Of a stretch of DNA of 64,000 nucleotides, positions 1-64,000 are shown piece by piece. Both the position numbers and the translations under genes were made by a program. Each line of letters starts with the position of its first letter. The stretch's first letter is position 1. A model generated the notes under the pieces. The model made no database searches. It was not told the DNA's origin and worked only from the letters and a program-made list of their open reading frames with translations. Origin of the DNA: Streptomyces sp. ISL-87 (GTDB lineage Bacteria > Actinomycetota > Actinomycetes > Streptomycetales > Streptomycetaceae); assembly GCF_018614095.1 (NCBI RefSeq), contig NZ_JAGGOY010000059.1:48626-112625 (forward strand), given 5' to 3'.

Positions 1-37
1 TCCGGCCACGGCACTAGCCGGTGTCCGGCGGGGCGGT

Positions 38-1420
38 CTAGACCCCCGCCCTGCGGACCGCTGACACCGCCTTGCGGGCGGCGACCAGGATCGGGTCCCA
101 GACCGGGGAGAACGGCGGGGCGTAGCCCAGGTCCAGGGAGACGATCTGGTCCACCGTCATGCCCGCCGTCAGGGCGACCGCCGCGATGTCCACCCGCTTC
201 GCGGACCCCGCGCCGCCGACGATCTGGACACCCAGCAGACGCCCCGTACGCCGCTCCGCCATCATCTTCACCGTCATGTCCGCCGCCGTCGGGTAGTAGC
301 CCGCCGTCGTCGTCGAGCTGATCGTCGCCGTCACGAACCGCAGACCCGCCGCCAGCGCGTCCTTCTCGCGCAGGCCCGTACGGGCGATCTCCAGGTCGCA
401 GACCTTGCTCACCGCCGTGCCCACCACCCCCGGGAACGTCGCGTAGCCGCCGCCCACGCCCGAGCCGATCACCTGGCCGTGTTTGTTGGCGTGCGTGCCG
501 AGCGGTATGTGGCGCATGCGGCCGGCCACCAGGTCCAGGACCTCCACGCAGTCGCCGCCCGACCAGATGTTCTCGTGGCCGCGGACCCGCATCGACAGGT
601 CGGTCAGCAGGCCGCCCGATTCGCCCAGCGGCAGGCCCGCCGCCCGGGCCAGAGCCGTGCGCGGCTCCACGCCGATGCCCAGGACCACCACGTCCGCCGG
701 ATGCTCCTCGCCCGACGCCGTGGCCACCGCGCGGGCCCGGCCCTCCTCGTCGGTGAGGATCTTCGTCACCTCGGCGCGGGACACCGTACGGATGCCCATG
801 CCGTTCATCGCGCCGTGCACCAGGCCGCCCATGTCCGGGTCGAGCGTGGCCATCGGCTGCTCGCCGCGGTGCAGGACCGTCACCTCGTAGCCCCGGGAGA
901 CCAGGGCCTCCGCCATCTCGACGCCGATGTAGCCCGCGCCGACGACGACCGCGCGGCGGATCTCCGTACGCTCCAGGGTGTTGAGGAGGTGCTGGCCGTC
1001 GTCCAGGGACTGGACGCCGTGGACCCCGTGTGCGCCGATGCCGGGGAGCCGGGGGCGGACGGGGCGGGCGCCCGTCGCCAGGACGAGTTTGTCGTAGCCC
1101 GTCCAGGATTCGGATCCGGTGTCCAGATCGCGGGCGCGGACCCGGCCGCCGTCGAGGTCCAGCTCCACGACCTCGGTGCGCGTGCGCAGGTCGATGTCCC
1201 GGGCGCGGTGCTCCTGCGGGGTACGGGCGATCAGCGCGTCCCGCTCCGCCACCTGCCCGCCGATCCAGTACGGGATCCCGCACGCGGAGTACGAGGTGAA
1301 GTGCCCCCGCTCGAAGGCGACGATCTCCAGCTCGGCCGGGCCCTTCATCCGCCGGGCCTGTGACGCGGCGGACATCCCCGCCGCGTCACCGCCGACCACC
1401 ACCAGTCGTTCGGTCGCCAT
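38..1420 (-). CDS. FAD-dependent pyridine nucleotide-disulfide oxidoreductase (CoA-disulfide reductase / NADH oxidase-like)
   Basis: A 460-residue flavoprotein of the class with a single redox cysteine. The N-terminal FAD Rossmann motif (VVVGGDAAGMSAA) lies at about residues 6-18. The motif SYSACGIP places the catalytic cysteine near residue 47, as in CoA-disulfide reductases and NADH oxidases, which lack the CxxxxC pair of lipoamide-type enzymes. An NAD(P)-binding motif (VVVGAGYIGVEMAEAL) lies near residue 160 and a dimerisation domain follows. It probably reduces a small thiol disulfide, or O2, with NAD(P)H. An upstream in-frame GTG at 1447 is possible, but AAGGACGG sits 7 nt before the ATG at 1420. 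The exact substrate is not shown by the sequence. Confidence 0.85.
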   Translation of the reverse strand: MATERLVVVGGDAAGMSAASQARRMKGPAELEIVAFERGHFTSYSACGIPYWIGGQVAERDALIARTPQEHRARDIDLRTRTEVVELDLDGGRVRARDLDTGSESWTGYDKLVLATGARPVRPRLPGIGAHGVHGVQSLDDGQHLLNTLERTEIRRAVVVGAGYIGVEMAEALVSRGYEVTVLHRGEQPMATLDPDMGGLVHGAMNGMGIRTVSRAEVTKILTDEEGRARAVATASGEEHPADVVVLGIGVEPRTALARAAGLPLGESGGLLTDLSMRVRGHENIWSGGDCVEVLDLVAGRMRHIPLGTHANKHGQVIGSGVGGGYATFPGVVGTAVSKVCDLEIARTGLREKDALAAGLRFVTATISSTTTAGYYPTAADMTVKMMAERRTGRLLGVQIVGGAGSAKRVDIAAVALTAGMTVDQIVSLDLGYAPPFSPVWDPILVAARKAVSAVRRAGV

Positions 1421-1500
1421 CGCCCCACCGTCCTTCGCCGCCGTCACGGTCGCCGTCGCTCGGGAACACGCTACGGGGCAATGGCCGAAGGGGTGTTGTG

Positions 1501-2541
1501 TCAGCTCCTTCGGTCGTCCGCGTCGTCCGCGTCGTCCGCGTCGCCCGCCGGCTCGGTCGCGGCGGACGCGGCGGGCCGGGCCGCCGGGACCGGTATCCGC
1601 TTCGGGGCGAGGCCCGCCTTCGGCTTCGCCGGGCGGTACCGCCGGTAGACGCGGAAGGCCAGCGCCACCAGCCCGGCCGTCAGCGCGAACGGCAGCACCG
1701 CGCCCACCGCCAGCGTCAGGATGCGTACGACGGTCGAGAAGGCGCCCCAGCCGCCCCGCAGGGCGTCCATGAAGGCGGGCTTCTTCTCCTTCTCCTCCTT
1801 CGGCGCCACCGGCTCCGGGGCCGGCTCCGAGACCTCCATCGTGATCGTGCCCAGCGAGGTCTGGTCCTTCAGCGCCGTCTGCTGCGCCAGCAGCGACTCC
1901 AGGTCCGACTGGCGCCTGCTCAGCTCGCTCTCCAGCATGACCACGTCACTGAGCGCCGAGGCCTTGTCCATCATCTCCCGCACCCGCGCCACGCTGGCCT
2001 GCTGCGACTTGACCCGGCTGTCGACGTCCGCGACCTTCTCGGTCACGTCCTGCGCCTCGACCTTCCGGTTCAGCAGCTTTCCGCTGCCCTCCATGGCGCC
2101 GAGCACCGCGTCGAAGCGGTCGCCGGGCACGCGCAGGGTCACCGTCGAGGTCATGCGGCCGTTCTCACCGCGTCTGGTCGACTCGTTGCCGACGTACCCG
2201 CCCGCGCCCTCGGCCGCCGTGCGGGCCGCGGCGAGAGCCTTCTGGGCGTCGGCCGTCTCGATGCCCAGCGTCGCTGTACGGATGATGTGCGGGCGGACCG
2301 CGGCCTGCTGCTGCCCTTCCTTGGAGGCCGCCGGGGGAGCCGCCGCCCCCGCCCCGGACTTGTCCTGCGCGGGCGCGGCCGCGCCCTCCTGCGGCTTGGC
2401 CGCCGCCTGGTCCGCCGCCGACCTGGCGTTGTCGGCGCCGCTGCCGCAGCCGGCGAGCGCGAGCGCCCCGGCCAGGGCGAGCGCGGCGAGGGCCGCCGCG
2501 GAGCGGTGTCTGACGGCTGCTTCTTTTCTGCGGGTCTGCAT
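1501..2541 (-). CDS. DUF4349 domain lipoprotein
   Basis: A 346-residue exported protein. The N-terminus has a charged stretch, a hydrophobic Ala/Leu core and a lipobox (LALAGC), so it should be a membrane-anchored lipoprotein. An Ala/Pro/Lys-rich linker follows, then the DUF4349 domain (about residues 80-255, with motifs such as GGYVGNES and RVPGDRFDAVL) that contains a coiled-coil segment. A transmembrane helix near residues 280-305 and a basic Ala/Pro-rich tail finish the protein. The start was taken at the ATG just before the signal sequence; the longer frame upstream lacks sense as a signal. The function of the family is not established. Confidence 0.85.
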   Translation of the reverse strand: MQTRRKEAAVRHRSAAALAALALAGALALAGCGSGADNARSAADQAAAKPQEGAAAPAQDKSGAGAAAPPAASKEGQQQAAVRPHIIRTATLGIETADAQKALAAARTAAEGAGGYVGNESTRRGENGRMTSTVTLRVPGDRFDAVLGAMEGSGKLLNRKVEAQDVTEKVADVDSRVKSQQASVARVREMMDKASALSDVVMLESELSRRQSDLESLLAQQTALKDQTSLGTITMEVSEPAPEPVAPKEEKEKKPAFMDALRGGWGAFSTVVRILTLAVGAVLPFALTAGLVALAFRVYRRYRPAKPKAGLAPKRIPVPAARPAASAATEPAGDADDADDADDRRS

Positions 2542-2681
2542 CGCTGGTAACCCCCGAGGATCGGCTGATGTCGCCGTTGTGACGTTCAGGGTCCCGCCGC
2601 GGGTTTCGCTTCCGCGGTCCCGAGCCGATCCCGATGCGGTCACGGTCCGGCGTCGGTGATCGGGTCTGAGACGATGTGTCC

Positions 2682-4130
2682 ATGCACGAAGCGGACATGC
2701 GTACGGATCGGACGGGCGGCACCCGCCATGTCGTCGTGATCGGCGGCGGTATCGCAGGCCTCGCGGCGGCCCACCGGCTGCTCGCCGACGGCGCCCGGGT
2801 CACGCTCCTGGAGGCCGGACCCCGGCTCGGCGGCAAGCTTCACGCGGGCGAGCTCGCCGGCCTCCCCGTCGACCTCGGCGCCGAATCCGTGCTCGCCCGC
2901 CGTCCCGAAGCCGTGGAGCTCGCCCGGGCCGTGGGCCTCGGCGACGCCCTCCAGCCGCCCGCCACCGCCACCGCCCACCTGTGGACCCGGGGCGCGCTGC
3001 GGCCCATGCCGCGCGGCCATGTCATGGGCGTCCCCGGCGACTTGGGGCCGCTGGCCGCCTCCGGGGTGCTCTCCGCCGAGGGAATGGCCCGGATCGAGGC
3101 CGAGCACGCGCTGCCGCCCGCCGAGATCGGCGAGGACGTCGCGGTCGGCGAGTACGTCGCCGCCCGGCTGGGCCGCGAGGTCGTCGACCGGCTGGTGGAA
3201 CCGCTGCTCGGCGGGGTCTACGCCGGCAACGCCTACCGGATCTCGATGCGGGCCGCCGTGCCCCAGCTCTTCGAGGCCGCACGCACCCACACCCTGCTGG
3301 GCGACGGCGTACGGGACCTCCAGCGCAAGGCGGCGCAGCAGCCGCAGGCGGCCGGTCCCGTCTTCGCCGGCATCGACGGCGGCATCGGACGGCTGCCGCT
3401 CGCCGTGGCCGAGGCCTGCCGCTCGGCCGGGGCGCGGATCCTCACCGGCACGCCCGTGCGCGAGGTCGTCCGTACCGCCGAGGGCTGGCGGGTCATCGCC
3501 GACGCGGAGGCCATCGAGGCCGACGGTGTGGTGCTGGCCACCCCGGCCGGACCCGCCGCCCGGCTGCTGGACGGGCTCGCACCGGCCGCGGCCACCGAGC
3601 TGCGCGCGGTGGAGTACGCCTCGATGGCCCTGGTCACGATGGCCTTCCGGCGCTCCGACCTGCCCGACTCGATCACCGGCGGCGGCGCCAGCGGATTCCT
3701 CGTACCGCCCGTGGACGGCCGGACCATCAAGGCGTCCACCTTCTCCAGCAACAAGTGGTCCTGGTCCGGCGCCGACCCCGAACTGTTCCTGCTGCGCACG
3801 TCGGTGGGCCGCTACGGCGACGAGAAGGACCTCACGCGTGAGGACGCGGAGCTCGTGGAGGTCTCCCTCGACGACCTCGGCGAGGCCGTCGGCCTGGCGG
3901 CCCGGCCCGTCGCCTCCACCGTCACACGCTGGGACGGAGGGCTGCCCCAGTACCCCGTCGGCCACCTGGACCGCGTCGCCCGGATCCGGGCCGCCGTCGC
4001 GGCCCTGCCCGGCCTCGAGGTGTGCGGCGCACTGTACGACGGAGTCGGGATTCCGGCCTGCGTCGCGAGCGCCGGCAAGGCCGCCGACGCGGTGATGGCC
4101 GCGTTCGGCACCCCTGGCACAGACCACTGA
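2682..4130 (+). CDS. cgoX: Coproporphyrinogen III / protoporphyrinogen oxidase (HemY/CgoX type)
   Basis: A 482-residue FAD amine-oxidase-like protein that oxidises coproporphyrinogen III to coproporphyrin III in the actinobacterial/firmicute branch of heme synthesis. The dinucleotide-binding motif [14 protein letters not shown] is at about residue 20. The PPO signature region ([19 protein letters not shown]), the central substrate region and a C-terminal FAD motif ([22 protein letters not shown]) are all visible. It lies 23 nt upstream of hemQ, the last enzyme of the same branch, which supports the role. The start is uncertain: GTG at 2676, ATG at 2682 and ATG at 2697 are all in frame and none has a strong ribosome site. 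Confidence 0.93.
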
Positions 4131-4153
4131 TCGGCACACGGGACAATAGGCAC

Positions 4154-4867
4154 ATGACTGCACCAGAGAAGATTCCCAACGCGGGGAAGAAGGCCAAGGA
4201 CCTCAACGAGGTCATTCGCTACACCCTGTGGTCCGTCTTCAAGCTGAAGGACGTCCTCCCGGAGGACCGCGCCGGCTACGCCGACGAGGTCCAGGAGCTG
4301 TTCGACCAGCTGGCCGCCAAGGACATCACCGTCCGCGGCACCTATGACGTCTCCGGCCTGCGCGCCGACGCGGACATCATGATCTGGTGGCACGCCGAGA
4401 CCTCGGACGAGCTGCAGACCGCCTACAACCTGTTCCGCCGCACCAAGCTGGGCCGTGCGCTGGAGCCGGTGTGGTCGAACATGGCCCTGCACCGCCCGGC
4501 CGAGTTCAACAAGTCGCACATCCCGGCCTTCCTGGCCGACGAGGTCGCGCGCGACTACGTCAGCGTCTACCCCTTCGTGCGCTCGTACGACTGGTACCTG
4601 CTGCCCGACGAGGACCGCCGCCGCATGCTAGCCGACCACGGCAAGATGGCCCGCGGCTACCCGGACGTGCGCGCCAACACGGTCGCGTCCTTCTCGCTGG
4701 GCGACTACGAGTGGCTGCTCGCCTTCGAGGCCGACGAGCTCTACCGGATCGTCGACCTCATGCGTCACCTGCGTGCCTCCGAGGCCCGCATGCACGTCCG
4801 TGAAGAGGTGCCCTTCTACACCGGACGCCGCAAGTCCGTCGCCGATCTGGTGGACGGGCTCGCCTGA
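4154..4867 (+). CDS. hemQ: Coproheme decarboxylase HemQ (chlorite dismutase family)
   Basis: A 237-residue protein that converts coproheme to heme b, the final step of the coproporphyrin-dependent pathway. The family motifs are visible: [10 protein letters not shown] near the N-terminus, [16 protein letters not shown], the segment [24 protein letters not shown] with the catalytic tyrosine and the region around the proximal histidine, and [17 protein letters not shown] towards the end. The length matches the family. It follows cgoX closely and very likely shares its transcript. The start at 4154 matches the family N-terminus (MTAPEK); the longer upstream frame overlaps cgoX and is basic out-of-frame sequence. 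Confidence 0.95.
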
Positions 4868-4887
4868 TACCTCCCCTGGGGGGAAGG

Positions 4888-4911
4888 ACCGGAGGACTGA
4901 CCTTCTCCGGT
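4888..4911. terminator. Candidate bidirectional hairpin after hemQ
   Basis: Perfect 7-bp inverted repeat ACCGGAG/CTCCGGT with a 10-nt loop, placed between the convergent hemQ and TAP-hydrolase genes. There is no U-tract, as is common in streptomycetes. Confidence 0.45.
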
Positions 4912-4975
4912 GGATCGGGAGGCTGGGCCAGGCCCTCACCCCGAAACGACGCAGCCGGAGATCCCGCCCGGAAGT

Positions 4976-6751
4976 TCAGACGACTGGCGGCAGTGACACC
5001 CCGCGGGTGTTCGCTGCCCGGTCGTCCAACGACACCGGTGCGGGCTCCGGATGCGGCGCACATGTGACACGCCACCCTGGGGTGGCACCCGTCAGGATGT
5101 ACCGCTCCACGTGACGGTCCACGCAGTCATTGCGTCCGCCGGCCACTCCGTGGGCGCCGGCCTCCGTCTCCGTGACCAGCGCGGCCCCGCCGCCGAGCCG
5201 CCGCTGCAACTCCAGCGCACCCGGGTACGGGGTCGCGCCGTCCCGCTCCGCCGCGACGATGAGCGTCGGGGGGAGCGGCCCGGCGGTGCCGGCTCCCACC
5301 GCCACCGGCTGCTGCCGTTCCCTGACCGGCCAGTAGGCGCACGGCAGGTTCAGGAAGGCGTTCGCCCAGGTCTCGAAGGGCGCCCGGCGGGCGAGCGCGG
5401 TGCTGTCCCGGTCCCAGGTCTCCCAGCCGGCGGGCCACGGGGCGTCGTTGCACAGCACCGCCGTGTAGACGGCCGTTGCGTTCTCCTTCTCGGCCGCGGC
5501 TGCGGCTGCGGTTGTGTCCGGTCCGGCCTGCCCGGCCTGCCCGGCCTGCCCGGCCTCCCCGGTCTCCCCGGCCTGCTCCGCCAGCGGGCCCGGATCGCCG
5601 CCCAGGAAGGCGCTGAGTGCCGCCGCCCGCTCCGGCCAGACCTCGTCGTAGTACGCGGCCTGGAGGTACGCCGACTGGAGTTCGCCCGTGCCGACCACCC
5701 CGCCGGCCGGCGTACGGGCCACGGCCGACCGGACGCGCTCGTAGCTCGCCTGGACGGCGGCCGCTGTGGCGCCGAGGCGGTACGTGCCGTGGTGCCTGGC
5801 CGCCCAGGCGCGGAAGTCGTACCAGCGGCGCTCGAACCCCGCCGCCTGGTCGAGGTTGTTGCGGTACCAGACCCGGCGCGGGTCCGCGTTGACCACGGAG
5901 TCGAACACCATGCGGCGCACGTGCGCCGGGTAGAGCGTGGCGTAGACCGCGCCGAGGTAGGTGCCGTACGAGCCGCCCATGAAGGTCAGCCCCGGATCGC
6001 CGAGCGCGGCGCGCAGTACGTACAGATCGCGGACGTTGTTGAGGGTCGTGTAGTACGGGAGGGCCGCGCCGGTCCGCCGCGCGCAGCCGCGGGCGTACGC
6101 CCGGGCGGCGGCGATACGTTCCCTCTTGTACGCGGCGGAGGGCCGGACGGGGACCTGGGTGGGCCCCTGAGCCCGGGCGGCGGGGTCCTGGCAGGACAGC
6201 GGGGCGGAGCGGCCGACCCCGCGCGGGGCGTAGCCGACGAGGTCGTAGGCGGCCGCGACGCGCTCCCACTGGGGGCGGTCGGCGAGGAGCGGGAAGAACA
6301 TGCCGGAGGCGCCGGGTCCGCCGGGGTTGTAGACGAGTGAGCCCTGGCGGGCGGCCTTTCCGCGGCCGGTGGCAGTGACCCGGCTGACGGTGAGGGAGAT
6401 CTGCGGGCCGTCGGGACGGGCGTAGTCGAGCGGGACCCGGAGGGTGGCGCAGCGGACGGGGTCGGGCAGGGCCTCGGCCTCGGGGCAGGCACGGAAGTCG
6501 AGTGCCCCCGTGCGGTGGCCTCCGGCGGTTTCCTTGCGGGAGGCGGTCTCCGCGGTCTCCACGGCCTTGGCTGCCTGCGCGGCCTCCGCTGCGCGGCGAG
6601 CGACGAGTTCGGCTCCGGCGGTCTCGGCTGCCGCCCTCGCGGCTGGGGGGGCATCGGCCGGCGTCGCAGTGGCGCGGGCCGGGGCGGGGGCGCACAGGGC
6701 GAGGGAGAGCGCCGCCGCGGCGACTGCGTGACGGGTGAGCGGCGTCCGCAT
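4976..6751 (-). CDS. Secreted alpha/beta hydrolase of the tripeptidyl aminopeptidase (TAP) family
   Basis: A 591-residue exported hydrolase. The start at 6751 follows AAGGGG by 6 nt and begins a classical signal peptide (RTPLTRHAVAAAALSLALC, cut near APARA). The mature protein begins with an Ala-rich spacer. The hydrolase domain shows an oxyanion-hole segment (YNPGGPGASG), the nucleophile elbow GGSYGTYLG, and the TAP-like C-terminal domain with histidine in GAHGVAGG. These are typical of Streptomyces extracellular aminopeptidases that release tripeptides. An unusual feature is a repetitive Glu/Gly/Ala/Gln insert followed by an Ala run (coding DNA about 5500-5580) in the middle of the domain, probably a loop that grew by slippage. 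Confidence 0.87.
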   Translation of the reverse strand: MRTPLTRHAVAAAALSLALCAPAPARATATPADAPPAARAAAETAGAELVARRAAEAAQAAKAVETAETASRKETAGGHRTGALDFRACPEAEALPDPVRCATLRVPLDYARPDGPQISLTVSRVTATGRGKAARQGSLVYNPGGPGASGMFFPLLADRPQWERVAAAYDLVGYAPRGVGRSAPLSCQDPAARAQGPTQVPVRPSAAYKRERIAAARAYARGCARRTGAALPYYTTLNNVRDLYVLRAALGDPGLTFMGGSYGTYLGAVYATLYPAHVRRMVFDSVVNADPRRVWYRNNLDQAAGFERRWYDFRAWAARHHGTYRLGATAAAVQASYERVRSAVARTPAGGVVGTGELQSAYLQAAYYDEVWPERAAALSAFLGGDPGPLAEQAGETGEAGQAGQAGQAGPDTTAAAAAAEKENATAVYTAVLCNDAPWPAGWETWDRDSTALARRAPFETWANAFLNLPCAYWPVRERQQPVAVGAGTAGPLPPTLIVAAERDGATPYPGALELQRRLGGGAALVTETEAGAHGVAGGRNDCVDRHVERYILTGATPGWRVTCAPHPEPAPVSLDDRAANTRGVSLPPVV

Positions 6752-6764
6752 GATGGGCCCCTTC

Positions 6765-6789
6765 ATCTCATCGGCTGGTCCGATGAGAT
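6765..6789. promoter_or_regulatory. 10-bp inverted repeat upstream of the TAP hydrolase
   Basis: ATCTCATCGG and CCGATGAGAT flank a 5-nt spacer, 14-38 nt upstream of the hydrolase start. It is either an operator in the promoter/leader or an RNA hairpin near the ribosome site. No cognate regulator is evident. Confidence 0.45.
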
Positions 6790-7034
6790 TCCGGGGCCGC
6801 GCCCCAGTAAAGGATCAACGCCGGGTGTCGCCCTCAATACCCCCGTTGCCGAGGCATCCGCCCCCGGTTGCCGTAGGCCCACACCGTCAGGAACTGCTGC
6901 TACCGGGACTAATCGCAGTGCACCGGGCTTCAGCCCGGTGGTGAAGCGATTCTCAGGGCTGCTCTGGCCCGCAAGTCACAGCGGACGGTTCTGCTGCTCG
7001 ATGTACTGACGGACGATCGCTGGAACTCGACGAA
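6790..7034. other. Intergenic region with a strong GGCTTCAGCC hairpin
   Basis: No convincing gene. A perfect 8-bp stem (CACCGGGC/GCCCGGTG, loop TTCA) lies at 6921-6940, about 100 nt downstream of the Cys-rich membrane gene on the minus strand, where it could terminate that transcript. Hairpins with a GGCTTCAGCC core also occur at ends of IS200/IS605-type elements, but no tnpA or tnpB remnant could be recognised here. Confidence 0.35.
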
Positions 7035-8066
7035 CTAACTGCTGCAACTCGAACTGCTGCTGGAGCAGCTGGAACTACTGCCGCCACAACTGCTGCTGCT
7101 TCCGGAGGACCCGCAGCCGGACCCGGAGGAACAACTGCTCCCCGACGAAGCGCAGCTCGATCCGGACCCACAGCTCGACCCGCCCCCGGACCCGCCGCCG
7201 TCGCTGCTCGCGCACCAGACGACCGGCAGGATCTCGGCGCAGGAGTGGGACGAGTGGGAGGTGTGGGACGAGTGGGAGGTGTGGGAGGTGTGCGAGCGCG
7301 ACTGGGCCGCGGCCAGCCGGGTGCCGCGCGCGGCCGGCACCAGCTGCTCGCGCAGGTACGGGTCCCGCAGCCCGCGCAGCCCGAACAGCGCCGTCTGCAC
7401 GTGCGCGCTCTGGTCGAGCCTGTAGTGCTCCCGGATCCCGTGCAGCGCCGCCCGTCCCGCCGGGGTGACCCGCTGCTTGGCCCGCGCGGCGCCGGCCGCG
7501 CCCATGACGATGCCGCCCACGAGCGCGAGGAACACCTTGACGATGAACGGCACCTGGGGCCCGGAATCCAGCGCCAGCGCGACGAACGTGACCGGCAGCG
7601 AGAGCGCCAGCAGGATTGCGCACACCACGGCCTGGGTCACCCCCCAGCGCCGCCACTTCCGCCCGGAGCCGGGCAGGGCGATCAGCCCGCGGGCGGCGAG
7701 CGCGTCCCCGGTCTCCTGGACGGCCGGGCCGAGCATCGCGGCGTACCGCACCTGGTACAGCCACCCGGAGGGCGCCGACCCGTGCGCCTGGAGCACGGCG
7801 CGCTCGGCGACGTCGCGGGCCCGCGCCCCCGGCCGGACGTGGACGATGCCGGGACCGCCGACCATCAGCCGGCCGTCCCCGAGCATGGAGACGAGCGCGG
7901 CGTCGACCACGGCCCCGGGGCCGCCCGCCATGAACGCGGCCTCGGACAAGTCGTGCAGCCGCGGCGCGGGCCCGGTCGCCGACGGCCGCGCCCGGCTGAG
8001 CCCGCGGAACAGGAGCACGGTGGACACGATGACGGCGACCCAGATCGCCAGGGCGAGGAGGTTCAC
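7035..8066 (-). CDS. TIGR04222-like membrane protein with His-rich and Cys-rich C-terminal tail
   Basis: A 343-residue protein with a GTG start at 8066 that overlaps the stop of the upstream DUF692 gene in a GTGA motif, so the two are translationally coupled. It has an N-terminal membrane helix (about residues 2-19), a soluble domain, and two further helices near residues 145-195. The end is remarkable: a Ser/Thr/His repeat (residues about 258-276, six histidines spaced by two or three residues) is followed by 59 residues made almost only of Ser, Gly and Cys, with eight cysteines at 6-14 residue intervals. Low-complexity Cys-rich tails are a known trait of TIGR04222 proteins. Given its DUF692 partner, the tail is a plausible substrate for oxidative cysteine modification or a metal-binding segment; this is inference. 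Confidence 0.8.
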
Positions 8067-9415
8067 GCTGCCCTCCCTACGAGGGCCCGGGCCCAGCGGA
8101 CGACACGGCGGGGCGGGCGGGCCCCGGCCCGGTCCTGCCACCAGGTGGTGAGGCGACGCCGGGCGGCCGGGTCGGCCGGCAGGTCGCGGATCAGCAGATG
8201 CTCGGCGAAGTCCAGTGCGTCCCGGCGGTATCCGGCCGTCATGGGGCGGTGCCGGGCGTACGCGAGGAACGCCTGCCGGTACGCCTCCTCGCCGCCCAGG
8301 ATCCCGGGCAGCTCGGGCGCGACCTTCGCCACGACCCCGGCCCGCTTGGCGGCCAGCGCCCGCGCCTGCACCCGAATCCGCTGCCGGTCAAACCCCTCGG
8401 GCACCGGCGTCCCACCCACCAACGCCGACAACAACGCGGCCTGCCCCAGCCCAACCCGCACCCGCGCCCCCTCCAGCCCGGCGGCCCCGTCCGGCCCCGC
8501 CGCGCCCTCCGGCCCGTCCAGCCCCGCCGGCGTTTGAGGCGCGGGGTCCGGGGCGGAGTCCCGGTTTCGGGAAGGGGCGGGGTGGGGGAGAAGCCCCGCA
8601 GGGCCGCCCACCACCCCCCGAATCGCGGCCAGCTCCGCCGCCAGCTCCCCCTCCGGCGGAAAGTCGTCGTCCCGCTCCAGCAGCACCCCCGCCGGCACTA
8701 CCCGCGAGCAGAGCTCGGCCAGCACATCCAGCACCACCCCCGGCACAGGATGCGCATGCGTGTCATGCCACACCCCACCCCGCTCCACGCCCCCGGCAAC
8801 ATGCACGTACGCCAGCGCCTCCAGCGGAATCGCGTCCAGCACGCCCGCCGGGTCCTCCCCCCGGTTCACCCGGTTCGTGTGCAGGTTCGCCACGTCGATC
8901 AGCAGCCGCACCCCGGTCCGCTCGACCAGCTCCGTCAGGAACTGCCCCTCCGTCAGCTCCTCCCCGGGCCAGGAGATCAGCGCGGCGATGTTCTCCAGCG
9001 CCAGCGGCACCGGCAGCGCGTCCTGCGCGATGCGCACGTTCTCGCACAGCACGTCCAGCGCGTCCCGCGTGCGCGGGACCGGCAGCAGGTGCCCCGCCTC
9101 CAAGGCCGGCGACGAGGTCCGTACGAAGGCGATGTGCTCAGTGACGAGCGGCGCCCCCAGCGCCACCGCCCGCTCCCCGAGCGCGGCCAGCTTCTCCGGG
9201 CCGGGCCGGTCGGCGCCGCCGAGGCCCAGCGAGACACCGTGCGGCACGACCCGCACCCCGCGCTCGCGCAGCCGCAGCAGCGACGCCGGCAGGTGGCCCG
9301 GACAGATGTTCTCGGCCACCACCTCGACCCAGTCCAGCCCCTCCAGCCGCTCCACCGCGTCCGCGATCTCCGGCCGCCATCCGATGCCCACCCCCAGGTG
9401 TGCCATGGGCTTCAT
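8063..9415 (-). CDS. DUF692/MNIO-family multinuclear iron enzyme with SCO6045-type C-terminal domain
   Basis: A 450-residue protein. Residues about 1-270 form the DUF692 TIM-barrel fold, the family of MbnB and TglH, which use two or three iron atoms to modify cysteines in peptides. Candidate metal-binding or conserved segments are visible in order: [46 protein letters not shown] and [10 protein letters not shown] Pro/Ala-rich linker leads to a C-terminal helical domain (last about 130 residues, with the [14 protein letters not shown] segment) of the kind found in the S. coelicolor SCO6045 group, possibly standing in for the separate partner protein of other MNIO systems. The stop overlaps the start of the Cys-rich membrane gene. 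The ATG at 9406 is an alternative start. Confidence 0.85.
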
Positions 9416-9594
9416 GTCCCCTCGCCCCCTCTCATCGGTCCGTGTGCCGATGTCATCGCCCCGACACGGTCGGGCCAACCGCCCAAGGGTGACGTTCAGA
9501 GCAACATTTGAGGTTCCCGGGCACCGGCCGAACCCGCCGCACCCCGGAGCCCCGCCGCACCCCCGAGACCCGCCCCACCCCGCAGACCCGTCAC

Positions 9595-9653
9595 AGCCGC
9601 CCCCGCAGGGCCGGATGGTCCGCGATCACCGTCGCCGACCCGGGGGCGATCTC
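9595..9653 (-). pseudogene. Copied 3' end of the PTH2-like gene
   Basis: These 59 bases match 11620-11678, the C-terminal codons of the peptidyl-tRNA hydrolase-like gene, with one mismatch. In frame it reads [20 protein letters not shown] followed by a stop. Nothing upstream on the same strand continues the gene, so it is a displaced fragment. Confidence 0.9.
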
Positions 9654-9672
9654 GATGAGCCCCAAGAAAACT

Positions 9673-9692
9673 CTTGTACTGACATCTACAAG
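9673..9692. promoter_or_regulatory. CTTGTA-N8-TACAAG operator-like palindrome
   Basis: A perfect 6-bp inverted repeat, CTTGTACTGACATCTACAAG, in an AT-richer patch. A further copy of CTTGTA at 9724-9729 forms a longer inverted repeat with the right arm (TACAAGATCCC against GGGTCTTGTA). A GATAAT box at 9701-9706 lies 16 nt after CTGACA (9679-9684), so a plus-strand promoter under GntR-like control is possible. The nearest gene in that direction is the cupin at 10076. Confidence 0.5.
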
Positions 9693-9794
9693 ATCCCGGG
9701 GATAATAGCGCGCCCCCCAGGGTCTTGTACCCGCGGGCGAGCGGGCCAAGTGTGGGTGTAGCCCCAGCCGACTGGAAGCGGCGCCGGCCGGGGC

Positions 9795-9839
9795 CAGGGC
9801 TGTTGCAAAGTCTCGTGATCTTGTGAGTGTGCTGGTCAG
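9795..9839. repeat. IS-end-like direct repeat, copy 1
   Basis: A 45-bp segment beginning CAGGGCTGTTGCAAAGTC that matches 10400-10444 at 38 of 45 positions in the same orientation. Copy 2 adjoins a transposase C-terminus, so both look like the same end of related insertion sequences. The DNA between this copy and about 10036 is degenerate and I recognise no gene in it. Confidence 0.65.
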
Positions 9840-10075
9840 AGGCATGGTCGGTGGGCTGCGTGTCCAACGCAACGAAGCTCCGTTGGAGCAAGTGACCTTC
9901 CCAACGACCCCCGCGTCGCGGAGCCGTCGGAGTTGCGCGCGGGAGATCACTGGTGTGGCTCCTTGCGCGGAGGTATCCGCACAAGGAGCCTGATGTTTCT
10001 GCGAAAGACCCTGGATAGCCCGGGTGGCCATCGGCTGTGCCGCGTCCGGAGCGTCCGCTCACCTTGGAGGCGACA

Positions 10076-10372
10076 TTGGCGCAAGATCCGGTACAGGTAG
10101 CACCGAACCTGTATAAGGTTTTGTTCGAGAATGACCGGATGAGACTGCTCGAGGTGCGCCAGAAGCCGGGCGATGAATCGGCCATGCACGGGCATCCGGA
10201 TTGTCTCATCTACAGCCTCAGCGACGGGAAAATGACATTCAGTTCACCCTCCGGTGAGTCCCAAGATGTTGAGCTGCACACGGGCGACACGATCTGGCAG
10301 GAGTCGCAAGAGCATGCTGCAAAGAACTCCGGTGCGACCGACGTTGTCGGGCTCGTCTTCGAGCTGAAGTGA
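10076..10372 (+). CDS. Small cupin-domain protein, probably acquired
   Basis: A small single-domain cupin of 98 residues from the TTG start (GGAGG at 10066-10070, 5 nt before it); a GTG at 10037 would add 13 residues. Cupin motif 1 is visible as AMHGHPDCLIYSLSDG with a histidine pair, and motif 2 as HTGDTIWQESQEHAAKNSG. Some residues expected for a full metal-binding motif are replaced, so catalysis is uncertain. Base use is clearly less GC-rich than the neighbours (for example around 10105-10145). The gene lies between two IS-end-like direct repeats (9795-9839 and 10400-10444), which supports transfer. Its role is unknown; such small cupins are often sensors or isomerases. Confidence 0.75.
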   Translation: MAQDPVQVAPNLYKVLFENDRMRLLEVRQKPGDESAMHGHPDCLIYSLSDGKMTFSSPSGESQDVELHTGDTIWQESQEHAAKNSGATDVVGLVFELK

Positions 10373-10399
10373 GTTTGTGGCAGGGGTGACCTCTCCGGG

Positions 10400-10444
10400 C
10401 AGGGCTGTTGCCAAGTCGTGTGATCTTGTGGGCGGGCTGCTCAG
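10400..10444. repeat. IS-end-like direct repeat, copy 2
   Basis: Same orientation as 9795-9839, beginning CAGGGCTGTTGCCAAGTC. It immediately follows (on the minus strand) the C-terminal codons of a transposase remnant, as expected for the right end of an insertion sequence. Confidence 0.65.
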
Positions 10445-10720
10445 GGCAGGCCGATGAGTCGAGAGGCCGGGTGTGGGGCTGGTAGGAGAGGTGGCGGAGG
10501 CCGGCGGCGATGCCGTGGCGCCCGGCCCGGCGGAGGGCGCTGAGCGCGAAGTTCCGCAGGGTGGCCATGTTCTCCGGACCGCGTCCGGTGCGGACACGGG
10601 GGGCGGCACTCGGCGCGATCCGTACCGCGAACGCGGTGGCGCACCGGGCGCCGAGCCTGGCCAGGGTGTGCTGCGGGGCCTCCGCGGCCCACTGGCCGAT
10701 CGCCCGACGGAGTGCTCTGC
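10445..10720 (-). pseudogene. ISAs1-type transposase C-terminal remnant
   Basis: The minus-strand frame reads VRTGRGPENMATLRNFAL and then an Ala/Arg-rich segment ending in GLRHLSYQPHTRPLD, which matches the conserved C-terminus of ISAs1-family DDE transposases (RTG..P..MATLRNLAI...IA.ALRH....RPL). The catalytic part is missing, and upstream sequence runs into a fragment of another gene. It is non-functional. Confidence 0.65.
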
Positions 10721-10737
10721 CTTCCAGCCGAGGAGCT

Positions 10738-10878
10738 CGCGTGCCTCGCGCAGCCGCAGCAGGGACTCGGGCAGGTGCCCCGGACAGAGGTTCTCGGCCA
10801 CTACCTCGACCAGTCCAGACCCTCCAGCCGCTCGACCGCCTCAGCGATCTCCGGCCGCCACCCGATGCCCACCCCCAA
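10738..10878 (-). pseudogene. Copied 5' end of the DUF692 gene
   Basis: About 140 bases closely match the first 45 or so codons of the DUF692 gene at 9260-9400 ([20 protein letters not shown], then VAENLCPGHLPESLLRLRE after a one-base loss near 10811). Divergence at many third positions suggests an old copy or import of a homologous allele, not a recent duplication. It is cut off by the transposase remnant on one side and by a TTTGAGGTTCC junction on the other; the same 11-mer also occurs at 9509-9519. Confidence 0.85.
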
Positions 10879-10894
10879 GTTTGAGGTTCCGGCC

Positions 10895-11450
10895 TCACTC
10901 CCAGGGCTTGAACAGCCACTTCGGGGAGTTCTCGGTGCACTCCTGATAGACCACGGCGGAGCCGTTGCGACGGCTGCCGCCCGCCACCCCGACACAGTGC
11001 TCGCTCTTGATCAGGAAGCGGTCCCCGCTGCCGCGCAGCGTCCAGTCCGCCGTCTGGTCCGCACAGTCCGCCTGCACGATGTCGGTGCCGGGTTCGAACT
11101 GTTCCCCCACCAGTGCGAGGCACTTGTCGCTGTGCTGGGCCCGGAGCCTGACGAACAGCCATTGGTCGGTGCGTTGCCCGGGGGGCCGGTCCTCCAGCTC
11201 CCCGAAGGGCCGGTCGGCCGCGTTCGTGACCCGCCACCGCTGGTCCGTGCAGGCAGTCCCACTGGACCACCTCCGCGCCGGAGCGCAGGGAGGAGCCCGC
11301 GACGCTCAGGCACTTGCCGCCCGGGGTGCGGATCTCGTAGTACTGCACGGCAGCGTGGGCCCGACCCACACTCAGGGCCAGGAACTGCGCGACGAGGATC
11401 CCGAGGACCGCGGCCACGCGGGCCGCGGGACGCCAGGGCATGCCGGTCAT
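10895..11450 (-). pseudogene. Secreted ricin-type beta-trefoil lectin, frameshifted
   Basis: The gene starts at an ATG with AGGAGGACGT just upstream and encodes a signal peptide (hydrophobic core VAAVLGILVAQFLAL, cut near GRAHA). The ricin-B-like repeats follow: YYEIRTPGGKCLSV...VQWDC, then WLFVRLRAQHSDKCLAL...VQADC, then FLIKSEHCVGV...VYQEC, ending SPKWLFKPWE. The reading frame breaks at 11249-11256, where GCAG is present twice in tandem. Removing one copy restores a continuous 183-residue protein. All cysteine and QW-type positions survive, so the break is recent or a sequencing error. Intact, it would be a small extracellular carbohydrate-binding protein. Confidence 0.85.
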
Positions 11451-11594
11451 ACGTCCTCCTCTCCGGCCGGCTGCGCGCAGCGGCCGAAGCAGAATCCACC
11501 CCCAGCCACACGGCGGACACCTACAGTGCGAGGCTAGCCGCGCTCCGGGGACCACCCGGCCCCGGACTGGGCCATCCGGGTGACCCCGCCCCCG

Positions 11595-12437
11595 TCAGCG
11601 CAGGCCCAGGCCCGCTTCGAGCCGCCCCCGCAGCGCCGGATGGTCCGCGATCACCGTCGCCGACCCGGGGGCGATCTCCGTGAAACCGGCGTCCCGGACC
11701 ACCGGCAGCCCGCTCCCGCTCAGCTCCGCCCACCGCTCGCGCGCGGCCGTCCGTACGGCCAGCCGGAAACCGGAATCTCGCCACGCGATTCGCTCCGGGC
11801 CGGTCAGCTCCCACCACGCCAACTGCGCCCCGTGCCCCGCCTGGGCCATCGCCTTGCCGGCTGACATCTCCACGTCCGGGTTGAGCCAGAGCACCGGAAC
11901 TCCCGCCTCCGCCGGACTGACCGGCTCCGGGTCGTCCAGATCGGTTCCCGACACCTGGAGCTTCGCCAGTTCCTTGGGCCAGCCGTCGAGCGGCACCGGC
12001 GGGAAGACGCGTACCTCCGACCCGCCGCCGTGCACCGTGACACCCGGCAGGGTCTCCGCCTTGCGCCACTCCGCCCCGCGCGCCCGCCGGACCACCTTCC
12101 GGATCCGCGCGTCCTGCCAGTCGCGGACCGCCGCGGCCCATTCGCCCTCGCCCTGCGCCCGTTCGTCGCTCAGCAGGACCAGCACCGCGCGGGCCGCCGT
12201 CTCCAGCGCGTCCGTCCGGGCCGGCGGCCCGGCCTTCTCGATCCGCACCACCAGCGGCAGCACGAACTGCGGGGCCTCGTCACGGGCGACGCGCTCCTGC
12301 CGGAACGGGCTGTCCGCCCCGACAGCCGGCACGTCGGCGGGAACGGCGGCGGGAACGGCGGCGGGGACGTCGGCGGGGCTGTCTGCGGGCACGTCGGCGG
12401 GGGTGTCTGCGGTGTGGTTCGTGTGCTGGCTGCTCAT
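11595..12437 (-). CDS. Peptidyl-tRNA hydrolase 2 (PTH2)-like protein
   Basis: A 280-residue protein. The first 50 residues carry a Pro/Ala/Asp/Val repeat (PADVPA units) of low complexity. The middle is helical, and the C-terminal 115 residues match the PTH2 fold: LWLNPDVEMSAGKAMAQAGHGAQLAWW contains the K...QAGHGA signature of the family, and [26 protein letters not shown] resembles the conserved end. PTH2 enzymes recycle peptidyl-tRNA, but streptomycete members of this long form have not been characterised as far as I know. A 59-bp piece of its 3' end is also present at 9595-9653. Confidence 0.8.
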   Translation of the reverse strand: MSSQHTNHTADTPADVPADSPADVPAAVPAAVPADVPAVGADSPFRQERVARDEAPQFVLPLVVRIEKAGPPARTDALETAARAVLVLLSDERAQGEGEWAAAVRDWQDARIRKVVRRARGAEWRKAETLPGVTVHGGGSEVRVFPPVPLDGWPKELAKLQVSGTDLDDPEPVSPAEAGVPVLWLNPDVEMSAGKAMAQAGHGAQLAWWELTGPERIAWRDSGFRLAVRTAARERWAELSGSGLPVVRDAGFTEIAPGSATVIADHPALRGRLEAGLGLR

Positions 12438-12508
12438 CCGGTCAAGGATGCCAGCCTCCCCCTTGAGGATGATGCCGCAGGGGTCCCCGCCGGGTGAGGA
12501 TCGAGGCC

Positions 12509-13189
12509 ATGAAGAGTGATCTTTTCGCGTCCGAGAACCTCGTCCAGCCGGCCACCGCGCCGGGCATGACCCTGCAGAACGCCAAGTCGGTGAAGTACGC
12601 CGTCAACGGTGAAATGCTCGCCCGCCAGGGCGCGATGGTCGCCTTCCGCGGCAACCTCCAGTTCGAGCGCAAGGGCCAGGGCATAGGCGGCATGCTCAAG
12701 CGCGCCGTCACGGGCGAGGGCCTGGCGCTGATGGCGGTACGCGGCCAGGGCGAGGCCTGGTTCGCCCACCAGGCCGGCAACTGCTTCATCATCGACTTCG
12801 AGCCGGGCGACGCCCTGACCATCAACGGCCGCAACGTGCTGTGTTTCGATTCGACCCTCTCCTACGAGATCAAGATGGTGAAGGGCGCCGGCATGACCGG
12901 CGGCGGCCTCTTCAACAGCGTCTTCACCGGCACCGGCAAGCTCGCCGTGGTCTGCGACGGCAACCCGATCATCATCCCGGTCACCTCGCAGAACCCGGTC
13001 TACGTGGACACCGACGCGGTGGTCGGCTGGAGCGCCCAGCTGGAAACCGGCCTGCACCGCTCCCAGTCGGTCGGCTCGATGATCCGCGGCGGCTCGGGCG
13101 AGGCCGTCCAGCTGATGCTGCGCGGCGAGGGCTTCGTCATCGTCCGCCCGAGCGAGCTCACCGATACGGCGGCGGCGCACCGAACCTGA
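12509..13189 (+). CDS. AIM24 family protein
   Basis: A 226-residue protein of the AIM24 (TIGR00266-related) family, made of double-psi/jelly-roll-like beta repeats rich in glycine. Typical segments are EMLARQGAMVAFRGNLQFE, GGLFNSVFTGTGKLAVVCDG and PVYVDTDAVVGWSAQLETGL. Members are widespread in actinomycetes and have no agreed function; the yeast namesake is a mitochondrial inner-membrane protein. The start at 12509 (MKSDLFAS) is preferred over 12494, where the extra residues are not family-like. No signal peptide or membrane helix is present. Confidence 0.88.
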   Translation: MKSDLFASENLVQPATAPGMTLQNAKSVKYAVNGEMLARQGAMVAFRGNLQFERKGQGIGGMLKRAVTGEGLALMAVRGQGEAWFAHQAGNCFIIDFEPGDALTINGRNVLCFDSTLSYEIKMVKGAGMTGGGLFNSVFTGTGKLAVVCDGNPIIIPVTSQNPVYVDTDAVVGWSAQLETGLHRSQSVGSMIRGGSGEAVQLMLRGEGFVIVRPSELTDTAAAHRT

Positions 13190-13194
13190 CCGCC

Positions 13195-13941
13195 GTGGGC
13201 CGCCGCTACGGAATGCGGCGCCCCTGGGTACGGCGCGGGGTCTCGCTGGAACTGCCCCGCGGAACCCTCGTACGTGTCGAAGGCCGCAACGGCGGTGGCA
13301 AGTCCACCCTGCTGCGGCTCGTCGCCGGGATCGACACCCCGACCGAGGGGCGGATCAGCGGCCGCCCGCGCCGCACGGCGTACGTCCCCGAGCGCTTTCC
13401 CGCCGCCCTGCCGCTCACTGGCGGCCTACCTGACCCACATGGGCCGGGTGCACGGGCTGGCGCGCACCGAGGCCGCCCACCGGGGCGCCGCCTGGCTGGA
13501 GCGGTTCGGCGCGGCCGGGCACGCTGGCACGCCGCTGGCCGAACTCTCCAAGGGGACCAGCCAGAAGGTGGCCGTGGCCCAGGCGCTCCTCGCCGAGCCC
13601 GGCCTGCTCGTCCTCGACGAGGCCTGGACCGGCCTCGACCTGCCCGCGCGGGCCGAGCTGGACCGGCCGGGGCCGTGGCGCTGCTGGTGTGCGCGCTGGC
13701 CGGCGTGGCCGTGGGGGCGCTGTGCAGCAGGCCGGTGGTCAACTCGCCCGGGTACGCGGTCACGGCGGCGGGCCTCGGCAGCCTGCTCGCCCTGGTCACC
13801 GCGGGCTCCCCGGCCCGGGTGGTGGTGACCGGGCTGGTCGGGGGCTCGGTGCGGGTCCCGCTCGGGGCGCCGGCGGGGGCGGTGGCCCTGTCGGCCGTGG
13901 CGGGCGCGGTGGCCTGCCTCGTCAGTGCGAGGCGGGGCTGA
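13195..13941 (+). pseudogene. Decayed ABC transporter: ATPase domain joined to a permease end
   Basis: The first frame has an ABC ATPase start with Walker A (GRNGGGKST) and PRRTAYVPERFPAALP. Near 13415 the homology moves to another frame, which holds YLTHMGRVHGL, the signature LSKGTSQKVAVAQALL and Walker B/D-loop LLVLDEAWTGLD. After about 13665 the frame changes again and runs straight into three hydrophobic segments (LLVCALAGVAVGAL, AAGLGSLLALVTA, AVALSAVAGAVACL) that look like the end of the partner membrane protein. So there is one frameshift and one deletion that removed the end of the ATPase and most of the permease. It is not functional. Confidence 0.8.
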
Positions 13942-13955
13942 GTACGCTCGTACAC

Positions 13956-14147
13956 ATGGACCAGAGCGAGCAGGACACGTCGTACTGCCCGGCCCCGGCG
14001 GCCCCCGCCGCGGCCGTGGCCGGGCCGCCGTACGCGGACTGCCTGGAGTGCGGAAGGCCCACGGAGTACGGGGTCGCCACGCCCGGCGTGGTGCTGTGCC
14101 CGGTCTGCGAGTGGCAGGACGCGCAGCGCACCGCCTGCTCGGGATAG
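13956..14147 (+). CDS. Small zinc-ribbon-like protein
   Basis: A 63-residue protein. Two CxxC knuckles (CLECGRPTEYG and CPVCEWQD) are separated by 17 residues, the layout of a zinc ribbon. An additional cysteine (TSYCP) lies near the N-terminus and another near the C-terminus. No other domain fits, so it is probably a small zinc-binding adaptor or regulator. It starts 12 nt after the decayed ABC gene and ends inside a terminator-like hairpin. Confidence 0.65.
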   Translation: MDQSEQDTSYCPAPAAPAAAVAGPPYADCLECGRPTEYGVATPGVVLCPVCEWQDAQRTACSG

Positions 14148-14170
14148 CCGGGGCGGCTCCTTCCCGGCTA
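14145..14170. terminator. Hairpin between convergent genes
   Basis: TAGCCGGG and CCCGGCTA form a perfect 8-bp stem around a 10-nt loop. The stem includes the stop codon of the small zinc-ribbon gene, and the deacetylase on the minus strand ends 20 nt further on. Confidence 0.55.
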
Positions 14171-14189
14171 CCTCCCGTCTCCTTCTCGG

Positions 14190-15101
14190 TTACTTCCCGA
14201 TGAGGTCGGACACCTTCACGAAGCGGTAGCCGCGCTTGCGGAGCTCCGGGACGATTTTCCGGACGGCCTCCTCGGTGACGGGCGCGGCGCTGCGCGTGCA
14301 GTGCATCACCACCACCGAGCCGGGCTTCACCCCGGTGAGCACCTGTTCGGCCACCGCGTCCGGATCCTTCGCGAAGGCGTCCCCGCTGACCACGTCCCAC
14401 TGCACGGCCGTGACCCTGGCCGTGGACAGGGCCCGGAGCGCCGGGTCGTCGTAGCAGCCGCCGGGGAAGCGGAAGTACGGGACGGTGTTGACCGCCCCCG
14501 CCGTGCGGAAGGCGGCGAAGGCCCGGTCCACGTCGGCCCGGGCGGCCGCGCCGTCGAGCGAGGGAAGCCCGTAGCAGGGGGACTTGAAGGCGTAGTGGCT
14601 GTACGAGTGGTTGGCGATCTCGAAGTTCGGGTCCGTGCCGATGGACTTGGCCTGGTCCGGGTACTCCTCGGCCCAGCGGCCGGTCATGAAGATCGTCGAG
14701 GGCACCTTGAGGGCCCGGAGGGTCGAGATCAGCTGCGGGTTGTCGAAGTGCTCCCCTTCGGCGGCGCGCGGCCCCTGGTCGGCGGTCATGTCCGCGTCGA
14801 AGGTCAGCGCGACGGTCTTGTCCGTCTTCTGCTTCGCCCGCTCGAAGACCGGGGTCAGGCCGTTCGGCCCGGGGGGCATGGTCGGGACCTTGCCGGGCGC
14901 GCCGGGCAGCGGGCTGCCGGAGCTCTGCGGGGACGGGGAGGAGGGGGATGGGGATGGGGACGCCGGGGTGGGGGCCTTGGCCGGGGGGGTGCCCATACGG
15001 GCCTGGCCGCCGCCGTCGGGGGTGCCGGTGCCGCCCCCGCATCCCGCGAGGGCGGCACTGAGCGCGGCAACGGCCGCCACCTTGCGTACAGAAAGGGTCA
15101 C
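14190..15101 (-). CDS. Polysaccharide deacetylase lipoprotein (NodB domain)
   Basis: A 303-residue exported protein. From the GTG at 15101 it has a short signal with lipobox (ALAGCG), a Pro/Ser-rich spacer, then a carbohydrate esterase 4 domain. The catalytic motifs are visible: VALTFDADMTADQG holds the catalytic base and metal Asp, HSYSH holds the two metal histidines, and RFPGGCYDD is motif 3. The domain probably removes acetyl groups from peptidoglycan or another surface glycan. Compared with the usual TFDDGP the first motif reads TFDADM, a variant seen in actinobacterial members. No good ribosome site precedes the start, so the start is tentative. Confidence 0.85.
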   Translation of the reverse strand: MTLSVRKVAAVAALSAALAGCGGGTGTPDGGGQARMGTPPAKAPTPASPSPSPSSPSPQSSGSPLPGAPGKVPTMPPGPNGLTPVFERAKQKTDKTVALTFDADMTADQGPRAAEGEHFDNPQLISTLRALKVPSTIFMTGRWAEEYPDQAKSIGTDPNFEIANHSYSHYAFKSPCYGLPSLDGAAARADVDRAFAAFRTAGAVNTVPYFRFPGGCYDDPALRALSTARVTAVQWDVVSGDAFAKDPDAVAEQVLTGVKPGSVVVMHCTRSAAPVTEEAVRKIVPELRKRGYRFVKVSDLIGK

Positions 15102-15118
15102 GTACGCAAAATATATGA

Positions 15119-16075
15119 CTATGTGGCAATCAGACGTGCGCGGCACTCCTCCACATCGAAGTCCGCCTTTGGGTAGCGCGGCGAGATGCCCTCCAGATGC
15201 TCCAGCAGCAGCGTGCCGATCGCCCAGTTCCGGTACCACTTGCGGTCTGAGGGAACGATGAACCAGGGCGCCGCGTCGGTGGAGCAGCGCTCCAGGGCCA
15301 GCTCGTACGCCTCCTGGTACGCGGGCCACAGGGCGCGCTCCTCGATGTCGCCCGGGCTGAACTTCCAGTGCTTGTCGGGGCTGTCGAGCCGCTGCAGGAG
15401 CCGCTTGCCCTGCTCCTCGCGGCTGATGTGGAGGAGGACCTTTACCACGGTCACCCCGTCGTCCACGAGGGACTCCTCGAACCGGTTGATCTGGGTGTAC
15501 CGGCGGTTCAGCTGACTGCGCGGCACCAGTTCGCGGACCCGCGCGATTAGGACGTCCTCGTAGTGCGAACGGTCGAAGATGCCGATCTCACCCGGCTGGG
15601 GCAGGGCCTGTATGACGCGCCAGAGGAACGGGTGGCTCTTCTCCTCGGGCGTGGGCGCCTTGAAGGCCCTGACGCGACAGCCGGAGGGGTTGAACATGCC
15701 GGCGACGTGCTTGACCGTGCCGCCCTTGCCGCTGGTGTCCATGCCCTGGAGGACGAGGAGGACACGGCGGCGGTCGCCGGCGGTGCTCGCCGCGTACAGC
15801 CGCTCCTGGAGGGAGGCGAGGGGCTCCGCCATCCGGGCGGCGGCGGCCAGGCCGGCCGCCTTGTCGGCGGGGCCGGCGGGGATCGCGGCGGGGTCGAAGC
15901 GGGAGAGGTGGAGCCGCTCACCGGCCGGTACGCGGAGCAGCTCGCGGAGCGGGGCGTGCCGGGCAGGGGACTTCTCGGTCCTCGGCCCGTCCTCCTTGCT
16001 CCGCCCGTCCTTCTTGCTCCGCCCGTCCTCCTTGCTCCTGCCGTCCTTCTTGCTCCCGCCGTCCTTCTTCGCCAC
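15119..16075 (-). CDS. ppk2: Polyphosphate kinase 2 family protein
   Basis: A 318-residue PPK2 enzyme, which moves phosphate between polyphosphate and nucleotides. Walker A is LVLQGMDTSGKGGTVKHV; Walker B/lid region includes GEIGIFDRSHYEDVLIARV and the lid arginines follow (PRSQLNRRYTQINRFEESL). The length of the domain (about 260 residues) matches single-domain PPK2 proteins. The first 30 residues are tandem Lys-Asp-Gly-Arg-Ser-Lys/Glu units encoded by a 12-18-bp DNA repeat (about 15985-16070), an odd charged tail. The start is GTG. Whether it makes or uses polyphosphate cannot be told from sequence. Confidence 0.9.
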   Translation of the reverse strand: MAKKDGGSKKDGRSKEDGRSKKDGRSKEDGPRTEKSPARHAPLRELLRVPAGERLHLSRFDPAAIPAGPADKAAGLAAAARMAEPLASLQERLYAASTAGDRRRVLLVLQGMDTSGKGGTVKHVAGMFNPSGCRVRAFKAPTPEEKSHPFLWRVIQALPQPGEIGIFDRSHYEDVLIARVRELVPRSQLNRRYTQINRFEESLVDDGVTVVKVLLHISREEQGKRLLQRLDSPDKHWKFSPGDIEERALWPAYQEAYELALERCSTDAAPWFIVPSDRKWYRNWAIGTLLLEHLEGISPRYPKADFDVEECRARLIAT

Positions 16076-16169
16076 CGCTGCCCCAATCCCGTCGGTCCCT
16101 CCGATCGTGCAACGGATCGAAGGGCGCCGCGACGTGACGAAGGACGGGCGGAAGCGGTCGGGCCGGGCG

Positions 16170-17525
16170 TCAGAGCCAGGGGCCGGTCACCGCGAAGGTC
16201 GTGCCCGGTGCGTAGGCGTTGACGTACATCGTTCGCCCGTCCGGGGAGAAGGTGACCCCGGCGAACTCGCCCCACTCCGGGGCGCCCGGCTTTCCGATGT
16301 CGTCGGCGTTGCGGGCCATCGGGTAGACCTCGCCGGCCCGGGTCACGCCGAAGACGTACTGGGCCCCGCCGCCGTCCTCGCACACCATCAGGCCGCCGTC
16401 GGGCGCCAGGCAGATGTTGTCCGGCGAGTCCCCGGGCAGCCGCACGTCCGTGGCCGGGCCGAACACCACGTCCAGCCGGAGCCGGCCGCTGCGCGGATCG
16501 TGGAACCACACCTGCCCGTAGTGGTCGGCGGCCGCGCCCTCGCGGCTGCGGGCGTAGCTGGAGACGAAGTGGACGCCGCCGTCGCCCCAGTAGCAGCCCT
16601 CCAGCTTCTGGGCGTGGGTGATCCCGCCCGGGCCGAAGTCCTGGAGCCGGATGGGCGTCTCGGCGGCCGAGGGGTCGGGTACGGGTACCCACTCCACCGG
16701 GAACTCGGTCCCGGGCTCCGTCACCACCGACAGGTCCGGCACGCCGGGCACCCGCAGGGCCTCCAGGGAGCCGCCCGCCCGGAGCGAGCCGAGCCCGCCG
16801 AGGGGCCGCTCGGGCAGGAACCGGTAGAACAGGCCGAAGGGCTTGATGAACGCGTCCTCGGTCTCGTAGACCACCCCGAGGTACGGGTCCACGGCGACGG
16901 CCTCGTGCGCGAAGCGGCCCATGGCGGTGAGCGGTACCGCCCCGGAGCGGCGCGGGTCGGCGGGGTCCACCTCGAAGACGTAGCCGTGGTCCTTGGTGTA
17001 GCCGGCCGGGCCGCCCGCCCGGTCCTCGGTCTCCTCGCAGCTCAGCCAGGTGTTCCAGGGGGTGCGGCCGCCCGCGCAGTTGACGGCGGTACCGGCGAGG
17101 GCGACCCGCTCGGCGGTGACCCGGCCGGTGGGGCCGAGGTCGAGGACCGTACAGCCGCCGAGGGCGTGCGGATCGTAGGTCAGCCCGTCGACGGGCGGGA
17201 CGCGGAGGGCGGCGGTGGTGCGGTTCTCGTGGTTCCGGACCAGCCGCACCCGGTGTCCGCCGGCCCCGAAGGCCGCCATGCCGTCGCAGTTGGCCGGGAC
17301 GGTGCCCTCGCCGGAGCGGAGCGGGTCCCCGGCGCGGGAGAGCACGCGGTACGTGAAGCCGGCCGGCAGGTCGAGAAGGCCGGCGGGGTCCGGCACGAGG
17401 GGCCCGTACCCGTACCCCCGGGCGGCGGCGGGTACGGCAGCGCCCGCACCGGCGAAGAGCGCCCCGAGCGCTCCGGTGAAGGCGATACCGCCGGCGGCGA
17501 GCAGGCTTCGTCGGCTGACGGACAT
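16170..17525 (-). CDS. PhoX-like phosphatase (DUF839), Tat-exported
   Basis: A 451-residue protein that begins with a twin-arginine signal (SVSRRSLLAAGG, hydrophobic core, cut near AAVPAAA). The mature part matches the PhoX/DUF839 beta-propeller: LVRNHENR, VNCAGGRTPWNTWLSCEE with the conserved cysteine, HEAVAVDPYLGVVYETED, KLEGCYWGDGGVHFVSSYAR and CLAPDGGLMVCEDGGG. PhoX enzymes are calcium/iron-dependent alkaline phosphatases, secreted folded through Tat. The key motifs suggest activity, but some members of DUF839 are not proven phosphatases. No PHO-box was identified upstream. Confidence 0.87.
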   Translation of the reverse strand: MSVSRRSLLAAGGIAFTGALGALFAGAGAAVPAAARGYGYGPLVPDPAGLLDLPAGFTYRVLSRAGDPLRSGEGTVPANCDGMAAFGAGGHRVRLVRNHENRTTAALRVPPVDGLTYDPHALGGCTVLDLGPTGRVTAERVALAGTAVNCAGGRTPWNTWLSCEETEDRAGGPAGYTKDHGYVFEVDPADPRRSGAVPLTAMGRFAHEAVAVDPYLGVVYETEDAFIKPFGLFYRFLPERPLGGLGSLRAGGSLEALRVPGVPDLSVVTEPGTEFPVEWVPVPDPSAAETPIRLQDFGPGGITHAQKLEGCYWGDGGVHFVSSYARSREGAAADHYGQVWFHDPRSGRLRLDVVFGPATDVRLPGDSPDNICLAPDGGLMVCEDGGGAQYVFGVTRAGEVYPMARNADDIGKPGAPEWGEFAGVTFSPDGRTMYVNAYAPGTTFAVTGPWL

Positions 17526-17676
17526 CGGCGGCTCCGGGGGACGAGGTGTGACGCGACCCGTGGTACCACGGGCCCCCGCGCCCCGGCGCCCGACGCGGTG
17601 ACGGGCGCCGTTCCCTCACCCCACCGGCCGCCACCGGGGCCGGAGATCACGCGCGCGGCAGACCGGCCGGGACGGG

Positions 17677-17712
17677 TCGTGCGGTGTGGGCGTCGCCGCC
17701 CGCACCGCACGA
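17677..17712 (-). terminator. Strong terminator of the OsmC gene
   Basis: A 16-bp stem (one G-U pair) with a 4-nt loop, 29 nt downstream of the OsmC stop on the minus strand. The left arm starts TCGTGCGGTG and the right arm ends CACCGCACGA. Confidence 0.8.
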
Positions 17713-17741
17713 CCGCCCGGGCGTGGGCAGGCGGCGGGCCG

Positions 17742-18170
17742 TCAGATCAGCTTCGCTGACAGCGTGATCGTCGTACCCGTCAGGGCCTGGCTGACCGGGC
17801 AGTTCTGCTTCGCGTCCTCGGCGGCCTCGGCGAACTTGGCGCTGTCGCTGCCGGGTACCTCGCCCTCGACGGTCAAGTGGATGCCAGTGATCCCCTTGCC
17901 GGGCACAAAAGTGACGGCCGCCGAGGTCGTCAGCTTGGTCGGCGGGGTGCCCGCCTTGTCCAGGACATTGGAGAAGGCCATGTTGTAGCAGCTGGAGTGC
18001 GCGGCGGCGATCAGCTCCTCCGGGCTGGTCCGCCCGTTCGCCAGCTCGTCGGTCCGGGCGGGCCAGGAAACGGGGTAGGAACCGAGCCCGGACGAGTCGA
18101 GCGTCACGACGCCCTTGCCCTCGAACAGGTTGCCTTCCCAGACGGCGTGCGCATTGCGCGTGGCGGCCAT
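17742..18170 (-). CDS. OsmC family peroxiredoxin
   Basis: A 142-residue thiol peroxidase of the OsmC/Ohr family. The two catalytic cysteines are visible in AAAHSSCYNMAFSNVL (about residue 59) and AKQNCPVSQAL (about residue 125), and TSPEELIAAAH is the family signature. Such enzymes reduce organic hydroperoxides. The full length and both cysteines are present. It is a single gene with its own strong terminator. OsmC is favoured over Ohr because of the NAHAVWEGNLFEGKG N-terminus. Confidence 0.93.
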   Translation of the reverse strand: MAATRNAHAVWEGNLFEGKGVVTLDSSGLGSYPVSWPARTDELANGRTSPEELIAAAHSSCYNMAFSNVLDKAGTPPTKLTTSAAVTFVPGKGITGIHLTVEGEVPGSDSAKFAEAAEDAKQNCPVSQALTGTTITLSAKLI

Positions 18171-18237
18171 GGTGGATCCCTTCGCAGAAGTGGAATCGAC
18201 CGGGCCGCCCAGACGAGACGACCCGGCGTCCCCAAAC

Positions 18238-19347
18238 CTACTGGGACACCAGGGGCTTCGCGTCGCGTGCCAGCGCGGTGAGCCGCGAGATGGCTCGGAA
18301 GTACTTCTTGCGGTAGCCGCCGTTCAGCATTTCTTCACTGAAGAGACGGTCGAAGGGGACGCCCGAGGCGAGCACCGGTATCTCCCGGTCGTACAGCCGG
18401 TCGGCCAGTACCACCAGCCGCAGCGCCGTCGACTGGTCCGGCACCGGGCCGACATCGGTCAGGCAGACCGCCGTTATCCCGTCCGTCAGCGCGCCGTACC
18501 GGCTCGGGTGCACCTTCGACAGGTGCTCCAGCAGGCCGGGGAAGTCGTCCAGGCTCGCGCCCGGGGTCGCGTACGCGGCCTTCGCCACCTGCTCGTCCGA
18601 GAACGGCGCCGGCGCCTCGGGCAGGCCTCGGTGCCGGTAGTCCTGCCCGTCGATCCGCAGCGGCCGGAAGTGCGCCGACAGCCCCTGGATCTCCCGCAGG
18701 AAGTCCGCGGCGGCGAAGCGGCCCTCGCCCAGCTTGCCCGGCAGGGTGTTGGAGGTCGCGGCCAGCGCCACGCCCTGCTCGACCAGCCGGCTCAGCAGTG
18801 AGGACACCAGCACGGTGTCACCCGGGTCGTCCAGCTCGAACTCGTCGATGCACAGCAGCCGGTGCCCGCCCAGCGTCTTCACCGTCTGCTGGAAGCCCAG
18901 CGCGCCGACCAGGTTGGTCAGCTCCACGAAGGTGCCGAAGGCCTTGAGCGCGGGTTCGGCCGGGGTCGCGTGCCACAGGGAGGCGAGCAGGTGGGTCTTG
19001 CCGACGCCGTAGCCGCCGTCCAGGTAGACCCCCCGCGAGCCGGGGGCCGCAGCCGCGGGCTTCTTGGCGAACCAGCGCCGCTTGCCGGCGCCGCTCGCGT
19101 GCGCCCCGCCCAGGCCGGCCGCGAAAGTGCTCAGTACGGTGACGGCCTCGGCCTGGCTCGGCTGGGCCGGGTCCGGGTTGTACGTGTCGAAGCGCACCGA
19201 GTCGAAACGCGGCGGCGGCACCATCTCGGCGACCAGGCGCTCGGCGGGCACGTGCGGCGCGCGGGCGCACAGGGCATGCGGGCCCGCGTCGGCTATCGGG
19301 CTCCGCCCGGACGTCGTCGAACCGGATGTGGAGAGAGAGGTTGACAC
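18238..19347 (-). CDS. zapE: Cell division protein ZapE (AFG1-like ATPase)
   Basis: A 369-residue P-loop ATPase. Walker A reads DGGYGVGKTHLLAS and Walker B LLCIDEFELDD; SLLSRLVEQGVALAATSNTLP and the sensor region match the AFG1/ZapE family. ZapE interacts with FtsZ in E. coli; in streptomycetes the role is not known. The start was placed at GTG 19347 (residues STSLSTSG), since earlier residues do not look native. A TAGAGT box (19356-19361 on the minus strand) ends 8 nt before this GTG, which would suit a leaderless transcript. It is divergent from the reductase gene at 19384. Confidence 0.9.
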   Translation of the reverse strand: MSTSLSTSGSTTSGRSPIADAGPHALCARAPHVPAERLVAEMVPPPRFDSVRFDTYNPDPAQPSQAEAVTVLSTFAAGLGGAHASGAGKRRWFAKKPAAAAPGSRGVYLDGGYGVGKTHLLASLWHATPAEPALKAFGTFVELTNLVGALGFQQTVKTLGGHRLLCIDEFELDDPGDTVLVSSLLSRLVEQGVALAATSNTLPGKLGEGRFAAADFLREIQGLSAHFRPLRIDGQDYRHRGLPEAPAPFSDEQVAKAAYATPGASLDDFPGLLEHLSKVHPSRYGALTDGITAVCLTDVGPVPDQSTALRLVVLADRLYDREIPVLASGVPFDRLFSEEMLNGGYRKKYFRAISRLTALARDAKPLVSQ

Positions 19348-19383
19348 AGCCCTTAACTCTACGGGGCGTGTCACACTGCACCG

Positions 19384-20169
19384 ATGCGACGCCTGTTCCC
19401 TGTGACCGATCAGACATCAGATCAGACATCAGTAGCCGAGGCCGACCGGGAGTGGTCGATGGACGAGCTCGCGGAGGCGTACGCGTACCCTCCGCTCGCC
19501 GGCGACGCGCACTGGCTGCGGGCGAACATGGTCTCCACCCTGGACGGGGCCGCCCAGCACGAGGGGCGCTCCCAGCCCATCTCCGGCGAGACCGACATGC
19601 GGATCTTCGGCACCCTGCGAGGACTGGCCGATGTGGTGGTCGTCGGCGCGGAAACGGTTCGCCGGGAGGGCTACCGGCCGGCCCGCGCCCGGGAGGCCTT
19701 CGCGGCCCGCCGCAAGGCCGCGGGGCAGGGCCCGGCCCCCGCCATCGCGGTGATCACCGCGAGCATGGACCTGGACTTCAGCCTGCCGCTGTTCACCTCC
19801 CCCCTGGTGCCCACCCTGGTGATCACCGGCGCCACCGCGCCCGCCGACCGGGTGGCCGAGGCCGCCGGGGCCGGGGCCGAGGTCGTCGTGGCCGGGGACG
19901 GGGCCGCCGTGGATCCGGCCCGGGCCGTACGGGAGCTCGCGGAGCGGGGTCTGCGCCGCCAGCTCACCGAGGGCGGGCCCCGGATGCTGGGCCAGTTCGT
20001 GGCCGCCGACGCGCTGGACGAGCTGTGCCTGACCGTCGCGCCGATGCTCGCGGCGGGGGACGCCCAGCGCATCGCCTGGGGCCCCTCGGTGGCCGTACCG
20101 CACCGGCTGGCGCCCGCGTCCGTACTGGAAGAGGCCGGGTTCCTCTTCACGAGCTACCGTCGGATCTGA
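19384..20169 (+). CDS. RibD C-terminal-type (pyrimidine) reductase
   Basis: A 261-residue protein of the dihydrofolate-reductase-like RibD C-terminal family. NMVSTLDGAAQHEGRSQPISGETD is the N-terminal substrate region, followed by DVVVVGAETVRREGYRPAR, the NADPH-binding LVITGATAP segment and GLRRQLTEGGPRMLGQFVAADALDELCLT. Stand-alone members in actinomycetes are annotated as pyrimidine reductases but lack the deaminase half of RibD and are not in a riboflavin operon here. It may act on riboflavin precursors, or in coenzyme F420 or another secondary pathway; this cannot be decided. Confidence 0.85.
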   Translation: MRRLFPVTDQTSDQTSVAEADREWSMDELAEAYAYPPLAGDAHWLRANMVSTLDGAAQHEGRSQPISGETDMRIFGTLRGLADVVVVGAETVRREGYRPARAREAFAARRKAAGQGPAPAIAVITASMDLDFSLPLFTSPLVPTLVITGATAPADRVAEAAGAGAEVVVAGDGAAVDPARAVRELAERGLRRQLTEGGPRMLGQFVAADALDELCLTVAPMLAAGDAQRIAWGPSVAVPHRLAPASVLEEAGFLFTSYRRI

Positions 20170-20317
20170 CAAGGGGCGGAATTTGCCGTTCCGCTTTGCT
20201 TCCCCCGGGCACATAACTGGGCAGACATATCCGCGCAAGGCCCCGCGCGACAGCGGGGCAGGATGGTTTCCGCAGGGGCCGGGCGACCGGCCTCGGCCCA
20301 TGAAGGAGAGGGCGTCC

Positions 20318-20785
20318 GTGTTCACGAGTGTATTGATGATCGAGCAGCCGCTGACCCCGGTCGACGTGGACTTCGTCACCAGCCTTCACGGAGACGACGC
20401 GGTCTCCTTCTTCGTCCTCATGCAACCCCGGGGCGACCAGGACCGACTGCTCCGCGCCATCGACGACGTAGCGCTCGGTGAGCTCCCCGAGGCCATCCGC
20501 GAGGGCGACGAACCCGAGGGCGAGGCCGCCCGCGGCCCCGCCGAGCAGGCCCTTGAGCACTCCCTGGAGGCCCTGCGGAAGAAGGGCGCCAAGGCCTCCG
20601 GCCAGATCATCGAGGACCACCCCCTCGACAAACTCAAGGCCGTCGTGGAGGAGACGAACGCCGATGAGGTGATCGTCCTGACCGCCCCGCACTTCGTCGA
20701 GGAGTTCTTCCACCGGGACTGGGCCTCCCGGGCCCGGCACAAGGTCGGCGTTCCGGTGCTCAAGCTCTTCGCCCACAACGAATAG
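20318..20785 (+). CDS. Conserved actinobacterial protein of unknown function
   Basis: A 155-residue protein. The start is GTG with GGAGAG 7 nt upstream; TTG and ATG codons upstream lack this. It has a beta-alpha-beta look: VFTSVLMIEQPLTPVDVDFVTSL, then VSFFVLMQPRGDQDRLLRAID, a charged helical middle (EAIREGDEPEGEAARG) and EETNADEVIVLTAPHFVEEFF...KVGVPVLKLFAHNE at the end. The last part resembles universal-stress-protein-like folds with a conserved HxxxEFF element. It lies 48 nt upstream of murC, an association I believe is common in Streptomyces. Homologues have been labelled indole-3-glycerol phosphate synthase without support. Confidence 0.7.
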   Translation: MFTSVLMIEQPLTPVDVDFVTSLHGDDAVSFFVLMQPRGDQDRLLRAIDDVALGELPEAIREGDEPEGEAARGPAEQALEHSLEALRKKGAKASGQIIEDHPLDKLKAVVEETNADEVIVLTAPHFVEEFFHRDWASRARHKVGVPVLKLFAHNE

Positions 20786-20833
20786 GCTGGGGTCCGGTTC
20801 AACCTCTCGTACTCGATTTCTGGAGCGACCTGA

Positions 20834-22228
20834 ATGAAGCCCGGCCTGCCGACCGCCATGGAACGGCCCCACTTCATCGGCATCGGCGGCGCCGGGATGT
20901 CCGGCATCGCGAAGATCCTCGCCCAGCGCGGCGCGCAGGTCGCCGGCAGCGACGCGCGTGACTCGGAGACCGCCCAGGCGCTGCGCGCCCACGGCGCCAC
21001 CGTCCACATCGGGCACGCCGCCGGCCACCTCGCCGACGACTCCACCTGCGTGGTCGTCTCCAGCGCCATCCGCGCCGACAACCCCGAGCTGGCCCGCGCC
21101 GCCGAGCTCGGCATCCCCGTCGTGCACCGCTCCGACGCCCTCGCGGGCCTGATGGACGGCCTGCGCCCCATCGCGGTCGCCGGTACGCACGGCAAGACCA
21201 CCACCACCTCGATGCTGGCGGTGTCCCTGTCGGCCCTGGGCCTGGACCCGTCGTACGCCATCGGCGGCGACCTGGACGCGCCGGGCTCCAACGCCCACCA
21301 CGGCGAGGGCGACATCTTCGTGGCCGAGGCGGACGAGAGCGACCGGAGCTTCCACAAGTACACCCCCCAGGTCGCGATCATCCTCAACGCGGAGCTCGAC
21401 CACCACGCGAACTACGCGTCGATGGAGGAGATCTACGAGTCCTTCGAGACCTTCGTCGGCAAGATCGTCCCCGGCGGCACCCTGGTCGTCGCCCACGGCC
21501 AGGCCGGCGCGGCCGAGATCGCCCGCCGCGTCGCCGGGAACGAGGGCCTCCAGGTCGTCACGTACGGCGAGGAGGACGGCGCCGACGTCCGCATCACGAA
21601 GATCACCCCGCGCGGTCTGACCAGCGAGGTCACCGTCGTCCTCGACGGCCGGATGCTCACCTTCACCGTTTCCGTGCCCGGCCGCCACTACGCGCACAAC
21701 GCCGTCGCGGCCCTCGCCGCCGGTGTCGCCCTCGGCATCCCGGCGCACAACCTGGCCTCCGCCCTCGGCAAGTACACCGGCGTCAAGCGCCGCCTCCAGC
21801 TCAAGGGCGAGGCGGCCGGCGTGCAGGTGATCGACTCCTACGCGCACCACCCGACGGAGATGACCGCCGACCTGGAGGCCATCCGCGGCGCCGCCGGCGA
21901 CTCCCGGATCCTGGTCGTCTTCCAGCCCCACCTCTTCTCCCGCACCCAGGAGCTCGGCAAGGAGATGGGCCAGGCCCTGGCGCTCGCCGACTCCTCCGTG
22001 GTCCTCGACATCTACCCGGCGCGCGAGGACCCGGTCCCCGGGGTCACCAGCGAGATCATCATCGCCGCCGCCCGGGCCGCGGGCGCCGACGTCAACGCCG
22101 AGCACGACAAGGACGCCGTCGCCGACGTCATCGCGGGAATGGCGAAGCCGGGCGATCTCGTTCTCACGATGGGCGCGGGCGACGTCACGGACCTCGGTCC
22201 GGCCATCCTCGCCCGCCTGTCGAACTGA
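20834..22228 (+). CDS. murC: UDP-N-acetylmuramate--L-alanine ligase
   Basis: A 464-residue enzyme that adds L-alanine to UDP-MurNAc in peptidoglycan synthesis. Mur ligase domains are seen in order: N-terminal UDP-binding (HFIGIGGAGMSGIAKIL), central ATPase with P-loop GTHGKTTTTSML and the metal/catalytic region VAEADESDRSFHKY, HNAVAALAAGVALGIP, and the C-terminal domain (RRLQLKGEAAGVQVIDSYAHHPTEM, VVFQPHLFSRTQ). Length is normal. It is outside a dcw cluster, a layout I recall for Streptomyces too. ATG at 20834 and ATG at 20858 are both possible. Confidence 0.95.
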   Translation: MKPGLPTAMERPHFIGIGGAGMSGIAKILAQRGAQVAGSDARDSETAQALRAHGATVHIGHAAGHLADDSTCVVVSSAIRADNPELARAAELGIPVVHRSDALAGLMDGLRPIAVAGTHGKTTTTSMLAVSLSALGLDPSYAIGGDLDAPGSNAHHGEGDIFVAEADESDRSFHKYTPQVAIILNAELDHHANYASMEEIYESFETFVGKIVPGGTLVVAHGQAGAAEIARRVAGNEGLQVVTYGEEDGADVRITKITPRGLTSEVTVVLDGRMLTFTVSVPGRHYAHNAVAALAAGVALGIPAHNLASALGKYTGVKRRLQLKGEAAGVQVIDSYAHHPTEMTADLEAIRGAAGDSRILVVFQPHLFSRTQELGKEMGQALALADSSVVLDIYPAREDPVPGVTSEIIIAAARAAGADVNAEHDKDAVADVIAGMAKPGDLVLTMGAGDVTDLGPAILARLSN

Positions 22229-22251
22229 GGGCCTGAGGAAACGGGAGAGTC

Positions 22252-22659
22252 ATGTCGTACGAGGTCGAGAAGACGGACGAGCAGTGGCAGGCGGAGCTGA
22301 CCCCGTCCGAATACCAGGTGCTGCGCCTCGCGGGCACCGAGCCGGCCTTCCGAGGTGAGTACACGGACACCAAGACGGAGGGCGTCTACTCCTGTCGCGC
22401 CTGCGGCAACGAGCTGTTCCGCTCCACCGAGAAGTTCGAGTCGCACTGCGGCTGGCCGTCCTTCTTCGACCCGAAGGACTCCGACGCCGTCGAGCTGAAG
22501 GCGGACGTCTCGCATGGCATGGTCCGCACCGAGGTGCTCTGCTCGAAGTGCGGCTCGCACCTGGGCCACGTCTTCGAGGGCGAGGGCTACCCGACGCCCA
22601 CCGACCAGCGCTATTGCATCAACTCGATCTCGCTCCGCTTGATCCCCGGCGTGGGCTGA
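22252..22659 (+). CDS. msrB: Peptide-methionine (R)-S-oxide reductase
   Basis: A 135-residue MsrB that repairs methionine-R-sulfoxide. Two zinc-binding CxxC motifs are present (CRACGNELF and CSKCGSHLG), as is GWPSFFDP, and the catalytic cysteine is in RYCINSISLRL near the C-terminus. An ATG with GGGAGAG upstream starts the gene 23 nt after murC, so the two may be cotranscribed. A shortened, decayed copy of this gene lies 36 kb away at 58853-58986. Confidence 0.96.
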   Translation: MSYEVEKTDEQWQAELTPSEYQVLRLAGTEPAFRGEYTDTKTEGVYSCRACGNELFRSTEKFESHCGWPSFFDPKDSDAVELKADVSHGMVRTEVLCSKCGSHLGHVFEGEGYPTPTDQRYCINSISLRLIPGVG

Positions 22660-23235
22660 CCGGGCCAGTCAACGAACGGATCTCCACGGCCTCGTCGTCG
22701 AGCGGGAGGAAGCAGGCGAGCCTGCCGCGGTCGCCAGTGAGAGCCAGGGCGCGGGCATTGAGCGGAACCGCCACGGTCACACTGCCATGGCGCAGCACGC
22801 CGAACCGTCCATCGCCCTTGTCCAGGCGGAGGACGACATCGGCGCAGCCGCGCTCGCTACGGAGCTGGCGCACGCCGTCGTCCGAACCGACGTGGATGTG
22901 TTCGGCCTGCCGGAGGAACAGAGCGCTGACCGGGGCGAACGCGCCAGGCCCCCGTCGGTGCCGGGTCGGCATGTCACCGTGAAAGCGGTGCCCTCGGTCC
23001 AGTCCCCTCCCGGATATCGCTGGGTGCGGCCACTGCGCCGCCGGATGTTGAGGCCCCGCGGCCGGGCTGGACCCGGCCAGGCAGGTCAGCGCCCGCGCGG
23101 TCGTGCCTGGTCACGTCCGGAGCAGGAGACGGTGCACGGAGAGATCAGCCCGCCGCCCGCCGCTCGCCGCCCGTCGGTCACTGACACGACGGCGCCGTGA
23201 CCCTTGACCGGGGGGCCTTCTTCCCCAATGCTTCA
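22660..23235. other. Unassigned region, possibly decayed coding DNA
   Basis: No gene can be supported. The most protein-like frame is on the minus strand (22619-22972), with DVVLRLDKGDGRFGVLRHG and VTVAVPLNARALALTG, a beta-strand pattern that recalls the C-terminal domain of alpha-amylase-family enzymes, but it overlaps the end of msrB and lacks an N-terminus. It is either an old remnant or chance. Confidence 0.3.
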
Positions 23236-23271
23236 GTTGCGACTTGAGAGACGCGCATCACCATAGGCAAC
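23236..23271. promoter_or_regulatory. Two weak matches to the cluster operator upstream of the mycothiol dehydrogenase
   Basis: GTTGCGACTTGAGAGAC (23236-23252) and, on the other strand, GTTGCCTATGGTGATGC (23255-23271) share the GTTGC half-site and 17-bp length of the palindromes found in the choline/betaine cluster. Only the left arms are good matches. Confidence 0.4.
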
Positions 23272-23306
23272 ACTGTCAAGGGATTCGTTCCAGTCGAGGA
23301 GTACCC

Positions 23307-24392
23307 ATGGCCCACGAGGTCCGCGCCGTCGTCGCCCTGGAGAAGGGCGCGCCCGTCTCCGTGGAAACGATCGTCGTACCCGACCCCGGACCCGGCGAGG
23401 CGCTGGTGAAGATCGAGGCGTGCGGCGTCTGCCACACCGATCTGCACTACCGCGAGGGCGGCATCAACGACGACTTCCCCTTCCTCCTCGGGCACGAGGC
23501 GGCAGGTCGTGTCGAGGCCGTCGGTGCGGGTGTCACCGAGGTCGAGCCCGGTGACTTCGTGATCCTGAACTGGCGCGCGGTCTGCGGCCAGTGCCGTGCC
23601 TGCCGCAAGGGCAAGCCGTGGTACTGCTTCTCCACGCACAACGCGACCCAGCCGATGACGCTGCTCGACGGCACGCCCCTCGCCCCCGCGCTCGGCATCG
23701 GCGCCTTCGCGGAGAAGACGCTGGTCGCCGCCGGGCAGTGCACCAAGGTCGACCCCGCCGCTCCGGCCGCCGCCGCCGGACTGCTCGGCTGCGGTGTCAT
23801 GGCGGGCTTCGGCGCCGCCGTGAACACCGGCGCCGTCGGCCGCGGCGACTCCGTCGCCGTCATCGGGTGCGGCGGCGTCGGGATGGCCGCCGTCGCCGGA
23901 GCGAAGCTCGCCGGGGCGACCAGCGTCATCGCCGTCGACGTCGACGCGCGCAAGCTGGAACGGGCCAGAAGTATGGGCGCCACCCATACCGTCGACGGCA
24001 CGAAGACGGATGTGGTCGAGGCCGTACGCGAGCTGACCGGAGGATTCGGCGCGGATGTGGTCGTCGAGGCCGTCGGCCGTCCGGAGACGTACAAGCAGGC
24101 GTTCTACGCCCGCGACCTGGCGGGCACCGTCGTGCTCGTCGGCGTACCCACTCCCGAGATGAAGCTGGAGCTGCCGCTGCTCGACATCTTCGGGCGCGGC
24201 GGCTCTCTGAAGTCCAGCTGGTACGGCGACTGCCTTCCCTCACGCGACTTCCCGATGCTCATCGACCTGTATCTGCAGGGGCGCTTCGACCTCGACGCGT
24301 TCGTCTCCGAGACGATCGGACTCGGCGATGTCGAGAAAGCCTTCGAGAAGATGCACCACGGCGATGTGCTGCGCTCGGTGGTGGTGTTCTGA
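23307..24392 (+). CDS. mscR: S-(hydroxymethyl)mycothiol dehydrogenase (mycothiol-dependent formaldehyde dehydrogenase)
   Basis: A 361-residue zinc alcohol dehydrogenase. The catalytic zinc site is [13 protein letters not shown] with GHEAAGRVE; the structural zinc loop has [15 protein letters not shown]; the NAD site is [18 protein letters not shown]. The overall sequence and length match mycothiol-dependent formaldehyde dehydrogenases, which oxidise the adduct of formaldehyde and mycothiol to S-formylmycothiol. It overlaps the next gene by one base (TGATG), and both precede the betaine demethylation genes, whose reactions release formaldehyde. A generic zinc alcohol dehydrogenase is the less likely reading. 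Confidence 0.85.
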
Positions 24393-25030
24393 TGGCGGCG
24401 GGGGAACTGCGCATCGAACGCCTCGTCACCAGCGGGACGTTCAGCCTCGACGGCGGGACCTGGGAGGTCGACAACAACGTCTGGTTCGTCGGGGACGACC
24501 ACGAGGTCGTGGTCATCGACGCCGCGCACGACGCCGAGGCGATTCTGGCCGCTGTCGGCGACCGCCGTCTGTCCGCCGTCGTCTGCACCCACGCGCACGA
24601 CGACCACGTGAACGCGGCGCCCGAGGTCGCGGACCGGACGGGCGCGCCCATCCTCCTTCACCCCGACGACCAGGTGCTGTGGAAGATGACGCACCCGAAC
24701 CGCCGGCCCGACCGTGCGGTGGCGGACGGAGAGCGGATCGAGGTGGCGGGGACGTTTCTGCGCGTGCTCCATACGCCCGGCCACGCGCCGGGGGCAGTGT
24801 GCCTGTACGCGCCCGGCCTGGGCGCCCTCTTCAGCGGGGACACGCTCTTCGCGGGCGGACCCGGCGCGACCGGACGGTCGTACAGCGACTTCGGCGCGAT
24901 CATCGGATCGATCGGCGACCGGCTGCTGACCCTCCCGGGCGAGACGGTCGTGTACCCGGGCCACGGGGACACGACCACCATCGCCGCCGAAGCGCCACAC
25001 CTCGAAGAATGGGCTGCCCGCGGTTGGTGA
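24392..25030 (+). CDS. Metallo-beta-lactamase-fold hydrolase coupled to the formaldehyde dehydrogenase
   Basis: A 212-residue MBL-fold hydrolase. The metal site THAHDDHVNAAPE (HxHxDH), the following HTPGHAPGAVCLY and FSGDTLF, and the terminal YPGHGDTT are intact, as in glyoxalase-II-like enzymes. It starts on the stop codon of the mycothiol dehydrogenase, so the two are coupled. In several actinomycetes such a protein follows this dehydrogenase; hydrolysis of S-formylmycothiol to formate and mycothiol is the natural proposal. That activity is inferred from position only. Confidence 0.85.
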   Translation: MAAGELRIERLVTSGTFSLDGGTWEVDNNVWFVGDDHEVVVIDAAHDAEAILAAVGDRRLSAVVCTHAHDDHVNAAPEVADRTGAPILLHPDDQVLWKMTHPNRRPDRAVADGERIEVAGTFLRVLHTPGHAPGAVCLYAPGLGALFSGDTLFAGGPGATGRSYSDFGAIIGSIGDRLLTLPGETVVYPGHGDTTTIAAEAPHLEEWAARGW

Positions 25031-25044
25031 CCACGGGCGGGCCC

Positions 25045-25062
25045 GGCCGGAGTCAACCGGCC
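25045..25062. terminator. Hairpin between convergent genes
   Basis: GGCCGG and CCGGCC with a 6-nt loop, in the 33-nt gap between the MBL-fold gene and the phosphatase on the other strand. Confidence 0.5.
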
Positions 25063-25063
25063 T

Positions 25064-26182
25064 TCAGCCCCCGATCTCCGCGGGCTTGACGGCCACCCAG
25101 TTGCGGTCGGCGTCGACAGGGACGCCGGCCGCCTTCTGCTCATCCGCCCGCTTGGCTTTCTCGACCTCCAGCGCGTCCGTGTACTTCTGCTTGCGGTTGA
25201 CCCACAGCCGAAGGCCCCCGGCCCGCACATCGGTGTCGAAGAGCATGAACCAGTCGGAGGGGGCGTCACCGGCGACGAGCATCGGACGCTCGTAGGGGTC
25301 GATGTACTCCTTGATGCCGGCGAGCTTGCCCACGTACCACGTGCCCGGGGTCCACAGATACGGTGTTATGACCATGCTGTTGTGCTTGCTCGCCGGGTAC
25401 TCCGCGTCGAGGAAGTGCCCCTTCTCTATCTGCTTGCGCGCGGTGGTCAGTTCACCGGTCCCCGGGTCGCGGAGCAGCGTGGTGACGCCGATGACGTTCT
25501 TCGGCTCGATACCGAGGCCGTACGTGGGGTCGGACACGACCATGCGCACCAGCTCCTCGTGTGCGGCGGTCATCACGTAGGGCGTGATCCCGTGCTTCCG
25601 GAGCTCGCCCAGGAGTTCGCGCTGGGCGGGATAGATGCGCGGAGGGTTGACCGTGCTGTGCACGGTGACATCGCCGTCGTAGTACGTCACCGGGATGGGC
25701 TTGCCGTAGGCGAAGAGTTCGTCGACGCGGGCCTTGAGCTTCTCCAGGCTGAGCCCCGAGAACACCTGCGCGATCCACGGGTAGCAGACCTTGTCGTCGA
25801 TCTCGCAGAGCCGCACGTAGTACGAGTAGAGGCTCTCGTCGTCCCGGAAGGGGATGAGTTTCAGCGAGGGGTCGAGCGAGTCCCGGCTCAGCACGCCCTT
25901 CATCTCGAGATACGGGAGCAGGGCCTCCTCCAGGTCGTAGCGCCAGATCGTGTTGTCGGCGTCGAACACCGCGTATGCGCCGCGCCCGGCGGAATCCGCG
26001 ATGAGTTTCTCCAGCCGACGTCCCTGTCCATCCGGCCAGGACTTCAGCTCGGCCTTGCGGCTGTTTTGGCCGGCGGGGGCCGGGTCGCCCGAGGCCTGAG
26101 CCAGGACGGGGCCGGCCGCCACCGTGGCGAGTGCGGTGACCGCGGTGACGACGCTGAGCAGGCGGTGCCGGGCAACGGGCAT
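25064..26182 (-). CDS. Secreted phosphorylcholine phosphatase-like HAD enzyme
   Basis: A 372-residue protein with a cleavable signal peptide (hydrophobic LLSVVTAVTALATVAAG, cut near VLAQA). The HAD motif I is AVFDADNTIWRYDLEE; motif II follows in TPYVMTAAHEELV; motif III/IV lies in PMLVAGDAPSDWFML. This arrangement, with DADNTIW and a large cap, matches the phosphorylcholine phosphatase (PchP) group of Pseudomonas, which frees choline from phosphocholine outside the cell. It is divergent from the Rieske genes, across a region with operator-like repeats, which fits a choline scavenging role. Confidence 0.75.
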   Translation of the reverse strand: MPVARHRLLSVVTAVTALATVAAGPVLAQASGDPAPAGQNSRKAELKSWPDGQGRRLEKLIADSAGRGAYAVFDADNTIWRYDLEEALLPYLEMKGVLSRDSLDPSLKLIPFRDDESLYSYYVRLCEIDDKVCYPWIAQVFSGLSLEKLKARVDELFAYGKPIPVTYYDGDVTVHSTVNPPRIYPAQRELLGELRKHGITPYVMTAAHEELVRMVVSDPTYGLGIEPKNVIGVTTLLRDPGTGELTTARKQIEKGHFLDAEYPASKHNSMVITPYLWTPGTWYVGKLAGIKEYIDPYERPMLVAGDAPSDWFMLFDTDVRAGGLRLWVNRKQKYTDALEVEKAKRADEQKAAGVPVDADRNWVAVKPAEIGG

Positions 26183-26200
26183 GGTGACCCCTCTCGTCGG

Positions 26201-26236
26201 GTTCCTTATCGCGCAATGCCTTGTCTTATGCGCAAC
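26201..26236. promoter_or_regulatory. Operator-like repeats upstream of the phosphatase
   Basis: Two 17-bp imperfect palindromes of the cluster type: GTTCCTTATCGCGCAAT (26201-26217) and CTTGTCTTATGCGCAAC (26220-26236), 19 bp apart start to start, 19-54 nt upstream of the phosphatase start. A regulator bound here would block its transcription or translation start region. Confidence 0.6.
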
Positions 26237-26340
26237 GAAGGGAACTCGCGGCCGGCGATCCCTGTCAAGACATGTGACACGGCGGCCTCATGAGGACGGC
26301 ATGGCGTCCGCTGCGGCAGTCGTTCCGCCATATGCGGAAT

Positions 26341-26357
26341 CGTGCGTAGAGCGCAAC
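26341..26357. promoter_or_regulatory. Operator-like 17-mer in the divergent promoter region
   Basis: CGTGCGTAGAGCGCAAC fits the 5-7-5 layout (right arm GCAAC). It lies midway between the phosphatase and the Rieske ferredoxin gene. Confidence 0.5.
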
Positions 26358-26390
26358 GAGAGGATCCCTTGGGCCGTCGCGAACGGCGCC

Positions 26391-26419
26391 TTGACAAGGC
26401 ATAGGGGGGCCCTCAAACT
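26391..26419 (+). promoter_or_regulatory. Candidate promoter of the Rieske ferredoxin operon
   Basis: TTGACA (26391-26396), 17-nt spacer, CAAACT (26414-26419). The -35 is consensus; the -10 is weak. Operator-like repeats lie just downstream of the expected transcription start. Confidence 0.45.
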
Positions 26420-26422
26420 GAC

Positions 26423-26458
26423 GTTGCGTTCACCGCAATCCGTTTCGCTATACGCACC
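26423..26458. promoter_or_regulatory. Operator-like palindromes upstream of the Rieske ferredoxin
   Basis: GTTGCGTTCACCGCAAT (26423-26439) is a near-perfect palindrome; GTTTCGCTATACGCACC (26442-26458) is a second, weaker copy 19 bp later, on the same spacing as the pair at 26201 and 26220. They end 8 nt before the first ATG. Confidence 0.65.
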
Positions 26459-26466
26459 GAGGTGTC

Positions 26467-26829
26467 ATGATGATTCCCGCGTGCCGTCTCGCCGATCTCC
26501 CGCGAGGCGAGGCCTACCGGCTCGAGTCCGATCCCCCTGTCGCGGTGTTCCACACCGAGGATGGCGAGGTCTATGCCATCGACGACACCTGCACCCACCA
26601 GGACGCGTCGCTGTCCGACGGCTGGCTGGAGGGGTGCGAGATCGAATGCCCCCTGCACGCCTCGAAGTTCGACCTGCGTACCGGCAGCGTCGACGCGCCC
26701 CCGGCCAAGCTGCCCGTACGCACCCACCAGGTCCTCGTCGAGGACGGCATGATTTACGTCCTGCTGTCCCAGGCGCCACCGAACCTCCCGCCCTGCGCGT
26801 CCGTACGCCTGGCGGGAGGCCCCGCGTGA
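26467..26829 (+). CDS. Rieske-type [2Fe-2S] ferredoxin
   Basis: A 120-residue Rieske ferredoxin. The cluster ligands are in CTHQDASLSDGW (C-x-H) and CPLHASKFDLRTG (C-x2-H), with the usual spacing of 17 residues. The length is that of the NADH-dependent three-component dioxygenase ferredoxins (BphF type). Its stop overlaps the start of the reductase gene (GTGA), and the Rieske oxygenase follows, so it probably carries electrons from the reductase to that oxygenase. An adjacent second ATG at 26470 may be the true start. Confidence 0.92.
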   Translation: MMIPACRLADLPRGEAYRLESDPPVAVFHTEDGEVYAIDDTCTHQDASLSDGWLEGCEIECPLHASKFDLRTGSVDAPPAKLPVRTHQVLVEDGMIYVLLSQAPPNLPPCASVRLAGGPA

Positions 26830-28010
26830 AGACCGTGGCCGTCGTCGGCGCGTCGCTCGCCGGGCTGTCGGCCGCCCGCTCGCTGCGCGAGCAGGGTTAC
26901 GAGGGGCGGCTCGTCCTCATCGGTGATGAGCGCCACCGCCCGTACGACAGGCCGCCGTTGTCGAAGGGGTTCCTCGCCGGAGACATCGACGAGGGCGTCC
27001 TCGCACTGGAGGCGGACGGCGAGGACCTCGCGGCGGAGTGGGAGCTCGGCACGCGAGCCATCGGGCTCGACAGCGGGTCGCGGGGCGACCGCCTCGTACG
27101 GCTCGCCGACGGCAGGTCGGTCCGGGCGGACGGGATCGTGATCGCCACCGGAGCGGCCGCCCGGACCCTGCCCGGGAGCGACGGCCTCGCCGGTGTGCAT
27201 GTGCTGCGTACGCTCGACGATGCCCGCGCGCTGCGGGCGGATCTCGCGCGCGGTGGCCGGCTGGTCGTCATCGGCGGCGGATTCATCGGAGCCGAAGTCG
27301 CCTCCACCGCGTACGGGCTCGGCCTCGACGTCACGGTCGTGGAGGCGGCCCCGACACCGCTGGCCGGTCCGCTCGGAACGGAGATGGGAGGCATCGTCTC
27401 CGAGCTCCACGGCGACCACGGCGTCCGGCTGCTGTGCGGAGCCGGCGTCCGGACTCTCACCGGAGAAGGGCGGGTGGACGCCGTCCTGCTGGAGGACGGC
27501 CGCCGTGTCCTGGCCGACACCGTGGTCGTCGGGGTGGGCGCGCGCCCGTGCACCGACTGGCTGGAGGGGGCCGGAGTGACGCTGGAGAACGGCGTACGGT
27601 GCGACGCCGCAGGCGGCACCGGCATCCCGGGCATCGTCGCGGTCGGCGACTGCGCGGCCTGGTACGACCCCGCTGTCGGGGGGCACCGCCGGGTCGAGCA
27701 CTGGACCGGCGCGCGGGAACGGCCGGCGGCGGCCGTGGCCGCCCTGCTCTCCGGAGGTACGGCCCTGCCCGAGCCGCTCCGCCCGCCCTACTTCTGGTCG
27801 GACCAGTACGGCGTCCGGATCCAGTTCGCCGGGCACGCCTCGGAATCCGACAGCGTCACGGTCGAGGAGGGCGCGGCGGCCGACCGCAGCTTCCTCGCGG
27901 TCTACCGGAGCGCGGGCCGTCCGGTTGCGGTGCTCGGGCTGAACCAGCCGCGGTTGTTCACCCGGTGGCGGCGTGAGCTGGCCACCGTCACGGCCCGTAC
28001 GGCCGGTTGA
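26826..28010 (+). CDS. FAD-dependent ferredoxin reductase
   Basis: A 394-residue flavoprotein of the BphG/rhodocoxin-reductase type. It has the FAD motif VVGASLAGLSAARSL, the RPYDRPPLSKGFL signature, the NAD motif VVIGGGFIGAEVAS, and the second FAD motif GIVAVGDCAAW near residue 270, then a C-terminal domain with YFWSDQYGVRIQFAGH. It takes electrons from NAD(P)H to the Rieske ferredoxin encoded just upstream. The GTG start is embedded in the ferredoxin stop (GTGA), so the two are made together. A hairpin follows the gene. Confidence 0.92.
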   Translation: MKTVAVVGASLAGLSAARSLREQGYEGRLVLIGDERHRPYDRPPLSKGFLAGDIDEGVLALEADGEDLAAEWELGTRAIGLDSGSRGDRLVRLADGRSVRADGIVIATGAAARTLPGSDGLAGVHVLRTLDDARALRADLARGGRLVVIGGGFIGAEVASTAYGLGLDVTVVEAAPTPLAGPLGTEMGGIVSELHGDHGVRLLCGAGVRTLTGEGRVDAVLLEDGRRVLADTVVVGVGARPCTDWLEGAGVTLENGVRCDAAGGTGIPGIVAVGDCAAWYDPAVGGHRRVEHWTGARERPAAAVAALLSGGTALPEPLRPPYFWSDQYGVRIQFAGHASESDSVTVEEGAAADRSFLAVYRSAGRPVAVLGLNQPRLFTRWRRELATVTARTAG

Positions 28011-28014
28011 CCCG

Positions 28015-28034
28015 CCGGGCACGCCTGTGCCCGG
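28015..28034 (+). terminator. Hairpin after the ferredoxin reductase
   Basis: CCGGGCAC and GTGCCCGG with a GCCT loop, 4 nt after the reductase stop. It could reduce read-through into the oxygenase gene, giving different amounts of the components. Confidence 0.6.
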
Positions 28035-28156
28035 GCCTGCCCAGTCGCGTTCCACACCGTTTTCGTACAGCACCGCTCTCGTACGACACCGTCCGGGACT
28101 GCTCTTCAACCGGCGTGTGACGACCTGATCCACGACGTTTCCCGCGAGGAGTGCAC

Positions 28157-29296
28157 GTGACAACGACCAGCCTGCCGGAGAGCCTGATCGCCACCCTTCC
28201 CGGCGCTTCCTACACCGACCCGGACATCTTCCGCCTGGAGCAGGAATACATCTTCGAGTCGATGTGGTTCTGCGTGGCGCGCTCCTCCGAGCTGGCCAAG
28301 CCGGGAGCTTTCAAGACGGTGGACGTGGGAAGCGAGAGCATCCTGGTGACCCGTTCGCGCGACAACTCGATCCGCGCCTTCTTCAATGTGTGCCGGCACC
28401 GGGGCGCGAAGCTGTGCACGGAGGAGTCCGGCGAGGTCAAGCGGGCGTTCCAGTGCCCGTACCACGCCTGGACATACGATCTTCAGGGCAAGCTCGTCGC
28501 CGCCCCCAATCTCACCAAGATGCCGGACGTCGGCCGGACCGAGTACGGCCTTGTGGACGTGGCCGTGCGCGAGTGGCTCGGCTATGTCTGGGTATGCCTC
28601 GCGGACAGTCCGCCCTCCTTCGAGGAGGAGGTGATCGGCGCCGTCGTCGAGCGGCTCGGCGATGTGGAGGCGATCGAGCGCTACAACATCGCCGACCTGG
28701 AGGTCGGAAAGCGGATCGTCTACGACGTCAAGGCGAACTGGAAGCTCATCATCGAGAACTTCATGGAGTGCTACCACTGCGCCACCATCCACCCCGAACT
28801 CACCGAGGTGCTCCCCGAGTTCGCCGACGGCTACGCGGCGCAGTACTACGTCGGACACGGCGCCAAGTTCGGTGACGACATCAAGGGGTTCACCGTCGAC
28901 GGCTCCGAGGGCCTCGACCGCATCCCCACGGTCTCCGAGGACCAGGACCGCAAGTACTACGCGATCACCATCAAGCCGCAGGTCTTCATCAACCTGGTGC
29001 CGGACCATGTGATCTTCCACCGGATGTACCCGGTCGCCGCCGACCGCACGATCGTCGAGTGCGACTGGCTGTACCTCAAGGGCGTGGTGGAGAGCGGCAA
29101 GGACGTCAGCCGTTCCGTCGAACTCTTCGACCGGGTCAACAGGCAGGACTTCGAAGCCTGCGAGCGCTGCCAGCCCGCGATGAGCTCCCGCCTGTACGCC
29201 AAGGGGGGAGTCCTCGTACCCAGCGAGCATCACATCGGCGCGTTCCACGACTGGGTGCAGGGCCGGCTGGAGCGCCCGGAACGTCAGCCCAGGTAG
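28157..29296 (+). CDS. gbcA: Rieske non-heme iron oxygenase, glycine betaine demethylase (GbcA-like)
   Basis: A 379-residue oxygenase alpha subunit. The Rieske centre is CRHRGAKLC...CPYHAWTYD; the mononuclear iron site is [15 protein letters not shown] with its two histidines. The full-length sequence matches the group that includes GbcA of Pseudomonas and related betaine/stachydrine demethylases. GbcA turns glycine betaine into dimethylglycine and releases formaldehyde. The GTG start at 28157 follows GAGGA by 6 nt. The setting next to choline oxidation genes and downstream demethylases makes betaine the likely substrate. No separate GbcB-type reductase is present; the ferredoxin and reductase upstream are the likely partners. 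Confidence 0.85.
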
Positions 29297-30081
29297 CCCA
29301 TGCGGTGGCTGATTTCCTGCGCGCCCTGGACCAGCAGCGGCGCGAGCTCGTGCATGCGCTCCTCGGTGAAGCGGTAACTGGGCCCCGATGCGCTGATCGC
29401 GGCGATGACCTCGCCGTCCCGGTCGCGGACCGGGGCGGCCATGGCATGGAGCCCGATCTCGTACTCCTCGAACGTCATGGCGTATCCGCGCTCAAGGACA
29501 TCACTGAGGTTCTTCTCCAGCTTCGTCCTGGTGGTCAGCGTGCTCGGCGTGAGCTTCTTCAGGCCGGCCTCGGCCAGCAGCTCCGCGCGCCGCTTCGCCG
29601 GGAGGTGGGCCAGCAGGACCTTGCCGCTGGATGTGGCGTGCAGCGGCGTCAGCTGCCCGACCCAGTTGTGCGCCGTGACCGCGCCCGGGCCGCGCACCTG
29701 GCAGAGGTTGATCGCGTAACGCTCCTCCAGGATGGCGATGTTGACCGTCTCGCCGATCTCCTCGGCGAGCCGCTCGCAGACCGGGCGGCCCTGCTGGGTG
29801 ATGTCGATACGCCCCGTGACCGCACCGGCCAGTCGTACGATCCCGAAGCCGAGGCGGTACTTGCCCCGCTCGGCGGCCTGTTCGACGAGACCGCGTGCCT
29901 CCAGTGCCCCGAGCAGGCGGAACGCGGTCGACTTATGGACATCGATCTCCGCCGCCACTTCACTGACGCCCGCCTCGCCGCGCTGGGCAAGGATCTCCAG
30001 GACGCTGACGGCGCGGTCGACGGACTGCACTCCGCCCGCCGGGGCGCCTGCGGATTCGGTAGCTGCCGTGTAGTTGCTCAT
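29284..30081 (-). CDS. IclR-family transcriptional regulator of the choline/betaine cluster
   Basis: A 265-residue regulator. The N-terminal winged helix-turn-helix ([47 protein letters not shown]) and the C-terminal IclR effector domain ([31 protein letters not shown]) are complete. It is divergent from betA and convergent with the oxygenase gene, with a 13-bp overlap of 3' ends. Its own promoter region carries three copies of the 17-bp palindrome that recurs across the cluster, so autoregulation and control of the cluster are likely. The effector is unknown; choline, betaine or a downstream product is plausible. Confidence 0.92.
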
Positions 30082-30082
30082 G

Positions 30083-30099
30083 GCGAAACTATACGCGCT
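30083..30099. promoter_or_regulatory. Weak operator-like 17-mer at the regulator start
   Basis: GCGAAACTATACGCGCT starts 2 nt upstream of the regulator's ATG. The arms are poor but ACTATAC matches the CTATAC centre of the copy at 26442. Confidence 0.4.
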
Positions 30100-30137
30100 G
30101 TCACCAACGAAGTGACTGGTCGGTACGACGAAAGGAA

Positions 30138-30173
30138 GTTGCGTTGCTTGCAACCTAGTGCGTATAGCGATAC
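30138..30173. promoter_or_regulatory. Operator pair between the regulator and betA
   Basis: GTTGCGTTGCTTGCAAC (30138-30154) has perfect 5-bp arms, and AGTGCGTATAGCGATAC (30157-30173) follows 19 bp later. The spacing repeats that of the pairs at 26201/26220 and 26423/26442, about two helical turns, as expected for binding of two dimers. Confidence 0.7.
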
Positions 30174-30222
30174 TCGTATTAGCATGCGCGCGTATCGACG
30201 GCGCGACCGAGACGAGGCAGCA

Positions 30223-31884
30223 ATGGCGCCCCAGAAGTACGACTTCGTCATCGTCGGCGGTGGTTCGGCCGGCAGCGCACTGGCGAACCGGCTCTCCACG
30301 GACCCGGGCAACCGGGTCCTGGTCCTCGAAGCCGGCCGGCCCGACTACCCGTGGGACGTCTTCATCCATATGCCCGCGGCGCTGCCCTTCCCCATCGGCA
30401 GCCGCTTCTACGACTGGAAGTACGAGTCCGAGCCCGAGCCGCACATGAACGGGCGGCGCATCTACCACGCCCGGGGCAAGGTGCTCGGCGGGTCGAGCAG
30501 CATCAACGGAATGATCTTCCAGCGCGGCAACCCCCTGGGCTACGAGCGCTGGGGCGCCGACCCCGGCATGGAGACCTGGGACTACGCGCACTGCCTGCCG
30601 TACTTCAACCGGATGGAGAACTGCCTCGCCTCGGACCCCGAGGACGAGTTCCGCGGCCGCTCGGGACCGCTCGTCCTGGAGCGTGGCCCGGCTTCCAGTC
30701 CGCTGTTTCCGGCCTTCCTGGAAGCGGTGCAGCAGGCTGGCCATCCACTGACCGATGACGTCAACGGCTACCGGCAGGAGGGCTTCGCGCCCTTCGACCG
30801 CAATGTCCACCGCGGACGGCGGCTGTCCGCCGCGCGGGCCTACCTCCACCCGGTCATGAAGCGGCCCAACCTGACGGTGCGGACCCGGGCCTTCGTGACC
30901 CGGATCCTCTTCGAGGGCAAGCGCGCCGTCGGCGTCGAGTACCGCCGCGGCCGCGGCGCGCCCCAGCAGGTGCGCGCCGGCGAGGTGATCCTGTCCGGCG
31001 GCGCGATCAACTCTCCGCAGCTGCTTCAGCTGTCCGGCGTCGGCAACGCCGACGAGCTGCGCGCACTGGACATCGACGTCGTCCACGACCTGCCGGGCGT
31101 GGGGGAGAACCTCCAGGACCACCTGGAGGTGTACGTCCAGTACGCCTGCAAGCAGCCGGTCTCGATGCAGCCGTATCTGAAGTGGCGGCACCGGCCGTGG
31201 ATCGGCCTCCAGTGGCTCTTCCGCAAGGGCCCCGGGGCGACCAACCACTTCGAGGCCGGCGGCTTCGCGCGCAGCAACGAGGACGTCGAGTACCCCAACC
31301 TGATGTTCCACTTCCTGCCCATCGCGGTCCGCTACGACGGCTCCGCGCCGTCCGGCGGTCACGGCTACCAGGTACACGTCGGGCCGATGTACTCCGACGC
31401 CATCGGCTCGGTGAAGATCAAGAACAAGGATCCGCGCGAACACCCGGCGCTGCGGTTCAACTACCTCTCCACCGAGCAGGACCGCCGCGAGTGGGTCGAG
31501 GCGATCCGCACCGCCCGCCAGATCCTGGGCCAGCCGGCGATGGCCGCGTACAACGACGGGGAGATCTCGCCCGGACCGGCCGTCGAGACCGACGAGGAGA
31601 TCCTCGCCTGGGTGGCGAAGGAGGGCGAGACCGCCCTGCATCCGTCGTGCACCTTGAAGATGGGCACCGACGACATGGCGGTGACCGACCCGGCGAGCAT
31701 GCGCGTGCACGGCCTGGAGGGGCTGCGCGTCGTGGACGCGTCGGTGATGCCGTACGTCACCAACGGCAATATCTACGCACCGGTGATGATGGTCGCCGAG
31801 AAGGCCGCCGACCTCATCCTGGGCAATGAGCCGCTGCCGCCGTCCAAGGCCGAGTTCTACCGGCACCGGCCCACTCCCGCCTGA
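30223..31884 (+). CDS. betA: Choline dehydrogenase (GMC oxidoreductase)
   Basis: A 553-residue GMC flavoprotein. The FAD motif [18 protein letters not shown] opens the protein, the GMC signature [18 protein letters not shown] follows, then [15 protein letters not shown] (second signature), and the active site histidine lies in [11 protein letters not shown] with [19 protein letters not shown] at the end. The length and close match to BetA identify it as choline dehydrogenase, which oxidises choline to betaine aldehyde (and further). It is first in a transcription unit that starts at the operator pair at 30138-30173 and continues into the MetF-like gene. Confidence 0.9.
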
Positions 31885-31896
31885 GAAGGAGCGGCC

Positions 31897-32778
31897 ATGC
31901 CCACGCGGCCCACGCCGTATCCCGAGCGCTCCGCGCAGGCCCCCCTCACCGGGGGCCTGCCGGAGCTCCTGCACAGGGTCCGCTACGAGGTCCTGCCGAC
32001 GAAGAGCACCGAGGACAAGGTCCTCGGCTGCGTCCCCACCGACATCCCCGTCACCGTCACCGCCTCACCGGCCAAGGGCCTCGGCCCGACGCTGGACCTC
32101 GCCACCCGGCTGGCGGGCCACGGCTACCGGGTCGTGCCGCACGTCCCGGCCCGGCAGATCGTCGACCACAGCCACCTGGCGGACGTCGTCGACCGGCTCA
32201 TCGCCGCCGGTATCGAGGACGTCTTCGTGCCGGCGGGCGACGCGGACCCGCCGGCCGGGGTGTACGACGCGGCGCTGCCCGTACTGCGCCGGCTCAGCGA
32301 GCTGGGCAGCCCGTTCGCGCACGTCGGCATCACCGGCTATCCGGAGAGCCATCCCCGTATCGACGACGATGTCACCGTCCAGTCGATGTGGGACAAGCAG
32401 GCGCACGCGACCTACATCGTCAGCAATCTCTGCTTCGACCCGGGGACCCTGCGGCACTGGCTCGGGAGGGTGCGTCGTCGCGGCGTCACGCTGCCGGTAC
32501 ACCTCGGTGTCGCCGGGCCCGTGCAGCGCGCGAAGCTGCTCTCCGTGGCGACGAAGATCGGCGTGGGGGAGTCGGCGAAGTTCCTGACCCGGCACGCCGC
32601 CTGGTTCGTGCGTTTCGCGGCGCCGGGCGGCTACTCCCCGGAGAGACTGCTCCGCCGAACGGCCCCCGCGCTGGGCTCACCGGAGGCGGGCGTGGCCGGT
32701 CTGCACCTGTTCACGTTCAACCAGATCGCGGAGACGGAGCGCTGGCGCCGCGCGATGCTGGACCGCCTCGGCGGCTGA
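31897..32778 (+). CDS. Methylenetetrahydrofolate reductase-like (MetF family) protein
   Basis: A 293-residue TIM-barrel protein of the MetF family. Visible segments are RYEVLPTKSTEDKVL, IPVTVTASPAKGLGPTLDLATRL, YRVVPHVPARQI, DVFVPAGDADPP and GVAGLHLFTFNQIAETERWR. It is a divergent MetF relative, and canonical flavin-binding motifs are not obvious. It starts 13 nt after betA. Demethylation of dimethylglycine and sarcosine yields 5,10-methylenetetrahydrofolate, so a folate-linked enzyme is expected in this cluster. It may reduce methylene-THF or run in the other direction. Similar MetF-like proteins flank betaine catabolism genes in other actinomycetes, as far as I can recall. Confidence 0.75.
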   Translation: MPTRPTPYPERSAQAPLTGGLPELLHRVRYEVLPTKSTEDKVLGCVPTDIPVTVTASPAKGLGPTLDLATRLAGHGYRVVPHVPARQIVDHSHLADVVDRLIAAGIEDVFVPAGDADPPAGVYDAALPVLRRLSELGSPFAHVGITGYPESHPRIDDDVTVQSMWDKQAHATYIVSNLCFDPGTLRHWLGRVRRRGVTLPVHLGVAGPVQRAKLLSVATKIGVGESAKFLTRHAAWFVRFAAPGGYSPERLLRRTAPALGSPEAGVAGLHLFTFNQIAETERWRRAMLDRLGG

Positions 32779-32844
32779 CGGGCGCCCCGCCGGCGCCGAG
32801 CCCTAGCCGGGTTGCGGTCGAGGAGACATGATGCATCCTCCGTT

Positions 32845-32880
32845 GATGCGTATTGCACAACAGGGTGGGTGATACGCAAC
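32845..32880. promoter_or_regulatory. Operator-like pair upstream of betB
   Basis: GATGCGTATTGCACAAC (32845-32861) and GGTGGGTGATACGCAAC (32864-32880), again 19 bp apart. TGCGTAT (32847-32853) and ATACGCA (32872-32878) form a perfect inverted repeat across the two. They lie 80 bp upstream of the candidate promoter. Confidence 0.6.
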
Positions 32881-32959
32881 ATGCTCCAGCGCTGTGGCGC
32901 GGCGGGTCAAGGGGGCGCGGGCAACTGGCGGAGGCGGCAGATCCGCCCCTCCGTACCCC

Positions 32960-32988
32960 TTGACGAACGGCACCTCGTGGGCGATTGT
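32960..32988 (+). promoter_or_regulatory. Candidate promoter of the betB-proVWX operon
   Basis: TTGACG (32960-32965), 17-nt spacer and GATTGT (32983-32988). An operator-like 17-mer lies at 33011-33027, just after the expected start point, with further copies upstream. Confidence 0.45.
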
Positions 32989-33010
32989 GTCGTTCCATTA
33001 CGAGCAATTC

Positions 33011-33027
33011 GATGCGCGATACGCAAC
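33011..33027. promoter_or_regulatory. Operator-like 17-mer before betB
   Basis: GATGCGCGATACGCAAC, right arm perfect and left arm 3 of 5. It is 38 nt before the GTG start and downstream of the putative promoter, a position suited to repression. Confidence 0.65.
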
Positions 33028-33064
33028 GCAGATATCGGTGATACCCGTATGAAGGGCTCCGCGC

Positions 33065-34534
33065 GTGGCAGATCTGTACCTCGACGGCAAGTGGCGCGAC
33101 GCGATGGCGGGCGGCCACCGGGACATTCACTGTCCCGCCGACGGCACGCATGTCCGGACCGTGTGCGAAGCGACGCGAGCCGACACCGAAGCCGCGATCG
33201 CCGCGGCGCGGCACGCCTTCGACGAAGGGCCGTGGCCACGGACGCCCGAGCGTGAGCGCGGCGCGCTGCTGCTGCGCACCGCCGACGTCATGGAGCGCGA
33301 CGCCAAGGAGTTCGCCCGCGCCGAGTCTCTCGACACCGGCAAGCGCCTGGTCGAGAGCGAGTACGACATCGCCGACATCGTCGCCTGCTTCCGGTACTTC
33401 GGCGGGGTCGCGGGCACGAGCGCGGGCCGCGTGGTCGACACCGGCCGCGAGGACGCCATCAGCCGGGTCGTCTACGAGCCGGTCGGTGTGTGCGGGCTCA
33501 TCACCCCGTGGAACTACCCCCTGCTGCAGGCGGCGTGGAAGGTCGCACCCGCCCTCGCCGCCGGCAACACGCTGGTCCTGAAACCCAGCGAGCTGACCCC
33601 CTCGACCTCCATCCTGCTGATGCGCGCGCTGGAGGAGGCCGGGCTTCCCGCCGGTGTCGCGAACCTCGTCCTGGGAGCGGGAGCCGAGGCGGGCGCGCCC
33701 CTCGCGGAGCACCCGGGCGTCGACATGGTCTCGTTCACCGGCGGTCTGGAGACGGGAAAGCGGATCATGGCCACGGCCGCCGCCACCGTGAAGAAGGTCG
33801 CCCTGGAACTGGGCGGCAAGAACCCCAACGTCGTCTTCGCCGACGCCGACTTCGAGGCCGCCGTCGACTTCGCCCTCACGGCCGTCTTCCTCCACTCCGG
33901 CCAGGTCTGCTCGGCCGGTGCCCGCCTGATCGTCGAGGACTCCCTGCACGACGCCTTCGTCGACGAGGTCGTACGCCGCGCCCGGAACATCCGGTTGGGT
34001 GGCCCGTTCGACCCCGACGCCGAGACGGGCCCGCTGATCTCCGCACAGCACCGGACGAAGGTGGAGGAGTACGTCGCGTCGGGCCTGGCGCAGGGCGCCG
34101 TACTGCGCTGCGGGGGCCGGCGCCCCGATGACCCCGCACTGGCCGACGGGTTCTACTACCTGCCGACCGTGCTCGACGAGTGCCGCCAGGACATGCACGT
34201 CGTACGGGAGGAGTCCTTCGGCCCGGTGCTCACCGTCGAGCGGTTCTCGGACGAGGACGACGCCGTACGGATCGCCAACGACACCGAGTACGGACTCGCG
34301 GGCGCCGTCTGGACGCAGGATGCGGGCAGGGCGCAGCGGGTTGCCCGGCGGCTGCGGCACGGCACCGTATGGATCAACGACTACCACCCGTACGTACCGC
34401 AGGCGGAGTGGGGCGGCTTCGGGCACTCGGGAGTCGGCCGCGAGCTGGGGCCGACCGGCCTGGACGAGTACCGCGAACCCAAGCACATCTGGCAGAACAT
34501 CCAACCCCGGCCGCAGAACTGGTTCCGCGGCTGA
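33065..34534 (+). CDS. betB: Betaine aldehyde dehydrogenase
   Basis: A 489-residue NAD-dependent aldehyde dehydrogenase. It has the ALDH motifs [42 protein letters not shown], the catalytic glutamate in [12 protein letters not shown], the catalytic cysteine in [12 protein letters not shown], and the C-terminal [16 protein letters not shown]. The match to BetB and its position beside betA identify the reaction: betaine aldehyde to glycine betaine. The start is GTG at 33065. It leads an operon with the ABC transporter genes, 53 nt apart. Confidence 0.92.
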
Positions 34535-34587
34535 GCTCTGTGCCACCGACGTCGAGCGCGGCCGTGCCATCCGAAGAGAGGTCGACA

Positions 34588-35697
34588 GTGACCGCAACAG
34601 AGACAGAACTGCCGCCGCAGCGCGGCGTGTCCGACGACAGGACTCCGGTCATCTCCGTCCGCGGCCTGTGGAAGGTCTTCGGGCCCAGGGCCGCGCAGGT
34701 GCCGGACTCGTCCGAGCTCTGCGGTCTTACCCGACAGGAGCTCATGCGGCAGACGGGCTGTACCGCGGCCGTTCGGGATGTGAGTTTCGATGTGTCGCCC
34801 GGAGAGGTCTTCGTCGTCATGGGCCTGTCCGGCTCGGGCAAGTCGACACTCGTGCGATGTCTGACCCGGCTGATAGAACCCACCGCCGGTGAGATCGTCT
34901 TCGAGGGCGAGGACATCCGCCGCGCGGACGACAAGCGACTGCGTGAGCTGCGGCGGCGCAAGTTCTCCATGGTCTTCCAGCACTTCGGGCTGCTGCCGCA
35001 CCGCCGGGTCGTGGACAACGTCGCGTACGGCCTGGAGATCCGCGGCATGAGCCGGGCCGAGCGCACCCGGCGCGCCATGGAGGTCATCGAACTGGTCGGC
35101 CTCACCGGGTACGAGCACTCCTACCCCGACCAGCTCTCCGGCGGTATGCAGCAGCGGGTCGGGCTCGCCCGCGCCCTCGCGGGCGACCCTGATGTCCTCC
35201 TCTTCGACGAGCCGTTCTCCGCGCTCGACCCGCTGATCCGCCGGGACATGCAGAACGAGGTCATCCGCCTGCACCGCGAGGTCGGCAAGACGATGGTGTT
35301 CATCACGCACGATCTGTCCGAGGCACTGAAGCTCGGCGACCGCATCCTCATCATGCGCGACGGCAAGACGGTCCAGTGCGGCACGGGCGACGAGCTGGTC
35401 GGCGCGCCCGCCGACGACTACGTCAGGGACTTCGTCGCGGACGTGCCCCGCTCCCATGTGCTCACGCTGCGCTGGATCATGCGCCCGGCCCGCCCGGACG
35501 ACGCCCTTGACGGACCGGAGCTCAGCCCGGACGTCGTCGTCCGTGAGGCGACGCGCGCCGTGCTCGCCGCAGACAAGCCCGTGAAGGTCGTCGAGGACGG
35601 GCGCCTCCTCGGCATCGTCGGCGACGAGGAGATCCTCGCGGTCGTCGCCGGGGGAGACGGTGACGGAGCCGGTGCCGGTGCGGAGGACGGCGCCTGA
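34588..35697 (+). CDS. proV: Glycine betaine/choline ABC transporter ATP-binding protein (ProV type)
   Basis: A 369-residue ATPase of the ProV/OpuAA class. Walker A is [11 protein letters not shown], the signature [15 protein letters not shown], Walker [15 protein letters not shown], and the switch histidine is in [13 protein letters not shown]. The N-terminus has the QAT family lead-in (VWKVFGPRA). A short C-terminal part resembles half of a CBS pair ([19 protein letters not shown]). The GTG start at 34588 lies 12 nt after GAAGAGAGG. The stop shares a base with the permease start (TGATG). The transporter likely brings in betaine or choline as a carbon and nitrogen source. Confidence 0.93.
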
Positions 35698-37682
35698 TGG
35701 CCGTCCTGGCAGAGGCGACCGCGCGACTGTCGCCGGTACGGGGCGGCCGCCGACTGGTCGTGGCCGCGATCGTCATGGGCTGGCTCGCCCTGTGGCTGGT
35801 TCTGCGCGGCACCCATACGCTTCCGCTCGGCACGGCGGAACTGACCCCGCTCCACCGCGAGTTCAACGAGATCAACGACGCCGTCGGCGCCCACCGCAAC
35901 AGCAACCCGGTCTTCCTCTACTTCTTCAACGAGATCCGTCTGGTCGTCGACAACCTGGTCACCTTCATCCAGGCGCTGTTCTCGCAGCCGTCGTTCGGCC
36001 GCCCGGTTCCCGTGGTCGGCTGGCTGGGCGTCGTCGCCCTCGTCGGCTATGTCTCGTGGGCGTTCGGGAATGTGCGGGTGGCGGCCCTGGCCGTCGCCGG
36101 ATTCGTCCTCTTCGGTCTGCAGGGACTGTGGCAGGAGAGCATGGACACGCTCGCCCTCACCGTGGCGGCCGTCTTCGTCTCGCTGCTCGCCGGTATTCCG
36201 CTCGGGGTCTGGGCCGGGCTGTCCGACCGGGTGAACCGCCTGGTCACACCCGTGCTCGACTTCATGCAGACGATGCCTACGTTCGTCTACCTGGCCCCGC
36301 TGACGCTGTTCTTCCTCATCGGCCCGGCGTCCGCCACGATCGCCACACTGATCTTCGCGACGCCGCCGGCGGTGCGTATCACCGCCCACGCGATCCGCTC
36401 GGTGCCCCGGACCACGGTCGAGGCGGCCGAGTCGCTGGGCTCGACCCGGCGCCAGACGCTGACCAAAGTGCTGCTGCCGATGTCGAAGCGCACGATCGTG
36501 CTGGGCGTGAACCAGACCATCATGGCCGCGCTGTCCATGGTCACCATCGCCGCGCTCATCGACGCGCCCGGCCTGGGCAAGACCGTCATCAAGGCCCTGG
36601 AAACACTCGACGTGGGCGTGGCGTTCAACGCCGGTCTCGCCATCGTCGTGATGGCCATCGTGCTCGACCGCGTCACCACCGCGGCGAGCGTCAGGGCCGA
36701 GACAGCCAGGCAGGGCGACGGCCGCTCGGCGCGGTGGCGCCGTCCGCTGCTCATCGCCGGAGGCGCGCTCACCGCCGTCTGCGTATGGCTGTCCCACACC
36801 TTTGTGTGGGCGGCGGAATTCCCGGGTGACGCCGGGGTGGGCAGCGCGATCGCCCGTACGGCGGACTCCACGACCGCGTGGGCGCAGGGCAGCTTCGCCG
36901 GGGTGACCAACGGGCTGCGCGAAGTGATCACCACGCTGCTGCTCAACCCCTTCGAGGCGCTGCTGACCGGCTCCCCCTGGTGGCTCGTCGGCGCGATGGT
37001 GGTGGCCCTCGGCGGGCTGTTCGGCGGATGGCGTGCGGCGGCCACCGCGGCGGTGTGCGTGGCGCTGATCGTCGGTACGGGCCTGTGGCGGGACAGCATG
37101 ACGACGCTGGCCTCCAGCGTGGTGGCCACGGTCATCGTGATGGTCCTAGGTGTCGTGGTGGGGGTGTGGATGGGGCGCAGCGCCCTGGCAGACCGGTTGA
37201 TCCGTCCTGTACTCGACGCCGGGCAGACCATGCCGGCGTTCGTCTATCTGGTGCCGTTCCTCGCGCTGTTCGGCGCGAGTCGGTTCACGGCGATCGTCGC
37301 CGCGATCGTCTACGCGGCACCGGTGACGATGAAGATCATCGCGGACGGGGTGCGGGCGGTGCCGCAGACCACGGTGGAGGCAGCGACCTCGGCCGGCTCC
37401 AGCACCTGGCAGACCATCACGAAGGTGCAGCTTCCGATGGCGCGCGGCGCCCTGGCTCTCGCGACGAACCAGGGACTGATCTACGTGCTGTCGATGGTCG
37501 TGGTGGGTGGTCTGGTGGGCGCCGGGGCCCTCGGCTATGACGTCGTGGCGGGGTTCTCGCAGGGCCAGTTGTACGGCAAGGGCCTGGCGGCGGGCCTGGC
37601 CATCGTGCTGCTCGGAGTCATGTTCGACCGGATCACCCAAGCGGCAGCCCACCGGGCCACCGGAGTGCCCAGCGGGAGCTGA
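35697..37682 (+). CDS. proW: Tandem-fused glycine betaine/choline ABC permease (ProW-ProW)
   Basis: A 661-residue membrane protein with two complete permease modules in one chain. The first EAA-type loop is VEAAESLGSTRRQTLTKVLLP (about residue 240) and the second VEAATSAGSSTWQTITKVQLP (about residue 560); each follows a TMPTFVYLAPL or TMPAFVYLVPF motif typical of ProW. A normal ProW has one module of about 350 residues and works as a dimer. Here the two halves of the pore are on one polypeptide. It is translationally coupled to proV. The N-terminal segment (VLRGTHTLPLG) and a periplasmic region precede the first module. Confidence 0.92.
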   Translation: MAVLAEATARLSPVRGGRRLVVAAIVMGWLALWLVLRGTHTLPLGTAELTPLHREFNEINDAVGAHRNSNPVFLYFFNEIRLVVDNLVTFIQALFSQPSFGRPVPVVGWLGVVALVGYVSWAFGNVRVAALAVAGFVLFGLQGLWQESMDTLALTVAAVFVSLLAGIPLGVWAGLSDRVNRLVTPVLDFMQTMPTFVYLAPLTLFFLIGPASATIATLIFATPPAVRITAHAIRSVPRTTVEAAESLGSTRRQTLTKVLLPMSKRTIVLGVNQTIMAALSMVTIAALIDAPGLGKTVIKALETLDVGVAFNAGLAIVVMAIVLDRVTTAASVRAETARQGDGRSARWRRPLLIAGGALTAVCVWLSHTFVWAAEFPGDAGVGSAIARTADSTTAWAQGSFAGVTNGLREVITTLLLNPFEALLTGSPWWLVGAMVVALGGLFGGWRAAATAAVCVALIVGTGLWRDSMTTLASSVVATVIVMVLGVVVGVWMGRSALADRLIRPVLDAGQTMPAFVYLVPFLALFGASRFTAIVAAIVYAAPVTMKIIADGVRAVPQTTVEAATSAGSSTWQTITKVQLPMARGALALATNQGLIYVLSMVVVGGLVGAGALGYDVVAGFSQGQLYGKGLAAGLAIVLLGVMFDRITQAAAHRATGVPSGS

Positions 37683-37706
37683 GGCAGAAGAAGGGGCAGG
37701 ACACCC

Positions 37707-38705
37707 ATGGAAAGAAATGTCATCACACGGGCGACGCGGATGCGGCGACGCGCCGGTCTGGCCGGCCTGGCGGCACTGACCCTCGCGCTCAGCGGCTGCG
37801 GCGGTGCGAAGGTCGGAGAGGCGAGCGCCGGATCGGGCGGCGCCGGCGCCGGGAAATGCGGCACTTTCAATCTCGCCGTCAACCCGTGGGTCGGTTACGA
37901 GGCCAATGCGGCGGTCATCGCGTATGTCGCGGAAAAGGACCTCGGGTGCAAGGTGACGAAGAAGGACCTCAAGGAAGAGGTTGCCTGGCAGGGATTCGGC
38001 ACGGGTGAGGTGGACGCGGTCGTCGAGAACTGGGGCCACCCGGATCTGAAGAAGAAATACATCGAGCAGCAGAAGACGGCAGTCCCCGCCGGTGAGACAG
38101 GAAACAAGGGCGTCATCGGCTGGTACGTACCGCCGTGGATGGCGGAGAAGTACCCGGACATCACCGATTGGAAGAACCTGAACAAGTACGCCGAGATGTT
38201 CAGGACGTCCGAGTCCGGCAGCAAGGGCCAGCTGCTGGACGGGGATCCGTCGTTCGTCACCAACGACGGCGCTCTGGTGAAGAACCTGAACCTCGATTAC
38301 AAGGTGGTGTACGCGGGCAGCGAGGCCGCTCTCATCCAGGCGTTCCGCCAGGCAGAGGCCCAGAAGACGCCTGTCATCGGATACTTCTACGAACCGCAGT
38401 GGCTCTTCTCGGAGCTGAAGCTCGTGAAGGTGGACCTGCCCGCGTACCAGGCGGACTGTGACGCCGACCCGGAGAAGACCGCCTGCGACTATCCCGCCTA
38501 CGTACTGGACAAGATCGTCAGTAAGAAGTTCGCCGACTCCGGAAGTCCCGCCTATCAGCTCGTCAAGAACTTCACCTGGTCGAACGAGGATCAGGACACC
38601 GTGGCGAAATACATCGCGCAGGGCAAGATGTCGCCGGAGAAGGCCGCGCAGAAGTGGGTCGAGGGCAACCGAAAGAAGGTCGACGTCTGGCTCGGAAAGG
38701 GCTGA
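37707..38705 (+). CDS. proX: Glycine betaine/choline substrate-binding lipoprotein (ProX/OpuAC type)
   Basis: A 332-residue lipoprotein with a signal ending in LALSGCGG, the acylated cysteine. The mature part belongs to the OpuAC family: FNLAVNPWVGYEANAAVIAYVAEKDLG, EEVAWQGFGTGEVDAVVENWGH, then VIGWYVPPWMAEKYPDITDWKNL and VIGYFYEPQWLFSELKL. Several tryptophans and tyrosines suited to the aromatic box that binds the quaternary ammonium group are present (NPWVGYE, ENWGH, EPQW). It completes the ABC transporter with the two genes upstream. A strong terminator follows 25 nt after the stop. Confidence 0.92.
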   Translation: MERNVITRATRMRRRAGLAGLAALTLALSGCGGAKVGEASAGSGGAGAGKCGTFNLAVNPWVGYEANAAVIAYVAEKDLGCKVTKKDLKEEVAWQGFGTGEVDAVVENWGHPDLKKKYIEQQKTAVPAGETGNKGVIGWYVPPWMAEKYPDITDWKNLNKYAEMFRTSESGSKGQLLDGDPSFVTNDGALVKNLNLDYKVVYAGSEAALIQAFRQAEAQKTPVIGYFYEPQWLFSELKLVKVDLPAYQADCDADPEKTACDYPAYVLDKIVSKKFADSGSPAYQLVKNFTWSNEDQDTVAKYIAQGKMSPEKAAQKWVEGNRKKVDVWLGKG

Positions 38706-38730
38706 GCCAGGAGAGACGGAAAGCAACGTG

Positions 38731-38770
38731 CCGTGCCCGGCGGGCTGTCGAGACAGCCCGCCGGGCACGG
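38731..38770 (+). terminator. Strong terminator of the betB-proVWX operon
   Basis: A perfect 18-bp stem (left arm starts CCGTGCCCGGCGGGCTGT, right arm is its complement) around a 4-nt loop CGAG, followed by CTGTTT. This is the clearest intrinsic terminator in the window. Confidence 0.9.
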
Positions 38771-38850
38771 CTGTTTCCGCGTCTTTGTGAAACGGCCGTT
38801 CCCGCGAATTCGCACCCCTTGACACCGCACGGGGCGACCGGCACTGTGAG

Positions 38851-38885
38851 TTGCGCAACCTGAAGCACGTTGCGCTGACGGCAAC
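38851..38885. promoter_or_regulatory. Operator upstream of the dimethylglycine dehydrogenase
   Basis: TTGCGCAA (38851-38858) is an 8-bp palindrome, and GTTGCGCTGACGGCAAC (38869-38885) has perfect 5-bp arms with the 7-bp centre of the cluster consensus. The latter ends 29 nt before the start of the dehydrogenase gene. Confidence 0.7.
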
Positions 38886-38899
38886 TCGACTTCTTTTGA

Positions 38900-41386
<2,487 letters not shown>

Positions 41387-41551
41387 CCCGGCCACCGGGC
41401 CGCACCCGCTTGTGAGTTGCTGCGGGTGGTCAGAGGTGGACGACGAATCGCCCGGCGGCGATTCCTCTTTCCCTGCCCTGCTCCGCAGGGGCTTCGTTTC
41501 CTCCCTCGCGGCCGCCCACCCCCTCTACCCGTCCCTGTCAGGAGACGCGCG

Positions 41552-42784
41552 ATGAGTCCCCGTACCCCAGGCGCCGACCTTCCCGAGCACCCCGACTGGC
41601 TGTGGCGCACGCCCGAGCCCAAGCGGTCGTACGACGTCGTGATCGTCGGCGGCGGCGGACACGGCCTCGCCACCGCCCACTACCTGGCCAAGAACCACGG
41701 CATCACCAATGTCGCCGTCCTTGAGAAGGGCTGGCTCGCCGGCGGCAACATGGCCCGCAACACGACCATCATCCGCTCCAACTACCTCTGGGACGAGAGC
41801 GCCGGGATCTACGAGCACGCGCTCAAGCTGTGGGAGGGGATGGAGGACGAGCTCGACTACCCCATCCTGTTCTCCCAGCGCGGTGTGCTGAACCTGGCGC
41901 ACAGCCTGCAGGATGTACGCGACAGCGTGCGCCGGGTCGAGGCCAACCGGCTGAACGGCGTGGACGCCGAGTGGCTCGACCCGGAGCAGGTCAAGGACGT
42001 CTGCCCGATCGTCAACATCTCGCCGGACGTGCGCTACCCGGTCATGGGCGCGACCTACCAGCCGCGCGCGGGCATCGCCAAGCACGACCACGTCGCCTGG
42101 GGCCTCGCCCGCTCCGCCGACGCCGCGGGCATCGACCTCATCCAGAACTGCGAGGTCACCGGCATCGACGTGCAGGGCGGCCGGGTGACCGGCGTACAGA
42201 CCTCGCTCGGCCCGATCGCCGCGGGCCGGGTCGCCCTCTGCGCGGCCGGGCACTCCTCGGTGCTGGCGGCCATGGCAGGCTTCGAGCTGCCCGTCCAGAG
42301 CCACCCACTCCAGGCCCTGGTCTCCGAACTCCTTGAGCCGGTGCACCCCACCGTGGTCATGTCCAACGCGGTGCATGTCTACGTCAGCCAGGCCCACAAG
42401 GGCGAGCTGGTCATGGGTGCGGGCATCGACGCGTACAACGCGTACACGCAGCGCGGCGCGTTCCACATCATCGAGCGCCAGATGGCAGCCGCGCTGGAAC
42501 TGTTCCCGGTCTTCGCCCGCGCGCACGTCCTGCGCACCTGGGGCGGCATCGTCGACGTCAGCCCCGACGCGTCACCGATCGTCGGGCTCACCCCCGTGGA
42601 CCACCTCTACGTCAACTGCGGCTGGGGGACGGGCGGCTTCAAGGCCACGCCGGGAGTCGGCTGGGCCTTCGCCCACACCATCGCCCACGACGAAGCCCAC
42701 CCGCTGGCCGCCCCCTTCACGCTCGACCGTTTCACCACCGGCGCGCTCGTCGACGAGCACGGCGCGGCCGCGGTCGCCCACTGA
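41552..42784 (+). CDS. soxB: Sarcosine oxidase beta subunit
   Basis: A 410-residue flavoprotein. The FAD motif [23 protein letters not shown] is at about residue 30 and is followed by [24 protein letters not shown], a SoxB signature; the C-terminal [25 protein letters not shown] is typical. The ATG at 41552 follows AGGAGACGCGCG. Together with the next three genes it forms the four-subunit sarcosine oxidase, which makes glycine, H2O2 and either formaldehyde or methylene-THF. The gene order soxB-soxD-soxA-soxG is the standard one. Confidence 0.95.
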
Positions 42785-42812
42785 GCGAAGCACAACACGA
42801 GGAGCCGGACCC

Positions 42813-43091
42813 ATGCTGCTCATCCCATGCCCCTGGTGCGGGCCTCGCGACGAGGCCGAATTCCACTACGGCGGTCAGGCGCACGTTCCCTATCCCGAGG
42901 ACCCTTCGGCCCTCACCGACGAGGAGTGGGCCCGCTATCTGTTCTTCCGTGACAACACCAAGGGGCCGTTCCCCGAGAGGTGGAGCCACGCGGACGGCTG
43001 CCGCCGCTGGTTCAACGCCGTCCGGGACACGGCGACCAACGACATCCTCGCCGTGTACCGGGTCGGCGAGCCAAGGCCGGTGATCGCATGA
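42813..43091 (+). CDS. soxD: Sarcosine oxidase delta subunit
   Basis: A 92-residue protein with a zinc site formed by CPWCGPRDEAEF near the N-terminus and SHADGCRRWF further on (three cysteines and a histidine), as known for SoxD. The length is typical. Its stop overlaps the start of soxA (ATGA), and an AGGAG lies upstream of its ATG. Confidence 0.95.
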   Translation: MLLIPCPWCGPRDEAEFHYGGQAHVPYPEDPSALTDEEWARYLFFRDNTKGPFPERWSHADGCRRWFNAVRDTATNDILAVYRVGEPRPVIA

Positions 43092-45913
43092 CCTCGCAGC
43101 CCTTCCGACGGCCCAGCGGTGGCCGTATCTCCCGGGAGAAGCCGCTGAGCTTCCTCTTCGACGGCGTGGAGTACCAGGGCTACCGGGGCGACACCCTCGC
43201 CTCCGCGCTGCTCGCGGGCGGCGTCCACCAGACCGGCACCAGCGTCAGACTCGGCCGTCCGCGCGGCATCTTCGCGGCGGGAGCCGAGGAGCCGAACGCC
43301 GTCGTCCAGATAGAGGCCCCTTTCCCGGAGCCGATGCTCCCCGCGACGACTGTCGAGTTGTACGACGGGCTCGTGGCGAGCGGCCTACCGGGCCAGGGAC
43401 GCCTCGCCACCGAACCGGACCCCGCTCGCTACGACGCCGTGCACGCCCACTGCGACCTGCTGGTCGTCGGCGCGGGACCGGCCGGTCTCGCCGCGGCGAC
43501 GGCGGCCGCTCGCAGCGGGGCGCGGGTGATCCTCGCCGATGACCAGCCCGAGCTGGGCGGAAGCCTGCTCGGTACGGGCCAACTGCCGGACTGGGTGGCC
43601 GAGGCGGGCGACGAGCTGGACGCGGCGCCCGACGTGCGGGTGCTGCGCCGCACCACGGTCTTCGGCTACTACGACGACAACTACGTGATCGCCGTCGAGC
43701 GCCGCACCAACCACCTGGGCGCACAGGCCCCCGCCCACGTCTCGCGCGAGCGGGTGTGGCGGATCCGGGCGCAGCGGGTCGTCCTGGCGACCGGTGCGCA
43801 CGAGCGCTCGCTCGCCTTCGCCGACAACGACCGCCCCGGCGTCATGCTCGCGGGCGCGGCCCGTACGTACGTGAACCGGTACGGCGTCCTCCCGGGTCAC
43901 CGCGCGCTGGTGTTCACCACGAACGACAGCGCGTACGCCACCGCACTCGACCTGGCGGCGGCGGGGGTGGAGGTCGCGGCGGTCGTCGACGCCCGGCCCG
44001 AGCCGGGGGAGTGGGCGCGCCGGGCCGCGGAGGCCGGCATAGAGGTGCTCGCCGGGAACATCGTCACGGGTACCGCGGGCGAGCCGCGAGTCTCCTCGGT
44101 GACCGTGTTCCCTGCCGAGGGAGGCTCGGCCTCCCGCGAGATCGCCGCCGACCTCCTGCTCGTCTCCGGCGGCTGGAACCCGGTCGTCCACTTGTTCAGC
44201 CAGGCCGGCGGGCGGCTTCGCTACGACGACGCGCTCGGCTCGTTCGTGCCGGACAGCTGCCGCCAGGCGGTGGAGGTCGCCGGGGCGGCACGCGGTGAGT
44301 TCGACCTCCCCCGTTGCCTGGCCGACGGCGCGGCCGCGGGCGCGCGGGCGCTCGAAGCCGAGGGGTTCGCCGCCTCTGCCTCGCTCCCGCTCCCCTCGCC
44401 GGTCGAAGAGCCCCGCACACCGGCCCGGCATCTGTGGGTCGCCCCCGGAACGGACACATCCCGCAGCTTTGTCGACCTCCAGCGCGATGTCACCGTCGGC
44501 GATCTCGCCCGCGCGACGCGCGCCGGGATGCGGTCGGTCGAGCACCTGAAGCGCTACACCACAGCGGGCACGGCGAACGACCAGGGCAAGACCTCGGGCG
44601 TTCTCGCCGGCGGCGTCATCGCGCACCTGCTCGGCGTCGACGTCGCAGAGCTCGGCACGACGACCTTCCGCGCCCCGTATGCGCCGGTCTCCTTCGCCAC
44701 GCTCGCCGGCCGCGACCGTGGGGTCCTGCACGACCCTGTACGCGTCACCGCCCTGCACGACTGGCACGTCGCGCACGGCGCGCTCTTCGAGAACGTCGGG
44801 CAGTGGAAACGGCCGTGGTACTACCCGCGAGCCGGTGAGGACATGGAAGCGGCAGTGCTGCGCGAGTGCCGCGCCGCCCGCGAAGGCGTCGCCTTCATGG
44901 ACGCCTCCACCCTCGGCAAGATCGACGTGCAGGGACCGGATGCCGGAGAATTCCTGGACCGGCTCTACACCAACATGATGAGCACGCTGAAGGTCGGCAT
45001 GATCCGCTACGGCGTGATGTGCCGCCCCGACGGGATGCTCTTCGACGACGGCACCGTCATCCGGCTCGCCGAGAGGCGCTTCCTCGTCACCACCACGACC
45101 GGCAACGCCGCCGCTGTACTCGACTGGATGGAGGAGTGGCTCCAGACGGAGTGGCCCGACCTGCGCGTGCACTGTGCCTCGGTCACCGAGCAGTGGGCCA
45201 CCGTCGCCCTGGTCGGCCCCCGCTCCCGCGAGGTGCTGGGCGGGCTCGCCCCGCAGCTCGCCGTGGACAACGCCGGCTTCCCGTTCATGGCCTGGCGCGA
45301 CACGGCCGTCGCCGGGATCCCGGCACGGGTGTGCCGGATCAGCTTCTCCGGCGAACTGGCGTACGAGATCAATGTCTCGCCGTGGGACGCGACGGCGCTG
45401 TGGGAGGCGCTGTACGAGGCGGGACGCCCGCTCGGCATCACGGCGTACGGCACCGAGACCATGCATGTCCTGCGCGCCGAGAAGGGCTATCCGATCGTCG
45501 GCCAGGACACCGACGGCACGGTGACCCCGCAGGACCTCGGCATGAGCTGGGTGGTGTCCAAGAAGAAGCCCGACTTCATCGGCAAGCGCTCGTACGCCCG
45601 CGCCGACACCAGCCGGCCCGACCGCAAGCACCTCGTCGGCCTGCTGCCGGACGACCCCGGCACCCTGCTGCCCGAAGGCACTCACCTGGTCGCCAGCAGC
45701 CCGCTCCCCGAACCGCCGGTGCCGATGCTCGGGCACGTCACCTCCAGCTACCGCAGCGCGGCCCTCGGCCGGACGTTCGCGCTCGCCCTCGTCAGGGGCG
45801 GCCGGGACCGTATCGGTGAGCGGCTGTATGCGCCGGTGGGGGGCGAGCTGGTCCCGGTCACGGTCGCAAGTCCCGTTCTCTACGACCCTGAGGGGGCACG
45901 CCGCGATGGCTGA
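43088..45913 (+). CDS. soxA: Sarcosine oxidase alpha subunit
   Basis: A 941-residue subunit with the usual domain order. A ferredoxin-like N-terminal domain (FDGVEYQGYRGDTLASALLAGG) comes first, then an NAD/FAD-binding pyridine nucleotide domain (LLVVGAGPAGLAAATAAARSG), and a C-terminal GcvT/THF-binding domain (EGVAFMDASTLGKIDVQG...NMMSTLKVGMIRYGVMCRPDGM...EKGYPIVGQDTDGTVTPQDLGM). The THF domain suggests that the one-carbon unit leaves as methylene-THF. It overlaps soxD by 4 nt and soxG by 8 nt. Confidence 0.95.
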   Translation: MTSQPFRRPSGGRISREKPLSFLFDGVEYQGYRGDTLASALLAGGVHQTGTSVRLGRPRGIFAAGAEEPNAVVQIEAPFPEPMLPATTVELYDGLVASGLPGQGRLATEPDPARYDAVHAHCDLLVVGAGPAGLAAATAAARSGARVILADDQPELGGSLLGTGQLPDWVAEAGDELDAAPDVRVLRRTTVFGYYDDNYVIAVERRTNHLGAQAPAHVSRERVWRIRAQRVVLATGAHERSLAFADNDRPGVMLAGAARTYVNRYGVLPGHRALVFTTNDSAYATALDLAAAGVEVAAVVDARPEPGEWARRAAEAGIEVLAGNIVTGTAGEPRVSSVTVFPAEGGSASREIAADLLLVSGGWNPVVHLFSQAGGRLRYDDALGSFVPDSCRQAVEVAGAARGEFDLPRCLADGAAAGARALEAEGFAASASLPLPSPVEEPRTPARHLWVAPGTDTSRSFVDLQRDVTVGDLARATRAGMRSVEHLKRYTTAGTANDQGKTSGVLAGGVIAHLLGVDVAELGTTTFRAPYAPVSFATLAGRDRGVLHDPVRVTALHDWHVAHGALFENVGQWKRPWYYPRAGEDMEAAVLRECRAAREGVAFMDASTLGKIDVQGPDAGEFLDRLYTNMMSTLKVGMIRYGVMCRPDGMLFDDGTVIRLAERRFLVTTTTGNAAAVLDWMEEWLQTEWPDLRVHCASVTEQWATVALVGPRSREVLGGLAPQLAVDNAGFPFMAWRDTAVAGIPARVCRISFSGELAYEINVSPWDATALWEALYEAGRPLGITAYGTETMHVLRAEKGYPIVGQDTDGTVTPQDLGMSWVVSKKKPDFIGKRSYARADTSRPDRKHLVGLLPDDPGTLLPEGTHLVASSPLPEPPVPMLGHVTSSYRSAALGRTFALALVRGGRDRIGERLYAPVGGELVPVTVASPVLYDPEGARRDG

Positions 45914-46637
45914 AAGCTCGTATGTCTGGTCGCGCTCCGCTTCGACTCCGCTTCGGCCCGGTGCCGTGCCCTCGTCCCTCGGGCACGACCCCGAGCCTCC
46001 GCTTCGTCTCGGCTCGCCGCTCGGAAGCCGCCGCGACCCGCGGAGCCCGATGTCTTACCACGCCGAACGGTTCGCCGCCGCAACGCGCGCCTCGGGCGGA
46101 GCGCTGCGGCTGGCGGAACTCCCCTTCCTCGCGCAGGTCAATGTGCGTCTGGACCCCAAGGGTCCGGCTGCGGACGCCGTCGGTCTCGCGCTGGGTTTTC
46201 CGCTGCCGCTGGAGCCCAACACGGTCGCGCGGGGCGGCAAGCTGGCCGCGCTGTGGCTGGGGCCTGACGAGTGGCTCGTCGTGGGCCCACCCGGAACCCA
46301 GGCGGAGATCGAGGCACGGCTGCGCGAGGCGATCGGCGACGAGCACGCCGCGGTCGTCGACGTGTCGTCCCAGCGGACCACCCTGCTCGTCGCCGGGGCC
46401 CGGGCCGGCGAAGTGCTGGCGCACGGCTGTTCCCTCGACCTGCATCCGCGGTCCTTCGGCGCGGACCGGTGCGCGCAGACCACGCTGGCCCGCGCGCACG
46501 TGGTGCTGGTCCCCCGGGGCGAGCTCAAGCCGGGATTCTGGGTGCTGGTGCGCTCGTCGTTCGCCGGCTACCTGGCCGACTGGCTGCTCGACGCCGCATC
46601 GGAGTACACCAACGGGCCGGATACACAGGTGCGTTGA
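45906..46637 (+). CDS. soxG: Sarcosine oxidase gamma subunit
   Basis: A 243-residue protein matching SoxG: LRLAELPFLAQVNVRLDPKG, WLGPDEWLVVGPPGT, VVDVSSQRTTLLVAGARAGEVLAHGCSLDLHPRSFG and FWVLVRSSFAGYLADWLLDAA. The first 48 residues are of low complexity and Pro/Arg-rich; an ATG at 46050 (SYHAERF) is an alternative start, but the upstream ATG overlaps soxA by 8 nt, which fits coupled translation. It is the last gene of the catabolic island. Confidence 0.92.
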   Translation: MAESSYVWSRSASTPLRPGAVPSSLGHDPEPPLRLGSPLGSRRDPRSPMSYHAERFAAATRASGGALRLAELPFLAQVNVRLDPKGPAADAVGLALGFPLPLEPNTVARGGKLAALWLGPDEWLVVGPPGTQAEIEARLREAIGDEHAAVVDVSSQRTTLLVAGARAGEVLAHGCSLDLHPRSFGADRCAQTTLARAHVVLVPRGELKPGFWVLVRSSFAGYLADWLLDAASEYTNGPDTQVR

Positions 46638-46997
46638 CCATCTGAGTCGCGGGCACACCCGGCCGCCGTGGGCTCACGTCTGTGCCGACAGGCGTTGCCC
46701 TGGTGGCCGGGCCCGCGCCCCCGGGACTTGAGTGCCTCGCTGCCTCCGCTTCGCGGCTTCTGATCGTGCGCCCTCCCGGCACGACGAGTTCGATCGCAGC
46801 ACTCTTGGCGTGGCTCGGAGCGAGCTCCTTGGTGTCGAGGACGTCGCGGTTGGGTTCCGATCAGGTCTCTCGCCTGCGATGATCCGCCGCCGATAGCACG
46901 CTTTGGTCGCGGAAGACACCTATCTACTTCCTCGGCGTGGCTGGTTATGATCGGCACCCCCAGCCGTCCACCCGCCGTCCCCCGCTCCCGAGGTCCG
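46638..46997. other. Gap between sox genes and the conservon
   Basis: No gene is convincing. Frames on both strands are Arg/Ser-rich with no family resemblance. The lower half is less GC-rich, with a leader for cvnA expected just before 46998 (CGAGG 6-7 nt before its ATG). No IS ends or strong hairpins were seen. An in-frame ATG at 46947 could extend cvnA. Confidence 0.35.
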
Positions 46998-49271
46998 ATG
47001 TCTCCGATAGAACCCGAAGGCGTACGAGGGCAGTCGACGACCCGTCGGCGGCGCACCGTGCGCCTGCGCACCCTGCTCATCTGGCTGGCGGTGCTCCCCA
47101 CTGTGGCGATGGGCGCCCAAGTGACGGTGACCGCCGGGCGGTTGCTGGCGAAGTCGGAACACCTGCGGGCCGATGTCGCGGCCGCCGAGCGGATCGGCGC
47201 ACCGCTCTACACGCTCATGGTCGACATGCAGGCCGAGCGGACGTCGACCGCCGCGCTGTGGGCGGGCACCGCCGGGGCCGAGGACGAGCTGCGGAACCGG
47301 CGGGAGGCCACGGACCGGGCCGCGGCCGAGTTCCGTCGGCTGGCGGGCGATTCGGGTGAATCCTTCGGGGAAGTGAACCGGCGGCTCGACGGCCTGGCCG
47401 CGTCCCGCCAGCGCGCGGAGGCCCGCACCGGCGGCGCCGACGGCACGCTCGCCTACTACACCGGCGTGATCGGCGCGGTCATCCAGGCGTACCAGCAGGA
47501 GTTCAGCCACGCGGAGGACGCCGACCTCGTCCAGGAGAGCCGGCCCGTGGTGTCCATGCTCTCGGCCACCGAGATGGTGGCGCACGAGGACACGCTCCTG
47601 GCCCTGGCCGGGCCGTCCAGGGAACTGAACGCCGCCGGCTTCGACCAGTTCATCAGCGCCATGGGAGCCCACCGGTACCTGTACGAGACATGGGTCGTGC
47701 CCTATCTGTCCGAGGGGGACCGGCGGTTCTACGAGCGGATCGTCGCCTCCCCGGACTGGCAGAGGAAGATCCGTATCGAGAACGCGATCGTCACCGAGCA
47801 CACGGACATCGGATCCGGCATCAAGCTGCCCGCCGAGGTCGGGGGCTGGCGGTCCGCGCACGAGAACTTCTCGGTGCAGATGGCCACGCTCAACGTCGAC
47901 CGGGCGCGGGAGGTGCTCACGCGCGGCGAGGCCAAGGCCGCGGAGCTGGAGACCGAGGTCGCCTGGCTGATCGGGGGAAGCGGTGGCGGGCTGCTCGTCG
48001 TCGTGGTCGTCGTCGTGTTCACCACGCGATCGGTGCTCCGCCGTCTGCGCGACCTGCACGAACGCACGGTGACCGTCGCCGAGGAAACCCTCCCCGACGT
48101 CGTCGCCCGGCTCCAGCGCGGGCAGTCCGTCGACGTCGAGGTCCTGCCGAGGGTGCGCGGAGACCGGGACGAGGTCGGACGCATCAGCGACGCGTTCGCC
48201 CGGGCCGTCGCCGTGTCCGTCGACGGGCACCGGCAGCTGGCGGCCGAGCGCCACGGCTTCGGCATGTTCGCCGCGGGCATCGCCTCGCGGACCGGAAACC
48301 TGGTCAGCCGTCAGCTGAGTCTCACCGATGAAATCCAGGACGGGTTCGGTCACGACGAAGCCCTGCTCGCCCAATTGATGCGGGCCGACCAGCTGACGGT
48401 GGGAATGCGGCGCCAGATCGAAAACCTGCTCATCCTGGCGGGCGGCGAGGTCCCCGACCCGCACACCGAGCCCATGCGCATCGCCGACCTGCTGCGCGAA
48501 GCCGCGGCGGAAGTCGAGGACTTCCGGCGGATCGAACGGCAGGCTCTGGACGAGATCAGCGTGGAACCGCGCGTGATCAGCCAGATCTGCCACCTCCTGG
48601 CGGAGCTGCTGGACAACGCCACCCGCTTCTCCCCGCCGAGATCGAAGGTGGTCATCCGCGCCGAACTGGTGGCGGACGGGCTGTCGGTCGAGATCGAGGA
48701 CCGTGGGCCGCGGGTGACCCCCGAGAACTACGAGAAGATGAACGCGCGCCTGCATTCGGCGCCGCCGTACTCCGTCCTGGCGGAGAACGCGCACCGGCTG
48801 GGACTCTTCGTGGTCGGCCACATCACCGAGCAGCTCGGGGCCACGGTCACGCTGCGCCGCTCCGTGTACGGAGGGACGTCCGCCGTGGTGATCCTTCCCC
48901 AGGAGCTGCTGGTGAAGACGGAACCGAAGCCGTCGCCCGAGCCGGCACCGTTCGCCGCCGCCTCCGCCCCGCGGCTTTCCGACGACCGCAAGCCCGAACT
49001 GGTCCTGCATACGGGGTCCGGGCTGCCGAGCCGTCGGCCGCCCGAGCGGCTGCATCCGGACCGCTCCGTTACACCGGATGGCGAGGCGCGGCCGGCCCTC
49101 CCCGAGCGCATCCCGCAGACCCACATCGCCGAGCAGCTCCGCGGGCCAAGGGCGGCGGAGACGGCCGTCGACCGGGACGCGGCGACACCCGAAGAGGTGG
49201 CCGACGCCTGGGCCGACTACGAACACGGGACCCAGAAAGTGGAAGACGAGCTCCGACAGGATCAGACATGA
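46998..49271 (+). CDS. cvnA: Sensor-like histidine kinase of a conservon (CvnA)
   Basis: A 757-residue membrane protein. A transmembrane helix (RLRTLLIWLAVLPTVAMGA) begins it, then an extracellular nitrate/nitrite-sensing (NIT)-like helical domain (residues about 50-325), a second helix (LLVVVVVVVFTT), a HAMP-like segment (PDVVARLQRGQSVDVEV) and a GHKL ATPase domain with N-box ICHLLAELLDNATRFSPP and EIEDRGPRVTPENY. The C-terminus is Pro-rich. As in other CvnA proteins no clear phospho-acceptor histidine box is seen. It is followed by the three other conservon genes with overlapping starts. Confidence 0.9.
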   Translation: MSPIEPEGVRGQSTTRRRRTVRLRTLLIWLAVLPTVAMGAQVTVTAGRLLAKSEHLRADVAAAERIGAPLYTLMVDMQAERTSTAALWAGTAGAEDELRNRREATDRAAAEFRRLAGDSGESFGEVNRRLDGLAASRQRAEARTGGADGTLAYYTGVIGAVIQAYQQEFSHAEDADLVQESRPVVSMLSATEMVAHEDTLLALAGPSRELNAAGFDQFISAMGAHRYLYETWVVPYLSEGDRRFYERIVASPDWQRKIRIENAIVTEHTDIGSGIKLPAEVGGWRSAHENFSVQMATLNVDRAREVLTRGEAKAAELETEVAWLIGGSGGGLLVVVVVVVFTTRSVLRRLRDLHERTVTVAEETLPDVVARLQRGQSVDVEVLPRVRGDRDEVGRISDAFARAVAVSVDGHRQLAAERHGFGMFAAGIASRTGNLVSRQLSLTDEIQDGFGHDEALLAQLMRADQLTVGMRRQIENLLILAGGEVPDPHTEPMRIADLLREAAAEVEDFRRIERQALDEISVEPRVISQICHLLAELLDNATRFSPPRSKVVIRAELVADGLSVEIEDRGPRVTPENYEKMNARLHSAPPYSVLAENAHRLGLFVVGHITEQLGATVTLRRSVYGGTSAVVILPQELLVKTEPKPSPEPAPFAAASAPRLSDDRKPELVLHTGSGLPSRRPPERLHPDRSVTPDGEARPALPERIPQTHIAEQLRGPRAAETAVDRDAATPEEVADAWADYEHGTQKVEDELRQDQT

Positions 49272-49672
49272 CGACGACAACCAACGATGTGATCTACAGC
49301 GTCCTGGACAACAACCTGAGCAGGATCGCCGGTATCCAGGGAGCCGTGCTCCTGTCCAACGACGGGATCAGACTCAGCGCCTACCTGCTGGAACGGGACC
49401 AGGCGGAGCGCATAGCCGCGGCGTCCTCCGGAGTGGCGGCCACGATGAAGGCGATCTCCAGGGAGGTCGACGGCGGCCGGGTCATCCGCCAGCTGGTCGA
49501 GATGGACGACAGGTACCTCTGCATCGTCGGGTGCGGGGAGGGCAGCACGCTCATCGTGGTGACCTCCCGCAAGGCGCGGCTCGGGGAGCTGGGCGGCGAG
49601 GCCGTGCGGACCGCCCAGGCGCTCGGCGAATGGCTGGGAACCCCTGAGCGCACCCAGGCGCCGACGTCGTAA
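49268..49672 (+). CDS. cvnB: Roadblock/LC7 protein (CvnB)
   Basis: A 134-residue roadblock/LC7 domain protein: NNLSRIAGIQGAVLLSNDGIRLSAYLL, then DRYLCIVGCGEGSTLIVVTSRKARLGELGGE. In conservons it is a partner of the CvnD GTPase, like MglB with MglA. It overlaps cvnA by 4 nt (ATGA) and shares the stop base region (TAATG) with cvnC. Confidence 0.94.
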   Translation: MTTTTNDVIYSVLDNNLSRIAGIQGAVLLSNDGIRLSAYLLERDQAERIAAASSGVAATMKAISREVDGGRVIRQLVEMDDRYLCIVGCGEGSTLIVVTSRKARLGELGGEAVRTAQALGEWLGTPERTQAPTS

Positions 49673-50064
49673 TGCCGGACGAGCCACAGCAACCGCAGCA
49701 GCCGCAGCACGGAGGCCGCCGCCGGACGCGGCTGTACGCCCTGACCGATGGCCGTACAGCTGCTCCGCACACCGTCCTCACCATGGACACCACGATCACG
49801 GCGGTCGCCGACGCGGAAGCCGCGGACGCCCACGGCGGCCTGCCCACCGAGTGGCAGGCAATCCTCGCCATGTGCCTGCCCCCCAACGGGCTGGCGGTCG
49901 CCGAGATCGCGGCGCGGATGCACATCCGGCTCACTCCGATGACGCTCCTCCTCGGTGAACTCGCGGACCGTGGGCTGATCCATCACCGGCCGCCCCTGGA
50001 GGGGGCCGAGACCACCAATGTCCACCTGCTCATGAGAATCAGGGACAACCTTGCCCGGATATGA
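49672..50064 (+). CDS. cvnC: DUF742 protein (CvnC)
   Basis: A 130-residue DUF742 protein: RRTRLYALTDGRTA at the N-terminus, then a winged-helix-like core (WQAILAMCLPPNGLAVAEIAARMHIRLTPMTLLLGELADRGLI) and the ending HLLMRIRDNLARI. It starts on the last base of the cvnB stop. In conservons it forms a membrane-associated complex with the other members. Confidence 0.93.
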   Translation: MPDEPQQPQQPQHGGRRRTRLYALTDGRTAAPHTVLTMDTTITAVADAEAADAHGGLPTEWQAILAMCLPPNGLAVAEIAARMHIRLTPMTLLLGELADRGLIHHRPPLEGAETTNVHLLMRIRDNLARI

Positions 50065-50641
50065 CGCCGCTGCCCAAGAAGCGGCCCCTGTCAAAATCCT
50101 CATTGCCGGGGGATTCGGAGTCGGCAAGACGACCCTGGTCGAGACCGTCTCCGAGATCGAGCCGCTGCGTACGGAGGAGCGGCTGACGAGTGCCGGTGTC
50201 GGCGTCGACGACCTCGACGGCATCGAGTCCAAGACGGTGACCACCGTGGCGATGGACTTCGGCCGGATCACCCTCAGCGATGCCGGGGTGGTTCTCTACC
50301 TGTTCGGTACGCCGGGCCAGGAGCGCTTCTGGTTCATGTGGGACGACCTGCTGAACGGGGCCCTCGGCGCGATCGTCCTGGTCGACACGCGACGCCTCGA
50401 CCGCAGCTTCCCGGCCGTCGACTTCTTCGAGAGCCGAGGGCTGCCGTTCGTGGTCGGCGCGAACTGCTTTTACGGCGAGCAGCCGTACACCGCAGAGGAG
50501 ATCGGGGCGGCGCTGCATCTGCGCGACCCGAACACGCCCGTCCTCATGCTCGACGCCCGCTCCCGTGACGACGTCCGCGGTGCCCTGCTCTCGCTTCTCG
50601 ACAGGCTGATAGCCAAGGCGGGGGCCACGGTGGGCGCCTGA
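50051..50641 (+). CDS. cvnD: Small GTPase (CvnD)
   Basis: A 196-residue MglA-like GTPase. The P-loop is AGGFGVGKTTLV, switch II is YLFGTPGQERFW, and VLVDTRRLD and VVGANCF follow in the positions of the later G motifs, where the usual NKxD is replaced by NCF. The TTG at 50051 overlaps cvnC by 14 nt; no better start is seen. It completes the set cvnABCD. Such complexes regulate development or antibiotic production in S. coelicolor. Confidence 0.92.
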   Translation: MPGYDAAAQEAAPVKILIAGGFGVGKTTLVETVSEIEPLRTEERLTSAGVGVDDLDGIESKTVTTVAMDFGRITLSDAGVVLYLFGTPGQERFWFMWDDLLNGALGAIVLVDTRRLDRSFPAVDFFESRGLPFVVGANCFYGEQPYTAEEIGAALHLRDPNTPVLMLDARSRDDVRGALLSLLDRLIAKAGATVGA

Positions 50642-50657
50642 CGTTCGCGGACGGGTG

Positions 50658-51773
50658 TCAGCCCGCCCCGGGTGCGAGGGTCAGCAGATCCACGACGTCC
50701 CGTAGCTCGCCCCGGCGGCGGAACGCCGCGCGCTGCCGCTCCGCGCCACAGCCGCCGCCCGCGCGCAGGCGCCGCCACAGGTCCCGGACCGCAGGCAGGT
50801 CACCGGCCGCTTCGAGGCCCGGCCGGGCGAAGCGCAGGAGCTGCTCGACCAGTTGGCCGGCCGGTCGCAGTGTGCCGGTCGCGGGGTCCACTCCGCAGCC
50901 CTGGAGACCGTCCCGGGCCGCTCGCCAGTGGGCGGCCCGCAGGATCGGGTCGCTGACGCGGTGGGGCTCCTTGCCGCGGCCGATGTCTGCCAGGAGCACC
51001 GCGGCCAGTGCCCTGGCCAGGGCTGCCAGCAGGACGACCGTGTCCACCTCGGCGTTGACGTCGGCGACCCGGATCTCCAGGGTCGGCCATTGCTCGGAGG
51101 GGCGCGTGTACCAGTAGACCATCCCGCGGTCCAGCAGGACGCCGGAGGCGACGAGGGCGTCGACGAGTGCGTCGTACGCGGCCGCGTCGGGGAGCAGCGG
51201 GGCCGGGCCGCTGCCCGGCCACAGTGCCCAGGACATGGTCCGCCAGCTCGCGTACCCCGTGTCCCGGCCGTCGTGGAACGGCGAGTTGGCGGCGAGCGCC
51301 TGGAGGGCCGGCAGCCAGGGTCTGAGGTGGTTGCCGAGCTGTACAGCCGTCTCACGGTCCGGGACACCGATGTGGATGTGGCAGCCGCAGACCTCGGCGC
51401 TGTGCTCTGCGACGAGCGAACCGTACTCGCCGGCCATCCGCAGGTACCGGTCCTTGTCGGTGACCCCCGCCTGCTCGCCGGAGGCGGGCAGCACCGGGGT
51501 GCCGGAGGCGACGGCCTGGCAGCCGGACTCGCGGGCGGCCTCCGCGACGCCCGCGCGCAGCCGGGTGAGCTCCCGGCGGAGGCTGTCGAGCCCGGTGACG
51601 GGGCGCGTCCGTGTCTCGACCATGGTAGGAAACAGCTCCCCGTCCACTTGGCCGGCCAGCGTGTCCTGCGCTCGCTTCACGACCGCAGGCGCGCATGGGG
51701 CGACCGCTCCTGTGTCCTCGTCCGCCTGGAGGAATTCCTCCTCGACGCCGAGTGTGGGCACCTGCTCGACCAT
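50658..51773 (-). CDS. Carboxylate-amine ligase, glutamate-cysteine ligase 2 (YbdK) family
   Basis: A 371-residue ATP-grasp-like GCS2 protein. The N-terminal LGVEEEFLQAD, the metal-binding CGCHIHIGVPDRE, the region WLPALQALAANSPF and RPSEQWPTLEIRVADVNAEVDT match YbdK proteins. These have weak glutamate-cysteine ligase activity in vitro, but the natural substrate is often unknown, and mycothiol-producing bacteria do not need glutathione. It is convergent with cvnD, 16 nt away. Confidence 0.88.
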   Translation of the reverse strand: MVEQVPTLGVEEEFLQADEDTGAVAPCAPAVVKRAQDTLAGQVDGELFPTMVETRTRPVTGLDSLRRELTRLRAGVAEAARESGCQAVASGTPVLPASGEQAGVTDKDRYLRMAGEYGSLVAEHSAEVCGCHIHIGVPDRETAVQLGNHLRPWLPALQALAANSPFHDGRDTGYASWRTMSWALWPGSGPAPLLPDAAAYDALVDALVASGVLLDRGMVYWYTRPSEQWPTLEIRVADVNAEVDTVVLLAALARALAAVLLADIGRGKEPHRVSDPILRAAHWRAARDGLQGCGVDPATGTLRPAGQLVEQLLRFARPGLEAAGDLPAVRDLWRRLRAGGGCGAERQRAAFRRRGELRDVVDLLTLAPGAG

Positions 51774-51945
51774 CGCGTCCTCCCGCTTCCCGTCCTTCCG
51801 GAGCGGGGTTTTGGTAGCTCATCGTAGTGGAGCAGCACGCTCTGTGACGGTGGTGGCGGGGTCGGTCCGGCGTCCGGTTTCGCCTCTCACCCACCGGATC
51901 TACGCTCGAACCAGAAGCCCCGTCCTCGACGGAGAGGAGGCGGCC

Positions 51946-53199
51946 ATGCGCAAATCGGTACAGCGGTCCACGATGTTCCTGGGTGCGGCCGCTCTTGTGA
52001 TGACGGCCTTCAGCGGGAACGCCGGCGCGTCCGCGGTCGCGGCCCCCGGCGACGACGACGAACTCAGACTCGGCTACGTGCTGCCGGAGACCGGACAGCT
52101 CGCTTTCCTCGGCCCGCCGATGATCGAGTCCCTGAAGTACGCGGTCAAGACCATCAACGACAACGGCGGCGTGCTGGGCAAGCCGATCCCCGCCGTGGTC
52201 TCCGGCGACGAGGCCGGCCAGGAAGCCGTCGCCGCGCAGTCCGCCGACCGGGTCCTGGCCAGGGGAGTCGACGCGATCATCGGCGCCGCCGCCTCCGGGA
52301 TGTCCCTGGCGATCATCGACCGGGTGACCGGAGCCGGCGTGGCCCAGTGCTCCGGCTCCAACACCGCGCCCACCTTCACCGACTACGACGACGGCGGGTA
52401 CTACTTCCGCACCGCGCCCAGCGACGCCCTCCAGGGGCCGGTCCTCGCCAAGGTCGTCCAGGAGGACGGCAAGAAGCGGGTGGCGCTCGTCGCCCGCGCC
52501 GACGACTACGGACGCGGCCTGCTGGAGTCGACGAAGAAGGCCCTGGAGGACAAGGGCGTGGACGTGGTCCTCGCCGACACCTACGATGCCAAGGCGACCA
52601 ACTTCGACCAGGTCGTGCAGAAGGTGCGCAACGCCAAGCCCGATGCGGCCGTTGTGATCTCCTTCGAGGAGGGTGCCCAGATCCTGCAAGGCCTCATCGA
52701 GGCAGGTCTCGGCCCGAAGCAGATCGGGATCTACGGAGCCGACGGTCTGCACAGCGCCGAACTGGCCACGCTCGTCGCCCCCGGCGACCCCTCCCGCATC
52801 GCCGGGATGAAGGGGACCGCGCCGGCCTCGGCGACCAACGAGAAGTTCGTCAAGGAACTCAAGGCCTTCGCACCGAAGCTGACGGAGCTGCAGTTCGCAC
52901 CGCAGACCTTCGACTGCGTGACAGTCCTCGCGCTCGCCGCCGAGAAGGCGAAGTCGGACGACCCGGAGAAGTTCACCAAGGAGATCGTCGGCATCACCAG
53001 GGACGGCGAGAAGTGCGACTCGTTCGCCGCCTGCAAGAAGCTGCTGGCCGAGGGCAAGGACATCGACTACGACGGCGTGAGCGGCCCGCTCGACTTCACC
53101 GAGCAGGGCGAACCGGGGCAGGCGACCATCGAGGTCTACACCTACGACCAGAACGGCAAGCTGCAGACCGTGCGTACGGAGGTGGCCACCGGCGAGTGA
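51946..53199 (+). CDS. Branched-chain-amino-acid-type substrate-binding protein (Leu/Ile/Val family)
   Basis: A 417-residue periplasmic-binding-protein type 1 domain. A GGAGAGGAGG lies 5 nt before the ATG. The signal peptide (MFLGAAALVMTAFSGNAGASA) contains no cysteine, so the protein would be released, not lipid-anchored as most Gram-positive binding proteins are. Core motifs are LRLGYVLPETGQLAFLGPPMIESLKYAVKTIN, RGVDAIIGAAASGMSLAIID, KRVALVARADDYGRGL, and ALVISFEEGAQILQGL-like segments. It is convergent with livFGMH, the matching transporter genes, on the other strand. Confidence 0.87.
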   Translation: MRKSVQRSTMFLGAAALVMTAFSGNAGASAVAAPGDDDELRLGYVLPETGQLAFLGPPMIESLKYAVKTINDNGGVLGKPIPAVVSGDEAGQEAVAAQSADRVLARGVDAIIGAAASGMSLAIIDRVTGAGVAQCSGSNTAPTFTDYDDGGYYFRTAPSDALQGPVLAKVVQEDGKKRVALVARADDYGRGLLESTKKALEDKGVDVVLADTYDAKATNFDQVVQKVRNAKPDAAVVISFEEGAQILQGLIEAGLGPKQIGIYGADGLHSAELATLVAPGDPSRIAGMKGTAPASATNEKFVKELKAFAPKLTELQFAPQTFDCVTVLALAAEKAKSDDPEKFTKEIVGITRDGEKCDSFAACKKLLAEGKDIDYDGVSGPLDFTEQGEPGQATIEVYTYDQNGKLQTVRTEVATGE

Positions 53200-53224
53200 A
53201 GACACAGGTCCGTGAAGACACACG

Positions 53225-53959
53225 TCACCGGGCGCGGGCCAGGGTGCCGAGGTAGAGCTCGATCACCTTCGGGTCGTGCAGCAGCTGCGCGCCCGTGCCG
53301 GTGTACGCGTTGCGGCCCTGGTCCAGTACGTACCCGCGGTGGCAGATCTGCAGGCACCTGCGGGCGTTCTGCTCGACCATGAACACCGCCACACCCGTGG
53401 CGTTGATCTCCTTGACCCGCTCGAACACCTGGTCCTGGAAGAGCGGGGACAGGCCCGCCGACGGCTCGTCGAGCAGCAGCACCTGCGGCTCCGTCATCAG
53501 TGCCCGCGCCATCGCCAGCATCTGCCGCTCGCCGCCGGACATCGACCCCGCCTTCTGCTTGCGGCGGGCCGCCAGGATGGGGAAGAGCTCCTCCATCGCC
53601 GCCGCCCGCCGGGTGAAGTCCTTGGGCCGCAGGTAGGCGCCCATGCGCAGGTTCTCCTCGACGGTAAGGGCCGGGAAGACGTTCGCCAGCTGCGGTACGT
53701 ACCCCACGCCCCGCCGCACTTGTTCGTGCGCGGGCCGGTTGGAGATCTCCTCGCCGCGCAGCCGGACGCTCCCGCTGCGGATGCGCAGCAGCCCGAAGAC
53801 CGCCTTGGCCAGGGTGGACTTGCCGGCACCGTTGGGGCCGATGACGCCGACCAGCTCGCCGGGGCCCACCTCGATGCCGCAGCCCCGCAGTACGTCCACC
53901 CCGGGCACGTACCCGGCGGTGATCTCCTCGGCCACCAGCACCGGCTCGCCCGTGGTCAT
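53225..53959 (-). CDS. livF: Branched-chain amino acid ABC transporter ATPase (LivF)
   Basis: A 244-residue ATPase. Walker A is GPNGAGKSTLAKA, the signature MSGGERQMLAMARALM, Walker B VLLLDEPSAGLSP. The NFP/ANVFPALTVEENLRMG segment is LivF-like. It overlaps livG (4 nt), and forms with livG, livM and livH a complete HAAT-type importer. Confidence 0.94.
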   Translation of the reverse strand: MTTGEPVLVAEEITAGYVPGVDVLRGCGIEVGPGELVGVIGPNGAGKSTLAKAVFGLLRIRSGSVRLRGEEISNRPAHEQVRRGVGYVPQLANVFPALTVEENLRMGAYLRPKDFTRRAAAMEELFPILAARRKQKAGSMSGGERQMLAMARALMTEPQVLLLDEPSAGLSPLFQDQVFERVKEINATGVAVFMVEQNARRCLQICHRGYVLDQGRNAYTGTGAQLLHDPKVIELYLGTLARAR

Positions 53960-54813
53960 GGCCGCTCCTCCTTCTTCGCGTCCGGATCGTCGTGCTGCTT
54001 GCCCAGGTAGGCGTCCACGACCTCCGGGTTGCGGCCCACCGTGTACGGCGGGCCCTCGGCGACCAGGCGCCCGTCGGCCATACAGGCCACCCAGTCGCTG
54101 ATACCCATCACCACGTCCATGTCGTGCTCGACGAACAGCACGGTCATCCCCTCGTCCCGCAGCGCCGTGATGTGGCCCAGCAGTGACTGGGTCAGCGCCG
54201 GGTTCACCCCGGCCATCGGCTCGTCGAGCAGCACCATGGCCGGCTCGGCCATCAGCGCGCGGGCCATCTCCAGCAGCTTACGCTGGCCGCCGGAGAGGGT
54301 CCCGGCGTACTCGTCGCGCAGCCTCGCTAGCAGGAAGCGGTCCAGCAGTTCGTCGGCCCTGCGTACGATCTCCCGCTCCTGGCGCCGCCACAGCGGCGGG
54401 AGCAGCGCGGGCAGCAGCCGTTCGCCGAGCTGGCCGGTCGCCGCGAGCAGCACGTTCTCCCGTACGGTCAGCCGGGCCAGCGTCCTGGTCAGCTGGAACG
54501 TACGGACCATGCCGTGGCGGGCGATCTTGTGCGCGGGCCGACCTGCGAGCGGGTGCCCGTCGAAGGACCAACTGCCGCTGCTGGCCCGGTCGAAGCCGCT
54601 CACCACGTTGAACAGGGTCGTCTTCCCGGCGCCGTTGGGGCCGATGAGCGCCGTGATGGTGCCGCGCTGCACCTCCAGGTGATCGACCCGGACCGCCACC
54701 AGGCCGCCGAAGGCGCGCGTCACTCCGTCCAGGACCAGCACCGGGTCGGGCTTCCGCACCCCCGGCTCCGGCGCGACCGAGGCGAGCCCGTGCGGAGAGG
54801 TGTCAGCGGGCAC
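53956..54813 (-). CDS. livG: Branched-chain amino acid ABC transporter ATPase (LivG)
   Basis: A 285-residue ATPase. Walker A is GPNGAGKTTLFNV, the signature LSGGQRKLLEMARAL, Walker B MVLLDEPMAGVNPAL, switch FVEHDMDVVM. The insert LPALLPPLWRRQER is typical of LivG. The start is GTG and overlaps livM by 11 nt. Confidence 0.94.
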   Translation of the reverse strand: MPADTSPHGLASVAPEPGVRKPDPVLVLDGVTRAFGGLVAVRVDHLEVQRGTITALIGPNGAGKTTLFNVVSGFDRASSGSWSFDGHPLAGRPAHKIARHGMVRTFQLTRTLARLTVRENVLLAATGQLGERLLPALLPPLWRRQEREIVRRADELLDRFLLARLRDEYAGTLSGGQRKLLEMARALMAEPAMVLLDEPMAGVNPALTQSLLGHITALRDEGMTVLFVEHDMDVVMGISDWVACMADGRLVAEGPPYTVGRNPEVVDAYLGKQHDDPDAKKEERP

Positions 54814-55795
54814 TGAGCAACATCTCCTTCCTGCTGCCGAGGATGCCCTGCGGTCTGAACGCGACCAGCAGGATCAGCGCGAGCCCCACCAGGGCGAACC
54901 GCACGGCGCCGACCTCCGCCGGGCTGATCACCTCCGGCGAGACGTACCCGGCGTCGATGGCCTGCCGCAGGGCGCTGTCGAGGAAGGTCAGCAGGAACCA
55001 GAACACCACCGAGCCGATCACCGGCCCCATGATCCGCCCGGCCCCGCCCAGCACCAGCAGGGTGTACAGGAAGAAGGTGACGACAGGGTCGAAGCTGTCC
55101 GGGCTCGCCGACTGCACCTGGATCGCCTGCATCATTCCGGCGGCCGCCCCGATCACACCGCCCAGGACCAGGCTCTGCATCTTGTACGCGTACACGTTCT
55201 TGCCCAGGCTGCGCACCGCGTCCTCGTCCTCGCGGATGGCCTTGAGGACCCTGCCCCACGGGCTGTGGATCAGCAGGGCCAGCAGCACCCCGACGAGGGC
55301 CACCAGCCCCCAGGTGACGATCAGCACCCACAGGTCCCGGGCGCTGAACTTCACCATCCAGAACCCGTAGCTGCCGCGCCCGATCGGGTTCATCTCGTAG
55401 AAGTCGCCCGCGAACCGCTGGAGTCCGAACACCCCTCCGGTGGTCGGCTCGGCCCAGCTGGACCGGTAGAACAGCCGAAGCGTCTCCCCGGCGGCGATCG
55501 TGGTGATGGCCAGGTAGTCGGCGCGCAGCCGCAGCGTGGGCAGGCCCAGCAGCAGGGCGAGCACGACCGCCGAGGCCAGCCCGACCAGGATGCCCAGCCA
55601 CATCGGGCCGCCCCAGGTCGCCACGGTGATCGCGAGCCCGTAGCCGCCGACCAGCATGAAGCCGACCTGCCCGAAGTTCAGCAGACCGGTGTAGCCGAAG
55701 TGCAGGTTCAGCCCCATCGCGGCCAGGGCGTACACGGCGGCGATGGGCCCGATCCCGGAGCGGATGGCGTCGGAGAGGATGATCGAGAAGTCCAT
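54803..55795 (-). CDS. livM: Branched-chain amino acid ABC transporter permease (LivM)
   Basis: A 330-residue membrane protein with about eight helices. LNLHFGYTGLLNFGQVGFMLVGGYG is the LivM signature, and WGRVLKAIREDEDAVRSLGKNVYAYKM is the conserved cytoplasmic loop that contacts the ATPases. It lies 10 nt downstream of livH. Confidence 0.94.
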   Translation of the reverse strand: MDFSIILSDAIRSGIGPIAAVYALAAMGLNLHFGYTGLLNFGQVGFMLVGGYGLAITVATWGGPMWLGILVGLASAVVLALLLGLPTLRLRADYLAITTIAAGETLRLFYRSSWAEPTTGGVFGLQRFAGDFYEMNPIGRGSYGFWMVKFSARDLWVLIVTWGLVALVGVLLALLIHSPWGRVLKAIREDEDAVRSLGKNVYAYKMQSLVLGGVIGAAAGMMQAIQVQSASPDSFDPVVTFFLYTLLVLGGAGRIMGPVIGSVVFWFLLTFLDSALRQAIDAGYVSPEVISPAEVGAVRFALVGLALILLVAFRPQGILGSRKEMLLSAR

Positions 55796-55805
55796 GGCAC
55801 GCCCC

Positions 55806-56801
55806 TCACCCGACGCGTTCCCGGCGCCCGAGGATGCCCTGCGGGCGGATGAGCAGGACCACGATGAGCGTCAGCAGCGCCCAGGCGTATTGCAGGTCCA
55901 GCGGGAACCACAGGGTGGACACCTGGGCGACCACGCCGACGACGAGGCTGCCCACCATCGCCCCGTAGGCGGAGCCGAGCCCGCCCAGGATGATCCCGGC
56001 GAACATCATCAGCAGCAGCTTGAAGCCCATGTCCCAGCTGACGATCTCGACCAGCCCGAAGAAGACCCCGCCGAGCGCGGCCAGGGCGCCACCGAGCATC
56101 CACACGATCAGCACTACCCGCCGCACGTCGATGCCGGAGGCCTCGGCGAGGTCGCGGTCGACCGAGACGGCGCGGATGGCCGTGCCGATCCGGGTCTTCT
56201 GGAGCAGCGCGGCCACGCCGAGCAGCACCGCCACCGACAGCAGGGTGACGGTCAGGTCCCGCGGGGTGATGCCGACCGGCCCCAGGTCCCAGGCGCGCTG
56301 GATGTCGTACTGGGCATAGGAGCCGGGCCGCGCCCCGTAGAACACGAGGACGAGGTGGCGCAGCAGCAGCGACAGCCCGATGGTGACGATGAACAGGTTG
56401 ATCAGCCCGGTGCCCCGGGTCCGTAGCCGCCGCATCAGGAAGCGCTCGATCGCCCCGCCGAGCAGGGCGCCGAACACGACCGCCGCGAGGGTGGCGGGGA
56501 TCAGGTGCCAGTGCGGGCCGGACGGGGTGACGTTCAGGAAGAAGGCGAAGGTCGCGCCGATCGTGACCAGCTCGCCGTGCGCGAAATTGATCAGGTGGAC
56601 GGTGCCGAAGATCAGGGAGAGGCCGACGGCGCAGATGGCGATGATGACGCCGAACTGGATGCCGTCGACCAGCGCCTGGAGGGCCCGGTCACCGAACGTC
56701 GGGCCGCGCGGGACCTCGTCGTCCTGCGCGGACGCGGTTGCCGCGGGCAGTGCCGCGATCAGCAGGGCGAGTGCCGGGGCGATGAATCGCTGGTTGCGCA
56801 C
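55806..56801 (-). CDS. livH: Branched-chain amino acid ABC transporter permease (LivH)
   Basis: A 331-residue permease. GLSLIFGTVHLINFAHGELVTIGATFAFFL and RTRIGTAIRAVSVDRDLAEASGIDVRRV are LivH signatures. The N-terminus carries an extra 25-residue signal-like stretch (ALALLIAALPAATASA) before the usual first helix, which is unusual for LivH and may be a cleavable signal. The start is GTG at 56801, and the only ribosome site (GGAGG) is rather far upstream, about 15 nt. Confidence 0.92.
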   Translation of the reverse strand: MRNQRFIAPALALLIAALPAATASAQDDEVPRGPTFGDRALQALVDGIQFGVIIAICAVGLSLIFGTVHLINFAHGELVTIGATFAFFLNVTPSGPHWHLIPATLAAVVFGALLGGAIERFLMRRLRTRGTGLINLFIVTIGLSLLLRHLVLVFYGARPGSYAQYDIQRAWDLGPVGITPRDLTVTLLSVAVLLGVAALLQKTRIGTAIRAVSVDRDLAEASGIDVRRVVLIVWMLGGALAALGGVFFGLVEIVSWDMGFKLLLMMFAGIILGGLGSAYGAMVGSLVVGVVAQVSTLWFPLDLQYAWALLTLIVVLLIRPQGILGRRERVG

Positions 56802-56833
56802 GACGACGCTCGATGCCTCCGGTGGCTCATGAG

Positions 56834-56890
56834 CCCGATGAACCCGATGCGCCCGATGAGCACTATTGGTCCCTCACTATTGGTCCCTCA
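56834..56890. repeat. Short tandem repeats before livH
   Basis: CCCGATG recurs three times at 9-bp steps (56834, 56843, 56852), followed by two tandem copies of CTATTGGTCCCTCA (56863-56876 and 56877-56890). The second copy contains the stop codon of the epimerase remnant. It is a slippage-type repeat tract at the edge of a decayed region. Confidence 0.75.
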
Positions 56891-57305
56891 ATTTTAGGTA
56901 GTCGGCGAGCGTCCGGCGCGGGATCCCGCCCTGTGACCGGGCCCGGGCCAGATCCAGCACCACCGGATGTGCCAGCTGGTCCACCGCGTAGCGGCTGAGG
57001 GCCGGATCGCCCGCCGCCAGGGCCTCCGCGATCCGGGCCGCCGTATGGGCCAACGGCAGCAGCAGGGTCCCCGCCCGGACCCGGGAGAGCAGCCGGGGCA
57101 GCAGCTGGGTGTCCCCGGGGCCGTAGACGGCCCGCGGCCGCAGCACCACGGCGCCCGCAGCCAGGGCGAGTGCCTTGCCGGCCGCCTTGGTGCGCCCGTA
57201 GGCGTTGAGGTGGCCGCCGCGCGGATGGTCCTCGGTGACCAGGGCCCGGCCCGGGCGCGGGTCGTAGACGCTGGCGCTGCTCACCCACACCACGGGCCGG
57301 CCGCC
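56877..57305 (-). pseudogene. NAD-dependent epimerase/dehydratase, C-terminal remnant
   Basis: The frame reads PVVWVSSASVYDPRPGRAL, then AYGRTKAAGKALAL (the YxxxK catalytic pair of the short-chain dehydrogenase fold), VLRPRAVYGPGDTQLLPRLL and ALSRYAVDQLAHPVVLDLARARSQGGIPRRTLADYL. The N-terminal NAD-binding half is missing; upstream DNA belongs to a P450 fragment. It cannot be functional. Confidence 0.8.
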
Positions 57306-57876
57306 GCCCGCAGCAGCCGCTCCGTGATGTCCCGGCCGTGGCCGGAGCCGGGGCCGGGGCCAGAGCCGTGGCCAGAGCCGGGGCCGGGGCCCAGGAGCAG
57401 ACGCAGGCGCTCCGCGGTTCGTGCGGCGGCGGGCTGCGCGCCGGGCCTGTGCGGACCGGGCAGGTGGCTGCGTACGGAGGCGGCCGCGGCCTCGGCGGCC
57501 GCCTCCGCCAGGGCACGCGGATCGGCGCCGGAGCCGAGCAGGGCGCACACCACCGACCCGGCCAGCTCCCGCGCCAGCTCGACGAGATCCACCTCGCCGC
57601 CGTGGGCCAGCGGCGCGAGGCGGCGTACCAGCAACGGCCGCCACACCGCGCGCAGTTCCTCCACCCCGGCCGCGCTGAGCCCGACCGCGAGGCCGCGCCG
57701 GTCCGCCCGGTGGCCGCCGCCGTCCTGGTCGAACAGCACACCCCCTCGCCCCGCAGCGCGGCTCGCGCGGCGCCGCCCGTCGTCCCGGCCGCCGTACGGT
57801 CGAGCGGCAGCCGGGTCAGCGCCTCCCAGTAGGCGTCCGCGTCATGCACCAGCAGGGTCCGCCCGATCCGGCGCAC
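57306..57876 (-). pseudogene. Cytochrome P450-like N-terminal remnant
   Basis: The segments RRIGRTLLVHDADAYWEALTRLPLDRT, then after a frameshift near 57740, LFDQDGGGHRADRRGLAVGLSAAGVEELRAVW and GGEVDLVELARELAGSVVCALLG match the helix B-D region of actinobacterial P450s (HRxxRR is the C-helix heme contact). No heme-binding FxxGxxxC exists here. A Gly/Pro/Ser/His tandem repeat (57330-57390) marks the join to the epimerase remnant. Confidence 0.65.
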
Positions 57877-57996
57877 GGCCCGCCCCGCGCGTGGCGGCGA
57901 GCAGGGCGAACAGCAGCGGCTGGCCGTCGGCCTTGAAGGTGGTCGGGTTGGGTAGAGGCAGTTGGCGAAGCCCCGATTCGCCTCATTGGCGCTGCC

Positions 57997-58012
57997 GTAA
58001 TATCCGTATTAC
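57997..58012. promoter_or_regulatory. Palindromic operator of the toxin-antitoxin-like operon
   Basis: GTAATATCCGTATTAC, two perfect 6-bp arms with a 4-bp centre, 10 nt upstream of the antitoxin GTG. The TATTAC arm is placed as a -10 box for a leaderless transcript. Autoregulation by an RHH antitoxin is the expected use. The DNA between 57877 and 57996 holds no recognisable gene. Confidence 0.7.
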
Positions 58013-58021
58013 TCTTTGGTT

Positions 58022-58348
58022 GTGGCCAAGACACGGATCAGCATCAGCCTTGATCAAGAACAGGCGGAGCGCATCCGCCATCATGCGGAGCAGGCCGGGA
58101 TGGATGTCTCGGCGTATCTGGTGCACGCGGCGACGCGCCAGATGGCGGAGACCGAGGCCATAGAGGCACAGTTCGCCGAGGTGGACACGGTGATCGCCGC
58201 GGCCGAGGCCGCGGCGGGTCAGATGCCGCCCGAGTCGGGAGTGGCCGAAGAGGAGCTGACGGAGCAGGAGCGGCGAGAGGTCGAGGAGGCCCTGGGCCTC
58301 GTCTACGGAACTGACCGGCGAGCCGGGCGTCCGGGGGAAGCCGCGTGA
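58022..58348 (+). CDS. RHH-type antitoxin-like protein
   Basis: A 108-residue protein. The N-terminus KTRISISLDQEQAERIRHHAEQAGMDVSAYLVHAATRQ fits a ribbon-helix-helix DNA-binding domain, one short beta strand followed by two helices. The rest is acidic and helical (EAIEAQFAEVDTVIAAAEAAA), the part that usually wraps around the toxin. A GTGA overlap links it to the PIN gene. The GTG at 58022 is preferred over the TTG at 58016 because the latter lacks a ribosome site. Confidence 0.8.
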   Translation: MAKTRISISLDQEQAERIRHHAEQAGMDVSAYLVHAATRQMAETEAIEAQFAEVDTVIAAAEAAAGQMPPESGVAEEELTEQERREVEEALGLVYGTDRRAGRPGEAA

Positions 58349-58830
58349 GTGCACGTGTACCCGTCTACGACACGGGCATGCTCATCGCTCTCGCCGACCG
58401 TAAGGCAAAGCCTGTTCACCTGCACGCCGGGCTGAGGGCGACTCCGCATCGGGCGCTGGTCCTCGGCCCCGTTCTCGCCCAGGTATGGCGCCCGCGCCCG
58501 GCTCTCGTGCACGCGCTGGCCGGTGTGCTGGCGGACTGCACGGTGCCGCAGGCCCGGAACTCGGCGTCGGCCATGCGGCAGACCGGAGCGGGGCGACCGG
58601 AGTGCATTACTTGCCTCGCCGGTCCTGATCTGACCGACTGGCGCCGCGTGGGGACCGCGCTGGGGGAGGCGGCACTGCCGGCGAAGAAGAAACCGGACGC
58701 GGTTGACGCCTGGGTGGCGCTGGCCGCCGCGAAGCACGGCAGCGCAGTGATCTTCACGAGCGATCCGGAAGACATTCAGGCGTACCTGGATGTGCTCAAT
58801 CCGCCGGACGTGCATGTGCAGCCGGTGTGA
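58345..58830 (+). CDS. PIN-domain toxin-like ribonuclease
   Basis: A 161-residue PIN-domain protein. VYDTGMLIALADR carries the first catalytic Asp, KPDAVDAWVALAAAKHG the middle acidic pair, and VIFTSDPEDIQAYL the final Asp residues. At the second position the family often has AQVWR, as here (VLAQVWRP), in place of an acidic residue, so some sites differ from VapC. It is preceded by the antitoxin with a GTGA overlap. The pair is a plausible VapBC-type toxin-antitoxin module that may stabilise the region. Confidence 0.8.
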   Translation: MSARVPVYDTGMLIALADRKAKPVHLHAGLRATPHRALVLGPVLAQVWRPRPALVHALAGVLADCTVPQARNSASAMRQTGAGRPECITCLAGPDLTDWRRVGTALGEAALPAKKKPDAVDAWVALAAAKHGSAVIFTSDPEDIQAYLDVLNPPDVHVQPV

Positions 58831-58852
58831 GCGCGCCGGGCGGAGCAGTGTG

Positions 58853-58986
58853 AATCCTCGAAGCACGTGGGCTGGCCGTCCTTCTTCGACCCGGAGGACT
58901 CTCACGCCGTCGAGCTGAAGGCGGACGTCTCGCACGGCATGGTCAACTCCATCTCCCTGCGGCTGCACCCGGCAGCCGAGGGCTGA
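58853..58986 (+). pseudogene. Internally deleted msrB copy
   Basis: The frame reads GWPSFFDPEDSHAVELKADV then SHGMVNSISLRLHP and a stop. It matches msrB (22441-22659) at the nucleotide level through GCGGACGTCTCGCA and resumes at AACTC(C/G)ATCTC. The codons between, which include the second CxxC, and the catalytic cysteine (about 30 residues) are missing. No start codon is present. It is a dead partial duplicate, and there is no gene between it and the PIN gene. Confidence 0.92.
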
Positions 58987-59018
58987 GCTCCGTACGCGGT
59001 CGGGTGGGGACCCGGGGG

Positions 59019-60050
59019 TCACTTCGGGGAGGGCTCCGAGGTGATCGGTTCCTGGCCGATTCGATCCCCCGATTTGTAGATCGTGACCACGCCGTCGTGA
59101 ATCACGTAGCGATACGGGTCGTTGCGAGCCTCGTAGCCGTCGGGAGTCTTCTCCGCGCGCATGGCGATGCCCTTCTCGCGGTGGTCGCTGAACTCGCCGA
59201 AGTAGTAGAGCGTGCCGCCCGACGTACGGCAGAGGGTGATCTGCTTGTTGTCGGTCTGGAACGCCTCGACAAGTTCGGAGCCGTCTCCTTCGGGGATCTC
59301 GTCGGCGATCCGGCCGGGGCAGGGAGCTGTGGTGCTGCTCGGCGACGTGTCGGCCTGCGGACTGTCCGAGCCGGAACCGGCGTGGCTGCTGGCGAACCAG
59401 GCCAGCAGGCCGAGGACTGCCACAGCGGTGAGGCAGCCCGACGCGCGGCCATTGGAGTTCCTCTTCGGAGCGACCGGTGTGAAACGACCGGGCGCTGTGG
59501 GCCACGGGGTAGTCGGCGTCGGATGGGTGTACGTCGTCGGCGCGGGGCGCGGGACGGGCGCCGGGCGGGGTGTGTACCCCGCGCCGCTGGACGGGGGGTA
59601 GAAAACGCCCTCGGTGCGGGGGCGTGCGGCGCCGCCCGCAGCGCCGGTGCCCGCCCCCGCTCGCGGCCCGGAAGGGGTGGTGGCGCGGCCCGGGCCGGAC
59701 GGCGGAGTTCTCTTCGGCGTGGGCTTCTTGGGTGCCGTCGTCCGTGCCGTCGTCGTGCTGGGGGCGGACTTTTTCGTAGCCGGCCTCCCAGGGGCAGAAT
59801 CGGTGGCCCTGGGTGTCTTCGCCGCGGCTTTCTTCGCGGCGGTCTTCCAACCGGTACCGCAGTTGACGCACGACGCCTGGGCGCTCGTGTTGTTCGTGTC
59901 GCACTTGGAGCAGCGCCAGTCGGCGGCCGGCCGCTTGGGCGTGGGCTTCGGCGGTACACGCCGTGTTCCGTAGCAGATGGTGCAGGATTTCTCCCCGGGC
60001 TTGTTGAATGCGTCGCAGTCCGCGCAGCGCCAGTTGGCTGATGAAGCCAC
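59019..60050 (-). CDS. Double Ran-type zinc-finger membrane protein
   Basis: A 343-residue protein. Two zinc fingers of RanBP2 type open it (NWRCADCDAFNKPGEKSCTIC and DWRCSKCDTNNTSAQASCVNC, each C-x2-C-x10-C-x2-C). A Lys/Ala/Pro/Thr-rich region of about 130 residues follows, then a membrane helix (LTAVAVLGLLAWFASSHA) near residue 208 and an extracytoplasmic domain of 120 residues. The fingers are therefore cytoplasmic and the end is outside. It is the last gene of the kinase/phosphatase/VWA operon, so it may be an output or target of that signalling set. Confidence 0.8.
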   Translation of the reverse strand: MASSANWRCADCDAFNKPGEKSCTICYGTRRVPPKPTPKRPAADWRCSKCDTNNTSAQASCVNCGTGWKTAAKKAAAKTPRATDSAPGRPATKKSAPSTTTARTTAPKKPTPKRTPPSGPGRATTPSGPRAGAGTGAAGGAARPRTEGVFYPPSSGAGYTPRPAPVPRPAPTTYTHPTPTTPWPTAPGRFTPVAPKRNSNGRASGCLTAVAVLGLLAWFASSHAGSGSDSPQADTSPSSTTAPCPGRIADEIPEGDGSELVEAFQTDNKQITLCRTSGGTLYYFGEFSDHREKGIAMRAEKTPDGYEARNDPYRYVIHDGVVTIYKSGDRIGQEPITSEPSPK

Positions 60051-60112
60051 CCCTGGTCCTCCTCTCCCTGCCGTGGTTCAGTCGGTCCGGATGGCCGGGG
60101 CCGTCAGCGGAG

Positions 60113-60526
60113 TCATTTGGCTCGGGCCATCACGTCGCGGAACAGTTCCTCCGACGCCGGGCCGGCGTCGGAGACGAGCCAGCCGTCGCCGCGGGGCACC
60201 CGCTTGAGTTCGGTGTCCTCCGCCTCACCCTGTGACCGGCCCGGAACTCCGTGATCGTGCCGCAGCATCGCCAGGAACCGCTCGGTCTCCGGCAGGCTCT
60301 GTGCGGGTACGTCGATGTGGGTCTCGATCAGATCGGACGATCCTGACTCGGCGCCGCTGAACTGGAAGACCAGCTGGCCGGTGCCGTCCGGGCCCGGGGG
60401 GTGGAGGCCGGCTGAGACGCAGCGATGGACGTGGACTTCGATCAGGCACGCGCCCTGCCACTCGAACTCCAACTGAGCACCGTTGTACTTCAGCGTGAAG
60501 TACGGCCAGCCCAGCCGCACTGTCAC
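60113..60526 (-). CDS. Small protein of unknown function in the VWA-kinase operon
   Basis: A 137-residue protein with no recognised motif. It is beta-rich at the start (TVRLGWPYFTLKYNGAQLEFEWQGACLIEVHVHRC) with an immunoglobulin-like or C2-like look, and ends in a charged helical part. The GTG start overlaps the VWA gene stop (GTGA), so it is made together with the VWA protein and may bind it. Confidence 0.7.
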   Translation of the reverse strand: MTVRLGWPYFTLKYNGAQLEFEWQGACLIEVHVHRCVSAGLHPPGPDGTGQLVFQFSGAESGSSDLIETHIDVPAQSLPETERFLAMLRHDHGVPGRSQGEAEDTELKRVPRGDGWLVSDAGPASEELFRDVMARAK

Positions 60527-61233
60527 AGGCTGTTCGCGATCGTCTCGATGATCTCGTCCATCTCGAATTCCTCAAGACCGTCGCCCGCCTTGGAGGCGAA
60601 GTGGAGCGTCAGGTCCCACTCCTCGGCGATCGGTTCGTTCCACGGTGCCGCGTCGGGCGCGAACATCACGAGGCGCTTGGCCGACTGTTCCATGACCGCG
60701 GTCTGACTGCGCGCGTAGCCCCACTGCTCGAAGAGGTCGTCGATGCTGCGAGGGATGCCGGCGGGGTAGTTCTGTGCGGCCGTACCGACCGTGCCCAGGG
60801 GGTGCGCGGGTGCGTCGGTGAACATCACGATCACGTGGCGCCTGCGGTCGAGCCCCGTCTCCCAGGGGGAGTTGACGGCCAGTGCCAGCGCCTCCAGGCC
60901 CGATTCCGGGATGTCGCCCCCGCCGGACGCGTCGATGCCGCTCACAAACCGCTCGAAGTCCCTTTCCTGAGAGGGAAGATGCAGGAAGTCGGTCTGCTCA
61001 ATGGCACTGTCGGCGTCGTCGCCGAAGTCGCGGAAGGCGATCACCTTCAGCCTCAGCTGGCTGATGGCCTTGCCCTTCTTCGCCATGACGTCGTTGAGCC
61101 GGCTGTGGAACTGCAGTGAGCTCGACTTCACGGTGTCGAGAACGGGGAACATGCTGGCAGTCGCGTCGATACACAGGACGATGTCAACCGCGTACTGCAG
61201 ATTGCCCTGGTACTGCTGGACGTTGGCGTTCAT
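60523..61233 (-). CDS. VWA-domain protein (TerY-like)
   Basis: A 236-residue von Willebrand A domain. The MIDAS motif is DIVLCIDATASMFPVLDTVK (DxTxS instead of the usual DxSxS), with SGGGDIPESGLEAL (the Thr/Gly-rich second part) and VIVMFTDAPAHPLG (third Asp). No signal peptide is present. It lies between a kinase and phosphatase (upstream) and an unknown partner (downstream). This VWA-kinase-phosphatase set recalls the TerY-P triad. Confidence 0.9.
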   Translation of the reverse strand: MNANVQQYQGNLQYAVDIVLCIDATASMFPVLDTVKSSSLQFHSRLNDVMAKKGKAISQLRLKVIAFRDFGDDADSAIEQTDFLHLPSQERDFERFVSGIDASGGGDIPESGLEALALAVNSPWETGLDRRRHVIVMFTDAPAHPLGTVGTAAQNYPAGIPRSIDDLFEQWGYARSQTAVMEQSAKRLVMFAPDAAPWNEPIAEEWDLTLHFASKAGDGLEEFEMDEIIETIANSL

Positions 61234-61281
61234 GGGATTTCCTCGTGGTGAGACGGATGCGGGTGGATCGCAGGGGGCGGG

Positions 61282-62445
61282 TCAGGCGGTGGGGCGGCCC
61301 GGGCCGCGGTCTCCGAGGTTGATCCGGACGCGGGAGGTGCGGGGTATCGGATCCTCAACGGGCCTCTCTCCAGCAGGCGCAGGCGCAGGGGCGGGCGCAG
61401 GCACGGACGGGGGAGCCGGTGGCACCGACCCGGGTCGCGCCCGCGACGTGAGATTGGCATGGATGCGACTCTTACGCGCGGGTGGCACGGCGGCCCGCGT
61501 CTCGTCGGCCACCGGGTCCGGCTTCGATGCGGAGCTTCCCGGCCGCCGGTGCTGGAGCACGCACACCTTCGGATCCGACAGGGCCTTCAGGAACGTGGAC
61601 AGCCGGGGCCGGCCGCCCGGTGCCCGCGCGGTCATGGCCCGCAGGAGGCCGAGCAGCGTGTCCGAGAGGCGGACGTTGAACTGGAGCTGCTCGCCCGCGC
61701 TGACGGCGTCGGCCGGGGAGTCGTACCGGTCGTCATGAAGGGGCAGTTCGCCCGTCAAGTACAGATGGGTCATCAGACCGAGCGCGAAGACGTCAACGGC
61801 GCAGGTCAGATGCTCAGGCCGCACCGACTCGTCGCCCTGCACGTACCGGCGCCATTCCGGGGCACCGTATACCGAGTCCCCCGAAATGTCGGCAGGGGGC
61901 GGAGGGCTGCCGGAGGCATACGAGTCGTCGAAGTCGATCAGTTTCGCGGTGTGGAACGCGGCGTCGTCGCGCTTTTGCACCAGGACGTTCAACGGCTTGA
62001 GATCGCCGTGGACGACGTCGATGTCATGGAGCAGCTTGAGGCTCGTGCCCAGCGTCTTGAGAAGCACCATCTTCTGGCGCGGCTCCAGCAGCTGGGGCTT
62101 CTCCAGACTGGAGGTGTCGATCCGTTCGGTGACCTTGTAGTACGTGCTGCCTGCGTGGAAGAAGTCCGTGGCCAGGACGATGTTGCCGCCGCCCGGGGCA
62201 TCAGGCCGCAGCCGCTTCATGATCGTGCGGTGTCGTTCCTCGAAATCGCTCGCCACCTGTCGGCGAATGCGCAGGCTTTCGGTGTTCCGGGTGTCGTCGT
62301 CCCGTGGGCGCTTGGGGTCCAGGAACTGCTTGACGAAGTACTGGGTTCCGTTCTTCTCTGCGAAGGCCCAGATGCATTTGCCGCCATTGGCGTTGGTCGG
62401 CTCAGTGGTGATGCGGTAGCCGTTGATCACATCGCCCAGCTTCAT
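61282..62445 (-). CDS. Serine/threonine protein kinase
   Basis: A 387-residue kinase. The glycine loop reads NANGGKCIWAFA, the catalytic lysine is in YFVKQFL, the loop is VHGDLKPLNVLV, and the metal motif is DFDD in place of DFG. YGAPEWRR is the activation-loop end, and VDVFALGLMTHLYLTG follows. After the kinase domain (about 280 residues) comes a Pro/Ala-rich tail ending RVRINLGDRG. The ATG overlaps the phosphatase stop (ATGA). No membrane helix or sensor domain is present. Confidence 0.88.
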   Translation of the reverse strand: MKLGDVINGYRITTEPTNANGGKCIWAFAEKNGTQYFVKQFLDPKRPRDDDTRNTESLRIRRQVASDFEERHRTIMKRLRPDAPGGGNIVLATDFFHAGSTYYKVTERIDTSSLEKPQLLEPRQKMVLLKTLGTSLKLLHDIDVVHGDLKPLNVLVQKRDDAAFHTAKLIDFDDSYASGSPPPPADISGDSVYGAPEWRRYVQGDESVRPEHLTCAVDVFALGLMTHLYLTGELPLHDDRYDSPADAVSAGEQLQFNVRLSDTLLGLLRAMTARAPGGRPRLSTFLKALSDPKVCVLQHRRPGSSASKPDPVADETRAAVPPARKSRIHANLTSRARPGSVPPAPPSVPAPAPAPAPAGERPVEDPIPRTSRVRINLGDRGPGRPTA

Positions 62446-63418
62446 GCGAACTCCTCCGGTGCGGGCGGCAGATGTGTCTCGTATGCGGCGCGGTACGCGT
62501 GCCAGGTCTCGTCCTGCCAGGCGCGGATCCCGGCCGACAGGGAGGCGGGGGACCCGGCGGCAGGCGGCGGCCCGCTCGCGGCCTCCGACGCCGGGTGGGG
62601 AGAACGGACAAGAGGGGGCGGCCGGTTCCTCAGGTATCGGTCGGTCACATGGGCAAGGCGCCCGGCGAATTGCTCGCGCAGGTCGGTGAACGATCGGTAC
62701 CCGAGTGCCAGCAGGGCCAAAGACGCATCGTCGGCGGTATAGGACTGCACCTCGCGGCGGAGCAGATCGGCCCATTCGTCCTGGTCATGAGCCTCGTGCA
62801 GGGTGCGCAGCAACACGTACTCGAAATCGGCCGGCGTGTGAACGTACCCGAAGTAGGCAGTTGGCGGCGCATGGTGCCGCCGATCTTGCTACGGCGCTGC
62901 GGTGCCTTGGACAGGAAGTATTGGACGTATGTGTGCAGGCTCTCCGGACCGCGCGGTTCGCCACCCGTCGCCACTTCATGGAACCAGCAGTCGGTGGCGA
63001 GGCGGGCGGTGCGGGCGCCGACCCAGGCGCCCGTCCGGGGCGTGCCGTCGGGGGCCTGCCACGCGGTGGCCGCGCCGGAGCCGCCCGAGCCGTCGAACAC
63101 CGCGAGGAGTCCTTGTCCCGTCTCCCAGTGGTGGGCGACAAACGGCTCCGCGTCCTCGCCCTTGTCCGGGACCCGCTCGGTCCAGACGGAGAGGGCCTGG
63201 AAGGCCTGCTCGCTCTCCACCCAGACACGCTGGGACGGCCTCGGCCTTTCGGACTCCTGGATGCCGGCCGTACCCGGGCCCGACGATGGCGGGGGCTGCG
63301 GCGGCAACGCCGGAGTCTTGATCTGCGGGTGTTGCGAGGCCGTGCCCCAGTGAGGGGGGGATGCGGGGGCGCGCAGCGGGCAAGGGCCCTCGCTGCCTGG
63401 GTGGTGTTGTTCCGTCAC
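62442..63418 (-). pseudogene. PP2C-type phosphatase gene with a frameshift
   Basis: The first frame (GTG start at 63418) has a Pro-rich start, then the PP2C motifs EPFVAHHWETGQGLLAVFDGSGGSG and GGTMRR. Near 62860 the homology moves to another frame: YFGYVHTPADFEYVLLRTLHEAHD, then SYTADDASLALLALGY with the conserved metal DD, and a tail ending at 62442. Total length is 977 nt, not a multiple of 3, so one base is missing or two are extra. An intact gene would make about 325 residues. The break could be a sequencing error. It overlaps the gene upstream (GTGA) and the kinase (ATGA). Confidence 0.8.
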
Positions 63419-64000
63419 CGTCGCTCTCCATCATGGCCGGTGGTACCGGAAGGGCCACCAGGCAGGCGCTTGGCGGTGCCCCGCACTCGGCTGACGCGGG
63501 GCGTTTCCGCTGCCGGAGCGGAGCGTTCCGGGTGAGACCGGGTGCGGTCCCCGGATTCGGACGGCAGAGGCTCGTCCTCGGGCGGGGCGCTGGGGCGTGC
63601 CGATGAACTGGCGCCCGGTCCGCGCCGCTCCGCCGGCCTTTCCCGTTCGCGGCTGTCCCGGGGTGAGGGACGTCCGCCGGCGCCGGCTCGCCCGCCCGCC
63701 ACCACCTCGCCCGTGAGCGACTCGCGGCGACCGGGTTCGCCGGCGTGACCCGTCGTCGGCGCCTCGTCGCTCGGGCCTGGGCCGAGTGTGCGAGCCAGAG
63801 AGCCCCCCAGACGGCCCCGGCGTGTGGCCGTCTCGAACAGACTGTCGCCGTCGCGCAGCACCTCTTCGAGGACGGCCCGTTCAAGTTCCGCCTGCTCGAA
63901 GGGTTCACGGTCCGCGTCACCCCGGTCCAGGACCATGCGCATGACCTCACGCCGCACCGTGCGCTTCTCCGCCTCACCCTTCTCGATCCACGCGAGGGCT
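63415..64000 (-). CDS. C-terminal part of a gene that extends beyond the window
   Basis: A partial frame of about 194 residues, without its start. The visible part is charged and helical (EKRTVRREVMRMVLDRG, then EQAELERAVLEEVLRDGD), then becomes a long Arg/Pro/Gly/Ser-rich, disordered tail. No domain is recognised. It is linked to the phosphatase gene by a GTGA overlap, so it belongs to the same operon. Confidence 0.7.
   Translation of the reverse strand, partial: ALAWIEKGEAEKRTVRREVMRMVLDRGDADREPFEQAELERAVLEEVLRDGDSLFETATRRGRLGGSLARTLGPGPSDEAPTTGHAGEPGRRESLTGEVVAGGRAGAGGRPSPRDSRERERPAERRGPGASSSARPSAPPEDEPLPSESGDRTRSHPERSAPAAETPRVSRVRGTAKRLPGGPSGTTGHDGERR

Follow-up and report, generated by a model that had tools for sequence, protein, structure and literature searches.

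The window (the whole stretch of 64,000 nucleotides from Streptomyces sp. ISL-87 that was analysed) carries on its reverse strand a gene for a multinuclear iron oxidase (MNIO, DUF692) followed by a gene for a TIGR04222 membrane protein. The earlier note had proposed an MNIO-type enzyme coupled by a GTGA overlap to a membrane protein, and the coordinates and family assignments bear this out: the enzyme passes the Pfam profile PF05114 (MbnB_TglH_ChrH) with 254 bits against a cut-off of 25 (1.6e-75), and the membrane protein passes the NCBIfam profile TIGR04222 with 132.4 bits against a cut-off of 43 (1.8e-38). The gene caller, transmembrane score and profiles of this analysis are home-made. The MNIO gene has an ATG start with GAGGGGAC just before it, and its product is up to 84% identical to the nearest named Streptomyces matches. 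When the nearest possible start is taken, the 4-base overlap fits 16 of 34 Cys-tailed Streptomyces genes in one set and 27 of 49 in another; the named Streptomyces loci overlap with other genomes of the sample, so the two sets are not independent. The features of the pair are:

8063..9415 (−): MNIO (DUF692) enzyme gene, 450 aa, with a fused C-terminal partner-like domain (PF05114 1.6e-75, ORF limits)
8612..9394 (−): MNIO TIM-barrel domain (aligned to TglH)
8066..8476 (−): C-terminal all-helical domain of the enzyme, DUF2063-like/PME-type-2-like (homology to separate genes, models)
8063..8066 (−): GTGA overlap of the MNIO TGA stop and the TIGR04222 GTG start (sequence)
7035..8066 (−): TIGR04222 membrane protein gene, 343 aa, GTG start (TIGR04222 profile)
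7989..8063 (−): helix 1, taken as TM1, residues 2-26 (AF2 model, hydropathy)
7569..7661 (−): helix taken as TM2, residues 136-166 (AF2 model, hydropathy)
7476..7547 (−): helix taken as TM3, residues 174-197 (AF2 model, hydropathy)
7245..7292 (−): six-His Ser/Thr repeat, residues 259-274, not conserved (sequence, alignments)
7212..7217 (−): WC motif ahead of the tail, residues 284-285 (conservation in alignment)
7038..7214 (−): Cys-bearing Ser/Gly tail, residues 285-343 (modelled with low confidence, disordered)

The iron ligands of TglH are given as H71, H107, E151, D184, N187, H216, D229, H231 and E258 (PMC10880893); alignment to TglH finds all nine in the window enzyme as H59, H94, E141, D174, N177, H205, D218, H220 and E247, and these positions vary neither among the 14 relatives aligned nor among the 93 rows of a wider set. 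The enzyme thus keeps an intact iron site, with iron binding and oxidative activity being putative. The best named MNIO model is that of BufB (NF050167), at 175.3 bits under an equivalog cut-off of 310; the MbnB model TIGR04159 gives 23.1 against an equivalog cut-off of 325.

Residues 314-450 of the enzyme are homologous to separate ORFs that lie beside MNIOs in other members of the class; the proposal that an extra C-terminal domain of the enzyme takes the place of a partner protein is upheld. Among 60 Streptomyces MNIO loci this domain is joined to the enzyme in 55 and an ORF of its own in five (L083, L099, L101, L107, L113), and is thus encoded with the MNIO in all 60, as expected of the PME-type 2 partners described in PMC12452194; these are defined there as partners missed by the DUF2063 signature and structurally related to NGO1945 or TglI. 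The domain is fused in all 80 named Streptomyces loci (taken as best matches), both forms are present outside Streptomyces, and the MNIO tree has at least seven changes between fused and split states. DUF2063 is the only one of 24,736 Pfam models matched by more than one member of the domain (6 of 17, best 6.5e-4); the window domain itself gives 0.048, with residues 12-92 on model positions 3-81 of 83, and scores 14.4 against the gathering cut-off of 27.2 of PF09836 (DUF2063, PME-type 1). Through hhalign, a profile of the domain (170 domains, 100 after filtering, Neff 3.0) aligns to three DUF2063 proteins (L126, recognised by eye, and L271 and L272, which pass the Pfam cut-off) with E 0.0013 but a probability of only 18%, the best of 20 column shuffles of the same comparison giving E 0.071; against a single DUF2063-like protein the probability is 0.4%, which is uninformative. 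A PF09836 scan of 246 genomes recovers no such domain at E 0.01 per genome, a PDB sequence search with the domain profile returns zero matches up to E 10, and no RRE family appears in the Pfam and NCBIfam scans of the proteins.

The AlphaFold2 model of the domain (pLDDT 86, pTM 0.72) features seven helices. Foldseek places MbnC first of 350,542 chains, but at E 1.4 and a probability of 0.41; VIA places chain A of the TglHI holoenzyme first of 241 (Z 6.1, rmsd 5.7, 122 residues aligned), followed by two unrelated chains (Z 5.7, tied with TglHI chain A, and 5.1) and then MbnC (Z 4.7); by the tool's own warning, helical models often reach such Z values. Chain A is considered to be TglI and not TglH because its N-terminal part is helical. 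NGO1945 (3dee) is absent among the Foldseek and VIA matches listed. The domain is read as a partner because three lines, each of them weak, agree on MNIO partners: its sequence, its fold and its gene context. Together they suggest a fused MNIO partner domain.

A limited search of the literature on MNIO-partner fusions found no natural MNIO-DUF2063 fusion, which is no proof of novelty; the available text of PMC12452194 reports no MNIO-partner fusion, and the available parts of PMC12710340 and PMC13174530 hold nothing on the subject. As exceptions PMC13419390 names MovX, which has a fused RRE, and ChrH, which has an additional domain. MovX resembles the window enzyme in that a domain fused to the MNIO may stand in for a partner (PMC12452194, PMC13419390); however, that domain is called an RRE or winged helix, whereas the one in the window is DUF2063-like and helical. 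An engineered HvfB-HvfC fusion, in which the MNIO C terminus is joined to the partner N terminus as in the window, is more active than the co-expressed proteins (PMC13419390), and for this reason a natural MNIO-partner fusion makes sense; the HvfB-HvfC fusion is man-made, while that of the window is natural, and its partner-like domain is shorter, with no RRE recognised. The built-in helper domain appears to be a new detail of a published pairing.

The membrane protein ends in a tail (residues 259-343 of 343) with six histidines at every third residue and nine cysteines, seven of these in a Ser/Gly stretch, one in the WC motif and one directly after the His repeat. Of the six-His repeat followed by eight evenly spaced cysteines described in the earlier note, the histidines hold, while the cysteines number nine and those in the Ser/Gly stretch are spaced by 6, 7, 6, 9, 7 and 7. 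Nine Cys in 85 residues compare with 1.04% Cys in the 61 other genes called in the window (binomial p 2.8e-7, for a stretch chosen after the fact). The relatives carry Cys tails at the same position; the regular six-His repeat is absent from the other relatives' tails that were compared (mean H 0.04 in the His columns) and was dropped as part of the system. Relation to the His-Xaa-Ser protein HxsA2 (NF038296) was likewise dropped, at 18 bits against a cut-off of 48.

In 40 aligned Streptomyces proteins the identities of the nine window Cys columns are 0.03, 0.97, 0.54, 0.97, 0.97, 0.95, 1, 1 and 1; seven of the nine thus stand at 0.95 or more against an average of 0.47 for other tail columns, values that are inflated because aligners favour Cys-to-Cys matches. 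The WC motif is conserved in the alignment (W 0.97, C 0.97); the tail begins with it in 28 of 34 genes of one Streptomyces set and 48 of 49 of the other, compared to 2 of 33 genes elsewhere. In most Cys-tailed Streptomyces genes (29 of 34 in one set, 44 of 49 in the other) the tail Cys number seven to ten, and Cys tails are present also in several other families of the class. Over all three sets of Cys-tailed genes, the residue before a tail Cys is mostly Ser (441), Gly (236) or Trp (34), the residue after it mostly Gly (492), Ser (205) or Ala (39), and the spacing mostly 5-8. A small six-Cys protein near several loci was considered as the true substrate and set aside; its Cys spacing looks like that of a zinc ribbon.

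The AlphaFold2 model of the TIGR04222 protein (pLDDT 80.7) has long helices at residues 2-26, 136-166 and 174-197. The first two are separated by a small domain of helix and strand, and further helices reach to residue 261, ahead of a low-confidence tail. Fold comparison of this model yields helical matches (best Z 9.4), which were set aside as a common arrangement. By the transmembrane score, at least three segments are predicted for 31 of the 34 Cys-tailed Streptomyces proteins, and a possible fourth for 3 of the 34. The count of Lys and Arg favours an outside N terminus and an inside tail in all 31 Streptomyces proteins with at least three segments, at a mean of 10.9 on the three inside flanks and 0.5 on the two outside flanks, a contrast somewhat overstated because the outside flanks are shorter. 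Outside Streptomyces, a fourth hydrophobic segment is found in all of the first five members; a clipped scan of 24 others gives 16 with three segments, 4 with four or more and 4 with fewer.

The TIGR04222 model also matches three DUF2207 (YciQ-type) membrane proteins (1.2e-9, 2.9e-8, 6.0e-7), which carry DUF2207_C (PF20990) at 3.8e-33 to 6.9e-40; the window protein scores 12.7 on PF20990 against a gathering cut-off of 33. The three DUF2207 proteins have a Gly/Ser tail at the same place as the TIGR04222 protein, and differ from it by an extra N-terminal domain and the lack of a Cys-rich tail; predicted N-terminal segments are present in two of them. Since the N domain of DUF2207 proteins is presumably exported and their Gly/Ser tail sits at the same place, the relation points to a tail on the inside. 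Together, hydropathy, the positive-inside pattern and the DUF2207 relation predict that the Streptomyces Cys tail faces the cytosol, contrary to the published periplasmic reading; the cell-surface location suggested in the earlier note is thus probably not correct, and the predicted inward-facing tail appears to be a new detail.

MNIO genes are found in 19 of 296 genomes of a phylum sample, in 58 of 246 genomes of the class and in 142 of 150 Streptomyces genomes; TIGR04222 genes over the cut-off are found in 15, 69 and 129 of these, respectively. The 60 Streptomyces MNIO loci examined are the window, L051-L060 and L071-L119; of the 54 genomes G296-G349 all but five contribute, the five being left out for having no MNIO (G302, G340), a fragment (G321) or an MNIO near a contig end (G307, G310), and the other 11 loci are the window and those of the ten phylum-sample Streptomyces with an MNIO (G162 is without one). 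A Cys-tailed TIGR04222 gene is present in 33 of the 60, only a tail-less paralogue in 22 and no TIGR04222 gene in the stretch in five; for one of these, L096, this may be a contig effect, as the contig ends 0.9 kb after the MNIO. Both kinds of TIGR04222 gene occur together in 16 of the 60 loci. Of the 80 named Streptomyces loci, an uneven sample of best matches, 49 have the Cys-tailed gene; less than 2.5 kb follows the MNIO in 11 of the 80, eight of these being among the 31 without a Cys-tailed gene.

The association between tail and enzyme was assessed over 138 TIGR04222 genes, a gene being counted if at least 150 residues match the model and a Cys tail being defined by at least three Cys in the last 60 residues and a G+S+C+H fraction of at least 0.6 in the last 40; the tails of L012-L015 were scored by Cys alone, and L062-L065, marked tail-less in the MNIO tree because the profile missed their TIGR04222 gene, have their tails read as L012-L015 and are counted in the 138. 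All 63 Cys-tailed genes are in MNIO genomes, while the 75 tail-less genes divide into 52 in MNIO genomes and 23 in MNIO-less genomes (Fisher p 1.7e-7, ignoring kinship). Among the 61 non-Streptomyces genes, 29 of 40 with an MNIO are Cys-tailed compared to none of 21 without (Fisher p 1.1e-8, again ignoring kinship). One MNIO genome, G491, is counted as such on the strength of an MNIO fragment next to the gene, where the contig ends, though it is unlisted in the class MNIO scan. By the Cys-alone rule two of the 23 genes of MNIO-less genomes pass, L225, which is not Ser/Gly-rich, and L232, whose frame crosses masked bases. The tail state changes at least 12 times on the TIGR04222 gene tree; the tree-corrected comparison holds seven independent supported pairs, of which one or two are informative by genome and three or four by same stretch, all in the expected direction, with p never under 0.125, too few for significance.

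The expectation of the earlier note that TIGR04222 genes with Cys tails sit beside a DUF692 gene is partly confirmed: none of the 23 genes in MNIO-less genomes is tailed, and the MNIO lies in the same stretch (within the roughly 4-13 kb examined, not always as the next gene) for 59 of the 63 tailed genes, but elsewhere in the genome for four (G504, G579, G511, G629). In the reverse direction the pairing fails for 27 of the 60 Streptomyces MNIO loci, which are without a Cys-tailed neighbour. Cys-containing TIGR04222 genes in loci without an MNIO are reported in PMC12452194; as that paper, in its available text, counts any Cys and not Cys-rich tails, there is no direct conflict.

A gene cluster of Pseudonocardia whose TIGR04222 peptide is predicted to be ribosomally made and processed was mentioned in 2016 (PMC5183585). 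Antoine et al. 2025 (PMC12452194) count more than 3,500 TIGR04222 proteins, often with an MNIO gene nearby and with Cys in a Ser/Gly tail, and propose that subsets of them are MNIO substrates; the idea of a protein and not a small peptide as the candidate substrate is thus right and already published, and the reading of the pair as an undescribed system was dropped. The published pairs share with the window the two families, the Cys in a Ser/Gly C-terminal tail and an occurrence mostly in Actinomycetota, and one layout, peptidyl-tRNA hydrolase (adjamnio-II), MNIO, TIGR04222 (13 sequences), resembles that of the window. According to the same text, MNIO/TIGR04222 loci have no DUF2063 genes, at least 10% encode PME-type 2 partners, many seem to be without a partner gene and the tails are probably periplasmic; the window enzyme, by contrast, carries a partner-like domain of its own, and the tail beside it is predicted to be cytosolic. 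What PMC12452194 leaves open for TIGR04222 is whole-protein modification by an MNIO and the workings of partner-less loci; a one-chain enzyme with a built-in partner-like domain and an adjoining tailed protein would be a simple system for both questions. The bufferin system BufA/BufB/BufC is similar in that BufB is the nearest named MNIO model and several Cys are the targets; it differs in that the window enzyme is under the BufB cut-off and that the window has neither a Sec precursor nor a separate DUF2063-RRE partner.

MNIO enzymes are known for small peptides, and partner proteins such as MbnC and TglI deliver these to the iron site. The best explanation of the locus, to which a probability of roughly 0.6 is given, is that a cytosolic, self-partnered MNIO modifies the tail cysteines of the membrane protein through a putative chemistry, yielding a membrane-bound metal-binding brush. 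The iron oxidase with its C-terminal substrate-binding partner domain would be made together with the three-helix inner-membrane protein; the fused domain would most likely dock the cytosolic part of that protein and feed the tail Cys into the iron site. The enzyme would then oxidatively modify the Cys of the disordered Ser/Gly tail, probably to thiooxazole-like or related metal-binding groups, and the product would be a membrane-anchored brush, most likely for copper and facing the cytosol in Streptomyces, whose modified Cys would bind soft metal at the inner membrane face. Of this, the gene pair, the intact iron site, the homology of the fused domain to separate genes next to MNIOs and the co-occurrence of tail and MNIO by genome are observed; the partner role, the tail as substrate, the chemistry, the metal and the membrane side are inferred. 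A more specific form is put forward tentatively, as somewhat less probable than not: that the natural MNIO-partner fusion modifies up to ten Cys in place on the cytosolic tail and so creates a membrane-tethered, cytosol-facing soft-metal buffer, which if true would be an equivalent of bufferins at protein scale, on the other face of the membrane.

The MNIO may instead act elsewhere, on a tail-less TIGR04222 paralogue, a DUF4142 protein of the locus or the product of a distant gene, the Cys tail being an unmodified metal or redox tail that shares the operon. This is rather unlikely, as the Cys-tailed genes occur only in MNIO genomes; it draws on 26 Streptomyces loci without a Cys-tailed gene which form one group in the MNIO tree (SH-aLRT 93, no bootstrap), with L088 alone besides, where tail-less means that no Cys-tailed gene lies in the stretch examined and a tailed copy elsewhere in some genomes is possible. 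All 26 enzymes keep the nine iron ligands, and the simplest reading is one loss of the tailed gene with the enzyme kept for something else; another MNIO substrate is suggested because the clade keeps the enzyme with all ligands. A DUF4142-like gene lies by the MNIO in four of eight gene-called tail-less loci (L052, L053, L055, L060; the family assignment was checked for L052 alone), though also in the tailed L051.

Two other explanations concern the tail itself. An extracytoplasmic tail, modified before or during membrane insertion to give a periplasmic or surface copper sponge like bufferins, would agree with the periplasmic tails predicted in PMC12452194 and with the fourth hydrophobic segment seen in the 5 of 5 and 4 of 24 non-Streptomyces and 3 of 34 Streptomyces proteins; against the Lys and Arg pattern of 31 out of 31 Streptomyces proteins, the three long membrane-like helices of the AlphaFold2 model and the shared position with the DUF2207 tail, it is considered improbable. 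That the tail is a functionless product of low-complexity drift, associated with the enzyme by shared descent only, is highly improbable: the tail is missing in one large clade and in L088 and the phylogenetic pairs are not significant, but 7-10 Cys persist in the Streptomyces tails while other tail residues turn over, and Cys tails recur in other families of the class.

Several minor observations concern the surroundings of the pair. A piece of a second MNIO at 10740-10820 (−) (phmmer 1.3e-7) is encoded in a 198-aa frame upstream of the intact MNIO gene and appears to be a broken, incomplete copy. Between the MNIO and a PTH2-like gene at 11595-12437 (−) lies a short match to a ricin-type lectin domain (10895-11110 (−), 5e-5, below the cut-off); the PTH2-like gene is assigned to Pfam PF01981 in the window and to PF01195 in PMC12452194. 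On the other side, positions 2676-6766 hold a flavin amine-oxidase-family gene, a chlorite-dismutase-family gene and a TAP-like hydrolase that adjoin the pair, and genes matched to these by size alone lie near the pair in most other gene-called Streptomyces loci (L051-L060 range). We take the flavin amine-oxidase-family gene to be a protoporphyrinogen oxidase and the chlorite-dismutase-family gene to be HemQ. In L227:3220-4239 (G464) a TIGR04222 Cys tail runs directly into a remnant of the partner-like domain without an MNIO between them. A second kind of MNIO locus (L124, L125, L126, L271, L272) combines an MNIO, a DUF2063 partner and a Cys-rich protein that contains ELHVCMGLN; the partner passes the Pfam cut-off in L271 and L272 and is recognised by eye in L126.
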